This document shows positions 1 through 64,000 of a stretch of DNA of 64,000 nt, in pieces. Under the pieces are notes generated by a model. It searched no databases. It was not told where the DNA came from and saw only the letters and a program-made list of their open reading frames with translations. Both the position numbers and the translations under genes were made by a program. The stretch covers positions 49,420,970 to 49,484,969 of the forward strand of contig OX393579.1 of NCBI GenBank assembly GCA_947652605.1, given 5' to 3'. Within the stretch, counting starts at the first letter, position 1; every line of letters starts with the position of its first letter. Source of the DNA: Elmis aenea (Eukaryota; Arthropoda; Insecta; Coleoptera; Elmidae).

Positions 1-424
1 TACTACTGATAATATCCTTTTCGCAATTAACAGATTTTCATGCGTTTATTGGTCGTTTCTAAGAAATCTGAGTTTGTGATTGGTCGAAAATATAAATTTG
101 GAGAGGGAATTAAATATTTTCGTCTTGATAACTTTTTGACGAATTTCGGCGACCAGTAGCGTTACTTTAATATAGATTAAACCACACCCCTAACGCACCA
201 CTCTGACAGTACTCGTAAAATTTGACATAACATACATTTAATTTGACAGGTAGGTTAGGTGAAGAAAATTTTCTGATAAAATATAACTCGTGCATTGCAA
301 ATAATCTATAATTTTTGACAAATCTTCACTCATACAAGTTGAATCAGTTTTTTCAGCTCAACTTGCATTCGGGCACATTTATCAAAAATGATCGATAATT
401 TTCATTGCATTTGTTATATTGCTA
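1..424 (+). repeat. Interspersed repeat family A, copy 1 (cut by window start)
   Basis: This non-coding repeat is shared with 16895-17353 (same strand) and 48277-48668 (opposite strand). Shared landmarks are the opening block with TTTTCGCAATTAACAG, the GGCGACCAGTAGCGTTACTT block, and a tail with TATAACTCGTGCATTGC. The copies differ by scattered substitutions and small indels, so the insertions are old. The left end lies outside the window. No coding potential is seen. Confidence 0.85.
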
Positions 425-747
425 CTGACCGTTGTTTTAAATTATTAAAATAGCCTAAATCTAATTGGTTTAGTATGGATATAAAAAGATCAATTTTAGA
501 ACGACATCCAAGTATAACTGTCCGCGCTTGAATAAGATTAAAATATTTTCCTTGTAATTCATTATGGATGTTCATTAATTGTGAAAACATCTGCTAAGTA
601 AAATATTATGCCTTTGTAACTCAAATAATTACATTCCCATAAGTTCATAAATTTGAAGGAAAAATTGTATAACTTTATCGACCCCCAAAAGACCCCTGAA
701 GGTTCACCGACCCCTACAGGTTCGCCGAACATTTTCAAGATTTCATC
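425..747. other. AT-rich sequence without a recognised gene
   Basis: AT-rich and non-coding in all frames. The last 80 bases become C-rich, with repeated GACCCC and GGTTC-CCGA motifs leading into the small tandem repeat that follows. Confidence 0.6.
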
Positions 748-812
748 GACCCCGTTGAAGTCGATATTGGCCCCGTTGGAGTCGATATTGGCCCCGTTGG
801 GAACCCCTGGTT
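748..812 (+). repeat. Short 21-bp tandem repeat
   Basis: About three units with a 21-bp period. The unit core is CCCCGTTGGAGTCGATATTG and the last unit is degenerate. It lies immediately beside a LINE fragment and may be part of that element's terminal region, but this is inference. Confidence 0.6.
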
Positions 813-824
813 CACTGTTAATAT

Positions 825-1015
825 AATTTTATTTTGCCCTGGTTGGCGATATGCCGTTATACTTACCATGTCTGATGATTTGGCCAAAATACTCGAGCTT
901 TTTCTTCATCTTCTTATTCTTACTCCTTCCTCTCTACCGTTAGGTGTAAGGCTTGCTTTCTCTTCATACTGGTAAATATTTCTGTTTGCTTGTTTAGTTT
1001 CCTCAACACTTTTCC
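825..1015 (-). pseudogene. LINE reverse-transcriptase C-terminal fragment
   Basis: On the minus strand, 831-893 reads KLEYFGQIIRHGKYN followed by a few further residues. This matches the C-terminal region typical of CR1/RTE-like non-LTR retrotransposon ORF2 proteins (a YFGHIIR-type motif). Just upstream on the same strand is the motif CCTTACACCTAACGGTA, which recurs with one change at 20940-20965 beside another LINE fragment. There is no open frame across the whole piece, so this is a short dead remnant. Confidence 0.6.
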
Positions 1016-3118
1016 ACGTTCGTCAATTATCCTTTCAATGACATTTTTAAAATTCTATGATAGGCGCCCACATTTCAAACGCACCACTGCCCTTTACTAT
1101 AAAAGTTAAAAAGCAAAATGTACAAAAGTCGAGGATAATGATGAAGAACATACAAAATAATAAAATTAAGTTTTATAATTAATATAACTCATGGGAACTC
1201 CTTATACTTTTTTTTTTTAAATAATCTACATTTTTGGTTTCTTGATTGCATTCCATTGTAATTAAAAATTCTTCCATTTATATTAATTGTTCGTTGAATT
1301 ATTAAACACCTCGAATATCAAGGTTTATTTATTTATATATTTATCTGCACATCAGGATTGCGCTTAAAACTTATATATAGGCGTTAGAATGTGTTTATTT
1401 GCAGACGAATAAAGCCGCTGTGTACATGTGTTTTACATTTTGCAAGTAAAAGCGTACGAGGAAATAAAACAACAACAAAGAATACGTCGGTTTCGCTGTC
1501 TCTTAAATAAATAATGGAAGAAGACCCGCCTTTAAATACGGAAATACATTTGAGTGAGTGAGTTACAACTAAGGTGTTACACGAAAAAAAGTGTCACCGT
1601 CAACAATGCACGACCGACGTTTAGAATGAAACCGGAAACATTTTAATAACAAGAAAATTTGTGTGTTTGGTTCCTTAAACGACGACAAAAAATAATTTAC
1701 GAGCGATTATGTAATGTCATGTCGCTTAACTACAATTAAACATTTGAAACCACAATAAAATAGTACGGGAACAAAAAAAATTCGTGGCATAAAATATATT
1801 CATGTATTCATGGCCGAACTCCGATTTAAAGGTCTTTTAACCAGTGTAACATGCGATACACAAATTTCGTTGGTTACAGGGAGCAAGTTCAATGTCTTAA
1901 TTATGATTCAGGAGGAATGGTTTTAACATGGGGTGGACACCTAAGGGCGTACCCAGACTTGGAGTTTAGGGTCTTAATGGCTTTAAAAATATCTGTTGAT
2001 TTTTTCATTTGTTTCACAAAGAAATGTGAAAATTAGATAAAACATTTGCCTCCAAGTTTACGTAGGTATTTGATGTTTTTGTACGTTTTGCGAAATTTTT
2101 AGGGGTTTATTGCATAAGACATCTACCTCTGAATCCAACCTTAAACAAAAATTTTGGATCCATTAGTTTTTCATCAATTTATTAATTTGATGTTTAAATA
2201 CGATCCCAGCTAGCTATTCTTGTTGGTAGAGACAACTACTGTGCTTAGAGGATTGTATGTGGGGGGGGGGGCTGCAACGACAATGATAGAGTACGAAACC
2301 AAAAAGTTGGTTACGGCAGGGGTCGGTAAACATTTGTGTTAGGACCAGATAATAAATGTTGCATGCTTTGCGGACCAAAGGGCAAAATAGAGAATAGCAT
2401 AGATAGAGGTAGGTACTTATGCAATTAGAGGAAAAACAAATTTCAATTTTTGTATCGATAAAATACAGTACAGGGTTGTCCAAATACGATGGGTATCTCG
2501 CTTATTATTGAAGATAGAGAAACTGTTAAATTATCAAAAATGTGCAAGTTGCGAAGGTTTTTTAGTTTGTTTTTTAAAGAAAAACAAAAAATAAATAGTA
2601 GGCTGTAAAAAAAACAAACCCCTTTTAAAACTTATCTGGTGCAAGTTACGAAGGTTTTTTATTTGTTGTGGAGATAAACATCGAATTTGGACCACCCTGT
2701 ATATTTTTTAAGGATACATGTGAATCTTTTTTTTTTTGTTGATATATCGCGGAATTAGGGTATCAAAGTTTGTGTTTCCCATCAAAATCGATTGCAAAAG
2801 ATTATCTGTTAACGCTGATATGTAATGAGATTATACGCGTTGTATATTTGTAAATATTTCTTCATATAGATGAGTACTGCCAAATACTGATAACGTAAAT
2901 TAACAAAATCTCAAGCATATTAATTGAAAAAAGGTATAGTTTTTACAAAAACGAATATGTCCAGTTGATTTTTTAAATACGAAGTGGGTTCACAGATAGG
3001 AAATCCATTAGATCTGTTTAAAAAACGTGTTATACTCGTGTTTCTAGTACCATTTTTCGCTTATCTTATATACCGTTTATTAGAATTTATATTTGTTTGC
3101 AAGCATTCATGTAGGTAC
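1016..3118. other. Intergenic AT-rich sequence, no supported gene
   Basis: No open frame of convincing coding character was found. It contains a homopolymer G run at 2260-2270. At 2469-2705 there are degenerate pieces ending in a CACCCTGTATA motif, like the terminal motif of the fold-back elements found later in the window. A short ATG frame at 1514-1561 ends after about 15 codons and cannot be supported as a gene. Confidence 0.6.
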
Positions 3119-3122
3119 GTAC
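3119..3122. other. Target site duplication, left (GTAC)
   Basis: GTAC directly before the LTR start TGTGACGG is repeated directly after the other LTR at 11229-11232. A 4-bp duplication is typical of Ty3/gypsy integrases. Confidence 0.9.
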
Positions 3123-3485
3123 TGTGACGGTCGGTCGAGCGGTTTTCCTTTTTGAGTGTTGGTCGTTGATGTTAAATGGGGGTGGTAGTGTTAGTACGAA
3201 TAATACTAAATGAGGATAACTGTTGTAATTGATTTATTGGTTGTCCTCGTAATAACAATTAGTTGAACTTGATAGACATTTCGAAAGGTTGTATAATTTA
3301 GATAATAATTCGGTTACATAATAAACAATATAAAACAATAGTAAACATGTTACTAGTTTGAAAGCTAGGGACGAAGTCCCTGTATATCTCTAATACTGAA
3401 GGCTAGAGAGTCCAATCTGCAACGCTAGGTGTAATTAATATCCTAGCGGGGCGGCGGCAACTGGAGGAGATAAGTGAACATCACA
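3123..3485 (-). repeat. 3' LTR of the endogenous retrovirus
   Basis: A 363-bp LTR with plus-strand ends TGTGACGG and CATCACA, giving TG...CA ends. By eye it is identical to 10866-11228. On the coding (minus) strand it contains AATAAA at 3233-3238, a candidate polyadenylation signal. Identity of the two LTRs indicates little time since integration. Confidence 0.97.
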
Positions 3486-3496
3486 CTTCCCCTCTT
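3486..3496 (-). other. Polypurine tract
   Basis: On the coding strand this reads AAGAGGGGAAG and directly abuts the 3' LTR. That is the expected place and composition of the plus-strand DNA primer of an LTR retroelement. Confidence 0.93.
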
Positions 3497-3750
3497 AAAT
3501 AAAAAGTTAAACGTAGTTTAATCTTTTTACATCAAATGTAAACAATTACAACATCTTTAAACTTTTAAATTAAAATTGAACATAAGAAATAAAATCAAAA
3601 TTGAATAAACAAGTTGGTTAAATTAATTAATTAGTTTAAAGCATGAAAATTGATAACATAATCAATTGATAAAACCAAAGCATAAGCATAATTAAACAAA
3701 TGAAACTATAAGCTATAAGTGCGACTATTCATACTAAAATGCAACAAAAC

Positions 3751-5701
3751 TTAAAATATTCTACTGCTTCGTCTACCGGAGGGTCGAGCGCCTATTGTGG
3801 AATGCGAAATTTGGTCCTCACGAGGGGTGAGCTGGTGCGATTCTATGATTTCGTCAGAGTTTCGGGAATCAGCACGAGTAGTATCATTCCGATTGTTAAA
3901 AGTTATGCATAAATTTGGTATCATTCCACAACATCGCTTTTCTCCTTTAAACTTACAAACTAACTTATAACAGAGATATAAAACAAACAAAATACATATT
4001 GAATACATAAAATAATAAGTAATCGATGTGGACTTCGATTGAGATGCGTGTCTTAACACTTGATCTGCTATCTCGTCAACCTGAGATAGTTTATAGCTAG
4101 CAACATTTAATTCATCTAAATGAAGTGAGGTTACCTTGTAACCTTTGTTTAATGACAGTTCTGAAATGTTTATGTTATTTTTGTTTTCAATTTCGCAGCA
4201 ATCTAAATCGATATTAAAATTAGGTAGAAAGTTCATAGATAACTCTGATGAAAATGTTCGCTTTGGAATTAATAAAGCTGAACTCGTGTATCCTTTACAG
4301 TAGCTATCGATTTCTATGATTCCTGAATCGGTTAAAATTATGTCAAACGGTACTTTAGCATTCTTGCAGTTTATTACCAAATTTTCAGATTTCGGAATTA
4401 CATATATCCATTTTGTTCCTATTTGAAGTTGATAAAATATAGTTGATTTTAAAGTTACGATTCGAGTGTCGCATATTTTAGGTAATTTGTCTGAGCGGGA
4501 AAATAAAAGCATTTCACATGTATTTACAGTGTTGCTGACAAAAATTGGTTTGGTTTGTTTACAAATTAGTTCATTAGTATTAAAATTTTTACAATTTAAA
4601 ATTTCGTAATCGCTCAACATAAAATAATGCTGTTTAGCATCGCTAACAGCGAAATACTGATTAGAAGGTTGAATGAAAGCATATTTATCGTCGTTATCTA
4701 GTTTTACAGGTAATGGTATAAGTTTATACAAAGAGAACCATTGTTGTTGTATTAAAGGTACTGAAACAATATAAGTTAACCTGGAATTATAATAAAACAC
4801 ATTCAAATTAACAATTCTTAGCAATTCATGTGCACTTTCTATATCTAAAGGTACTACAAAATCTGTTCCAGATGGTAAATTATTTCTTACCTTTTGCAAT
4901 TCATTGATAAACTGAACCGGATTTAAGATTTTAGGATGTAGTATGCCTTTTTGCGCGACTAAAACCGCGTCGATTAACGAATTTATTTCCCTAGAATATT
5001 GATCAGATAAAAATATTAACAAAATTAAATGTTCGTCGATTAATTGTCTTGATTCTAAGATCGATAACTTCTTTGATTCAGTGTTAAAGAACTTTTCAAT
5101 CTTCTTCAAATTCTGGTCTAAAATCTGTTCGTTGTTATTTAAACTAACGATTGTATTGTTAAAGTTTTTAATCGTAACTCGTACGATACTAGATTGCTCT
5201 TTTATTAACGAAACTAACGCTTTTTCGTCATTATTAATTGTAGATATTTTTTCATCATATGACGCAGCGTCGTCTGCGTCCATGGTACCAAACAGGATTT
5301 TGGCTCCTTTACCAATAAAATTTATCAAACCTCTTTTCTTACGTAGGTTACTTTTGTGACCGATAATAATTTCTAATATGTTTTTGTCAATTTGAAGCTG
5401 TTCTACATGCGCGTTCAATAATTTTAGCTGTTTGTCACACATAGTAAAATTTATAAAGAAGTTCTGGTAATCGTAATTAGGGTGCTTGCAATAGCCTTGA
5501 GTTGCAAAAACATATTTCTTTAATAAATCTAACTTAGCAAATAGTAACTTAAGATCTAAATAAGTGATTAAATTCCATTCTTGGTTACTCAGCGACAGTT
5601 TACCAATGCGTTCATAGTATAACCCTGGGGTGTTTTCGAATTTAACATCGTTGTAAAACTCTAGCGTTAAGAGTCGTTGAACCAAGTGGGTAAAAATTAG
5701 T
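3751..5701 (-). CDS. env: Envelope glycoprotein, main exon (errantivirus/baculovirus-F-like Env)
   Basis: A class I fusion-type envelope that would mediate membrane fusion and particle exit or entry. Counting from the first TTG codon (5685), the open frame has 644 codons. Residues 115-118 are a furin-like RKKR followed by a glycine- and hydrophobic-rich stretch with LFGTMD, the arrangement seen in errantivirus Env and baculovirus F proteins. Heptad-like leucine and isoleucine spacing follows. A membrane segment lies at about residues 555-579, with a basic and polar cytoplasmic tail of about 65 residues. There is no ATG at the N-terminus. The frame overlaps the last codons of pol, and a pyrimidine-rich tract ending in CAG at 5704-5702 is a good splice acceptor, so this exon starts at 5701. 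A spliced leader exon (10558-10574) fits in phase and supplies the start. No break is seen. Confidence 0.93.
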
Positions 5702-8700
5702 CTGTAACAGAAGAAATGTATGGTTTTAGACGATTTTTGTGAACTATCTTTAATTTTCGTCCTACTTTAATGGTAACATTGCAGTTCGAATTTATTTCGA
5801 TGATTTCATACGGACCTACAAAATATTTGTCTAATTTTTTACTTTTACCTTTATGTGTAGCTTCGCTTGTAAGCAATACTAAATCTCCTATCCTTAAATC
5901 ATATTGAACAATTTTATTGTCATAATTATACTTATATTTCTCCTTACATTTTAGAAGATTCTCTCGAGCTAATTTGTTACACGTTTGTAACTTGATCTTC
6001 AAATTATTTACATAATCTTCATGTGAATAGATAAACTTGGGATCGCTTGATAGACTTGTCGGAAGAATTGCCTTTTTACCAAAAATTAGTTCAAAAGGGG
6101 TAAATTTCGTAGCTGAATGAGGGGTCGTATTATAAGCAAAAATTGCAAAATCTAGCCACTTTGGCCAATCAGTTTGATCGGATTTGATGTAATGTTTTAA
6201 GTAATCGGCTAGCGTTTGATGGGACCTCTCGAGAGCGCCATTTGACTGAGCATGATAAGCTGATGTATTTAATTTAGAAATTTTGAGAAGTTTGCACACG
6301 CGCTTGAACACGTCACTCATAAAATTCGTTCCTTGGTCAGTTAAAACATACTTAGGTGTTCCAAATTTACATATAATATTTCTAACAAAAATATCGGCAA
6401 CTGTGTGCGCCTCCTGATTAGGCAAAGCAAAAGCTGCAGAAAATTTTGACAAATCGTCTTGAAAAGTAAGAACATATTTTTTTCCGTTTTCAGATAATGG
6501 TAGAGGACCGACTATGTCTAAAAACACCTTTTCAAATGGTTCATTGGAGGTGGTAGTGATTTCCATGGGTATTTTCGTTTTCCTTCTACTTACCTTATTA
6601 ATTTGACAACTACCACATCGTTTGACATAGTTTTTTATATCCTTCTTCATGGAAGGCCATACGAACTTATTTTTAATTTTCTTAAATGTTCGGTAAAAAC
6701 CAGAATGACCACCTACTGGGGTGTCATGATATTCCTTCATAATTTGTTGAATTTCGTCTGGATTTGTTATATTTGTTATTTCATTTTTGCAAACTGTTAC
6801 TACAATATCGGAATCTTTAAATATGTAACGTAAACTGGTTCTTAAAAATTCGTTATCACGTTTACTGTACAATTTCGATATCGCGACCTTATTAACCGAA
6901 TCTTGTAAAAGTTTTTCACGTAAAATTACAAGTTTATCAAATAAAATTTTCTGATCTAATTGATCGTGGCAATGTTCAGTTACGAATAAATAATATATAT
7001 TATAATTATCTTTATTAAATAATATAACTTCGTCTAAATTACGGTTTTCAAAATATTTCGCATTTTTAAATTTGTCATTAAATAACTTGAAATCGCTATT
7101 AAGAAATAGTGATCGATTTTCCATATGCATGTCTTTTGATGTTATACAGATGATTGAAAAATCTCGTGAAACTTGAGAAATAGAAATATTTTCTTCCTTA
7201 ATATTTTTGTTAAAAATGATATGACCTTGCTGGTAGTTTAGAAATTCAGTATACAAATTATTGGATTGATTTACACAAAATATATTGGAATTTAGCGGAT
7301 CTGCAATTTTGATTCGACTTAGAGCGTCAGCATTTTCATTCTTTTTGCCCGATCTGTGAATAATTTCGTAGTCGTACTCTTCGAGTTTTAATCTCATTCG
7401 CATTTGTTTTGAACCTAATTCTCTAGAACCAAATAAGGAAGTGAGACATCTATGATCGGTTATAAGCTTAAATTTAACGCCAAAAATATATGGTCGAAAA
7501 TGTTTGACGGCCCAAACAATAGCTAAAAGTTCTTTTTCCGTTGTATTGTAATTAATTTCAGATTTACTTAAGGTTCGACTCGCGTAGGCGATTGGCTTAT
7601 CGCTACCGAGTTCGCCTTGTGATAAAATAGCTCCGATAGCAAAGTTGCTTGCATCGGTGGTAACTACAAATTCTTTACTAAAATCTGGGTACTGTAATAA
7701 TGGCTCTGAAATTAATATTTCCTTTAAAGTTTCGAAAGAATGTTGCTGTAAACTTGACCATAAAAATTCAGAATTTTTCTTTAACAGTTTGGTTAGCGGT
7801 TTAGAAATCTTGGAAAAATTTGGAATAAACCTCCTATAATAACCTGCTAAACCTAAAAAGCTTTTAATCTCCTTTGCATTAAAAGGAGTCGGAAAATCTT
7901 TAACAGCAGAAATTTTTTTGGGATCAGGACGTATTCCTTGATCTGTAATTAAATGACCTAAGAAAATTACTTCCTTTCGTAAAAATTCGCATTTGAAAGG
8001 ATTAAGTTTTAAATTATGTTTGCGAAATCGCTCAAAAATATTCGTTAATTTCCGATTGTGACTTTCTAAAGATTCTGCGTAAATAACTACGTCGTCCATA
8101 TACACGAAACAATGTAATCCCTGTAAACCGGCCAAAACAGAGTTCATCAACCTTTGGAACGTTGCTGGAGCCCCCTTTAGTCCGAAAGGCATAGCCTTAT
8201 ACTGATAGTGAGAAAAACTGGTACTAAACGCAGTTTTCGGAGCGTCAGTCGGGTCCAGAATTATCTGATGAAACCCGGAAGTAAGATCCAGAGTTGAAAA
8301 ATATTTACAACTCCCTAACTGATCAAGGATATCGACAATGTTTTGCAAGGGAAAGGCATCACCGGTAGTAATACTATTGAGTCCACGAAAATCCACTACC
8401 ACTCTCCACTTTACCGTACCAGAAGCGTCTAACTTCTTTGGTACCACGAGTAAGGGTGCATTGTAGGGACTATTGCTAGGCTCAATAATACCATCGGCTT
8501 CTAGTTCCTTCATTTGTCGTTCGATCTCCTCCTTGTGACAATGAGGGATCCTGTACGGCTTTACGTTAATAGGATTATTGTGAATTGTCGGAATTTTATG
8601 CTGAATTGCACTGGTACGACTTAACTTATCACCAGGCAAATGAAATATATCGTTAAAATCATTACAAATAGAAACTAAACTTTCTCTTTCTTCAACATTT

Positions 8701-9596
8701 AAGTGATTTATACGTAATTGTGACTCTAAAATTTGAATACGCTTGCCTTCGTAATTAGAACCTTGGGCTTGAAAAGAATTATTTGTTTGAGAACCACTGA
8801 TATCAGAAAAAATTTGCACGTTGCAAGACTGTGAATGTTCCGTATAATTTGCATCATTATAATATTTTTTATCACTGTACGGTTCTAAGAAAATATCAGG
8901 GGTATTAATTTCAACTGTAACTTCGTTTAAATTAAGAACGCTTACTCGAGCTTTCTTGCTCTTACATCTTACTAAAGAGTTTGATAAAAACACGTTGGAA
9001 CTCAATTCTACAGACTCAGATATACCTTCAAAACCGTCTGTACAATCTTTGTTTAAAATGTTGACCTCTACAATAACTTGAGAACGAGGCTGTAATAAAA
9101 TAACTTCAGACTTACTGCACAAAGATAATTTAGAATCACCCACACAAAATAATTTGCTTTCGTAATCTATCTTTGCATTATAATAACTTAGAAAATCATT
9201 CCCGATCAAACCTTTATGAGAAATTGGAAAATTGTCCTTGACAATCTGGAATATAAATGGGAATGCATGACCATCCGTACATAAATTAAGTTTGCATGTA
9301 CCAAGGGTTTCAATAGAATTTTCTGTAATACCCTTTAACTTCAGAATTTTAGCAACATCGCACACGATGTCATCTTTTAAAGAACTCACTTTTATGAGAC
9401 TAACATCTGCACCAGTATCGATAATAAAAGAGCTAGGATTATCGACGAACTCCTCGACATAAAAATTAGTAGAATTTGGAGAATTCGAGAGAGTCAGAAT
9501 TTGGGTACAGACACAATTTGTTACTGCATTTAATTTGTTGCGGTTTTTAAATTCGTTGCGGTCTTTGGCGTTCCGCCCACCGAAGACCAATTCTCG
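5697..9596 (-). CDS. pol: Pol polyprotein: protease, reverse transcriptase, RNase H, integrase
   Basis: Replication polyprotein of the element, about 1,300 residues and open throughout. Residue numbers here are from the TTG codon at 9590. The aspartic protease has DTGA at 58-61. Reverse transcriptase has TLDLTSGF (D435) and YMDD at 497-500. RNase H has TTDAS (D646), E685, TDH (D712) and a further aspartate at D755. Integrase has an HHCC zinc module (H955, H962, C992, C995) and a D,D35E core (D1025, D1085, E1121), followed by a C-terminal basic region. There is no ATG. The frame is -1 relative to gag and stays open back to the slippery heptamer at 9596-9602, so it is most likely made as a Gag-Pol fusion. 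The domain order PR-RT-RH-IN is that of Ty3/gypsy elements. All catalytic residues I can check are present. Confidence 0.97.
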   Translation of the reverse strand, partial: RELVFGGRNAKDRNEFKNRNKLNAVTNCVCTQILTLSNSPNSTNFYVEEFVDNPSSFIIDTGADVSLIKVSSLKDDIVCDVAKILKLKGITENSIETLGTCKLNLCTDGHAFPFIFQIVKDNFPISHKGLIGNDFLSYYNAKIDYESKLFCVGDSKLSLCSKSEVILLQPRSQVIVEVNILNKDCTDGFEGISESVELSSNVFLSNSLVRCKSKKARVSVLNLNEVTVEINTPDIFLEPYSDKKYYNDANYTEHSQSCNVQIFSDISGSQTNNSFQAQGSNYEGKRIQILESQLRINHLNVEERESLVSICNDFNDIFHLPGDKLSRTSAIQHKIPTIHNNPINVKPYRIPHCHKEEIERQMKELEADGIIEPSNSPYNAPLLVVPKKLDASGTVKWRVVVDFRGLNSITTGDAFPLQNIVDILDQLGSCKYFSTLDLTSGFHQIILDPTDAPKTAFSTSFSHYQYKAMPFGLKGAPATFQRLMNSVLAGLQGLHCFVYMDDVVIYAESLESHNRKLTNIFERFRKHNLKLNPFKCEFLRKEVIFLGHLITDQGIRPDPKKISAVKDFPTPFNAKEIKSFLGLAGYYRRFIPNFSKISKPLTKLLKKNSEFLWSSLQQHSFETLKEILISEPLLQYPDFSKEFVVTTDASNFAIGAILSQGELGSDKPIAYASRTLSKSEINYNTTEKELLAIVWAVKHFRPYIFGVKFKLITDHRCLTSLFGSRELGSKQMRMRLKLEEYDYEIIHRSGKKNENADALSRIKIADPLNSNIFCVNQSNNLYTEFLNYQQGHIIFNKNIKEENISISQVSRDFSIICITSKDMHMENRSLFLNSDFKLFNDKFKNAKYFENRNLDEVILFNKDNYNIYYLFVTEHCHDQLDQKILFDKLVILREKLLQDSVNKVAISKLYSKRDNEFLRTSLRYIFKDSDIVVTVCKNEITNITNPDEIQQIMKEYHDTPVGGHSGFYRTFKKIKNKFVWPSMKKDIKNYVKRCGSCQINKVSRRKTKIPMEITTTSNEPFEKVFLDIVGPLPLSENGKKYVLTFQDDLSKFSAAFALPNQEAHTVADIFVRNIICKFGTPKYVLTDQGTNFMSDVFKRVCKLLKISKLNTSAYHAQSNGALERSHQTLADYLKHYIKSDQTDWPKWLDFAIFAYNTTPHSATKFTPFELIFGKKAILPTSLSSDPKFIYSHEDYVNNLKIKLQTCNKLARENLLKCKEKYKYNYDNKIVQYDLRIGDLVLLTSEATHKGKSKKLDKYFVGPYEIIEINSNCNVTIKVGRKLKIVHKNRLKPYISSVTD
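5702..5716 (-). promoter_or_regulatory. Putative splice acceptor for env mRNA
   Basis: The minus strand reads TTTCTTCTGTTACAG just before the end of pol. This is a pyrimidine-rich tract followed by CAG. The exon start at 5701 leaves a single base before the env-frame codons, which matches the two bases left over at the donor at 10558. Confidence 0.8.
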
Positions 9597-10525
9597 TTTA
9601 AATTTTTGTCGGATTTACGTTTTTCTTCGTTGAACTTTCGCTTTCGACAATCGGATATGTGATGCCCATATTTTTTACAATAATGACAACTAACGTTTTG
9701 ATTAGACCTAGGAAAATTTGAGGAAGATGGACCAGCGTTATTTGAATCAAATTTTCGTACAAACTCTTGTTTTACATTTTGGGTATCCATTCGTTTAGAA
9801 GATTTTGAATAACATTGAGCCGCGATGTGGCCTGATTTTTTACAATTAAAACATTTAAGTAAATTATTTTGGTTTACCTTTTGATATTTAAAAATTTCGT
9901 TTTTACTAAGAACTTCACGTTCTTCAGAAACAGCTAAACTTACTGCTTCCTCGAATGTTTTGGGATCGCGCGCCTTTACTTGAGTAATTATCGGATCTTT
10001 TAAACCTAGCACGAAAACATGGCGGGCTTGCTTTTTCAACAAATTTTCGTTAGCTTCTTTTACATTTTCATCGTTTTCGCCTAAAGTAACGCTGTCAATG
10101 AGCCTTTCTAGAATGCTTTCAACACGACTAGCAAAAGACATGACATCCTCATTATAATTTTGACGACACGAATGAAGTTCCAATTCCCATTGACCGTGGG
10201 AACGTTTTTCAGCAAAAATTTCTTCTAAATGAAGTCTTAATTGATTCCATGTATCAAACGTTCGATGTTTCGTTAATTTATACGCGCGTCCGGTTAATTT
10301 TAATTTGATAAGTTCGAAAAGAATGGATCGATCATCGGGTTTACAAAGTTTAATTGCTGATTCGCAAGTACTTATGAATTCGGACAACATTTCTCGACTA
10401 CCGTCGAAAACCTTGAGTTGCTTTTCCAGCAATTCAATTTTTAAATAAGTAGGCATCGTTAAAACAGTTGAATCAAACGATTCACTTGAACTTAAATTGT
10501 CGGTATTACTTAGAACAGAATTCAT
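9530..10525 (-). CDS. gag: Gag polyprotein with two CCHC zinc knuckles
   Basis: Structural capsid/nucleocapsid precursor of 331 residues. The open frame continues three codons further upstream to a TTG at 10534, but the first in-frame ATG is at 10525 and is the likely start. Residues 60-150 look like a retrotransposon capsid domain, including a WELELHSCRQ stretch that resembles the usual Gag pattern. Two CX2CX4HX4C knuckles lie at residues 225-238 and 280-293, followed by a lysine- and arginine-rich tail. The frame ends about 21 codons past the slippery site, giving Gag its own C-terminus when no frameshift happens. It lies downstream of the env splice donor, so only unspliced RNA expresses it. 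Confidence 0.95.
   Translation of the reverse strand: MNSVLSNTDNLSSSESFDSTVLTMPTYLKIELLEKQLKVFDGSREMLSEFISTCESAIKLCKPDDRSILFELIKLKLTGRAYKLTKHRTFDTWNQLRLHLEEIFAEKRSHGQWELELHSCRQNYNEDVMSFASRVESILERLIDSVTLGENDENVKEANENLLKKQARHVFVLGLKDPIITQVKARDPKTFEEAVSLAVSEEREVLSKNEIFKYQKVNQNNLLKCFNCKKSGHIAAQCYSKSSKRMDTQNVKQEFVRKFDSNNAGPSSSNFPRSNQNVSCHYCKKYGHHISDCRKRKFNEEKRKSDKNLNENWSSVGGTPKTATNLKTATN
9560..9588 (-). promoter_or_regulatory. Predicted stimulatory hairpin for gag-pol frameshifting
   Basis: On the coding strand GGTCTT at the 5' side pairs with AAGACC at the 3' side (6 bp). Inside it GGCG pairs with CGCC around a GAA loop (4 bp), with a 5-nt bulge on one side. It starts 7 nt after the slippery heptamer, the usual distance for such structures. 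Pairing was judged by eye; no folding energy was calculated. Confidence 0.75.
9596..9602 (-). promoter_or_regulatory. -1 ribosomal frameshift site (UUUAAAC)
   Basis: On the coding strand the heptamer TTTAAAC sits in the gag frame as T TTA AAC, the exact X XXY YYZ phasing of a classical -1 slippery site. Slipping one base back enters the pol frame, which has no stop from here on. A 7-nt spacer then leads to a potential hairpin at 9560-9588. Confidence 0.9.
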
Positions 10526-10555
10526 AGGCCTCAAAATAACATAGAAAATACACTT

Positions 10556-10557
10556 AC
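10556..10557 (-). promoter_or_regulatory. Putative splice donor for env mRNA (GTAAGT)
   Basis: The minus strand reads TATATGTAAGTG, and the consensus donor GTAAGT begins at 10557. It lies between the leader ATG (10574) and the gag ATG (10525). The stop codon of the small leader ORF overlaps the donor (TAA within GTAAGT). Confidence 0.8.
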
Positions 10558-10574
10558 ATATAAAAAATTCTCAT
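10558..10574 (-). CDS. env: Env leader exon (start codon and first residues) / six-codon uORF in unspliced RNA
   Basis: An ATG at 10574 opens five codons plus two bases before the GTAAGT donor. The encoded residues are mostly hydrophobic. In the spliced message the two left-over bases complete a codon with the single base before the env frame at 5701, so the reading continues in phase into Env. The combined N-terminus has the character of a signal peptide and adds 11 residues before the TTG-numbered Env, for 655 in total. In unspliced RNA the same ATG stops after six codons, inside the donor, and the gag ATG follows about 30 nt later. I found no other ATG in the stretch between the LTR and this one. 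This is inferred from sequence only. Confidence 0.75.
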
Positions 10575-10846
10575 CTTATAATTGGCGTAAAATAATGTCG
10601 GAACTTCTGGCAGAATGTGGATAAATCTGTTGGGAACAGATTCGCTTCAACGTTGTGTTGTAGTCACTTTTTTACACTTCCTTTTTTTTTTTTTCACTAA
10701 CAACACTTTGCACAACACAAAAATTTCGGAACTTCTTCTTCTTCTGGGTTTAAAGTTGAACTTGGAGAATTTCAGAAAATTTAGAACTAATCGTACTTTT
10801 ATCACAAGTTGGGACACCAAATTTTTCTTTGTTGCCAATTGTGACA

Positions 10847-10862
10847 CCACACCTTGACGCCA
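10847..10862 (-). other. Putative tRNA primer binding site
   Basis: Three bases inside the 5' LTR end the coding strand reads TGGCGTCAAGGTGTGG. It starts with TGG, which would pair with a tRNA CCA end. I cannot name the tRNA. A second TGG-starting stretch (TGGTGTCAC) lies at 10841-10849 as an alternative. Confidence 0.55.
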
Positions 10863-10865
10863 GTT

Positions 10866-11228
10866 TGTGACGGTCGGTCGAGCGGTTTTCCTTTTTGAGT
10901 GTTGGTCGTTGATGTTAAATGGGGGTGGTAGTGTTAGTACGAATAATACTAAATGAGGATAACTGTTGTAATTGATTTATTGGTTGTCCTCGTAATAACA
11001 ATTAGTTGAACTTGATAGACATTTCGAAAGGTTGTATAATTTAGATAATAATTCGGTTACATAATAAACAATATAAAACAATAGTAAACATGTTACTAGT
11101 TTGAAAGCTAGGGACGAAGTCCCTGTATATCTCTAATACTGAAGGCTAGAGAGTCCAATCTGCAACGCTAGGTGTAATTAATATCCTAGCGGGGCGGCGG
11201 CAACTGGAGGAGATAAGTGAACATCACA
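10866..11228 (-). repeat. 5' LTR of the endogenous retrovirus
   Basis: A 363-bp copy that appears identical to 3123-3485 and is followed by GTAC at 11229-11232. As the 5' LTR it should carry the promoter for all viral RNAs. I see no clear TATA box and do not call one. Confidence 0.97.
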
Positions 11229-11232
11229 GTAC

Positions 11233-11610
11233 CTACGCATACGCATGATGTAAATAAAATATTTGAACCAGGAAAATAAACATAAAATCCTCTTAGAAAA
11301 AAGTTTTATGTACTGCAGGAGGGCTGCGTCATGTTTTTAACCAAAAGTCATGTAAAAAATATTACTTGCCGGATGATGGAAAACACAACAAAGCTGCTTT
11401 AAAGCAATATACAAGGTTAAATTATATTCCCATGGCGTTCACGAAAGTGTAATGCTCTCTCAAAGAATTGCGATGGAAGGTTGTGTATTATCTTATAAAG
11501 GCAGATGTGTATTTATGCAATTTAAAACAAATAAAAATAAAAACGTATCGGAAACTTAAAGATGAAACTTGGAGATTGAACGATTCACAAAGAGGGTGAG
11601 TAAATAAACA
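11233..11610. other. AT-rich spacer, no gene seen
   Basis: No supported open frame and no repeat motif shared with other parts of the window. Confidence 0.5.
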
Positions 11611-11612
11611 AC

Positions 11613-11945
11613 CCTTTTCTACGACCACTAATGTAAATAACTCTTACCGTACAGCCTGCATGCATAGTAAGTGGGTCCTTACGCACGGTAAGCAAAAAGC
11701 ACAGCTTTTTAAAAGAAATGATCAAAGTAGACTCGCGTCCAACACTTCCTGCATGCCTAGTAAGTGAGTTATAACGCAATGTCAAAGTAGGCTTACGTCA
11801 AAATTGACAAGACAACGTAATTACATGTGTATATTAGTCAAAAAGCCGTTAAAATCGTAGGTATTATGTGATCATAGAAAAAGTATGCTACATAACACGA
11901 GTTGTGAAGCAATTACGCACTCGTGGAAATACGTCCTCGCCGCTT
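11613..11945 (+). repeat. Interspersed repeat family B, copy 1
   Basis: Matches 27345-27600. Both copies open with TTTCTACGACCACTAATGTA, share GTCAAAGTAGGCTTACGTCA, and end with TTACGCACTCGTGG. This copy has an extra middle section repeating the TGCATGC-CTAGTAAGTG motif. It is non-coding; the short minus-strand frame here comes from the repeat. Confidence 0.8.
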
Positions 11946-12224
11946 CGCGAAAAAAATTCTCTATTAAATGAGTATAATATAGGGATATCTTGTCATTAAA
12001 AAAAAAAATCGATTGTTTTTCATTGCGCTTTTGTTAATCGAAAAAATATATTTAAATTTTGTCATATGGTGGAAAACTAAGTACCAAACAACTTGTATCC
12101 AAAACATTTTTCCCTAAAGTGGATATTTACTGAGATATATAGCATATTCCATACCTTTTGGACACACTGTATAAACACATAGTCAGAATTTCTCTTCAAA
12201 ATTTTTGTTGTTGTTGCTTGCAGT
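11946..12224. other. AT-rich sequence with a possible MITE arm
   Basis: Ends near 12172 with GGACACACTGTATAA, similar to the CACCCTGTATA end motif of the fold-back elements. I cannot find its partner end. Confidence 0.4.
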
Positions 12225-12227
12225 TAG

Positions 12228-12415
12228 TCATGCAGCGCCTTTTTGATCAGATCGGAACATTGCTTGAGGTAACACGTCTTTTAGTGCCCTAAACACCTGA
12301 AAATCTGAAGGCGCAAGGTCTGGTGAATACGGTTGATCAGGAATACACTCAAAATAGAGTTCTCTGATTGATGTACGTTGCTGAGCATTGTCATGAAGCA
12401 GTAACGTTTACATTG
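12228..12415 (-). pseudogene. Mariner transposase fragment 1
   Basis: The minus strand reads through LLHDNAQQRTS and, about 25 residues later, YSPDLAPSDF, then a continuation of the same domain to a stop. HDNA and YSPDLAPSDF are the hallmark motifs around the second and third catalytic acidic residues of mariner-type DDE/D transposases. Only about 60 codons remain, so it is a dead fragment. Confidence 0.85.
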
Positions 12416-14189
12416 AATTACTTAAAATGTTTTTCTATTAGCCACAATATAATTAATGAGCTCTCAGAGAAAGTTAAGGGGACGATGATAACTCTGTTCT
12501 TTGAAACCATCGATTAAACATTGGTCGTGAATAGATAGACGGCCATGAACGATATGTGTAGTGATTTTCGGAATTCTCAACAGTTCAAACAATCAAAAGT
12601 ATTATACCTACTCTATTATCCCGTCGTACATCATAAAATTAAAATACGATTTGTCATTATTTAGTTCCTTTTATTACGTAAAGCTTTTGTGGGACTTCCA
12701 TGTACGCTTCATGTAATATATTATTTACGTTCTTCGATTGCTGTATTATTATTAGTTTCATTAGCTTCGTAGCTTCGTATCGAGAAATGACGATGTAATC
12801 ATAATAGGAACAGGAATGGACGTGTTTCGGTTGATTATTTGATTTTACACATCGACCACTCAGCCTTTGTTGTCAGCGAGTCATGAAATTATTACCGCCG
12901 TACGCCGACGTTGGCTGTTAATTTTCTTAGATTAAATCACTTTCTTACTAACTCAATTTGAATGTATCAAATTCGTCATTTGTGTGAGGAGTCCATTGGC
13001 AACGTGTCTGATAATAGTTAACGTGTGTGCTGTATAAAGTATTGTAATCAATCTTATTTGTACTGCAATTTGACAGGGTTACACCTTAGGGCTTTTCGAC
13101 TTGAAAAATGTTCATGAATTTGTGAAAATCGCATATTTCATATTGTTATTAGAATAATAGATCTTTGTCGGCATGTTTTTGTTTTCCATGAATAACGATT
13201 TTTGGGGTTGATTCATTATCACCTCCCCAACTGGAAACGTATTTTCTGTGAAATAAGGAACATAATACTGAGAATATTGCTTTAAGTTTGTTGCTCACAT
13301 TTTGTTTAGCGGTAACTTTGAAGTTATACAAAAGGAAACTAAGAAAATTTCATTCGCTGATTTGTTACTGTTCATTTCAGGTAACGCATTAACAGTAATA
13401 TAATCGCAAAATACAGGAAATATGGGTGTTTGGTGTTTGCAGAGTTTGTTCCTCGTGGTAATCTAATGCAAGAAAATATTTGAATCGCTGATTGCAAAAA
13501 CAGCCCAAGTCCATTTTTCATGCAAAATGAGATTCCGTTATTTTTGCCTTAGGAGTAAATCCATCAGTGGGTTGTAAAAAACAAACCAAGGCTGAAGACC
13601 TTTGTTAAAGTTTGAACGGGAATTAGTTGAAACGGAAACGAGTTAAGTGCAAAAATAACCCTAGTCCTGGAGTTTGGTTGTTTTTACACTAAACTGTTTA
13701 TACATACATATCAGACTACTTGGTTATTAACATGCGTTTTAATTGTCAATTTGTGACGTTTATGTTTGACATATTAACTTCTACGTTGTGTGCTCTGACT
13801 CCATGCAGATTCAAGTTTTATATATTGTAGTTATAAAATTGACTGCCGTTGGTGAACAATGGAGGAACGTGAGGCTGCATTCACATGTCGAAAACGACAA
13901 AATAACTTTTCTGAGTACCCCAGAAACTTTTCTTCCCAATTCATTTTTACGCTGTGATCGGAGACATTTAAAAAAATTTTACTCGCCAAAAACTGAAACA
14001 CAATCACCAAATTCACTATTTTGTTATGATACTAATAGCTCATAAAAATGTGTACCTAATTTTCATTTGTTTACCGTTTATACAAACACATTCAACATTA
14101 ATATTTTTAAGTTAACTTTGAAAATAGATCTTTTTGCGTAATTTGTTGTTGTTAACTTGAAATAAAGGGATTCTCAAAACTAAAATAAC
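12416..14189. other. Sequence without a supported gene
   Basis: AT-rich, with frames of 85 codons or less that look accidental. One short stretch at 13485-13512 resembles the terminal repeat of the element that follows at 14190. A frame at 13788-14045 has no recognisable features. Confidence 0.5.
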
Positions 14190-15545
14190 ATTGATTGCAA
14201 AACCAACCAAAGTCCATTAATTATTAATTGGAATAATTAGGTGATTTGAAAAAATAAAGAATTAAAATGGATCAATTTTAATAACACCTCAGTAGATCTT
14301 CAAAAACACATTAAGTTTAATTTTTTTGTGAAACCGTAATATACAGTGTCATTCAAAAAGGCTGCAACAAATGGAAAAAAAATTATTATCGATTTCTCAG
14401 AAAATGGTATTCTTCATAAAAGTTGGTGCATGGTCTAAAACTAATTTTAAGAAAAACAAAAGTTTAATGAAAGTCATAGGACACTACATTTTAGCGATTT
14501 TTGAAATATTCACAAGAGTGAAGTGCCCTTATTTCAAGAGATACAATTTTTTTATGGGAAATTGTTATTTAGAATCCAAAAATAAGATCATGTTACATTA
14601 ATTTTAGTTTTTTTTTTATTATCTAATGTACCTACTCTAATGTTATGTACTTATATTCACAATTTATTGTGCATTTGAAATAAATTGTGAATTTAATTAC
14701 AAGTGGGAAGTGGATCCATGGACAGTACGTAGAACGTAGAAACTAAAACAATACAGACATCTAAAGTTAATGTCACTTTTGTGTGATACAGCGTTGAAAA
14801 AAAAAAACGTTTTGTTAATTTGCAACATTTATTAATGAAGACATCATAACAAAAATGTTTCACTTAGCACAGTCGCAAGATTATTGAAATAGTTAAGTTT
14901 TTCTTTAAAAAATTTTTAATTTGATCGTCAAAATTTAAATCTAAATTTTAGATTGTATATAACTTTTTCCCATACATTTTTTTTTGTATCTCTTAAAATA
15001 AGGGCACTTTACTTTTGCTAATATTTCAAAAATCGCTAAAATCTAGTGTCCTATGACCTTTTATTGAACTTTTTTTATCTTAAAATTAGTTTAATGCACC
15101 AACTTTTATCAAGAATATAATTTTCTGAAAAACCGATAATAAAAAACTTTTCCATTTGTTGCAGACTTTTTGAATGTTAAAATTTCTTAAAAATTAAAAA
15201 TTGGAATTTGACCGTCAAAATTTAAATCTAGTGTTATTTTTAGATTCTAAATAATTTTTCCTATCACTTTTTTGTATCCCTTAAAAAAGGCACTTTACTC
15301 TTGCGACAATTTCAAAAATCGCTAATATCTAGTGTCTTATGACTTTTTATTGATTTTTTTTTCTTTTTAAAACAAGTTTTAGACCATGTACCAACTTAAG
15401 AATAAAATTTTCTGAGAAATCAATAATAATTTTTTTTCTCCATTTGTTGCTGAGTTTTTGAATGACACTGTAAATTAATCAGTTTTTTCAATATTCCCAA
15501 AAGTTAGGTATAATGGACTTAAATTGTTTTTGCAATCTGCGATTC
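14190..15545. mobile_element. Nested MITE: outer element carrying an inserted CAGTGTCATT fold-back element (family D)
   Basis: Outer ends are an imperfect inverted repeat (GATTGCAAAACCAACC near 14192; its complement near 15515-15540). Inside, 14343-15470 has ends TA-CAGTGTCATTCAAAAAG and its complement CACTG-TA, with arms of about 220 bp carrying the AAAGTTGGTGCATGG block, plus a second partial copy of the right arm. TA flanks and CAGTG ends suit a non-autonomous IS630/Tc1/mariner-type element. Family D relatives lie at 37328-38295 and 49535-50962. No transposase is present. Confidence 0.8.
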
Positions 15546-16670
15546 ATTTAAATTGAACTAATTTAATTTCTGGATTTTCCAGACAATGATAACAATTGAA
15601 CAACGTTCAACAAGTGGCCAAACATTTGCTTCAGTGGTTAATTACCCTTCCCTAAAACCGACAGCTAAAAAAACTTAGGGAACTTTTATATATTATATAA
15701 GTTGTATTAAGCCTCCTGTTGTGTTTCGGGTCTATATGACCCGATAAACATTTCAGTTGCATCTACCTTCTTTGTAATTATATCAAGAATAACTTTTTTG
15801 AGTTTTGTTTCTTAAAATTATTACAAATTTATGGTAAGTTAACACATGTATTTTATTAAATTTTTTTGGTTATTTATAATTATTATATTGATTGCATTCG
15901 GGTCACTATGACCCTTATGCTATACAAAGTATTAACTATGATGTTTATATTTTAAAATATGTTCGTTCATCACAAAGCCAAGCTCTAGGGCAAAATTGAT
16001 ACCCTAGACTTGCTTTTTTGTACATATGTTTGTGGAAGTCAATTCAAGCGATATAATTTAGCAGCTTTTTAAATTATTGGTGCGTTGGCTTATATTGCGT
16101 TTTGCCTTTGTACTAATCTAGAAATTGAATCCAAAATGAAAAAAGCAAACTTTATAAAACGCAGAATATTTCCTAATAAATCCGAAAAACACCAAGTTTT
16201 TTACTAGTTCGAACTTTCTTCACATTATTCTGGGCAAAAATAATCCTGAAAAGTATTCAAAGCATTTTTGACCTTAATTTTCGATATTTGCTGACGTGTT
16301 AATTTTATCGCTAATACGATTATGAGCGACACTGCTATTGCATTTTATAAGTAATTCCGTTATCTTATTTAACACCTGAAGAATTTGATCCCTTTCAGCA
16401 CGCGAATATGACCCAATAAGAATTTTATAGTCGATACGTATTCGCTGGGTCAGTATGTACCGAAATGTTGTACGTAACAGCAAATACGTAATAAAAACCT
16501 TTGGCCATAAAATGACGAAATCCCTCACAAATAATATCACGAAAATAAAATAGTTTCTTCATATTGAGCTCATACGAAACAGCATCGTTTTATAAAAATA
16601 TAGGAAAAGTTAATACCTGAATTGTAACGTTGCTGACGGTAAATTCTCTTTTAAAATTTTGGAAAAATGT
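15546..16670. other. AT-rich sequence with a piggyBac-like end motif
   Basis: At 15713-15750 CCTCCTGTTGTGTTTCGGGT is followed by a TATGACCC hairpin. This resembles the ends of piggyBac-type MITEs (CCTCCTGTTGTGTTCGGGTC). A second hairpin part, GGGTCACTATGACCC, lies at 15900-15914. No clear TTAA pair was found. The 88-codon minus frame at 16274-16540 has no recognisable domain. Confidence 0.45.
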
Positions 16671-16677
16671 TTTTTAT

Positions 16678-16858
16678 TTAGCACGAATAATTCACACGTC
16701 CTGTTAGTGATTTCTTGAATGGTCCAAACACATGGAAATCGCACGGAGACAAGTCGGGACTGTTAAATGGATGTTGTTCATACGATCAAGCAGATCTTGA
16801 ACCGTCCGGGCTACATGGGGTCGAGCATTATCATGCAGAGAATGACGCCATTTTTGAC
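16678..16858 (-). pseudogene. Mariner transposase fragment 2 (frameshifted)
   Basis: The minus strand starts with HDNARPHVARTVQDLLDR (second catalytic region). It shifts frame and continues as NSPDLSPCDFHVFGPFKKSL to a stop near 16680. Both pieces are typical of the C-terminal half of mariner transposase, where the D is followed by DLSPCDFH-type sequence. The shift and missing N-terminus make it dead. It differs from fragment 1, so two mariner lineages have been here. Confidence 0.88.
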
Positions 16859-16860
16859 CT

Positions 16861-17353
16861 AACAAACTCTGATTTTCTAGAAACGACCAATAAACATAAT
16901 ACACTGATAATATCCTTTTCGCAATTAACAGATTCTCATGCGTTTATTGGCCGTTTCTAAGATATCTGAGTTTGTGATAGGTCGAAAATATAAATTTGGA
17001 GGGGGAATTGCTTTGGTCTCGATAATTTTTTGACGAATGTCGGCGACCAGTAGCGTTACTTAAATATAGAATAAACCACACCCCTGACGCACCACTCTGA
17101 CAGTACTTGTAAAATTTGACATAACGTACATTTAATTTGACGGATAGGTTAGGTAAAGGAAATTTTATGACAAAATATAACTCGTGCATTGCAAATAATC
17201 TACAATTTTTGACAAATCTTCACTCGTGCAAGTTGAATCAGAAAAATCACTCGTGCACTTCGTGCACTCGTGTTTTTTTTTAGCTCAACTTGCATTCAGG
17301 CATAGTTACCAAAAGTTATCGATAATTTTCAATGCGCTTGTTATATTACTACA
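16861..17353 (+). repeat. Interspersed repeat family A, copy 2, with hairpin end
   Basis: 16895-17353 matches copy 1. In addition, 16861-16894 is the inverse of 16942-16975 (GAAACGACCAATAAAC against GTTTATTGGCCGTTTC), so the repeat ends in a hairpin with a loop of about 50 nt. The same hairpin is seen in copy 3. It begins at the end of mariner fragment 2. Confidence 0.8.
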
Positions 17354-18740
17354 GATAATTTCTGCACAACGCGCCGTTTTCCAAATAAGTTAAGCCCCTC
17401 CTATCAACACATTTCAACAGAGTTACGCGATATATTTAATGTTGATCCGATGTCCAATACTGTTTAAATGCTTCTGAAAATAGGCGGAATTGTGGCAATA
17501 AATCAGATGATACGCTTGACTGTCTAGTGCGCGCCGTGTTCGGAAAATCAGTTGTGAATAAATTTCGTTTCAAGTACAAGGAAGTTCTTTAACAGATTAC
17601 ATTTTAAGCATGGATTATATTGCAAACAACTCTATAATTTGTAATATAACCAGGCGCCTATATCTACAAAATAATGGTGCATATTTAGAGACTTAAAGTT
17701 TTGGTCTGGCATTTTCAACTCCTAAAATTCAAGACTCTCGTCTCTTCGTCGTTTATTTTAATCTATCTTTTATTTCTCGAATTCGATGGGATTCCACACG
17801 CTCATGTGGCAATCTCATCTTTGTTTCCGATTAAAATCGAGTCGTGTGTTATCGAAATGGTCATAAAATTAAGAATGGAATTGAATGTAACGTCAACTGT
17901 CTCGGTGACTGGTCACATTCCAAAGCTGCAGGTATTTCCTTTGTGGTGGTCACTTACCCTATGCTAGAATGTGACAAGCCGTATACCAGACCATTCATAC
18001 GATCACAGTCACGCAACGCTGGATACAAACGTGTACCGAACACGATATGCAAGGCTCTCGGAGTGGTAAAGGTCGAATGCGTGTGTGTTATATTAACTTA
18101 ATGCACTTTGGTTAAAGAAATTCGCCGCAAATTAGCATTCCGACATCGCTATTGGTTGTTGAAGTTAACTGTTGTTGCGGTTTCTCGACTAAAAATTGTT
18201 TAAAGAACTGAATGAACTGGATAAAAGTCTGCAACTCCGAAATATAATATAAATTACTTCATACAGTTGTCGAAAACAAAAGACATTAGTTAAACTTAAT
18301 TATAGAGAATGTCCCAAAACTATGGATCTATGGATAAAAAAGTTTTGTGCATTATTTAAGCACTCGAAATTACGGACAATGCTCATTGCTCAAATTGGTG
18401 GCCGTCGACCGTCGACTACCAAGCACTTGTAAGTTGTAAGTGCTGAATATGTCCCTTAATCCCCTTTTAATGTGAATACGATTGCCTCCTTCAGTAGCTT
18501 TACAGTAGTGGGCCGATTTTTGTAAACGGTTGACTTCAGATGATCCAATGATAAAAGACTTAAGTTCTGGTCGACCTAGGTGGCCACTGGCCATTCAAGT
18601 GGATCTCGCCTTAATTATTGGTTGAGTTAGAGGAGAAAAATAGATATAAAACAAATTGCCTATGAATCCAAATATTTGGATTATACCGGGTGTACCTGAG
18701 TTCTGGTACACTCCCTTTTGTTTTCCTTTAGTATTGTATA
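17354..18740. other. Uncharacterised region with higher complexity
   Basis: Less AT-rich than its neighbours and not shared with other parts of the window. Two overlapping frames at 17701-17967 and 17844-18101 cover 80-90 codons. The second is cysteine-bearing (CYRNG, CNVNC) but starts at GTG with a stop close upstream. I recognise no family and call no gene. A terminal host exon is possible. Confidence 0.35.
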
Positions 18741-19366
18741 TACAGCGTGTGTAAAAATTGGCGGAAGCGCTACACGGGGCGATGTTCTTCGTATAATTCT
18801 AAGTCGAAAATCTTAATACGAAAATGTTGTACCATGCTTGCTGTGTCTGCAAGAGGTCCTCAAAGTTTTGACATTTAGTCCTTTAATAAGCGTTAATATT
18901 TAATACTTGCAAATGAAAAAGCTGCAATTTGGAATAAAACTAAATTTCGAATAGTATTTTTTCCTAGATATTGTGTTCTTCCTTTCAAAAATTGGTGTTG
19001 AAAATATGTAAATCACTGATTTGAATGAAAATAATACATATGGCAACATTGTCATTAGCTGTCATCTCTGTTTTTCTCGTAATTATTTCTAGTTTGTGTT
19101 TTACGATACCCAAAAGTTTGCAGCTATGTTTACGAACTAAAGGCTTTCAGTTCGAACACAAATTGTAAATACCTAAGTAAAGATTGCTGATAAAAAAATG
19201 TCCAAACGCAAATCAATGTATGCAATGTTGCTATTTTTTTTCTTTAAATGGTTCCTGAGGCCATAGGAAGCATGGTTCAACATTTTTGTATCAAGATTTT
19301 TGACTTAGAATTTTAAGAAGAACATCGTCATGTGTAGCGCTTCCGCCAATTTATACACACCCTTAT
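18741..19366. mobile_element. Fold-back MITE with GTGTGTA-ATTGGCGGAAGCGC ends
   Basis: The left end has ATTGGCGGAAGCGCTACAC at 18757-18775 and the right end its exact complement at 19332-19350. The match continues inward, with gaps, for about 130 bp. The outermost bases are degenerate (TACAGCGTG against a complement of AATAAGGGTG). No coding sequence. Confidence 0.82.
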
Positions 19367-20929
19367 TAAATGGAATTTTAGACATATGATGTGTCAAAAA
19401 TCAGATTCCCCAATTTTTCACTTCCGGTTTCGCCGGAAATGACCCTAACCTTTTTATTTCAAATGAAACACCCTGCATATTTTAACATTTTGGAAAAAGG
19501 AAGCCATTTTGAATACAACTGCACTATTTTGGTTAATTTTTATAAGCTTAAATAATTTTTGGATGATAATTTATTTCTTTGTAAGTGTGCCGTGACCTGC
19601 GTAAATTAATTTAACTTTATTATACCATTTAGCAGGGCCTTTGTAATATTAGTACACAAGGGTTTGGTAGTTGTTTTTTTTTGTATCTAATGTTTGATAT
19701 TATTGGGTGAATTTTTATGTGGTCGAACCTCTTTTTGAAATTATGCTACATTGGATACATATGGATACCGATGTAAGAAATTTTGATCGACTTGTTTTCA
19801 ACCGATATTTGTTTTTGTAGGTACCTTGTAATCTTTAAAATTGTAAATATAAAAAGTAATTTATCGACGTTGTACTAAATATTAAAAAAGTGCTAGTGGA
19901 ATTACGAAAAAAACAATATTTTCTAATTACAGCAATAAATACCTTGACGTTTATTATATATATTATTTTAACATATTTTAAAATTTAAAAAAAAATCTCA
20001 AAATCCAAGTATGACATTAAAATGTATATTTTTTTAACTATTTTTCAGTTATTATGTAAATTACTTACATAGTTAAGTGACGTGAAATGATCTGTGTATT
20101 GAAATTTTCGATTCTAGAGACATAACATTTCTCTTTAATTTTTTTGACAAATCAAAAATTATGTCCATAGTAGCTTGTTATTTTTAAATTCCGCTTATAC
20201 ACCGTAATTTTTCATTAATTTTGAACATACCCACTGTCTTTAAAACATGTAATTTTTATTATCAAGCATTTATACGTCAAACTGAAAATACGACCCGTTA
20301 AAATATCTTTCCACGTCGCTCGCAGTTTGAAGATATTTTAAGATTTTTAATAACAGATAAAATAACACAAGCCATGTTACCACGTATTACCGTATATATG
20401 GAGTTTTAAAAGACCATTTACTCTTTTTGTTGGTATTTTAAGATGCTAGGGGCATGTCAAAGTGGTCTCATAAATAATTTCAAGAGGTAACTAAAAAGGT
20501 CCCTGACATGTCAGCTTTTCACTGTGAGATTTTAGGGGTGAGTAACCCCTTCCTGATAGTAACTAGCCGTTTATATTTTCCATCAAGTTAGAACGTAACA
20601 TCTTACAGGCACAGCGTATGAAACTTCATGCGGGAATTTTTCACTTTGCAGACAAACTATTATAGCTTTTTATTTTTAAACTTTATTAAGACAGTTTAAT
20701 TAAAAAGGAGGATGCACATACGTTCGTATATTGCGCTTTGTGCGGAGTTTAAATACAAATAGCGTTAATATAGCTCTCAGACGCGGTTATTATCTCGATT
20801 ATTTATAAACGCAATCGGGCAGGAGAAAATTTTATTAAAATTGAAACAACAGTGTATAAGCGAGCAAGTTTTTAGTGTATTATTTTTGAGGTCTTTGTAA
20901 TATGGTTTAATACACAAAACTTCTTATTG
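19367..20929. other. AT-rich sequence, no gene seen
   Basis: No supported frame. A small hairpin with a TTCCGG/CCGGAA stem at about 19424-19439 sits beside a fragment ending in CACCCTGCATA, another trace of CAGGGTG-type elements. Confidence 0.5.
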
Positions 20930-21130
20930 TTATGCCTCTTTACCATTAGGTGTAAGGCTTTTGATTCTTTTTATGTATGTGGCCCCTTTTTGTATGCTTA
21001 CCTCCATCTTTTTCCATCTCTTGTTAGTTGTCTAACTCCATCCCTCTTTGTGGACGCTTCTCTGACCTCCTCATTCCAAGCTTTCCTTGGTCTTCCTTGA
21101 CGATTTTTCTCCCTGTTCGCACTTCATATG
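20930..21130 (-). pseudogene. LINE ORF2 C-terminal fragment
   Basis: The minus strand from about 21118 to 21018 reads GRPRKAWNEEVREASTKRDG and then runs on through a TRDGKRWR-type sequence to a stop. This is the C-terminus typical of CR1/RTE-like LINE ORF2 proteins (an RGRPRxxW...RxxWR pattern). The following untranslated stretch carries CCTTACACCTAATGGTA, shared with 940-960. Only the 3' end is present, as is usual for 5'-truncated LINE copies. Confidence 0.7.
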
Positions 21131-21387
21131 CTATCTTGGCAATCTAATCTTCTCCAATTCTTTATACATGATTTAGGCATCTTAGTTGTGCCTCTTGGAT
21201 GTTTTGTTCTATTGGTTGTACTTTTACGTTTTTTCTACGCCTATGGTTTTGTCTACTTTTGTTCCTACGCGTTTTACCTTAAATATTTATTAAAAACCTT
21301 ATTTTTATACTTTTAATACGACTTTGTTGTTTTTTGGTCGTCAAAAAACGAAACATGCTCACCAGTAACATTTAATGACAGAGAGAT

Positions 21388-21414
21388 AATAATAATAATA
21401 ATAATAATAATAAT
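21388..21414 (+). repeat. AAT microsatellite
   Basis: About nine uninterrupted AAT/ATA trinucleotide units. Confidence 0.9.
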
Positions 21415-21565
21415 GTAATTTATTTAGCGATTTGCTAATTATTTTTACATTTTATTACATGTACATATATAAATATATAAAATTTAAAACTTTTCCTTAA
21501 TATGACTACTGAGCTTACGTCTAAACATTTTTTTTTTACCACAGTATAACATATATATAAGATTT

Positions 21566-21873
21566 AGTGCTTATTTAGTGCTTTTTTGTGCTTCAAGAAT
21601 GAACTTGATAACTACTTTGGTTTAGGAGATATTTCAAAAATCGTATTTTGGTGCCAACTTCACGCTGGCTCCGCGACTTTGTCTGATTGTATTCAATTTT
21701 CTAGAGAATTAAGTGCTTATTTAGTGCTTTTTTGTGCTTCAAGAATGAACTTGATAACTACTTTGGTTTAGGAGATATTTCAAAAATCGTATTTTGGTGC
21801 CAACTTCACGCTGGCTCCGCGACTTTGTCTGATTGTATTCAATTTTCTAGAGTATTTAGTGCTTATTTAGTAT
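21566..21873 (+). repeat. 146-bp tandem duplication
   Basis: Two nearly identical 146-bp units (21566-21711, 21712-21857) and a third partial start (AGTGCTTATTTAGT at 21858). The units share CCAACTTCACGCTGGCTCCG in mid-unit. The open frames here simply follow the duplication. The near-identity indicates a recent event. Confidence 0.92.
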
Positions 21874-23802
21874 TTAAACAGACCTCAGAATATTATAGGG
21901 AGGTATTGGTTTTGTACTTTGATTTGTTGGATTCATAATTCGTGTACTGAACAAAAAGGTATATTTTATGTTCATCATCTTCACCTGATGTTACAACTTA
22001 TCGATTAATTTCTTTATATTCTTATTGTATATTTTTGTTGTAAAGTTCAAACTCTACACATGTTTTCTTGTTTTGCAAATATAATTTCTTATTTTTAGGA
22101 ATAGTCAAGTTCTTTCAATTTTGTATAACTGTTAGATACTAAATATTATAATATGAGCTGAAAAATCTGTATAATTTTTTTTAAAAACAATTTTAAAAAT
22201 CGAGACCGATGTGTGCTGTGTACCTATATTTTTTCCTTATAGCTACACCCCTGTTCTCTTGTAATAAGTTTCTAGTTTACTTTTTATATAAATAATTTTT
22301 ATATCCATATAAATCACTAATCACTACTCTTAACTTGTTAAGTATAAAACAAAAATGCACGAAGCAAATTAACAATTTCCAGAGCGTAACGAACAGATAG
22401 ACAGAACGATAAATAGAAAGTCGAGTTTATACACAGGTATATTAAGAAAGATAGCAGAAAGTAATTCTCATACTACATTTAAATTCTTAGTCACATAGCA
22501 AATAATTTTTTTGTGTATGTAAAACATCTTAAATCTTATCAAATTTGATCAGTATATGTTAAATTCTTTTTTTCGAAAATATTAACGTCTGATTTTATTC
22601 GAAAGTTTTGTTGAATAATTAATATGAATTAAAAAAAAACAACAATAACATACAGTTTTAATAGTGATGTAAGTATTAACTAAATTAATTTTTAATTTTT
22701 TTATACCGGAAAAAAACGCTTGTAAGATTCAAACTGAGGCAGGTAATTATCTTTCAGCTTTTACTTCATGTAACACTCAAAGAAATTAAAAAGCGTGTAA
22801 AAAAACGTATAAGAGCGGGACATATTAAAGAATCAAATTATGTTTGCAGAAAAAAACTCCAAATACCAAACCCATCCTCTATTACATAATAAATAACTTT
22901 ATTCTTAGAATATTAGAGTTACATAATGATACACCTAATAATTACTTTTTAAATGACCTAGATACACGTCCATGCATACTTGATTGACAGAAAGCATATC
23001 TGTAAAAGTATATTAGTCGTCATTTCAGATTAAGTAATAAAACATTAAAACCAACAACACGTACATAATTTACAAAATAATTATACGTGTGCCGTACGAA
23101 GAAAGGCAAATTTTATTTCGATGTTTATGTTAATAAACTAATTTAGTAAGAAGTAATTCACAGGAATGCACACAGAACTATATCTAAAAAGTGATTACAA
23201 TCTGAGGTAATAAAAATAATACAAATCCAACGATATTCCACTATATTGAGGTGTATTTCTTCATTTTATGACATAATTTTACACCTGTAGTGAGAGAAAA
23301 TTAATCAAATGTAAACAAAATACATGAATTTCATTTTCTAATACGAAAGAAAAATAGTCGAAGATGCTATCAAGAAACATGAGGGTTAATTTGGTACTAA
23401 TTTTAAATGTAAAATACAAAAGCCGAAATTATTTTATATTATGATTTAGTTTAGTCTAACTAAATAATTGATAGAATTCCAATAAATTGGGCAACACCCT
23501 TTTTTAGTATGATTTTTTCCCCTTTATTTAATTATTTATTTATTCAAATATTTCAATGAAAAACTGCAGCGATTTGTCCACGTATGTTTAAACAATTATA
23601 GACGATTTTTTTACTGGCTTCAAAAATGTATAGACGTAGTGAAAGTATATGCTATGAGATTGTCACATCGTAAAAGATATGAACTGATGTATAAAAATAG
23701 CTTCATAATAAAAACAAAATTATACCTAAAGCTAATTAAAATTTAAGGTTTTAATTTTAAGTCAATAAAATTTAGTATCCTTTAAACTTGAATTTACCTC
23801 CA
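21874..23802. other. AT-rich sequence, no gene or repeat recognised
   Basis: No supported open frame on either strand and no block shared with the rest of the window. Confidence 0.55.
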
Positions 23803-24150
23803 ATGAAAAACATTACGCAAGTTTGTCTAGAACTTGCTTATTACGATATAACACTCGTAATTCTTGCTCTTGCGAGAGAGTTCATCGACAATCCTGATCG
23901 CAGTGGTGGATGGACAAAACCGCTTTTTGTTGTGCGGTATAATCAAGACTGCATTTCCGAGATGCCTGATCGGCTTTGTGATCCTATATGGCATGGCTCC
24001 GGCCAGCAAGACGTCGTAGAAAATAAAAGTAAACGCAATTTTATGCAAGAGTGCTCTGAATACGAAGTCATACGTCATAATATTGTATCACATCGATCCC
24101 TTGCGGCTATAATAAATCTAGCGGACTTTGCAAACAAGTGCCTGTCGTAA
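23803..24150 (+). CDS. Uncharacterised ORF, about 115 codons, possible host exon
   Basis: From the ATG at 23803 an open frame runs to the TAA at 24148-24150. The stretch is visibly richer in GC and less repetitive than its AT-rich surroundings, which is unusual in this window. I recognise no domain, signal peptide or membrane segment. The minus strand is also open over much of it (23827-24078), and GTAAAT on the minus strand near 23798 could act as a donor for a minus-strand exon ending there. So coding strand and even coding status are uncertain. Confidence 0.3.
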   Translation: MKNITQVCLELAYYDITLVILALAREFIDNPDRSGGWTKPLFVVRYNQDCISEMPDRLCDPIWHGSGQQDVVENKSKRNFMQECSEYEVIRHNIVSHRSLAAIINLADFANKCLS

Positions 24151-24698
24151 TATAAATACATATATCGGCAAGTTTTTGAAAAACCACTGCTTTTAAAAGG
24201 CAAAATATAAGTTTTCTTATGAGTCTGAACCTGCAACTAATCACACTGACTGGACGTGAAATATTTATGTAAAATTTTCTGAAAAATAGGCTTAAGTTGC
24301 TGAGTTTTGAGGTATTATATAAATATATTAAAATCACTTTTTTTGCACGCACGTAATTATGATTTTGAGCCCAGAAGCAAATTTTTTAATAGTTGGGTAT
24401 CGTTCGTTGGCTAAATGTGCGTTTTATTTTTAAATGTTGCTTTTTGTCGCGCCTTTTTGGTTGGTTTCATGGACGTCGCGCACGCCCGCTATAAAGGCCT
24501 TCTTCGGGCATTTGCCCATGTGTCGTTGTGTGTTCACCTTATTGGTAACTAAACCCAACCTTTCGTTTGTTATCTTAAACTCAACTTATGGTCCTTCGAG
24601 TTTTGACTTGTTTTTGCTCATACGCAGCAATACGAATTAAAATGCTTTTAAAATAGCGCCAAACGCTGTATAAAAAATGTCTAAACGCTACACAGCGT
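24151..24698. other. Intergenic sequence, no gene supported
   Basis: A 68-codon plus-strand frame at 24434-24640 has no recognisable features. Nothing else was seen. Confidence 0.5.
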
Positions 24699-24700
24699 TA

Positions 24701-26211
24701 TACAGGGTGTCCCAGATAACATTTCCAGCATGGGGATCTTGCTTATTATAAGAGATACAGGTTTGTTTAAATGTGATGAATTGTTCCTTGGTATGAGAGG
24801 AGCAACAATCAATTTTTAAAAGTACACAATTCCTCTTGCTTCAGATGTTATAGCAAAAAATATGAATATTTCCAATTTCTTTTTTCTCTCATAACTTTTT
24901 TGTCTTAATCATTAGAACAATTTTATTTTTACTTTCTTAAGGCACTTTTTAATGGAGAATGTAACTGTTATTTTAGATTATTTTTGACACCTACCATTTT
25001 CGAGATATTACCCCTAATTTCTTTTTTTCTTATAGGCCGCGAAGTTGGCTATGGAATAGTTGAATGTGCTTTTTTTTCCTCTTTAAAATGAGATATTACT
25101 TGCTACATTTATTTTTATAAATAAGTCACAAAATCAAGAAAAATCATATTTTACCCAACACTTATCAAGTTATCTTTGAAAATAAAAACAACTAATTAAA
25201 TGTCAAATGACATTTACCGTTTGTCTGCGCTAAAATTTATTACAATTTCACATTATTGTTGTGTAATTCGATAGTCTTTGTAGTAATTGTTATAATGATG
25301 GCAACATTTAAAAATAGCGATTAATTTGACATGTTGAGATGCTACATTCTTTGCCATAAAAACTGTGAAGAAGCTGAGCGAATATAATAAGAGCTATATT
25401 CCGAGAAAAGGCAACGAAGGATGCGTAATTACAAAAATTTGGAAATAAATTTAAAAGTATATGGTTTTTTCGACAAACCAACCAAAAATCCAAAACAAAT
25501 CAATAATTAATTAGAATTATTTATTTTACACAGTTTCTATTGTAAATAATGTGGCATTTCAACATATAAATTTTTAATTACATAGTTGTAAATGTGCCCA
25601 TAATTATATGATAACAAATTTGCTACAAAGACTATCGAATTACACAACAATACTATAAAACTCTAATAAATGACACCGCAGACAAATGGTAACGGTCATT
25701 TGACACATCATTAGTTATTTTTTCTTTTTATTTTCATAGATAGTTTGATAAGTGATAGGTAAAATACGATTTTTCTTGATTTTGTGACTTATTTAAAAAA
25801 TACACATAGCAAGTAATATCTCATTTTAAAGAGGAAAAAAAAAGCACACTCAACTATTCCATAGCCAACTTCGCGGCTTATAAGAAAAAATGAAGTTAGG
25901 GGTAGTATCTCGAAAATGGTAGGTGTGAAAAATAATCTAAAATAACAGTCAAATTCTCCATTAAAAAGTGCCTTAAGAAAGTAAAAATAAAATTATTCCA
26001 ATAATAAGACAAAAAAGTTATGAGAGAAAAAAGAAATTAGACATTTTCATATTTTTTGCTATAACATCTGAAGCACGAGGAATTTTGTACTTTTAAAAAT
26101 TGATTGTGGCTCCTCTCATACTAAGGAATAATTCATCTAATTTAAACAAACCTGTATCTCTTATAATAAGCGAGATCCCCATGCTGGAAATGTAATCTGG
26201 GACACCCTGTA
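24701..26211. mobile_element. 1.5-kb fold-back element with CAGGGTGTCCC ends (family C)
   Basis: Ends TACAGGGTGTCCCAG and CTGGGACACCCTGTA with TA on each side. The arms of about 610 bp (24701-25312 and 25583-26211) are imperfect inverse copies. Matching blocks include the GGCCGCGAAGTTGGCTATGG block near 25036 and its degenerate complement near 25860-25880. A unique centre of about 270 bp separates them. It has no coding sequence. Internally deleted or partial relatives occur at 44630-44962 and 45265-45431. Confidence 0.9.
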
Positions 26212-26213
26212 TA

Positions 26214-27344
26214 GGACATTAAAAAGCGGTATGTAGGAAAATATAAAAAGTGATAATTAATCTATCGTTTTAGCGTCCCTTATTATTAGACCAAGTTTTG
26301 GTGGCAGCCACCGCACACATCTCTACTGTATCAGTTGCTATTTAGCTTAACACAGCATTAATTTTATAGATAGCTGTTTCGTATAGCAATCGAACTTTTC
26401 CATACAGCAAATAATTTGTTCTCTTAAATATTTTATGAGATTTTTTATTCCTTAAGGTGGGTTATATCAAAATTTCAATATTGAATTGCGGTATTCAAAT
26501 ATAACCGACATAACGAACTTAGGGATTTTTTGTCTTCTTCATCTGTGTTTAAATAAGGTCCGTTCTTTACATTTATTTTTGCATATTAATAAATATAGAA
26601 ATTTTGAAATGCCTAAATTTGACGTTTTTCGAAATTGAAATATCGCCCATACCTTTAATACATTTTTTTAAAATCATCTTAAAATCGCTTCCGTCTTGTT
26701 TGTCGATTTAATTATGTAACACCCTGTACAGTACTACGCACTTGCATATTTAATCTCCCAGGACAAAGTTTCAAGTACCGCTTTAAGTGACACGGGAAGC
26801 GTTAATTACTAATCGATATTAACGGAAACATCAACTAAGCTAAACTATTTCTGGTAACTCATTAATTTTTGTAATTAATAGACCGCTCAGCACGCAAATA
26901 ACGCATTTCCTTCCAGTTGTTGCGTATAACGTTCATGTGATATAAAAACAAAGCATATAACCGCCAGCTTACTTGATCAGGTTCAAGTTCAAATCCTGTT
27001 AAACTTTGTTTATCCGGTTCTGATCAAGTACTGTTCCGGCTTACACCTAAGTGCGTGTACAGGCTAACAGTAATATACCGCCTTACATGGGTAAATACAT
27101 ATGTTATTATAAGAGTTGGAGAATAGTTGAAATTAGCAACGTTGGATGGAGTTGCAAAATAAATTGCACACTGTTGACGATTTTTTAAACAAAAATATTT
27201 TTTGACCTACGTGGTCTGATCAAATAATACCCGGACTACTGCCATAAAACTTTATTTATAAAAAATGGTTTCAAATGTACCTAAGTGTACACCTTCAATA
27301 TAAGAATTGCTGCTAGCGCCTTATTAACTCCTTGTAAGTCCTTT
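26214..27344. other. AT-rich sequence, no gene seen
   Basis: A loose inverted repeat (ACTTGATCAGG near 26971 and CTGATCAAGT near 27020) is present. It does not have the layout of a tRNA. No coding frame. Confidence 0.5.
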
Positions 27345-27650
27345 TTTCTACGACCACTAATGTAAATGACTTACCGTACAGCCTCCATGCATAGTTATTG
27401 AGTCCTAACGCACGGTAAGCAAAACGCAAACTTGTCTAGAAATGTCAAAGTAGGCTTACGTCAAAATTGACAAGACAACGTAATCACATGCGTATATTAG
27501 CCAAAAAGCCGTTAAAATCGTAGGTATTATGTGATCGTAGAAAAAGTAAGCTACATAACGCGAGTTGTAAAGCGATTACGCACTCGTGGAATACTTTTCC
27601 ATTCGTGCGTGTTATGCTTCTTACAACTCTTGTTATGTAATAGTTATACT
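27345..27650 (+). repeat. Interspersed repeat family B, copy 2
   Basis: Matches 11613-11945, including GTCAAAGTAGGCTTACGTCA and AAAAAGCCGTTAAAATCGTA. It is shorter in the middle. A hAT-type element has inserted directly after it. Confidence 0.8.
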
Positions 27651-28962
27651 ATTAGCAACAGGGTGGATAAAAATCATGATTTTAAAAAAAAAATCGATTT
27701 ATTTGATTTAAATCAGATTTTTTTGATTTAAATCAGAATTTTTTGATTTAAATCAAATGTACCATATTATCGAATTTAGTGACATATTCACATGCTATTT
27801 CTGTTTTGTGCTAATATATTTAATAACCAATATATTTAATTCATTGGTGAATTGTTGTCAAAATGAAAAATGAAATATAATGATTAAGAATTTTGAAAAA
27901 ATCAGTGCTAAATGGTGATGTGTAATTAATTATATACAGGGTGAGTCATTAGTGCGGGATCGGTCGATTGTGGCTAAACGGTTTGAGATATGAAGTTGAT
28001 TCAAACAAATGCTATTTTATACAGTTTTTTCTAAACAGCACAATAAAAATATTTTCAAATATACAGGGTGAGTCACCTTTCTGCAATTAATAGCAACTTT
28101 TATATTTCAAATACAACACCCAATTTTTTATTTAATATTTTTGACCGCCTTAATTTTAGCTTTGCATCAATATAAAATACTAGAGGTTTTTATACGGCGT
28201 TGTAAAAAAAATTAATTTTCTAAATTATTCAAGGTTTTAAGTCTTTATTTAAAAAATTCTCCTGAAGTTATTTTGAAGTACAGAGTTTTAATTTGGTATG
28301 GACATGCAGAAAAAATTTCTCTGTTCGCTCGATATGAAAAAAAATGAATCACACATACAGGAGTGTTTATAAATAGGTGGCAACTTTCATGATTTTCAAA
28401 AGCTCGTAACTCGATTTTTTCAAATGCGAACCCCTGTATTTTTTTATGTCATCGAATTCGTCTTTAAAAGAGCTTCATATTTTGTTAAGTATGTCCTATA
28501 CTATACCCTATACCCAAAACTTATACTTTTCGAGATATTCGACATTTTTCTTCAAATCGTTATTGAAGCAATAGAGTGCCGTGGAAATTGAAAAAACTGA
28601 CTGTTCACTTCGCTAACGTCAAAAACTTGTCATTTATTTTTTGAATCATTGCATTTCCACAATGAATATTAGGTACTTTACAAGAGCAAATTGATATGGT
28701 TTATTCACCATTTCGTGTATTTAATTACTAATAGTAATACAATTTTGTTTTATTATAAATATTATATTGTATCTACTCATATAATCTGTGATTTAAATTG
28801 ATAATTTTTTTTTTTAAATCACTTGATTTAAATCAATGATTTTTTTAAAAAAATCACTTGATTTAAATCAATGATTTTTTAAAAAAAATCACTTGATTTA
28901 AATCATGATTTAAATCGTGATTTAAATCAATTGATTTAAATCTGCTCAACCCTGATTAGCAA
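27651..28962. mobile_element. hAT-type non-autonomous element with perfect 8-bp target duplication
   Basis: The element spans 27659-28954 with ends CAGGGTGG and CAACCCTG. It is flanked by ATTAGCAA at 27651-27658 and again at 28955-28962. Both ends carry arrays of the palindromic unit TGATTTAAATCA (three or more units left, seven or more right). The 8-bp duplication and CAGGG...CCCTG ends fit the hAT superfamily. The interior holds nested pieces: CAGGGTGAGTCA modules at 27935 and 28062, homologous in layout to the arm of the 52035-53857 element. No transposase gene. Confidence 0.92.
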
Positions 28963-29018
28963 GCACTCTTAGGTCAGCCTGTGACCTGTTTTTAAATCTT
29001 GTCAATCGTTAGAAACGC

Positions 29019-29075
29019 AGTGGCGTAGGCAGGAGGAGGTCAGGGGGGGTTAGAACCCCCCCCCATAGGAGTTAG
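29019..29075 (+). mobile_element. Transposon end fragment (CAGTGGCGTAGGCAGG)
   Basis: CAGTGGCGTAGGCAGG followed by G-rich and C-rich runs (GGGGGGGTTAGAACCCCCCC hairpin) resembles a hAT-like terminus. Its partner end was not found. Confidence 0.5.
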
Positions 29076-29317
29076 GGTTAAGACTCTATCTGGTCTTCTA
29101 TCAAGAGACGAGGAACAAATTCTGCGCCAACGCGACCAATGTATAAAATATTGGTGAAAATGTCTTATTGTTAGCAAGACCAGCATGATATTCCTAGTTC
29201 TTTTATCATCTTTCTAACAGTCAGTCACCGGTTGGTACGAATCAGTTCGAAAAGTTTGAAAACTTTTGTTTGTAGTAGAGGTTTTGTTACTTTAATTGTA
29301 GTTTTTTTTTTAAGCGT

Positions 29318-29372
29318 TTAACCCTTTGAGGTCCTATGTCGGGGCACCCCCGACGGCATATTTTAACGCTCG
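29318..29372 (+). mobile_element. piggyBac-like end fragment, copy 1
   Basis: TTAA followed by CCCTTTGAGGTCCTATGTCG and then a GTCGGGGCACCCCCGAC hairpin. The same block is at 33646-33700. TTAA plus CCCTTT ends suggest a piggyBac-type MITE. The right end is not visible. Confidence 0.6.
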
Positions 29373-30619
29373 CGGTTTACGTTCAGTTAATTATCAAACG
29401 ATTCCATTTATTTTGAGACAATTTTGCTGTTTTTCTTTGAGTTTAGATTAAACTTGGTCTCCAACTTAGTATGATACTTTTGAAATAATGTTTTACCTTA
29501 GCAATAACAAACAACTCAATTTTTTTGTGGTTGTCGCGTCCTCGTTTCATATTGTTGGCTTAAAGTATTATTTTGTTGGAAATAATATTTACTTACTGAC
29601 AAATGTCAAAAAACAAAAATCATCAAAGTGCTTATATAAACTGTATAGCACGGTTATATTGACAGGTAATTGCTTTTGTTTAGTTTAGGATCCAGCTTAA
29701 TAAAACGATCGAAGACCGCCAAGTTTAAGTAAAACAATTGAGAGATTATTATAAAAAATAGAAACGTATAAAAATCGTCTCGTCTGTTTTCATTTATTTT
29801 TGAGATTAAAATATAATTGTATTGTTCGATAAAAATATACTTAAATTTTAACAATGATGCTATGATTCGTTATAGAAATAAATTTCATCTTGTTTATGAT
29901 TTTTAAAGCACTTCTGATGTTTTAATCTAAGTTTAATTTTGGTTGATAACCTTAAGTTATATAATTTTGACGCACTTTAGATAACGTTTTTAAGCGATTA
30001 TATCGGTGTCTTACAAATACGATAACTAGGAAAATTAAACTGCATTTAAAAATGTAAATTTTGTTGTTGGTTACTCGACTTTTAACGTCAGGATGTTTCT
30101 TGCTACGTAAAAAATAAATAGGCGTATGCTTTCAGCATAATGCACCTAAAGTAGGATTCTTTATGAACAGACGGAATTAAATATACAAATAATTTGCTTT
30201 TATGAACTCTTCATAAAAAAAAACTATAAATTTGAATGTTTCGTTGTCTCAAAATTACATTTTAATTTAAGGTATGCTTTTTGTGTAGCAATTTGTAGTA
30301 TAACATGTCAATTATGGAAGCAAAAAAAATGAATGAATATCGTTTTTTTTATCAAAGAAGTGTTTTCTTTGGACCTTGATATTTGTTTAAGTTTTAAAAG
30401 AGACGAGAAAGAAGCTGCGAAATTTTCCCAAATTGAAATCGTGTCGTCGTGTGGGGTTCTCCGTGATAACTGCTAGAGATTTATAATATTTATCTGTTTG
30501 CTATTGGATCCAGCTTCATATTTATCTACCTTCGTAGAAATACCTTTCATGGACGTCTTTATTTTATTTATAGGAAGTACATTATTTCTCAATTACATAA
30601 AATTTTGGTAGGTAAAAAT
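29373..30619. other. AT-rich sequence, no gene seen
   Basis: Frames of at most 66 codons with no recognisable content. Confidence 0.5.
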
Positions 30620-30738
30620 TTAATTTTACAGTAGTCGTTGGAAATAATAATTTAACGTTTGTGTAGCCATGAAATGATCACTTAATACTTTACTAGACGC
30701 TGACATTTCTGGTTTTTATACAATGGATCTAGCCAATG
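30620..30738 (+). repeat. Long direct repeat flanking a LINE copy, left
   Basis: About 119 bp, roughly 80 percent identical by eye to 31703-31825 (shared CTAGAC-CTGACATTT and TTTTTATACAATGG). It ends exactly where the poly-T of the LINE begins, so it looks like a target duplication. Confidence 0.8.
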
Positions 30739-31702
30739 TTTTTTTTTTTTAATTTAAACCCTAATAGAGTTTATAACAATGCAATCTGGTCTTTGAGACC
30801 AATGAGCAGTTTAATTCTAGCCTAAATTAATAATGTTCAAACTTAGTCTAAGGTTTACCCAATAGTACCTAGTCCTTAGTTTGCTAATATAATATAAGTA
30901 CACTAATTATTAACGTGCACACTACCGCACAGTCTCTGCTTTTAAATATTTGCCTAAACTAACCCAAAAGGTTTACCCCTTTTAAGTCTTCGTACTTATC
31001 CTGTAGCGTCCAGGAGTTGATGCTCTTCGTGGCTCTTGATAAACTTCTTAATGGTGTTGGTTACAGTGTCCATGTTGAGGTCCCGATGTGACACTATTTC
31101 TGCAATACCAAGGTGCATCAGCGATGTTCCTTAGGGTTTTGTTCTGGAATCTCTGGATGATCTGAATATTACTGTGTTTGGTGCATGCCAATAGCTGTAT
31201 CCCATATGTCCATACACAGGCTTTAAAATTTGCTTTAATGCAAAAGTTTATTATGTAGAGACAGAGAGGAATTCCTCCCGATTAGCCAGTACATTTTTTC
31301 ATATTTGATACCTATTTCTTCCCTTTTTTTCTTAACATGAGCCTTCCAGCGTAGCAGAGTCCAGTGTAATACCTAAGTATTTTGCTGTGTTGGAGTATGG
31401 AATTTGTTTATTATTTAAGTTGATTACATGTTCAATTCTTTTGTTGGTAAAATTGACATGTACTGAACTGACTTAGTTTCATTTAACTTTATACACCATG
31501 TTTTTGTCCAGTTGTTGATCTGATTGGCAGCTGCTTGTAATTTCTCGGATGATTCTATATTGTTTCTTCCTACTGCTAAAATAGCCGTGTCGTCGGCAAA
31601 GGTCGCTATGGTATTGTTTTCTAACTTTGGAATATCACAAGTATACAATAGGTATATGACCGGACCTAGTACGCTTCCTTGTGGAACTCCTGCTTTAATT
31701 TC
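30739..31702 (-). pseudogene. 5'-truncated Jockey-like LINE copy
   Basis: Minus strand. The reading opens with AGVPQGSVLGPVIYLLYT and continues into FADDTAILAVGRNN (reverse-transcriptase catalytic box, FADD). After frameshifts come pieces such as YLGITLDSA, TYGIQLLACTKHSNIQIIQR and RNIADAPWYCRN, which match the thumb and C-terminal region of Jockey-clade ORF2. The 3' end is a run of 12 T on the plus strand (poly-A tail) at 30739-30750. Several frameshifts and stops make it inactive. The 5' truncation coincides with the start of the right direct repeat. Confidence 0.9.
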
Positions 31703-31825
31703 TTAATTTTACAATATGTCGTTAAAAAATAATAATTTACTGTTTGTTTAGCTATGAAATGGCCACGTTAATACCTTACTAGACACTGACATTTTTGTAT
31801 TTTTATACAATGGTTCTAGCTAATG
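31703..31825 (+). repeat. Long direct repeat flanking a LINE copy, right
   Basis: Partner of 30620-30738, directly abutting the truncated 5' end of the LINE. Confidence 0.8.
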
Positions 31826-32704
31826 TAATGTTTCTTTATTTTAAATAGCTTTGCCGAAAGATACACCAAAATGCGGTATAAAATACGTAGCAATGTACGA
31901 AAATTCAATAGCTTTGTCTTGATTTTGGATTGTTAACTTCCAAACTTATATTTTGCAGTAATTACAGTTAAGATAATTGTTAGATATTACAATGCTTAGG
32001 ACTGAACACGGCTTTAGACTCTAAAGTTATCATCTGGGGTGCTATTTTAGATTTAGGCGGTATCAGTTTTTCATTACAAAACAACTAGATTTGCGCTATC
32101 ATTTTATGGAAAAAATATAAACTGATTTACCGAACTAACACTGTTATAAACAACGTCCATTTGAATTATTCATGCGGTAGTTCTGTACTGAAAGATAAAC
32201 TTGATGATGGATAAGCTATTTTTTAATATTTTGTGGTATAATTTATATGTGTAGTTGTGCAACAAATTTTCAAGTGATTTATTTCATAAAATAAGAATAT
32301 CAGCGGTTGAAACTCGTAAAAGCGTCAGAAAACAATGCAGAACATAAATATTTATACAGAGCAACGCCTTTAAAAACACCACGAATCACTGTTATTCTTT
32401 CTCATGAAACTATTGTAGAACTGTAGTTGTTAGTCTAAATTTATTTATTTTTGCAAAAGTTTCCTTTTATTTTGAGAATCTTTAAACATAACAGTGTAAG
32501 CTCAATTTATATTGCTTGTAAAAAATGTTAAATGATTTCATTGTCCAAACTTTACTCATTCATAAGTCAATTATATTCACTTTAACAGATCATGTTTGAG
32601 CATAACATTTTTAGACAGTAAAATTCCTGATTCTTATCTTTTCGCATGATCCACTATTTGTTTTTGTTAAAATTATTTGTTTTGTACAATCCGGATTACC
32701 GAGC
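31826..32704. other. AT-rich sequence, no gene seen
   Basis: No supported frame and no recognised repeat. Confidence 0.5.
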
Positions 32705-33025
32705 TTCTACTGTGTCTTCTTCTTAATCGGTTCCTGCTGTACCTTTCGGTGTCGCATATAATTTCTGCTACTCTTATATACTCTTGATGGCGTTTAATAA
32801 TCCTTCTCCTACTCTACTTTGTTTCATATATTCCAGATCTCTTTCCTTGGCTTTAGAAAGATCGATAAATCACAAGTACAGCATCTTTGAATGTTCCATT
32901 GTTTTGTCACTTAACTGTCTTAACGTAAAAGTTAGATCCTGCGTGCTTCTACCCGGTCTGAACCACATTGCGCCTCTTCCAAATTTCTTTCAAAATGATT
33001 CCTTCTACTGTGTAGTATTAAAATA
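32705..33025 (-). pseudogene. CR1/RTE-like LINE reverse-transcriptase fragment with LINE 3' tail
   Basis: The minus strand from about 32950 reads FRPGRSTQDLTFTLRQLSDK and, after a few more residues and one in-frame stop, FIDLSKA. This is the RT domain 2-3 region of CR1/RTE-like LINEs (GFRxGRSTQD...FIDLxKAFD). Directly downstream at 32752-32708 is GACACCGAAAGGTACAGCAG and an AAGAAG tail, a sequence that recurs at 59676-59725. The catalytic part between them is missing, so the copy is internally deleted. Confidence 0.8.
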
Positions 33026-33644
33026 AATTTTATGGACTTCCGCAAATTTGTTGAAATCGCAAATCGTAATGCATATTATTTAGGGTTTTTGTGGGTGTCT
33101 TTTTTAACCCAAAATAAAAGTATTTAAAACGTAATAGCACGTGTCTTTATCGACCAACGATTTACTTCACAGTTGGTAAATAATAACTGAATCACTGTGA
33201 TTTTACTGCTTTCTTAAATTCCTGTGCATTGTGTTGATTTCAGTTGTGTGTTTCCTTCCTGAGTTTCTTGACTTAGGAATCTAAAAATATTCCGTAACTA
33301 ACATTAAATTTTATTGTGTGTTACGCTGGGTGCATGTGTAAGGAATCAATTTCCAAGTATACATAAAAGACCGAAATTAGACTGACATAATAAATCACAC
33401 GTTTTACTTCCGATATTTAAAATTAACTCCATTTTTGGTATAGATATTATTGGCACATACTTAGCATTTTAAAAGTTCTTTGACTAGATAAAATACTGCG
33501 CGGACATGTTTGTAATTCTTGTTCCATTTTATTTTATTAATTAAAATTGGGTTTTCATAGAAAACTTGATAAAACATTGGTGAATAGTATACATATTAGT
33601 TTTAATCAGCTGATTATAGCTTATTTTGGCAATACTTCTTGTTC
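33026..33644. other. AT-rich sequence, no gene seen
   Basis: No coding frame or repeat recognised. Confidence 0.5.
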
Positions 33645-33892
33645 TTTACGCTTTGAGATCCTATGTCGGGGCGCCCCCGACGGCATATTTCAACGCGTGT
33701 GGTCCAAGGTCGGCTGACGTCATTATAAGTGCCGTCATTTCCATTTTATAACTGGAAACCTGTAAGCTGTATGTATAAGGGACTGTTATCAGTAGATGTC
33801 GCTGCCAAAAAATATTAATTTGTATTTAATTTTAATTTTGGAAAATTAATGGGTAGAATTTTGGGAAAATTAATTGGACCGTAAAGGGTTAA
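33645..33892. mobile_element. piggyBac-like MITE, copy 2
   Basis: The left end (TTTACGCTTTGAGATCCTATG) matches 29317-29340 but its TTAA is mutated. It then has the GTCGGGGCGCCCCCGAC hairpin. The right end is CCGTAAAGGG followed by TTAA at 33889-33892, complementary in character to the left CCCTTTGAGG. No coding sequence. Confidence 0.6.
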
Positions 33893-35291
33893 TAGGGTGC
33901 TTTGGAACCTTCTAGTGCCGATGTATATTTTTCTAAGTACTGGTTTACGTTTCTTCGCTTTTTTTCTCGTTGGATAACTGTGGCACTTCTCTTAAACAGA
34001 CCACTCTCTCTTTTAGTCTTTGCCTCACTCCATTTTCTCATTTCTTTCTTCTTGTATTTTTTCCCTTCAATTTTCATTTTCTATTCCTTTTTGGCGTACT
34101 TTCTTGCAATTACTTTACTAAATCTATTCTATGGTTTGTGTGATTATAAATTAAACTGCTCCAAGCTATGTGGCTTTGCCAGAACACTGATTACTTTTAA
34201 TTGTCTGGAAAAAAACTAATATTAATTATTTTAGAATCATTAAATATTGCGAGGCAATTGAAATAAAAATATTTAAAAAAATAATAAATTAATCAATTTG
34301 TGCTTAAAAAACTAAGGAAGAAATATCAAATTATTTTGTGAATAAGCGATATTTTATTAGTTCATATGTCCTAGATTACTCCATGTGCACTTTAAAATGG
34401 AGTCCAATTTTCTTTAACTATTTTTTCTGTTCATTTTCGATTTAAAAAATGCTACTCTGAAATTAAAGTTTCATTGTGTCTTATAAAATTAAACTATGAA
34501 TTTATTTATTTATTATGTCTCCAGGGGTATGCATGGAATGGTATTTCCATTGTTACACAACGAATATAAGAATAATTTCTTAAGTTTTGTTAATGTTCCA
34601 CACGTAAAACACGCAATCAAAAAGTTTTTGCAACTGTATTTAGAAATATAACCGATTTCTCTCTCCATTGATACTGTTTATTGAATGAATCGTATAATTT
34701 AATACCAATAAAGATATTACCGAACCGTTTCTGTGACCAATACATATCGAAGCGTATCTAATTTATGAATATTGAATTTAAATTAGGTTAACTAATTTAA
34801 TTTCACTATTTCCACTATTGCTCCCTCTAAATAATTTAGCAATTATTGTGAAACATGTATGAATTTACCTTGGATGCTGTAGAGTGCCGTGGAACAATTG
34901 CCCCACCCCTCTGATAAGGCCTGTGTACCGCACATGGTATTTTACTTTTTCTTTCATTGTACAATTTGTAAAATTGCGTTTTGAACAACTACTTCAAATC
35001 AGACAGCCCGATCGTTGTAGTTTATGTCGTTACCATGACAACCAATCAATAAACTAATAATTTTGAAAACCAATTACTTGTCATCGTAATAAATTCGTAT
35101 AAATAAATGAACTTCAATAACCAAGAAAAACGCGAATTTTTTATTCATTGAATAGTAATTTTACTTGTTTAGTACAAAAATATCTGGAAAAAATAGCAAG
35201 TTCCATATAGCGATCGGCTTTTTTTGTAGAGCAAATAATTTGTTCTTATTTATAACATATTTTGCGAATAATCTGTGTTTTTTTTTTGTAT
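33893..35291. other. Sequence without a supported gene
   Basis: A 105-codon plus frame at 33902-34219 is dominated by F, L and S from T-rich sequence. The opposite strand is open for 62 codons and is K- and R-rich. Neither is recognisable. The rest is AT-rich. Confidence 0.45.
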
Positions 35292-35725
35292 CTTTGAGCC
35301 AGGGCATAAAACCGGTTTTTTAAACCGGTTAACCTTTATTTTTTGTCCAAAATTGTGATTTTTAACCGAAACCGAAACCGTTATTTTTAAAGGCAAAAAA
35401 AACGGTAACCTTTAACCAAAATAATAAAAAACCGGTTTTTTAAACATCTCTTTTTAATGAAAATTATTTTGAAAAAATACAAAATCTGTATTAAATGTAA
35501 TCACATTTACCAAAAGTAATTATTGAATGCTTGATTGTACATATATTATAGAATTATAAATAGATAATATCTTTTTATACTTTGCATTCCAAATCTGAAT
35601 AATGTTAAAAACCGGTTTTTTACGGAAAAAAACGGTTTTTCAACAAAAACCGTTATAAAAATAAAGTTCTTGAATTCGGTTAACCGTTAACCAATTTTTT
35701 TTTTGTTTCTAGCCCTGCTTTGAGC
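35292..35725. mobile_element. 418-bp hAT-type MITE with perfect 8-bp target duplication
   Basis: The element 35300-35717 has ends CAGGGC and GCCCTG, and CTTTGAGC duplicated at 35292-35299 and 35718-35725. The interior is packed with the palindromic motif AACCGGTT and half-sites (ACCGGTTTTTTA, AAACGGTTTTT) near both ends. The size, 8-bp duplication and CAGGG ends fit hAT. No coding sequence. Confidence 0.93.
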
Positions 35726-35880
35726 TAGTGCAATTGGTAACACAAGAGTTGATGTCTTGTTATCAAAATCTAGCACTTAAAAATTCCACCAACTTTAATT
35801 GAACTAAAGACAGCTTTTATAATTTTTTTGCGCAGAACTGGTCAAACTTATTCTAAGGCATTGATATATCGTAGCAACAT

Positions 35881-36011
35881 TTTCGAATAAGTCCAAGTTA
35901 GTTTTCGCTATAGCAAACAACATTATTAGTTGTCTATCATTTATAATTGAATATACTGCTTCGAATAAAATCCAAGTTAGTTGCTCTCCTACTAACAACA
36001 TTATTAGTTAC
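35881..36011 (+). repeat. Degenerate 80-bp direct repeat
   Basis: Two units sharing TTCGAATAA-TCCAAGTTAGTT and ACAACATTATTAGTT, about 80 bp apart. Confidence 0.65.
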
Positions 36012-36706
36012 CAATACGGTCTAGAATTAAAAACATAAATTCTTGAAATGAAATATAAGCTGACTTTCATCGAATTGATAACCGTATTAGTTAATTAAAC
36101 TATATTTTAAGGCTAATGACTTAGATGTTTAGGTTTTTTATGTTTCGATCCGTATCTTTTAGAACTGATTTGTATTCGTTGAGTTAATGCTTGTAATCAA
36201 TATTGTTTGTTTAATTTGGGCATCCTAAACGATTAATTAAAAATCAGCTTCATTACTTGTGAATTTAGATGCCGGTTGTGGATGTTGGAAAGAATTTGTT
36301 TTCAGAGTTAACCAAACTTATGTTTTAGAATTTAGCAAACACATGGAAAGAATTGTTTGCCAAATAGATTTTTTCTTTTTTGATTTAACACTGACAACTA
36401 CTAAAAAATCGTATTTTATGTGGAAGTTGGAAGTCCGTTAATCTACAAAGTTTTCCCATGTTTCTGTGAACTGCCATTGTACGAGCCGTTTATTTTGAAA
36501 GTGGCATAAGTCACGTTTATGTTATTTTAAGGTATTAAATGTTTTGTATTTTAATGTACTTAAAAATATTTATGCTAACTATTGAGAAATAGTACTTGTT
36601 ATCTTTGTTAGGTACTTATCTTTTTCTTAGTATACGTAATTTTGCACAGACGTTAACTAATCGCCATGTTTCATTACTGCAAAGTAACTTAAGCCACTTG
36701 CAAACA
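36012..36706. other. AT-rich sequence, no gene seen
   Basis: A 60-codon frame at 36259-36441 is not recognisable. Confidence 0.45.
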
Positions 36707-36886
36707 GGGTTGCTGCTGCTGATTTAAATCGTGATTTAAATCAGCAGATTTTTTAAATTTAAATTATGATTTTAATCAAACTTTATTTATCTTTACGATT
36801 CAATGTCACTTCTTAATTAAATGCACGTTTTACTTCCACCCGCTTAAAGAACCGCCGGAAATATTGCCTATTGGCTTCGGGTCTAG

Positions 36887-37194
36887 GAACATTCTTCGCC
36901 CACAATTCTTTCGCCGCCACAATTTTTCGTCGCCACAATTTTTCGCAGCCACAATTCTTCGTCTAACCTAACCTGACCTAACATAATATAATGTAAAATA
37001 TCCTGTAAAAATGTTGTTGTAAATAAAAACAATCTCATTTACAAATAAAATTTGTGATATGCTTGTATGCGGCGAAAAACTGTGGCGGCGAAGAATTGTG
37101 TAGGCGAAGAAATGCGGGCGAAGAATTGTGGAGGCGAAGAATTGCGTAGGCGAAGATATGTGGGCGAACAATTGTGGAGGCGAAGAATATTCCG
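36887..37194. repeat. Inverted pair of GGCGAAGAATTGTG minisatellites
   Basis: On the plus strand 37067-37192 holds about seven units of 15-18 bp with core GGCGAAGAATTGTGG. 36887-36960 holds about four units of the complement (CCACAATTCTTCGCC). Outer parts (AACATTCTTCGCC and GGCGAAGAATATTCC) also pair. Together they form one large potential hairpin. Confidence 0.85.
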
Positions 37195-37327
37195 GACACG
37201 ACTGGTTTCTTATTGGTCAGGGAGAAATAAAGTTTCTACTGGAATATTCTTGTTAGAGACGTATTCTGGTAGATTTAATTAGTAAATTTGCACAATGATA
37301 TAAATTTTTGAGTGGTCAAAAGATCTA

Positions 37328-38295
37328 CAGCGTCATTCAAAAAGTCTGCAACAATTGGAAAAGCTTTTTATTATCGATTGCTTAGAAAATATTATTTTTG
37401 ATAAAGTTGATGCATGACCTAAAACTAATTTTAAGATAGAAGAAGATTTTAAGTATTTTAAAAATATTCGCAAAAGTAAAGTGCCCTTATTTTAAAACTT
37501 ACTTTAAAAAAATCCATGGGAAAACATTTTTTTCGAAATCAAAAATATGACAATACGAAATTTGACGTAATAATAATTTCATTTTCGAATTTTATAGTAC
37601 TTCACTAAACTATCAACATTCCAGAAGTTTGCAACTAATAGATAAGTTTTTTATTATCAATTAACCGGAAAATGTTATTCTTGATAAAACCTATTTTAGG
37701 TTTAAAAAAGCTCGATAAAAGTTCATAGGTACAACACTAGTTTTCAGCGATTTTAGAACAATTCGCAAGATTAAAGTGCTCTTATATTAGTAGTAAAAAA
37801 AAAAAAAAAACAGGCGATAACGATTATATAATTAATATTATTTTTAGGTTAACAGCTTTTTCGACTTTTAAAATTTTTAAAATACTCTTTTTTTAAGCTT
37901 AAAATTAATCTTAGATCATGCACCAACTTTCCTCAAGAATAAAATTGCTTGAGAAACCAATAATAAAAAACATTTTTATTTGCTGCAGACTTTTTGAATG
38001 TTAAAATTACTATAAAAATTGAAATTTTAACGACAAATTTCACCTTGGTCGTATTTTTGAATTCTAAACAATCTTTCACTACGAAGTTTTTCTTGTAACT
38101 CTTAAAATAAGGCCACATTACTCTTGTGAATATTTCTGAAATCGCTAAAATCTGGAATCGGATACATTTTTATGAAATTTTCTTCTTCTTAGAATTAGTT
38201 TAAGGTCATCCACCAATTTTTGTCAAGAATAAACGTTTCTAAAAAATTTGTAATAAAAAACTTTTTTATTTGTTGATACTTTTTTAATGAAGCTG
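37328..38295. mobile_element. Fold-back element, family D, copy 2
   Basis: Ends TA-CAGCGTCATTCAAAAAGTC and a complement with CAGCTTCATTAAAAA. The arms carry the AAGTGCCCTTATTTTAA block and the TGCATGACCTAAAACTAATT block in both orientations. Related to 14343-15470 and 49535-50962. A run of 13 A near 37796-37810 splits the arms. No coding sequence. Confidence 0.78.
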
Positions 38296-38458
38296 GATAG
38301 AAGATATAATGTGGCGTGAATAATGAATAAATTAGTTGTAAAAAGGAAAAATAGTCAAGTTTCATATAAAAAAATCAAAATTTCGTGATTTTTGATTTTT
38401 TAAATTAAATCAATTATTTTTGATTTTTCATAAAAAATCAAATTTTGCCCAACCCTGC

Positions 38459-38978
38459 TTTAATTAATTAATGGTTTATAAAAACTAGTGCGATGTGTTT
38501 TACTAAAGAGATTTTGAAAAGTAATATAATAAAATTGATGAGTAAATTATATATAATATAAGTAATTTATATAATGTATTATTATTAAAGAGACGGTCAA
38601 ATTCTAATTTTCTTTAAAAAGATTCTCTATTTTTTACGCACCTTATTTATATTAAATTTCTCATTTGAATGAGTTATTTAATTTTTGCCGAACATGATAA
38701 AATTGGCGCAGTCAAAACACAATTGTAAACATTTGCTCACTATAGGTAAATATACTCCTAAATATTTGCTTGATTTATTGACTGAAAAGTGGAACATCTA
38801 ATCAGAATTCTGCATATTGGGACTAGGATTGGTTGCTTATTAACAAAAGCAATCGAACAAATTGATAAAATAGCGTCGTTCCACAGACATAAAGTTAAAT
38901 TTGCTTAGCAAACAGTTTGTGTACACATTTTGCTATTTGCAGTAACGTAACTCTTTAAAATTTTTAGTAGTAATATAA
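38459..38978. other. AT-rich sequence, no gene seen
   Basis: No supported frame. It leads directly to the GC-rich hairpin that starts the tandem array region. Confidence 0.5.
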
Positions 38979-39020
38979 CTAGCGGTTCCGGAGCCCCTTC
39001 GGGGCTCCTACACCGCTAGT
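38979..39020 (-). other. CTAG-ended GC-rich hairpin, Helitron-like 3' end
   Basis: A perfect 8-bp stem GGAGCCCC-TTC-GGGGCTCC is flanked on both sides by 7 nt and CTAG, the outer CTAGCGG/CCGCTAG also pairing. On the minus strand the order hairpin, GGAACCG, CTAG, then T is the classical Helitron 3' terminus. The symmetry means the plus strand fits nearly as well. Confidence 0.6.
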
Positions 39021-39319
39021 CGACTCGCGCTTCGCGCTCGTCGAGAGTAACAACGTAGAAATCTCTTTTATCGACAATCGACTACTCGCGCTTCGCGCTC
39101 GTCGAGGTGAGTTAATTTTATTTTATCAATAATCGAGATGCAAATGAGTAGAATTCTCTTTTATAGATAATCGGAAACTCGCGCTTCGCGCTCGTCAAAG
39201 GCGTCTACGTAGAATTCTCTTTTATCAATCATGGACGACTCGCGCTACGCGTTCGACAAAAGCGACTACGGGGAATACTCCTATGTCAATAATAGAATTC
39301 TCTTTTATCATTCATAGTC
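39021..39319 (+). repeat. Minisatellite with CTCGCGCTTCGCGCTCGTC units
   Basis: Four imperfect units of roughly 70 bp, each with the hairpin ACTCGCGCTTCGCGCTCGT and the phrase GAATTCTCTTTTAT(C/A)(A/G)AT. The same phrase returns at 40740-40822 between two blocks of the main array. Confidence 0.85.
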
Positions 39320-42300
39320 AATCATATGCGCTGGATACTGGCAAAGTTTTTGGCCTTCGCCCGAAAACTTGGCACCGCGCTCGCTCCCAATGAAAGAGAA
39401 TACTGTATGCTCTGGATACTGGCAAAGTTTCCGGCCTTCGAAAACTTGGCACCGAACTACTCCCGCTCCGCGCTCGCAGCCAATGAGAGAGAATACAGTA
39501 TGCGCTGGATACTGGCAAAGTTTCCGGCCTTCGGCCGAAAACTTGGCACCGCACTACTCGCGCTCCGCGCTCGCGCCCCATGACAGAGATTACAGTATGC
39601 ACTGGATACTGGCAAAGTTTCCGGCCTTCGGCCGAAAACTTGGCCCCGAACTGCTCACGCTCCGCGCTCGCAGCCAATGAGAGAGAATAAAGTATGCGCT
39701 GGTTACTGGCAAAGTTTCCGGCCTTCGGCCGAAAACTTGGCACCGCGCTCGCGCCCAATGAGAGAGAATACTGTATGCGCTGGATACTGGCAAAGTTTCC
39801 GGCCTTCGGCCTTATACTTGACACCGAACTACTCGCGCTCCGCGCTCGCAGCCAATGAGATAGAATACAGTATGCGCTGGATACTGGCACAGTTTCCGGC
39901 TTTCGGCCGAAAACTTGGCACCGCGCTCGCGCCCAATGAAAGATAATACTGTATGCGCTGGATACTGGCAAAGTTTCCGGCCTTCGAAAACTTGGCACCG
40001 AACTACTCCCGCTCCGCGCTCGCAGCCAATGAGAGAGAATACAGTATGCACTGGATACAGGCAAAGTTTCCGGCCTTCGGCCGAAAACTTGGCACCGCAA
40101 TACTCGCGCTCCGCGCTCGCGCCCTATGACAGAGAATGCAGTATGCACTGGAAATTGGTAAAGTTTACGGCCTTCGGCCGAAAACTTGGCGCCGAACTAC
40201 TCGCGCTCCGCGCTCGCGGTCAATGAGAGAGAATAAAGTATGCACTGGATACTGGCAAAGTTTCCGGCCTTTGGCTGAAAACTTGGCACCCAACTTCTCG
40301 CGCTCCGCGCTCGCGCCCAATGAGAGAGAATACAGTATGCGCTGGTTATTGGCAAAGTTTCCGGCTTTCGGCCGAAAACGGCACCGCGCTCGCGCCCAAT
40401 GACAGAGAATACAGTATGCACTGGATACTGGCAAAGTTTCCGGGCTTCGGCCGAAAACTTGGCACCGCGCTCGCGCCCAATGAGAGAGAATACTGTATGC
40501 GCTAGATACTGGCAAAGTTTACGGCCTTCGGCCGAAAACTTGGCACCGAACTACTCGCGCTCCGCGCTCGCGGCCAATGAGAGAGAATAAAGTATGCGCT
40601 GGGTACTGTCACGGAACTTCTCGCGCTCAGCGCTCGCGCCCAATGAGAGAGAATACTGTATGCGCTAGATACTGGCAAAGTTTCCGGCCTTCGGCCGAAA
40701 ACTTGGCACCGAACTACTCGCGCTCGCGGCCAATGAGAGAGAATTCTCTTTTTTCAATCATAGACGACTCGCGCTCGACAACAACAAATACATAGAATTC
40801 TCTTTTATCAATCATAGTCAATCATATGCGCTGGATACTGGCAAAGTTTTTGCCTTCGGCCGAAAACTTGGCACCGCGCTCGCGCCCAATGAATGAGAAT
40901 ACTGTATGCTCTGGATACTGGCAAAGTTTCCGGCCTTCGAAAACTTGGCACCGAACTACTCCCGCTCCGCGCTCGCAGCCAATGACAGAGAATACAGTAT
41001 GCACTGGATACTGGCAAAGTTTCCGGCCTTCGGCCGAAAACTTGGCACCGCACTACTCACGCTCCGCGCTCGCGGCCAATGAGAGAGAATAAAGTATGCA
41101 CTGGATACTGGCAAAGTTTCCGGCCTTCGGCCGAAAACTTGGCACCCAACTTCTCGCGCTCCGCGCTCGCGCCCAATGAGAGAGAATACTGTATGCGCTG
41201 GATACTGGCATAGTTTCCGGCCTTCGGCCGAAAACTTGGCACCGAACTACTCGCGCTCCGCGCTCGCAGCCAATGAGATAGAATACAGTATGCGCTGGAT
41301 ACTGGCAAAGTTTCCGGCTTTCGGCCGAAAACTTGGCACCGCGCTCGCGCCCAATGAAAGAGAATACTGTATGCGCTGGATACTGGCAAAGTTTCCGGCC
41401 TTCGAAAACTTGGCACCGAACTACTCCTTCTCCACGCTCGCAGCCAATGACAGAGAATACAGTATGCACTGGATACTGGCAAAGTTTCCGGCCTTCGGCC
41501 GAAAACTTGGCACCGAACTACTCACGCTCCGCGCTCGCGGACAATGAGAGAGAATAAAGTATGCACTGGATACTGGCAAAGATTCCGGCCTTCGGCCGAA
41601 AACTTGGCACCCAACTTCTCGCGCTCCGCGCTCGCGCCCAATGAGAGAATACTGTATGCGCTGGATGCTGGCATAGTTTCCGGCCTTCGGCCGAAAACTT
41701 GGCACCGAACTACTCGCGCTCCGCGCTCGCAGCCAATGAGATAGAATACAGTATGCGCTGGATACTGGCAAAGTTTCCGGCTTTCGGCCGAAAACTTGGC
41801 ACCGCGCTCGCGCCCAATGAAAGAGAATACTGTATGCGCTGGATACTGGCAAAGTTTCCGTTCTTCGAAAACTTGGCACCGAACTACTCCCGCTCCGAGC
41901 TCGCAGCCAATGAGAGAGAATACAGTATGCGCTGGATACAGGCAAAGTTTCCGGCCTTCGGCCGAAAACTTGGCGCCGCACTACTCGCGCTCCGCGCTCG
42001 CGCCCCATGACAGAGAATACAGTATGCACTGGAAATTGGCAAAGTTTACGGCCTTCGGCCGAAAACTTGCCACCGAACTACTCGCGCTCCGCGCTCGCGG
42101 TCAATGAGAGAGAATAAAATATGCACTGGATACTGGCAAAGTTTCCGGCCTTCGAAAACTTGGCACCGAACTACTCCTTCTCCGCGTTTGCAGCCAATGA
42201 GAGAGAATACAGTATGCGCTGGATACAGGCAAAGTTTCCGGCCTTCGGCCGAAAACTTGGCGCCGCACTACTCGCGCTCCGCGCTCGCGCCCCATGACGG

Positions 42301-43190
42301 CCGAAAACTTGCCACCGAACTACTCGCGCTCCGCGCTCGCGGTCAATGAGAGAGAATAAAATATGCACTGGATACTGGCAAAGTTTCCGGCCTTCGAAAA
42401 CTTGGCACCGAACTACTCCTTCTCCGCGTTTGCAGCCAATGACAGAGAATACAGTATGCACTGGATACTGGCAAAGTTTCCGGCCTTCGGCCGAAAACTT
42501 GGCACCGAACTACTCACGCTCCGCGCTCGCGGACAATGAGAGAGAATAAAGTATGCACTGGATACTGGCAAAGTTTCCGGCCTTCGGCCGAAAACTTGGC
42601 ACCCAACTTCTCGCGCTCCGCGCTCGCGCCCAATGAGAGAATACTGTATGCGCTGGATGCTGGCATAGTTTCCGGCCTTCGGCCGAAAACTTGGAACCGA
42701 ACTACTCGCGCTCCGCGCTCGCAGCCAATGAGATAGAATACAGTATGCGCTGGATACTGGCAAAGTTTTCGGCTTTCGGCCGAAAACTTGGCACCGCGCT
42801 CGCGCCCAATGAAAGAGAATACTGTATGCGCTGGATACTGGCAAAGTTTCCGTTCTTCGAAAACTTGGCACCGAACTACTCCCGCTCCGAGCTCGCAGCC
42901 AATGAGAGAGAATACAGTATGCGCTGGATACAGGCAAAGTTTCCGGCCTTCGGCTGAAAACTTGGCACCTAACTTCTCGCGCTCCGCGCTCGCGCCCAAT
43001 GAGAGAGAATACAGTATGCGCTGGTTACTGGCAAAGTTTCCGGCCTTCGGCCGAAAACTTGGCACCGCGCTCGCGCCCAATGACAGAGAATACAGTATGC
43101 ACTGGATACTGGCAAAGTTTCCGGGCTTCGGCCGAAAACTTGGCACCGCGCTCGCGCCCATTGAGAGAGAATACTGTATGCGCTAGATAC
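39320..43190. repeat. GC-rich satellite-like tandem array of 81-97-bp monomers
   Basis: About 40 monomers. Type 1 (about 97 bp) has the palindrome GGCCTTCGGCC plus CTCGCGCTCCGCGCTCG. Type 2 (about 81 bp) lacks the CTCCGCGCTCG half. Type 3 (about 91 bp) has TTCGAAAAC in place of the palindrome. Every monomer carries CTGGCAAAGTTTCCGG and ATGAGAGAGAATA or close variants. Higher-order structure is visible: the block starting at 39323 restarts at 40823 (1,500 bp apart), and a run at 41561 repeats at 42553 (992 bp apart). All frames within are by-products of the periodicity. The last monomer is cut at 43190. Confidence 0.95.
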
Positions 43191-44624
43191 CCAATGCTCG
43201 TTATGTTATTTGGGACACCCTGTATACTGATTACCACCATACCTTTGTTATTTCAAATATGAAACATCCTGTATTACACATAATACAATTATTGCGTTAT
43301 TCTAGGTGATGTGAAACCTCAACTAAATTTTGGACAATAATTAAAATTGTTATTGTGTGCTGCGACCACAAATCTATTAAAACGTCAAGGGATAAAAACG
43401 AAAACGAAATTAACTTAACACATCTAAAATTTTGTTGAATGAACGGTTAACTTTTTTTAAATTTTTCTAAATAAATCCTTATTAAAATACTAAGCTATTG
43501 CTTTTGTTGGCTTGGTCAGAAAATACTCTATTTAAATAACCGGATGAGCCATTATCCTTCCGTTTAAACCAATGTCGCAAACTTTATGGTCTGTTAAAGC
43601 AAACCAAACGTCAGTTCAAATTTACAAAAACGTGTTTTGAACACTTGTTGACACATTAATATTCAATTTGGCAATCACGAAGAGAAGCTCATCACGGTGT
43701 GTTCACAACTGCCGCAAACGTAAGCATCAAAGAAATACCGTTTGTTTTCTTGAAAATATTAAAATCAGAGTGTATATGTCCTTTCTCACGACCGTCATTC
43801 ATTTTGTCGGTAAAAGAGGGTCAGGTTAGAGGTCTGTAAAAACTTTTTTTTTAAGCAATAAACATTTACCTTTACATATGTTCTGAGTGCTTACGTTTGC
43901 GGCACTTGTGAACACACCGTGATGAGCTTCTCTTCATGATTGCCTTCAATTTATGTAGGTCACAGCACACTTAATAAAACATTTAATTTTTACACAAAAA
44001 TTATTTGAGGTTATAAAAATTAACGAAAACAGTACTGTTGTATTCAAAATAATCGTTTTCCTATTCCTAAATCGTAAAATTATACGGGGTGTTCTATTAG
44101 AAATAACAAAGTTCAACGAAACCTGAAGTGAAACAATAGCGCACATATTGTATGTTCAGAAGTTCAGAACTGTTTTTTTTTTTGTATTATAACGTCTAAA
44201 TTTCGTTTACCTAAAATTAAAACCTAAGAAGGTGGCCTGATTTTAATTACACCCGGTGTAGTTTTGCTATGCGTGTACAACTTTTGTGTAATTTACGAGT
44301 TTTAATTTTTCTATGTTATGGTTGCCAAACTGACTACTGACATTGAACATTTTGAAACGTCAAAATTGTGGTGAATTCAAATCACCTACGCAAAGTTGTA
44401 CGTAACGTAACATTCGCTGCCAACTTCACGCTTATTTAGGGAATTTCACTGTTCAGTTTTAAGTTTGCAATACTGACTTTTGGCATTTTGTATTTCTAGG
44501 TTATATTTCAAATGTCACTCATCAAAGGCGATGTATTCTCATGATATAACTCGAAACATCAAAAATTTTATACGAACGTGTAGGGAAAAGCAAGAAGAAT
44601 CCAAAGTGATACACCACCTTGAAT
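43190..44624 (+). repeat. Locally duplicated segment, copy 1 (with insertion)
   Basis: 43190-43588 and 44316-44624 match 45394-46163 in order. Between them is a 723-bp insertion (43589-44311) bounded by TATG on both sides. The segment starts inside the end of a CAGGGTGTCCC element (GGGACACCCTGTATA at 43212-43226). A 60-codon frame at 44480-44665 is mirrored by the one in copy 2 and is not recognisable. Confidence 0.85.
43664..43952. mobile_element. Small fold-back element inside the insertion
   Basis: Arms of about 64 bp at 43664-43727 and 43888-43952 are near-perfect inverse copies (AAGAGAAGCTCATCACGGTG and its complement). The loop is about 160 bp. Non-coding. Confidence 0.85.
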
Positions 44625-44962
44625 CATTCCCAAGTATGAGAGGAGCTACAATCAGTTTTTTTTAAGTACAAAATTCCTCGTACACAACAATACTATAAAA
44701 TTTTAATAAATGATACCGAATACAAGTGGTAACTATCATTTGACATTTAATTAGTTGGTTTTTGTTGTTATTTTTATAGGTAGCTTGATAAGTGAAGGGT
44801 AAAATATGATTTTTCTTGATTTTCGGTAACACATTGTGTATAAAGCGCGGATCATTTAAAAAAATTGATTATAGCTTCTTTGATTCATCTTATATCGAAC
44901 CTGTATCTTTTATGATAAGCGAGATACCCATGCTGAAAATGCTATATGGGACAACCTGTATA
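44625..44962. mobile_element. Internally deleted family C element remnant
   Basis: Contains the TATGAGAGGAGCTACAATCA block, then jumps to the ACACAACAATACTATAAA block of the right arm, and ends GGGACAACCTGTATA. It is therefore a deleted relative of 24701-26211. Confidence 0.75.
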
Positions 44963-45264
44963 ATAATACCCAATTTCTAGTTATATTTCGAATGCGGTTA
45001 AGGAAATGCATTGCGTAGCAAATATATCATATATATGTTATACGAATCAAATTTATCGTTCAGTATTACAGACAATGCTACTTGCTACACGAAGTAAAAT
45101 GAGCAATGTTTACCAACTTATTACTAATGCAATTAAAATTCAAATATGAAAGCATAATGTCCTTTGCGCTTACTAAACTGTCGTCCCACCTAACCTTTTA
45201 TTAATGTAATGTATTATACATATCGATTTATTACATTATTATTTTTGTACGTTTTCATAAGTTT
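44963..45264. other. AT-rich spacer, no gene seen
   Basis: No supported frame. Confidence 0.5.
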
Positions 45265-45431
45265 TTTAATATTTTTTGCTATAACTTCTAAAGCACGAAG
45301 AATTTTGTACTTCTACAAATAGACTGTAGCTCCTCTCATACTTAAAAACAACTCATATAATAAAGGCAAACTTGCACATTTATGATAAGTAACATCCCAA
45401 TGCTCGTAATGTTATTTGGGACACCCTGTAT
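45265..45431. mobile_element. Family C right-arm end fragment
   Basis: Matches the final 165 bp of 24701-26211 (TTTTTTGCTATAAC(A)TCT-AAGCACGA) and ends GGGACACCCTGTATA. Confidence 0.75.
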
Positions 45432-46163
45432 ACTGTACCTTACCAAACCTTTGTTATTTCAAATATGAAACATCCTGTATTACACATAATACAATTGCGT
45501 TATTCTATTAGGTGATGTGAAACCTCAACTAAATTTTGGACAATAATTAAATTTGTTTTTGTGTGCTGCGACCCGCATAAACAAAACCTATGTGTTTTTT
45601 GTTGTTGACCATTTTCACGACGATTATAAACAACCACAAATTTATTAAAACGTTAAGGAATAAAAACGAAAACGAAATTAACTTAACACATCCAAAATTT
45701 TGTTGAATGAACGGTTAACTTTTTTTAAAATTTTTCTAAATAAATCCTTATTAAAATACTAAGCTATTGCTTTTGTTGGCTTGGTCAGAAAATACTCTAT
45801 TTAAATAATCGGATGAGCCATTATCCTTCCGTTTAAACCAATATCGCAAACTTTATGTTATGGTTGCCGAACTGACTATTGACATTGAAAATTTTGAAAC
45901 GTCAAAATTGTGGTCAATTCAAATCACCTACGCAAAGTTGTACGTAACGTAACATTCGCTGCCAACTTCACGCTTATTTAGGGAATTTCACTGTTTAGTT
46001 TTAAGTTTGCAATACTGACTTTTGACATTTTGTATTTCTAGGTTATATTTCAAATGTCACTCATCAAAGGCGATGTATTCTCATGATATAACTCGAAACA
46101 TCGAAAATTTTACACGAACGTGTAGGGAAAAGCATGAAGAATCCAAAGTGATACACCACCTTG
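45394..46163 (+). repeat. Locally duplicated segment, copy 2 (uninterrupted)
   Basis: The continuous version of the segment broken in copy 1. It shows the likely empty site CTTTATG-TTATGG at 45851-45863. Relative to copy 1 it has about 60 extra bases near 45570-45635. The 101-codon frame at 46022-46327 runs from the repeat into unique sequence and is not recognisable. Confidence 0.85.
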
Positions 46164-47399
46164 GTAAAAAAATTAAATCAGAGAGTTTTCAAAGTTGCCG
46201 AGCGAGCGCTAAAACAAATGCACTTCACTGTAGCGAAAATAACACCAATCACATTGCAGAGCTCCAAGAAATCGTTAATTACTCGGCAAATAACTGTCCA
46301 CGTTTAACCTCTTCACTTCAGACCTGAATTAATTTTGAGGCTTAAAAAATTATTCTGGATTTTGAGTATATTATTTAGGTTATAAGTTATAAGTAACGTA
46401 ATTCATATTTTTTCAATTTTTTTAATTTTTATTTACATGGATTTTTCACATGTCTTTTGTGATGGCCATTGGGTGATGAGCAGATATCACATTAGGTCCA
46501 GCGGGACAAAAATGATTTTAAAAAATTACGGCGATTTTTCTTAAGAACAGTTTTTCACAAATAACAAAAATTCGTAGCTTAAACAAAAAATTCAAATTAA
46601 CACCACTCAACTGACATCTCGTATCAACGTCAGTCCTTAAAATGAATTGCAACCATAATGCGGCTGAGTTTTGATAGATGGCGCCCAATTCGTTTAAAGT
46701 CTATAACACAGTATTCTACCGTTCATTAAAAACTCATGTGGAACAAAAAAAAAACATACTACAAAGTTATTTACAATATGCATATGAACTGTGTCCATTG
46801 TAATGGACACCAGGTCCGAGAAGGTTAAATTGTAAAAAACCGTATCGTAGGTAGAGGAAAAAACGGCAAACAGTTCGATGTGCCACAATTTATTCTGGCT
46901 CTTTGATTAATTTTAAGACAAATGCAATTTTAACCCCTAATTGCACGAATATTTTGGGTACCTATATTTTATTGTAGAAATGTGGAAAAAATAATTTTAA
47001 AAATCATTCACGTTTTTTAACTGTTTTGATCGAAAAACAAAAATTGCTGCCGAAGAGCACAACCACAACATTGATTTTAGGTGCTAATTATTTTATTATA
47101 TCGTAGAGACACACCACACACACAGTTTGATCTGTTAGAAAAGCCTTTCTGTGTTAAATTATTCTTTAATTTGAATACCGTTATAAATCTTTCGAGATAT
47201 AAACTAACCTAAAAATTAGGTTACGCTTTGATGATAAATTAGCAAAAACTACAGCTCCTTATGAACTTGTTTCTTAACAGATGCATCACAACAAGTGTGG
47301 TGAATCATCAAAAGTAGACATGTGCCGAAATAATTTATATCGTTTTTACATAACATAATTATTTTGCCGACGGCAACACACAACACGCGTTTAAGTTAG
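46164..47399. other. Mixed sequence with a piggyBac-like end
   Basis: At 46795-46828 the hairpin TGTCCATTGTAATGGACA is followed by CCGAGAAGG and TTAA, resembling a piggyBac-type MITE end. Its partner end was not found. GTTAATTACTCGG at 46274-46286 recurs at 47499-47511. No gene is supported. Confidence 0.45.
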
Positions 47400-48260
47400 G
47401 GTAGTTCATTTTAGTCTTACCGCGGCCGATGCCAGCCAGTTATGCGGGAATCTCAGATTTTGCTTTGCCGTGTCGAATCGCAGACCTCCGGGAAAACGTT
47501 AATTACTCGGTAAATAATTGTCCGATTTGCAATTTTAAAAAACTGTCGTGTTCAGAAAAAAACGTCTAACAATTTTATGTTCGACACTTCCTTCGAGCTC
47601 GTCTTCGAAGCCGGCCCCGAACGAAATTCTAACACTTTCGTTCGAGCACCGATCCGCGGGCATTTTGCACGTATTTAGATGGGAAACACGGTAAACTTTT
47701 GAAACGTCCGTAACTTCGTTAATATTGGTCATAAAAATTTGATTCTTGAACCGTCGGCGAGCTCTTTTCTCGCGGATCCGGGAACCGTCGTTTTTTCGTC
47801 GACTTTCCGTCCCGGAAGCGCGGCGTCGGATTAGAAACGACGGCCGGCGAACGGCGCGGTCACCTGACTTGAAGCGACGTACCGAGCGAGGTCACAGCCC
47901 GCTCCGAATTAGCCGGTACGAAAAATTAAAATCGCGAAAAGTCGAAAACGGCCGGACGAATTTTTCTGAAATTCGGAGGACGATCTGGAAGTGTTTACGT
48001 CCCGCTCCCGTCCGAATTTCGAGTCGATAGCTCAAGAGACGGCCGAACGGCGCTCGTCTTTTGTTTAGCACGGAAAACCCTTAAGAGCGCGAAATTTTTT
48101 CACGTTTTCGCGAATAACTTTTCCGATCGCGTTTTCCGGAAGTCGCCGGCCGGCCCACGGGAAAATTCGATCCTTCGTACGATTTATCGAAAAAAAATCG
48201 CGATTTTAGGAGCACTCCGAGTATTTTCGCCGAGGTTTTGAAAAGTCAGGTCACCCCTTT
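47400..48260. other. CpG-rich island of unknown nature
   Basis: GC and CpG content is far above the neighbours, with many TCG/CGA words (TCGCGATTTT, TTTTCCGATCGCGTTTT). Inverse motifs GGTCACCTGACTT (47869) and AAGTCAGGTCACC (48244) might be terminal repeats of an inserted unit. A 94-codon plus frame at 47746-48030 starts with TTG and is R-rich, as expected from composition alone. I cannot say whether this is a transposon, a CpG-rich first exon or promoter, or a satellite unit. Confidence 0.5.
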
Positions 48261-48276
48261 TGTTAGTATATAATAC

Positions 48277-48850
48277 AAGTTCAGTTGAGCTGTAAAAACA
48301 CAAGTGCACGAGTGATTTTTTCTGATTTAACTTGCACGAGTGAAGATTTGTCAAAAATTATAGATCATTTGCAATGCACGAGTTATATTTTGTCAGAAAA
48401 TTTCCTTCACCTAACCTACCTGTCAAATTAAATGTATGTTATGTCAAATTTTACAAGTACTGTCAGAGTGGTGCGTCAAGGGTGTGGTTTAATCTATAGT
48501 AAAGTAACGCTACTGGTCGCCGAAATTCGTCAAAAAATTATCAAGACCAAAATATTTAATTCTTTCTCCAAATTTATATTTTCGACCAACCACAAACTCG
48601 GATTTCTTAGAAACGACCAATAAACGCATGAAAATCTGTTAATTGCGAAAAGTATATTATCAGTGTATGATAATGTTCATTGGTCGTTTCTAGGAAATCT
48701 GAGTTTGTTATTGGTCGAAAACGCAAATTTGACAGAAGGATCAACATCTGACAGGGTAATGTAAAATTGTTTCGTTGTAATAATGCTGCTATTGGTAGTC
48801 TCTTGAACATTTAAGATTAGTGATTGGTTGAAAACGCAAATTTGACAGGT
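48277..48850 (-). repeat. Interspersed repeat family A, copy 3, with hairpin arm
   Basis: 48277-48668 is the inverse of copies 1 and 2. 48670-48735 then repeats the terminal part in opposite direction (TTGGTCGTTTCTAGGAAATC), giving the same hairpin end as copy 2. A third TGGTTGAAAACGCAAATTTGACAG piece lies near 48826-48849. Confidence 0.8.
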
Positions 48851-49534
48851 GAAGGAAATTTCGTAAAAATTAATTTTAATCTTTAATTATTTTAAAACGA
48901 TGTTCTTAAACCTAAAAACCATTATAATTACCGATAATTTTGTATGTTACGTATACTAATGTTATTTTTTTGTTCCAGGTATGTAGAAGTTGTGATTATT
49001 TAACTGCATCCAAACCGAAACATCCACTTTAATAGGTACGTTGCCGTATCTTTAGTTTTATCATCCATATCAAATATTATACAACCTAAACAAACGTGTG
49101 CCGCGATACCGGGCGCTGTGTTTGTGTATTTACAAATATGTTTTCGGAGCTCTCATAGATAAACTGCCTTAACAATACGCACAACCGAAAAATTTGCCTC
49201 GCGTTTACGTTGGGGGAGGAATTAAACGAGATTTTCTTAATTCCCATAATTTACTTACTTGTACGCATTGTGCGTTTGTAAAAATGTGGGAAATGGGGAA
49301 ATTTGCGAGCGTTTCGTTAAGATTAAATCGTTACTAAACGCTTTCAAACAACAGTGAGCGCATAATTCTAGAGGAATGGCACATTTTATTCTTAATTTAT
49401 CAAAACAGTTGCCATTTCGTGATTTCAATTGTTTCAGTAGTTTAATTGTACAGTTTTGTCGACGTGCTGTTAAAATTTGTGGGGGTAGCGAATTAAAAAT
49501 AAATGGTGCAATGTGCATTGTTTAAATTTTTAAT
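48851..49534. other. Sequence without a supported gene
   Basis: An 87-codon minus frame (49255-49518) has no recognisable features. Confidence 0.4.
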
Positions 49535-50962
49535 ACATCGTCATTCAAAAATGTATTCCTCAAAATTTTTTGTTCTATTGCATATGAATATAATGGATGG
49601 TCTAAAATTAATTGTACGATAAAACAAAACTTCAATAAAAATCCATATAACACTACATTTTAGCGATTGTACAAATATTAATAAAGTTGCAAAAAAAAAC
49701 ACACAAAAGTTAAGAATTAAAAAATAGCCCTTTATAAAAAATATCATTTTCCTAGAAACTTTTTTGTAACTCTTAAAATAAGGGCACTTTACCTTTGCAA
49801 ATATTTTTAAAATTACTAATAATCTAGTGTCACATGAATTTTTATTAAATTTTTTTATCTTAAAATTAGTTTCATGCCATGTACCAACTTTTAGTAGAAA
49901 TAAAATATCTGAGAAATCTCTATACGGAGTCATTCAAAAAGTCTGCAACGAATGGGAAAAAAAATTATTGATTTCTCAGCAAATTTTATTGTTGATAAAA
50001 GTTGGTGCATGGTCTAAAACTAATTTTAAGATGAAAAAAAGTTTAATGAAAGTCATGGGATATTAGATTTGAGCGATTTTTGACATATTCGCAAGATTAA
50101 AGTGCTCTTATTTTAAGAGATACAAATTTTTTAGAAGAAAGTTATTTGGAATCTAAAAATAAGGTTAGATTAAATTTTGACGGTTAAATTCCAATTTTTA
50201 TTTTTTAAATTTTTAACATTCAAAAATGGAACATTTTTTATTATCGAATTTTCAGAAAACTTCACGTTACACTTGTGAGTAAATATTTAAATTAAAAATT
50301 GCTAACGTAATTTAAAATTGATACAATAGGCCTAAAGCAAAAACAAAACTAAATGAAAATTGTGGTCGCTAAACAAAAATGAAAATTAATTCAATGTGTC
50401 TTTAGCTTGTAGAATGTTTTTTTTATGGTCTTGAAGTTTGGTAATCTCGGTTTATATTGAGATTTGTTGACTTGTAAATTCTTTAAAATGAAGATAAAGT
50501 TAAACTATTGTTGTCCATCAGTAATGTTTTAATAGAAGCTTTTGGTTCTTCCACTACTGTTTGTAATACGTTTAAGTAATTATCTTCATTAATCCCATTT
50601 GGTATGTTCTTTTTTGTATAAGTTTTCCAATGATCCAGTATCCTTAAACTGTTTGAATGATCATTAGACTAATGTACTCTTTAGAAAATAAAAAAGAAAC
50701 GAACATTATTGTAACATAATCTTATTGTTGGATTCTAAATAACTTTTCTTTATAAAATTTTTTGTATCTCTTAAAATAAGGGCACTTTACTCCTGCGAAT
50801 ATTTCATAAATCGCTAAAATCTTGTGTTCTATGACTTTTTAGTGATTTTTTTAAATCTTAAAATTGGGTTTAGACCATGCACCAACTTTAATTAAGAATA
50901 AAATTTTCTGAAAAATCGATAATAAAAAACTCTTCCATTTGTTACAGACATTTTTAATGTTC
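49535..50962. mobile_element. Fold-back elements, family D, two adjoining copies
   Basis: A shortened copy (49535-49920) is followed by a second one starting GGAGTCATTCAAAAAGTCTG at 49926. That copy ends near 50962 with the complement of the CATTCAAAAAGTCTG-type end. Both contain AAAATAAGGGCACTTTAC and the ACCATG-ACCAACTTT blocks. Non-coding. Confidence 0.75.
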
Positions 50963-52032
50963 CTGCATAATGAAGCAATATCGATTAATACAGAACGAAC
51001 TAAAGATCCCAAAAATTGTTGCTTAATGCTAAATGCAGATTATGAACCTTTATGTTATTGGTTGATGGTGAGTCACATATTGGTACACGGCTTATAAATT
51101 ATAGTCTAAAAATAGTAAACATACAACACTTAAATGAGATTATAGTGGATCAACCTTTTAAAATATGTGTATGTCGAAAATAATAATATAAAAAACTCCT
51201 GATAAAACATGATAAAAATGATTTAAATGAACAATATCACCTGTGTATTTCCGAAAATGCACGATTGTACATTAATGTAATAAAAAAAATAATTTATAGC
51301 TGCAGTCTTTTATAGATTTTATACACACAGCGTGATAAAAACAAAAAAATATTAATTTTGCGCATAATTATTTTGTTTACCTACCTATTTTTGCAATTTT
51401 AAATTCTAGCTTTGTCAAGAACTTAACCCCTGTTCAAATTATTAAACGACAAATTTTAAATATCTTCTTTAAATATCATGTTTTATAAAAGTCATATATC
51501 AAAGAATCATATTTTTTATTGTAACAATATTTATAGGTCTCATTATTTTTAGAATTCGATATGTATTCTGAGTAATACATATAGAGTTGATATACTTAAG
51601 TAAACAAAATAGCCAAAACTGAAGTTGATTGTACAGGGTGGACCAAATTCGAAGGTCTTACGGTGTATCTCGGTTACCATAATAGTTAGCGAAAATCTGA
51701 TATCGGTTTCTTGGGTTATTTTATTAAGATAACCACGACTATGTTATCAGAATATTTATATCACTCTCAATTTTGGCACTACAGACGTAAAATGAAATTT
51801 CATTGGTTTAGAAAATGTAGTAATATAACTTCTTTTTTTTTTAAATAAAAATAGAACTAAATGTTATTCAGGATTTTTATAAAAAAAATTATGCTTAATT
51901 TAAAAAAAATATTTTTTAACCACCTTAATTTTAGAGTAATGAAGTAAATCAAATTTTTTTTTAATGGAAATTTTAGTTTGCCATGACTTATTGTTAAAGA
52001 GCATTTTTCAGATTTTCAAAAATATGTAGTTT
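50963..52032. other. AT-rich sequence with a CAGGGTGGACC fragment
   Basis: GTACAGGGTGGACCAAATTC at 51632-51651 starts a fragment of a CAGGGTG-type element without visible partner. No gene. Confidence 0.5.
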
Positions 52033-52034
52033 TA

Positions 52035-53857
52035 TACAGGGTGAGTCACGACGGACGCGTCGGAGTTTTATGGCCAAACGGTTTATATTTTCTAATTTCT
52101 GTCGCTGTTAGATTATGTAAGTCAATAAGGGCTACATTTTAAAAATATTTTTAAATATACAGGGTGCTCCAAAAAAGAGTGGCATACCAAAGTTATACTT
52201 TTTCTTATGGAACACCCTGTATATTTTTACATTTTTGGATTTCTCTTTAAATTTACTTCAAAAAATGTATAAGGTTATATGGGTCTAAAGTCAACCGTTT
52301 TCGTGAAAATTGCATTTTCATGAAAATACAGTATTTTCAAAAATTTTCAACATTTAAAAACTTTGAGAAGTCTGAAGAAATTCGCTTGGAGATAAGATTG
52401 ACAATAGATTATGTAACACTTTTTACCACCTACATTTTTAAAATATTATACAGGGCGTTTTTTACGCTTGGTCAAACTTGTGAAACTTTAAACATCGATA
52501 ACTCATTTTTTTTAAATACAACACCCTATATTTTTTTATACCGTCTTATAGAAAATTTAATTCTCTTTCGAAAACATTAAGGCTGTTTTTCACCTAAAAT
52601 TGATATTTTCTGAGATATCGCGATTTTATTGTTAATTATTAGGGCAAAGTAATATTTTCAAGTAGGCTATGAAGGTAGAAGCGGTAATTTGAAACAATTG
52701 AAAGAAAAAACAAGAAACTTATAATTTTGTCGTGTTCCTACACATTTTTGACATTTTTTTAATAAGAAAGTTGTAGTTTTACCATTTTTACGTTTAAATA
52801 GAGGTTTCTCATCAGGGCCACAATATTTTTCATATAATTGAGTTTGATCGTTTGCCAAGTCCTAAAAACCGATTGATAATGTATTAGGTACGCGAACGGA
52901 ACGCTGATTTAAAAAAAAAGTAATACTGACTTGTCTAATTTTACATTTAAAAAAAAAACATGGTTGGTACTGTTTTCGGTAGAGTGTCGTAGTGTCGTAT
53001 CGTAAACAGACAAAAATTGGTTTATAGGATTTAGTAATTATCTTATAACACTGGTCCAATAAATAAATGCATAAATAATTTTAAAAACTCTCTATTTAAA
53101 CGTAAGTATGGTAAAACTACAACTTTCCTATAAACATATGTCAAAAGTGTGTAGGCAAACGATAAAATTATAAGTTTCTGTTTTTTTTTTCAATTGTTTC
53201 AAATTACAGCTGTCTACCTTCATAGCCTACTTGAAAATATTACTTTGCCCTAATAATTAACAATAAAATCGCGATATCTCGGAAAATATCAATTTTAGGT
53301 GAAAAACAGCCTTAATATTTTCGAAAGAGAATTAAATTTTCTATAAGACGGTATAAAAAAATATAGGGTGTTGTATTTAAAAAAAATGAGTTATCGATGT
53401 TTAAAGTTTCACAAGTTTGACCAAGCGTAAAAAACGCCCTGTATAATATTTTAAAAATGTAGGTGGTAAAAAGTGTTACATAATCTATTGTCAATCTTAT
53501 CTTTAAGCGAATTTCTCCAGACTTGTCAAAGTGTTCAAATGTTGGAAATTTTTGAAAATACTGTATTTTCATGAAAATGCAATTTTCACGAAAACGGTTG
53601 ACTTTAGACCCATATAACCTTATACATTTTTTGAAGTAAATTTAAAGAGGAATCCAAAAATGTAAAAATATACAGGGTGTTCCATAAGAAAAAGTATAAC
53701 TTTGATATTCCACTCTTTTTTGGAGCACCCTGTATGTTTGAAAATATTTTTAAAATGTAGCCCTTATTGACTTACATAATCTAACAGCGACAAAAGTTCG
53801 AAAATATATACCGTTTGGCCATAAAACTCCGACGCGTCCGTCGTGACTCACCCTGTA
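52035..53857. mobile_element. 1.8-kb fold-back element with CAGGGTGAGTCACG ends
   Basis: Ends TACAGGGTGAGTCACGACGG and the exact complement, TA on both sides. The arms of about 770 bp (52035-52805, 53087-53857) are highly similar inverse copies around a centre of about 280 bp. Each arm is modular. Inner TACAGGGTGCTCC (52157) and GGAACACCCTGTA (52208) ends delimit a mini-element, and TACAGGGCG (52450) starts another. The 86-codon frames 52320-52580 (plus) and 53312-53572 (minus) are the same sequence in the two arms and most likely not genes. Confidence 0.93.
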
Positions 53858-53888
53858 TACATATTTGTTGCAGTATAAACCTATTATA

Positions 53889-54414
53889 TAGGGTGTTTCT
53901 TAAGTATTGCAAAAAAATTCGTGAGATGATTCCTTATCGAAAATTAAGGGGGGTCTTTCATATAAAAGTTTTTCCTTAGACGTCTCTATTCGGAGTTACA
54001 CCTACTCCTAGGGGAGCGATAAAATTAGGTTTTTATTTTATTTCTCAAATTTGGATAAATGTAGGAGACTGATATTTGGTAGATGTTTTATACTTATTTA
54101 TACTTTCAACTCACCAAAAAGTTCTGATAAAAAAAACAATAGGGGTCGCACTTTTCAGCCCCATATGAAGATGGGAGATGATTAAAAATATTACTATAGG
54201 AAACCTTTTAATAAGTATAAAACATCTACCAAATATCATTCTCCTAAATTTATCCAAATTTGAGAAATAAAATAAAAACCTAATTTTACCGTTTCCCTTT
54301 AGGGGGGTGTTACTCCGATAGGAGACGTTCAAGGAAAATATTTTATATGAAAGACCCCCCTTAATTTTCGATAAGGAATCACCTTCCGAATTTGTTTGCA
54401 ATACTTAACAAACA
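53889..54414. mobile_element. Fold-back element with TAGGGTGTTTCTTAAGTATTGC ends
   Basis: Left AAGTATTGCAAA at 53903 and right TTTGCAATACTT at 54397 open arms of about 200 bp that share GATTCCTTATCGAAAATTAA and ATTTGGTAGATGTTTTATAC with their complements. Loop of about 90 bp. Non-coding. Confidence 0.82.
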
Positions 54415-55759
54415 TCATTCAAAATCACTTACCTTATTTTAAGGATTTTTGTTGAAACGTGGTTTAACCCCGGGGTTAATTTCAGATTCAACTTTTATGC
54501 AATCTCGCCTAAGTGATTTGTAATGAAAAGTCTATTTATATTGTAAATAAACAATTGACTAAAATAATCCAAATTTTATGGGATTTTAATATTTTAAAGC
54601 CTACCTATTGTTTATAAAAGTTAATATGATTTCCAAATTTATTATTTTCAGAAATAGAAAATTTGATGATTGATCATAACCTGATGTTCTTGCTAATGTC
54701 AAAAGTTTTTTTTTTGTCACTTATGTGTATCAAAAGTAAGTCTTAATGCATTCCTCTGTTAAATTACAGCGTTTGAAGTTTGCTTACTAAGCCTTCAAGT
54801 TTTACATTTTTAATAGTTTTGATATCAATTTTTCATAAATTAAATTCTGGGTTATAAAAATGTCTTCAATAGAATGAATGGGATTTTTATAAAATGTGAA
54901 AACATTTTAAAGTTTGTTTGCTGTTCACTTGAGTTGTGAATCAGTATGAACAGGTTGTTATCTGCAACCTGTTTACATTGTATATTGCATAGATAAAGTG
55001 ACATTTTTATCACTGTTTGAATTAACAGGTGGTTATTGCGAAATTCCAAGAAAATTCAACAACACAAGAAAATTAATCTTACGTTCATATTGAAATTATT
55101 ATCAGAACCATTCAGATATAAACGCGGTTTTCAAGTACCTACTTTGTAATATATTAATAAATTAGCTCTTGCTCAATCGATCTAAGAGATTAATAACCGT
55201 TCGTTTTCAAGAAATTTTTTAAAGTTTAGACACGCCACGAGATATGCATCTCGTAAATTAATGACACAAAGAGTGAAATGGTTAACAATACAATAGCGGT
55301 GTAGGACAAACGTGAAAGGCGGGGAAGGTCATAAAAATACAGAACAGTTGAAGAATTGCAGCGAAATTTCCGACGCAATCAACTGTGAAAATTTTTAATC
55401 TTGTTTTTATTGGTCGAATTAAGGATGAGGTGTAAACGAGATTACAAGTTAATCGCGTCTTAGTATTGTTTAAGTGGGGCGCGGCGGATTTAGAGTGGAA
55501 CTAAGAAATGTCGAATTATGAATTGTTCCGAGAATCGCTGGAGATATTCTTCGTTAATATTGTAATTCTTTATACCGGTTTTTGAGCTGGTGACGAATCG
55601 ATAACTGCGGTTGGAGTTATTTATTTGGTATAACGTAATCGACCTTCCTTTGTATGTAAATTGTTTAAAAATGTTGCTATGTAATTTTGTACAAGATACG
55701 CCCATGTATGGAACGCCATCGTTTTCAAAATTGTTAATTATGTAGGGTCGTTTTTAAAG
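54415..55759. other. AT-rich sequence, no supported gene
   Basis: Frames of 65-71 codons on the minus strand (54852-55049, 55490-55705) have no recognisable features. 55380-55700 is somewhat richer in GC. Confidence 0.45.
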
Positions 55760-56644
55760 TTTGTTTTGTGCCTAAATATCAAAATAAATACATTAAACCT
55801 TATACAGGGTGTTCCAATTATACACCGCCAAAAAGTAGGTGCATATTCCTGAGTGAAAATGATGACCATTTGTCAAATATGTTGTTATCCGAAAATGCTT
55901 CCTTTCAAAGTTAGAGACCTCCAAAGTTGCAAAAAAAAAAAAAAATCGAATACGTCCTAGCGGTTTAAGCTAGAGTGCTAGAGCTATCAAACTTGGCCGA
56001 AATGTTTAGGTGTTTCCCATTGACTTTGTGGGATAATTAGAAAGAAAACACGTAATTGGAAGTATAATTTATAGTCAGGTTATCCGCTTACCATCTTCAG
56101 AATTTTTTTCAAACATGACATTAGCCAACTAAGTTTAGTAAAAAAAATATTTGAGGTGTATAAACAGAGTTTGACGATGCATCTTTAGCGCGAATTTTCT
56201 CGAAAATGGCTACGTTTACAGCAAAAAACAAAGTGGGACCTTTTTTTTTCCTCTTAAGTCGTACTCTCTTATGGACCAATGACATTTTCTATTTTATTCC
56301 AGAGTAAAAAATTCTGAAGATGGTAAGCGGATGACCTGACTATAAATCATACTTCCAATTACGTGTTTTCTTTCTAATTATCCCACAAAGTCAATAGTAA
56401 ACACCTACACATTTCGGCCAAGTTTGATAGCTCTAGCTTAAAGGGCTAGGACGTATTCGATTTTTTTTTTCTTGCATTTTTGGAGGTCTCTAACTTTGAA
56501 AGGAAGCATTTTCGGATAACAAAATATTTGACAAATGGTCATCATTTTCACTCAGGAATATTCACCTACTTTTTGGCGGTGTATAATTGGGACACCCTGT
56601 ATAAGGTTTAATGTATTTATTTTGATATTTAGGCACAAAACAAA
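55760..56644. mobile_element. Palindromic element with CAGGGTGTTCC/GGGACACCCTG ends and inverted flanks
   Basis: Terminal motifs at 55803 and 56601 with TA on both sides enclose arms of about 320 bp and a central spacer. Beyond the motifs, 55760-55802 and 56602-56644 are also perfect inverse copies (43 bp), so the palindrome is larger than the element defined by its ends. Non-coding. Confidence 0.9.
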
Positions 56645-58715
56645 TAAAATAAATCAAAAAGCCCCTATGAAACTACAGTGCCATGAATTTAAATAATATT
56701 GAAACAAATGACTGATTTTATTTTACAATGCGTAAAAAAAGCTACAGCTTTTTCCCCCAAAAATATTTTTGTACCATCAACAATAACCGTATTATTAACG
56801 ATTTAAAAAAACAAACATTTTGATTTTTGTTTATTATCTAGCGTTATATGAACTTCTTTTAAAACATTTAAGTATCACTGAATAGGTCTCAGAAAGGGAA
56901 ACAATTTGTCTAATTTAAACTACGTTGCAGCTCTAACCGTTTACGAGATCCCAATAGTCGCCCTTCTATGTGCATCACCCTGTATATAAAATGTGTATAC
57001 GAGTTCTTTAATTTTACACCATTTTAGAAAAAAAAATCCTATTACGATTAATGCATGATAAGAATGATGAAAAGTTTTACAAAACTGTGGAATTGTTACG
57101 GGAAATGAAGTCAGAAATGAAAAAATGTTGTACGTAACACACCCGTAAAGTGTCTTTACTGGACTCGTATGCTTTCAGGACTCGCCTACGCCTCGTCCAA
57201 AAACTGCCTACTCGTCCGGCCTTGTTACGTAAATAAATATTATTTTACATAAACAAGTCGTATAGTCTCCTATCATGTTTTTTTGTTGAGATATCTAAAA
57301 CAGTGTGACATATTTTAATTTTTTAAAACGAAATTCAGCAAAAGTTGATTAAGCCGAGTTGGTCAAAATTTAAAAAAAAAGTTAAAACAATGTTCTTGCA
57401 AAAAAAATTAAAGATAATCAATTTTTGGCGCCCGGTTGTCGTTTGATAAACAAAATTATCCATTTCCTAAACAAGCTAGCGATCCATTCCATACCCACGC
57501 ATAAAACATACAAAAAATTAAGCAAGTGAAGCGTTAGAATTATCAGGTCCTCTGAAGCAATATTAAGGTCTGAATTCATGAGCTGAAGTTAAATTTAGCA
57601 TGTAATTTGTTGTTTTCTTGGATTAGGGTGCTTACGAGATAGATGGTTCAGCATGCAAAAAAAGTATAATAACTTTCTCCTTGGAGTAAATTAGAACTTT
57701 AACGAAACTGTGTATATAACAACAATATGAAAGCAGAAAAGTCGTGATAAAGAGGAAAATAGGAAACAGCTATCCGAACGTACACAACAAATTTGTGTAT
57801 TCAAAAATAGTTCATTAGAAATAGTGGTCAATAGGTTGATTTAATTAAAGATTTTCTTTGGAAGTTTATAGTTTTAGTATACTAAGCGTTTGTTTAAGTA
57901 GACACATCGAAAAAAATATTTTTAAAATACGCTACATTGACGAATGGGTAGAAGTTTTTCAATGTTTTTTCAGTTTGATTGCTACTCTTTTTTAATGTAA
58001 TTTTATAAGTTATGTTTTAAAAAATGTGTTTTAATTTTTGTACTATAATAATAAAACTTCTGTTATTACCAGTGTTGATAACTGAATGTTTTTAGTGCAA
58101 TAAATTGATGCATGGATGCAATACCTATTTTTAAAGTTATTAAAGTGTCTTTTAAATTGTTTTAAAGCCTAGAGGTTCACCACCTTTAAAAATTCTGTTG
58201 GTTATGTGCCAAGAGTTACCGAGTACTATCAATTACTGTAAATTTGCGAAGAAATTACCTGATCATTACAAAAATTGCCGATTTTTATGCACCAAAATTA
58301 GTATGGTTAACCCGTTGCTTTAACCTAAAGAGAATAAAAAACTGTTGAGAACATACTGTGAACAAAATTTGATAACTAAGCACGGAATTTCATAAAATTA
58401 ATGTTTAAGGAGATGTAAAATGAAAAATCTGCAATAGACGTTCTTTATAACTGTTCAGTTTTTCAACTTACTAAAAAATCACACACATTTTGCATTTGGT
58501 GCGTAAATTTTTAAAAAGTTTTATGTATTTATGAAAAAAAATAAAATATTGTTTTTTATTAAGATTTAAAAAAAAGGTTCATTTATACAGTATTAAAAAA
58601 ATGGGGAAAGTTCCCAGTACTCATTTTTATTACTTAATCGTTTACTGACGTAGTTGACAAGTAATTTATAATTGAATTTTCACCGAAAAGTTGACGTGTA
58701 TTATGACGTCATTAA
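56645..58715. other. AT-rich sequence, no gene seen
   Basis: A CATCACCCTGTATA end motif at 56973-56986 marks another fragment of a CAGGGTG-type element. No coding frame. Confidence 0.5.
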
Positions 58716-59243
58716 TCTATATATATAAAAGAGCTTGTTTGTGTGTTTGTTTGTTTGTTTGTTCGCTATAGAATCCTAGGTCGTCCGTTGACCGATCGGG
58801 ACCAAATTTTGCACAGTTACTATTTAGGACCTTGCAGATCTAACGCCAAACTTTAAGTACAAGCACATATTACCAATTAAAAAAAAAAATAAAATTACTT
58901 GGACGGGATTCGATCTTACGTCGGCAAATACCTGGCCAAAACACGATACGGCGCGGTGTATTTCTCAAGTAAAGATTGTTTTGTATACAATTAGTAATAA
59001 ATGTACATGAAGTATTATTTTTATTAGTACATTTTTAATTGAAACAAGACGAAAGAAAATAAATTTGAGTTATTATTCAATTTTTAAGCAATAAATAGTT
59101 ATTTTTTAAGGAATTATAAGAAAATGAAAAGATGATTGATCAGAGTATGTCATTTGTGTATGATTTGGAATTATTGGGCTTATTCAAGTTAAAACAGTAA
59201 TTAAAATTGTAATCGCCCGTGCAACGCCGGGTAAACCATCTTG
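58716..59243 (+). mobile_element. Short non-autonomous Helitron
   Basis: Starts A-TCTATATATATAAAAGAG with TTTG repeats, a common Helitron 5' start in insects. Near the other end is the hairpin CCCGTGCAACGCCGGG, followed 7-8 nt later by CTTG, a degenerate CTRR end. Non-coding, with no Rep/helicase. Confidence 0.7.
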
Positions 59244-60246
59244 TATATTATAATTACATACACACGGACTAACAAGCCCCAAGCTACATCGGTGATAATG
59301 TTGTCGATTAACAGAGTTATAACAATGTTCCATCAACCCCAACAGGACATCTGTCAGAGAATGGCACTACGGACAATAAATGATTCTATCTTTCGAAACA
59401 GCATGTGCTTGTTTAATTTTTTAATCGTAAAAATAATGTCAGAGCGCTCTAGACTACTACTATAGCGAATTCGTTTTTGTTAATCGTATTTTGGTAAGCA
59501 ATGCTTATCATGGGAAACAGTGAAGAGTTAAAGAGTTTCATACAGGCTGTCCCGGATAAGATTTTGCCGATGTTTTGCATAATCTAAATCTCATAAATTA
59601 GGACTTCGACTTACGGAGGTTTTTTAAGAATATTCGTAAGTTGAAAATGTGCGAAAGCCTTTATCTTAATTTTTTCTTCTTTTTCTTAATCGGTTCTTCT
59701 TGTACCGTTCGGTGTCATGGTATGCTTAATTTTTTGCAACACTTTATTCAACGGGGAGAAGTTGACGATTTTTTTTTACATAAAAAAGTCATGTGACAGC
59801 GTAAAGTAATATTTTTAAGTGTTATACTATTGGTACCAACCTTACTTTCATTATTGCATTCGAAATAATAAATATACTGCAAATCATTTGCTTATTTTAA
59901 AAAAAAGTAGGTGTGTTGATGGTCAACTTCATCCTGAATGAAGAACTATTTTGTCTTATAAAAGTATTATACTATACACGTAAATAAACAATAAAATATC
60001 TGCAATTTGTGTTAAATACTTTAGCGTATACTTTTTTTTTATGACAACCACCGCAAAGAACAAATTTAAACAAAATAATTTAACTTGTATAGTGAACATT
60101 AAAAAAACTATTTGCAATTTTTTTTTTAGAAATGATTAAAATTGACTAAATATCAATAAAAATGTCTATTTCAAAATACAATTAAAGGCAAATAGTGAGT
60201 ATTTTTTCTATAGAGTAGATACAATACTATAATTTTTAAGTGGACC
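59244..60246. other. AT-rich sequence with a LINE tail fragment
   Basis: At 59676-59725, minus strand, GACACCGAACGGTACAAGAA and an AAGAAAAAG tail match the LINE tail at 32708-32752. A 74-codon frame at 59241-59465 is not recognisable. Confidence 0.5.
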
Positions 60247-60473
60247 TACACTGGGTGATTCAGTTAACCTGTGAATTTATTTTTTTATTGCATCGTCGGA
60301 TTTAAATAAAATTCTCCATCTTCTATCTAATAAATTTCAACGTAAAAAATACATTTTAATGTCATTTTTTTAGAGAATATTATGCGATTTACAAAACTAT
60401 AAGGTTTGTAGGGGCTTTCTCTTAAAATAACAAAGTATTGGGATGAGACAATCAAACTGAATCACCCCGCATA
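60247..60473. mobile_element. Small MITE with GGGTGATTCAGTT ends
   Basis: Left TACACTGGGTGATTCAGTTA and right complement AACTGAATCACCCCGC; 227 bp, non-coding. Confidence 0.75.
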
Positions 60474-61433
60474 ATCTAAATTCCATGTCATTTTGTTGTT
60501 AAAATTGACAACGTACTTCTTGACGTGTAACCTTGTGGTGTCTAATTATTAAGGTAGTATAATTATGTTGTCACTTACATACAGATAACATGTTTTATAA
60601 TTAACTTTTTATGTGAACGACAATTTTCTGTAATAATATCGGTTATTTATTTTAGTAACGTTTTTCAATTATAAAAGGAGGTAAAATAATTTTTTAACGT
60701 AAAATATATAAAAGATATTTTGGCAACCACAACGAACATAAAAATAATCAACAATAACCGGAGAAATAAATATTTAATCTTATGACGAATTTTAAGGTTT
60801 TGGTCAACTTCCCCCAGCTGTACTTTACTTTTTGTCTGTTGAACTAATAATAATAATAATAATATTTTTGTTTTGTGGAAATGATCATACCAATTATTTG
60901 TTTATGGGACTAGTAGTAGTAGTAGGCAGCTACAAAATCGTTTATTGTATATTTTATTGAAGATATAACTAATCCAAGTCATTACTGAAAATGTTCTGTT
61001 TATAGGAGCAGTAGATAGTTAATATTAATAATATTAACAGTTTTTTTAAATATTAAGTGTGCACTTCAGGTGTATTTAAAAAAGTTATCATGCAATATGC
61101 GTTCTAAGCAGGTATTTTTGTCATAAGCTAAAAAATAAAACTCTTTATTGTTGATCAAACTTTAATTTTTAGGATTGTTTTTTAAAAATTAATTTATAAT
61201 CTGACAAATCTTTCAGTTGAAACATCTAAATATTATTGTATTTGACATTTAAAACAAATTTCCGAGATATTTTCAAATCCTACTAGTTTAATTCTATTAA
61301 ATATTGTGTTTGTATTTGTGAATTATCAAGGAAATCGCAATAACTCGAGAAATACTGATTTTAGACATAGGCCTAATCGACCTTCAATAGTTTTTGAAGA
61401 TAATTACATTATCAATAAGAAAATGCAAAAATA
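60474..61433. other. AT-rich sequence with AAT and TAG microsatellites
   Basis: Short AAT (60847-60864) and TAG (60909-60924) trinucleotide runs. No gene. Confidence 0.5.
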
Positions 61434-61516
61434 TACAGGGTGTTCCATTTAAAAAACTTACTTATTCATGTTTAAAGTTTGACTTAAAGGAGCTGGCACA
61501 CGGAACACCCTGTGTA
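61434..61516. mobile_element. 83-bp mini-element with CAGGGTGTTCC ends
   Basis: TACAGGGTGTTCC at the left and GGAACACCCTG at the right. The same size class and ends as the module nested in the 1.8-kb fold-back element at 52157-52220. Confidence 0.7.
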
Positions 61517-63058
61517 TTATTTTAAAATATTAACTAGTCAACAACCATTGTGACACTATTGTCCTACAAAATTTCAAAGGAATTCCTTCTGAAATATCCA
61601 AGTTGTGAAATATCATTATTTTTTTAAACTCCTGTTCCTGTCAATACTTTTTATAAAAATGTAAATAACACATAAAACCTAAATATTTTTGAAAGAGAAT
61701 TCAATTTTACATCTAAAAGTTATAAAATACACTGGGTGCTCTATTTAAAAAAATTAGGTGACGTATCGGTGCGCAAATAAAGAACACTGTATAGTAGAAA
61801 ATAATTTAAGGTTATGTAGTAAATGACCACAAACACCTTTAATGTAATTTTTTTTTGTAAAGTTGTCAAAAACGAGATATTGATCCGTTACATTACATTT
61901 TGTACATACTGTATTTAAAAACCTTAAATGGATAGGGAGAACTTTTTTTTAAAACATGTTTCCAATAAACGCTTTAACGATCAATGATGGATAGGAACTA
62001 AGACATTAAATGACTTATTCGACCGTAAAACTTGAAGCATATTCTGTTTTTGTTTATTTAAAAAAGTTCGAAAAAACTTTTATTTGTAGCTCGTCTTAAG
62101 AATATTCAAAAAAATGTAATGGGTCTTGCTTCCTACAGTTATTTCATTTTTAGATAGTTATACTTTTTATAAGTTTGTTAATATGTAATGCAATTTTATT
62201 TCCCATTAAACGAATCAGCCAGTTGTGTTATAATTTGAACATTTTCAACCGCATAGGGGGTTCGATTGTAACAGTATTTTTTACACTAGTTACTCCGAGT
62301 GTAGGGCCTTCGGCAGGTGCTGCTACAACTAACCTATCTCTAATATCGAGACCCCAAGTAGGGGTGAAAATAATGGTTTAATATCCGAAATGCGTATCAA
62401 TGATTGTTCAAAATATATGAAACCAGTTCAGGTAGTTTAATAAACGAACACAGTAAAAAATTTGTACCTAGTTGGCTAGATATGGACTAGAAATTTGGCC
62501 TTGTACTAACAACTTTAAGATTTATTTCCTGCAGTAAACGATCTTTGTTCGTTTCTGCTTTAATGCGATCGAGTTAAAAACCAAAACTAGCTGCACTTTG
62601 TAATGTACAGCTTGAAAAAAACTGTTTAAGTTTTAAAACAAAGATTGTATGACGACAAAAAGCAACTTTAAAGACCGTATAGTCGATTTGAACGTGCGTA
62701 AAAAAATTTGTAGCCGCGAAGGGCGTGACTGTGCGTGACTAATCACCTGTATAGGTGAGAATAATGCGTATTTAAAGTTTGAACCCGGTTGTTATCGTGG
62801 GGCTTAACGGACAAATACCTGTCTCTAAAAAATAATGGTCATGAACGGTAATTTCAACACGAAATTGTAGGCGATATGAATGGTAAGTGTTTGTGATGAT
62901 GTGAAGAAAGCGTGGATTATTTATGAACGTTTTATTCATGTATTTTTGTTAATTGGCGTGGAGTTGGTGTTTTAAAGTATGCATTTATGTAAGCTGGTCA
63001 ATTTTATTGAGAGAAAAAATTTAATTGTTGTGCAATTTCTATAAAAACTTGCCGTATG
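61517..63058. other. AT-rich sequence, no supported gene
   Basis: A 68-codon frame at 62175-62381 has no recognisable features. TACACTGGGTGCTC at 61727 is one more element end fragment. Confidence 0.45.
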
Positions 63059-63059
63059 T

Positions 63060-64000
63060 AGACTAAAGTGCCCTAATATGGAATACTTTTTTGTATTCGG
63101 CAATAACATTCACATTTATTCAACAACATTTTGCAAAAAAATTTATAAGGAATTTGTAATGAATACGCAACACATTACTCGAATTCTGGTACGATATTAC
63201 TGTAGATATTTTCTTATATAGCTATTTTTTTTACATGTTACTACTATTTCATATTAAGCTCCCGGGGAACCTAATATGGAATACTAGGGGTTCTTAATAT
63301 GGAATATAGAATTATATAGGAAATATACATTAAAATAAACAACTGCTCATAGATTAATCTTTTATTTCTTTCTGATTTGCATTATTACTTAAACCAAACC
63401 AAAACTCTGTTATTTATGTAAATTAAATTATAATTCAAGTGTCATTCGAACTAAATGTTGATAATTTATTTATTTTTTACAGGTAGGACAATAGAATTGT
63501 TTTTTGGGTATTTTGCACATTTTTCGTGTGCCCATTTCTGACACTTTTGACACTGAACCCATATTGCTGTATTTAGTGACCATAATCATATTCATTAAAA
63601 GGCACCTACCTCTATGTATTCCATATTAGGTATCAATGTGACTTTTCAAAAATCGGTATGTGTAAAACATGAAATGGTCCCAATCAAAATTTTTGTCTAT
63701 TTAATTGAAATGTAAAGGCTCATGCTAAATAAACATGCAATAAAATATTTTATATCACATACTCTAGCATATAATATTTTGCACTGAAAGATTTAACATA
63801 AAAACTCAGTAGCACGTCAAAAATATATTTGAAACTGTTATGTAATCTAGTGAATATTTTTTAACTATTTTACATTTGGAAATGTGTGATCGATGTACAA
63901 ATAGGTACATATACTTTTTAACAAATATCGCTTATTCATTCTCATAAAACTGATGTATTCCATAATAGGTAACTGTTCCATATTAGGGGACTTTACTCTA
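63060..64000 (-). mobile_element. Pogo/Tigger-like non-autonomous element with CCTAATATGGAATAC repeats
   Basis: Inverted ends TAGACTAAAGTGCCCTAATA (63060) and the complement of TAGAGTAAAGTCCCCTAATA (63981-64000). Three further internal copies of CTAATATGGAATA or its complement sit near both ends (63270, 63293, 63618). The minus-strand remnant inside has PHD-like zinc-finger residues, as found at the C-terminus of many pogo-type transposases. The last base of the window coincides with the element end. Confidence 0.7.
63467..63570 (-). pseudogene. PHD-like finger remnant of a pogo-type transposase
   Basis: The minus strand reads WVQCQKCQKWAHEKCA and, after a shift to another frame, QFYCPTCKK and a stop. 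W-V/I-QC-x2-C...WxHxxC...FxCxxC is the PHD-like pattern carried at the C-terminus of pogo/Tigger-related transposases. The frameshift and lack of any upstream DDE domain show it is dead. Confidence 0.65.

What the first reader, a model, noticed from the sequence alone, without database searches (positions are those of the whole stretch)
5701..10574. Env start supplied by a spliced leader exon with a phase-matched junction
Env lacks an ATG at its N-terminus. A leader ATG (10574) lies 17 nt before a consensus GTAAGT donor, and a pyrimidine tract with CAG sits at the end of pol (5702). Phases match exactly (two bases plus one), and the short leader contributes hydrophobic residues to what looks like a signal peptide. 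The same ATG in unspliced RNA gives a six-codon ORF that stops within the donor, just before the gag ATG. One ATG could thus serve Env after splicing and act as a short uORF for Gag before splicing.
Basis: partly seen in the sequence, partly recalled or inferred. Interest (0 to 1): 0.88.

Follow-up and report, generated by a model that had tools for sequence, protein, structure and literature searches.

The report
Spliced-leader start codon of insect retrovirus Env
A virus-like mobile element in an insect-sized genome appears to borrow the start of its envelope gene from a tiny upstream exon by RNA splicing, a design already described for Drosophila relatives and seen in ten element families of this one genome.

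Summary
The minus strand holds a young-looking errantivirus-type provirus (identical 363-nt LTRs, GTAC duplication) whose Env (Baculo_F) exon has no ATG before its conserved domain. A leader ATG (10574) opens a 17-nt exon ending at GTAAGT (10557); the best-scoring of 59 AGs around the env start (exon base 5701) supplies exactly the missing base.

Relatives in the same genome support the Env half. I could read both ends in 16 families. Of the 15 tabulated, all 8 with no methionine between acceptor and conserved domain have a leader ATG open to a donor in the matching phase; of the 7 with such a methionine, 2 have an in-frame leader start (P 0.007, families not independent). The 5 whose methionine is followed by a strongly hydrophobic stretch have none. 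So the leader ATG follows Env's need. The arrangement is published for Drosophila ZAM, Beagle and springer subclades.

The uORF half is only partly supported. The short ORF exists, but its stop inside the donor follows automatically from phase 2 plus GTRA, a second 3-codon uORF also precedes gag, and 3 of those 5 families have no ATG in the leader stretch examined. It may tune Gag; nothing here shows that it does. No RNA evidence was available.

The parts
10866..11228 (-). 5' LTR, 363 nt
   Evidence: identical to the 3' LTR over 363 of 363 bases; GTAC on both outer sides
3123..3485 (-). 3' LTR, 363 nt
   Evidence: identical to the 5' LTR
10850..10862 (-). putative primer binding site (TGGCGTCAAGGTG), just inside the 5' LTR
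   Evidence: position and TGG start, by eye; used as left edge of the leader; the tRNA was not identified
10558..10574 (-). leader exon: ATG plus 14 nt, 17 nt, ends in phase 2
   Evidence: identical in the 3 copies found
10551..10557 (-). 5' splice site GTAAGTG (predicted)
   Evidence: only GTRAGT between putative primer site and gag ATG; rank 2 of 85 GT sites; the same 7 letters are the springer donor whose use was confirmed by long reads (PMC13097621, passages)
10554..10574 (-). uORF in unspliced RNA: six codons and TAA, stop inside the donor
10531..10542 (-). second uORF: three codons and a stop, between donor and gag ATG
   Evidence: stop kept in 3 of 3 copies, once as TAA instead of TGA
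9530..10525 (-). gag, 331 aa (zinc knuckle; Retrotrans_gag below its cut-off)
5697..9614 (-). pol open frame, 1305 aa (reverse transcriptase, RNase H, integrase), overlapping the end of gag in another frame (-1 by arithmetic)
5702..5717 (-). 3' splice site ATTTCTTCTGTTACAG (predicted), inside the last codons of pol
   Evidence: rank 1 of 59 AGs between 6300 and 5300; GTTACAG is also the springer acceptor named in PMC13097621
3751..5701 (-). env exon: Baculovirus F-type envelope protein, no ATG before the conserved domain
   Evidence: PF12259 E 1.4e-61; first ATG 86 residues into the exon; R120, K122, R123 of a furin-like site invariant among 11 aligned Env proteins

Best explanation
This is an errantivirus-type endogenous retrovirus whose Env is made from a once-spliced RNA. 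The 17-nt leader exon gives the start codon, four more codons and two bases; splicing from 10558 to 5701 completes the sixth codon and continues into a hydrophobic stretch, so that the signal peptide is encoded across the junction. In full-length RNA the same AUG cannot reach env and is closed at once by the stop that the phase-2 donor itself contains, which keeps it from running into gag. Gag is then reached by reinitiation or leaky scanning past this and a second short uORF. Shown here: sequence, phases, presence across families, and that the leader ATG goes with the lack of a signal-like start in the env exon. Inferred: that splicing happens at these sites, that the AUG is used, and any effect on Gag.
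For: Exact letters and phases. An env search gave 69 places in the genome; I read the env start at 32 of them and sorted these by eye into 18 families; both ends could be read in 16. With F18 left out as tentative, 15 families: no methionine between acceptor and conserved domain in 8 (F0 window, F3, F5, F13, F17, F19, F20, F21), in-frame leader ATG in 8 of 8; methionine present in 7, in-frame leader start in 2 (F4 whole ATG, F10 split AU|G) and not in F1, F2, F11, F12, F16; Fisher P 0.007, families not independent. If only a methionine followed by a strongly hydrophobic stretch counts (threshold set after seeing the data; F10 lies just under it), 10 of 10 against 0 of 5, P 0.0003. Of the 10 leader families, 8 have exactly one GTRAGT between primer site (F10: start of the piece) and gag ATG, reached by an open ATG in phase 2 in 8 of 8; F20 has two, one reached; F5 has none (its site is GTAACT). 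Exon lengths 17, 26, 20, 20, 2, 26, 53, 20, 29, 26 are all 2 modulo 3. The top-ranked acceptor has the matching phase in 9 of 10. Integrase tree: leader families lie on both sides of its well-supported central branch, down to 26% identity to the window; the own-ATG state of F1, F2, F11, F12, F16 needs at least three changes. The 3 copies of the window's family keep leader exon, donor and acceptor letter for letter. Published junctions of the same kind in Drosophila (PMC12992720).
Against: No RNA. No spliced retrocopy found: patterns for F13, F16, F17 and F19 gave 0 matches each, the single match for the window's family is an AT-rich chance one, and the F20 pattern did not complete. The exon side of the donor (TAT) is far from consensus, and one other GT (10852) scores slightly higher. 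In the window alone the leader frame is not the most hydrophobic of the three. F4 has an in-frame leader ATG although its env exon has a methionine. Phase 2 may be inherited from one ancestor, so the ten families are not ten tests. Family sorting was by eye; the acceptors of F20 (by motif) and F11 (second in rank) were not the top-ranked ones; about half of the 69 env places were not read.
Confidence: 0.87

Rival explanations
1. Same Env splicing, and in addition the leader AUG is kept as a regulatory uORF that lowers or gates Gag from unspliced RNA.
For: The uORF exists in 10 of 10 leader families, is 1 to 18 codons long, ends inside the donor and stops 17 to 208 nt before the gag ATG. Leader AUGs have a purine at -3 in 6 of 9 families, the gag AUGs behind them in 3 of 10, against 5 of 6 in the other families (F18 among them); Fisher P 0.12 for the gag comparison, a hint only.
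Against: The stop is forced by phase 2 plus GTRA. Of the five families with a signal-like own env start, three (F1, F11, F16) have no ATG in the leader stretch examined (85, 420 and 369 nt), so Gag does not need it there. Extra uORFs lie between donor and gag ATG in F0, F5, F10, F20 and F21, and the window's LTR has ATGs that may precede it.
Confidence: 0.3
2. Env starts at a non-AUG codon or at a downstream AUG in the env exon, and the leader ATG is a chance match.
For: An open phase-2 ATG near the donor arises in 14% of shuffles of this leader.
Against: The first env-exon ATG lies 86 residues in, inside the Baculo_F match; 8 of 8 comparable families have the in-frame leader ATG; other ATGs are absent between primer site and leader ATG.
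Confidence: 0.04
3. Splicing uses another donor, for example AAG|GTGTGG at 10852 or a site inside gag, as in the Idefix subclade.
For: 10852 scores slightly higher than 10557 on a simple consensus (4.1 against 3.8); donors inside gag are known in Drosophila (PMC12992720).
Against: 10852 lies in the putative primer binding site, with no ATG between the LTR and it; the best sites inside gag score lower (3.6 and 2.4).
Confidence: 0.05

Closest known systems
ZAM and Beagle subclades of Drosophila insect endogenous retroviruses (PMC12992720, passages seen)
   [quoted passage not shown] F-type Env
   Different: Different genome; sequence kinship to these named elements was not tested; no RNA here. 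The word uORF does not occur in that paper's main text (0 occurrences).
springer errantivirus (PMC12992720; PMC13097621, passages)
   Same: same donor letters GTAAGTG and acceptor letters GTTACAG; spliced and unspliced RNAs seen by long reads
   Different: springer gives only an AU dinucleotide; the window gives 17 nt with a whole AUG. Family F10 of this genome looks springer-like (AT|GTGAGT, acceptor followed by G).
gypsy and the Idefix subclade (PMC8096092; PMC12992720; passages)
   Same: env start supplied from an upstream exon
   Different: there the upstream piece comes from within gag
Rous sarcoma virus (PMC5035971, passages)
   Same: gag AUG at nt 380 and splice donor at nt 397, nearly the same spacing; short uORFs before gag with debated roles. 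That its Env starts on the gag AUG is recalled, from no call.
   Different: there the AUG next to the donor is gag's own; here it is a separate AUG closed by a stop

Membership tests
Errantivirus-type insect endogenous retrovirus (Metaviridae) | LTRs, short target duplication, gag, pol with RT-RNase H-integrase | tested here: met
   identical 363-nt LTRs, GTAC on both sides; domains
Errantivirus-type insect endogenous retrovirus (Metaviridae) | F-type envelope gene after pol | tested here: met
   PF12259 E 1.4e-61
Errantivirus-type insect endogenous retrovirus (Metaviridae) | Env from a spliced subgenomic RNA | not testable with these tools
   no RNA data; sites, phases and comparison only
[quoted passage not shown]
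   17-nt exon, phase 2, acceptor phase 2; a prediction from DNA
ZAM/Beagle subclade | grouping with ZAM or Beagle in a Pol tree | not tested
   no named Drosophila elements were at hand; the tree has families of this genome only
springer-type split AUG | upstream exon gives only AU before the donor, G comes from the env exon | tested here: not met
   the window's donor does follow AT (10559-10558), but its env exon begins with A; of the families read, F10 meets it
Regulatory uORF | translated, and alters downstream initiation | not testable with these tools
   ORF present; no profiling or reporter data

The most novel reading that the evidence does not exclude
In this lineage of retroviruses the 5' splice site is at once an exon border and the stop codon of a minimal uORF: phase 2 plus GTRAGT turns one AUG into an Env start when the RNA is spliced and into a self-closing uORF of 1-18 codons when it is not, and that closure has been selected because it protects Gag from an overlapping uORF. 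Family F10 would be the extreme case: unspliced RNA reads AUG-stop, and splicing rebuilds the AUG as the Env start.
Probability: 0.25. Interest if true: 0.6.

Novelty: new member of a known kind. Interest (0 to 1): 0.38.

Why it matters
It indicates that supplying the Env start by splicing is spread over deeply diverged errantiviruses in one genome, and that the leader AUG comes and goes with a signal-like start in the env exon. That gives a natural experiment on how envelope start sites move, and a concrete set of leaders in which to ask how Gag is translated behind an upstream AUG.

Tried and rejected
Spliced retrocopies as genomic proof of the junction: gapped-pattern searches gave nothing for F13, F16, F17 and F19; the one match for the window family (L081) is AT-rich chance, with only 11-12 matching letters of leader and env exon at that place; F20 unanswered. 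Env relatives in IMG/VR viral contigs: 16 stretches matched a pattern, none confirmed. Env relatives in the protein database: 15 proteins at E <= 1e-10 among the 7995 candidates scored; of the four I read one (P0002) begins with a hydrophobic stretch of unknown exon structure and three begin close to the conserved part, so they say nothing about leaders. Families dropped: F9 and F22, whose 5' halves were not found (F9 also had no integrase match, and F22 was not put in the tree). F18 was kept apart, because its only phase-matched leader candidate (16 nt, phase 1, like its acceptor) lies on the LTR side of its primer site. About half of the 69 env places were not read. The stop inside the donor as evidence by itself was rejected: it follows from the phase. 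Literature: errantivirus + upstream open reading frame + gag gave 0 papers; retrovirus + uORF + splice donor + gag + reinitiation gave 4, none on insect elements by title; errantivirus + env + splice donor + start codon gave 2. The library is limited to open licences.
Full report
What is there. The minus strand of 3123-11228 holds an errantivirus-type provirus: two LTRs of 363 nt, identical in 363 of 363 positions, with GTAC on either outer side, gag (331 aa, zinc knuckle), pol (1305 aa, RT, RNase H, integrase) and an env open frame of 671 aa whose exon part matches Baculovirus F protein at E 1.4e-61.

The leader ATG is at 10574, the exon ends at 10558, the donor is GTAAGTG, the acceptor CAG ends at 5702, and two plus one bases make a codon. 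The env exon has no ATG for 86 residues. The acceptor is the best of 59 AGs within a kilobase and the donor second of 85 GTs, by a simple score that I built from recalled consensus frequencies. Between the putative primer site and the leader ATG there is no ATG in 288 nt, against 4.0 expected in shuffles (P 0.004). On the other hand, an open ATG in that phase near the donor arises in 14% of shuffles, and in the window the leader frame is not the most hydrophobic of the three. From this element alone the case would be fair, not strong.

An env search of the same genome gave 69 places. I read the env start at 32 of them and sorted these by eye, on their N-terminal letters, into 18 families. In 16 the leader could be read too, apart from the env piece; F9 and F22 had no findable 5' half, and F18 is tentative. 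Of the other 15, eight have no methionine between the acceptor and the conserved domain, and 8 of 8 have a leader ATG that runs open to a donor and leaves two bases over: the window and F3, F5, F13, F17, F19, F20, F21. Seven have such a methionine; 2 of 7 have an in-frame leader start: F4 (a whole ATG) and F10 (a split one, AT before GTGAGT and G after the acceptor). Fisher P is 0.007 with families taken as independent, which they are not. The methionines of F4 are not followed by a hydrophobic stretch and those of F10 only moderately so; with a threshold chosen after seeing this, the split is 10 of 10 against 0 of 5 (P 0.0003). An earlier count of mine had misplaced F4.

Donors and phases. 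In 8 of the 10 leader families there is exactly one GTRAGT between primer site (for F10, the start of the piece held) and gag ATG, so there was no choice of donor; F20 has two and F5 none (GTAACT). Exon lengths run from 2 to 53 nt and are all 2 modulo 3, as expected if they are translated through the junction. The best-scoring acceptor has the matching phase in 9 of 10; in F20 I picked it by its GTTACAG motif.

Control families. F1, F11 and F16 have an env ATG shortly after the acceptor (in F11 the acceptor is second in rank) and no ATG in the leader stretch examined (85, 420 and 369 nt); F12 has two tiny closed ORFs; F2 has a leader ATG in the wrong phase, an AT|GTAAGT that would give ATA, and an alternative AUG-free donor upstream. 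In an integrase tree of 16 families (F9 gave no match, F22 was not put in) the own-ATG state of these five needs at least three changes, while leader families lie on both sides of the well-supported central branch, down to 26% identity to the window. The tree is poorly resolved: 4 of 13 inner branches are well supported. F18 has a phase-1 acceptor and a phase-1 leader candidate of 16 nt on the LTR side of its primer site; if real, both sides changed phase together.

Hydrophobic leaders. Over nine families (F10 has only two bases) the in-frame leader peptides without the methionine average 1.77 on the Kyte-Doolittle scale, the other frames 0.32 and -0.12; 15 of 19683 choices of one frame per family reach the observed sum. 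This fits signal peptides built across the junction. I did not predict a signal peptide on the joined product (see referred steps).

The uORF. In unspliced RNA the leader AUG meets a stop in the donor, because NNG followed by TAA or TGA is what a phase-2 exon plus GTAAGT, GTGAGT or GTAACT spells. So the six-codon ORF is a consequence of the Env design, not a separate finding. It might still matter: in 10 of 10 leader families it ends before the gag ATG, 17 to 208 nt upstream, whereas the out-of-phase leader ATG of F2 would run 41 nt into gag. The window has a second uORF of three codons, whose stop is kept in 3 of 3 copies, once by TAA in place of TGA. The gag AUG of leader families has a purine at -3 in 3 of 10, against 5 of 6 elsewhere (P 0.12). 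The LTR holds ATGs at its positions 5, 138, 167 and 207; the last three may lie in the RNA, depending on the unknown start site. None of this shows a regulatory role.

What is known. [quoted passage not shown] Springer's donor GTAAGTG, whose use was confirmed by long reads, and its acceptor GTTACAG are letter for letter those of the window (PMC13097621, passages). So the Env half is a new member of a known kind. I found no paper in the held library on a uORF in these elements, with the searches named.

Limits. No RNA or protein data; one genome; families sorted by eye and about half of the env places not read; splice scores from recalled frequencies; spliced retrocopies not found.

Noticed in passing
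window 10542-10531 (minus strand); L002, L003: Second uORF of three codons between donor and gag ATG; its stop is kept in 3 of 3 copies although one copy has TAA for TGA.
   Followed up: partly
L046 and L023 (family F10): Springer-like split start: AT before a GTGAGT donor, G after the acceptor; unspliced RNA reads ATG TGA. A further 11-codon uORF ends in a TGA that overlaps the gag ATG.
   Followed up: partly
L057, L074, L058 (family F18): Possible leader exon on the LTR side of the primer site, with phase 1 at both donor and acceptor, which would be a coupled change of phase.
   Followed up: partly
window 14337-15477: Cluster of inverted and direct repeats of 35-122 nt at 71-93% similarity; nature unknown.
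   Followed up: no
window 39318-43182: Eight open frames of 152-292 aa; the five tested have no Pfam match at E <= 0.001.
   Followed up: partly
genome G000: 69 F-type env matches, in 18 families among the 32 places read, many with open env frames: a rich set of errantivirus-type elements in one genome.
   Followed up: partly
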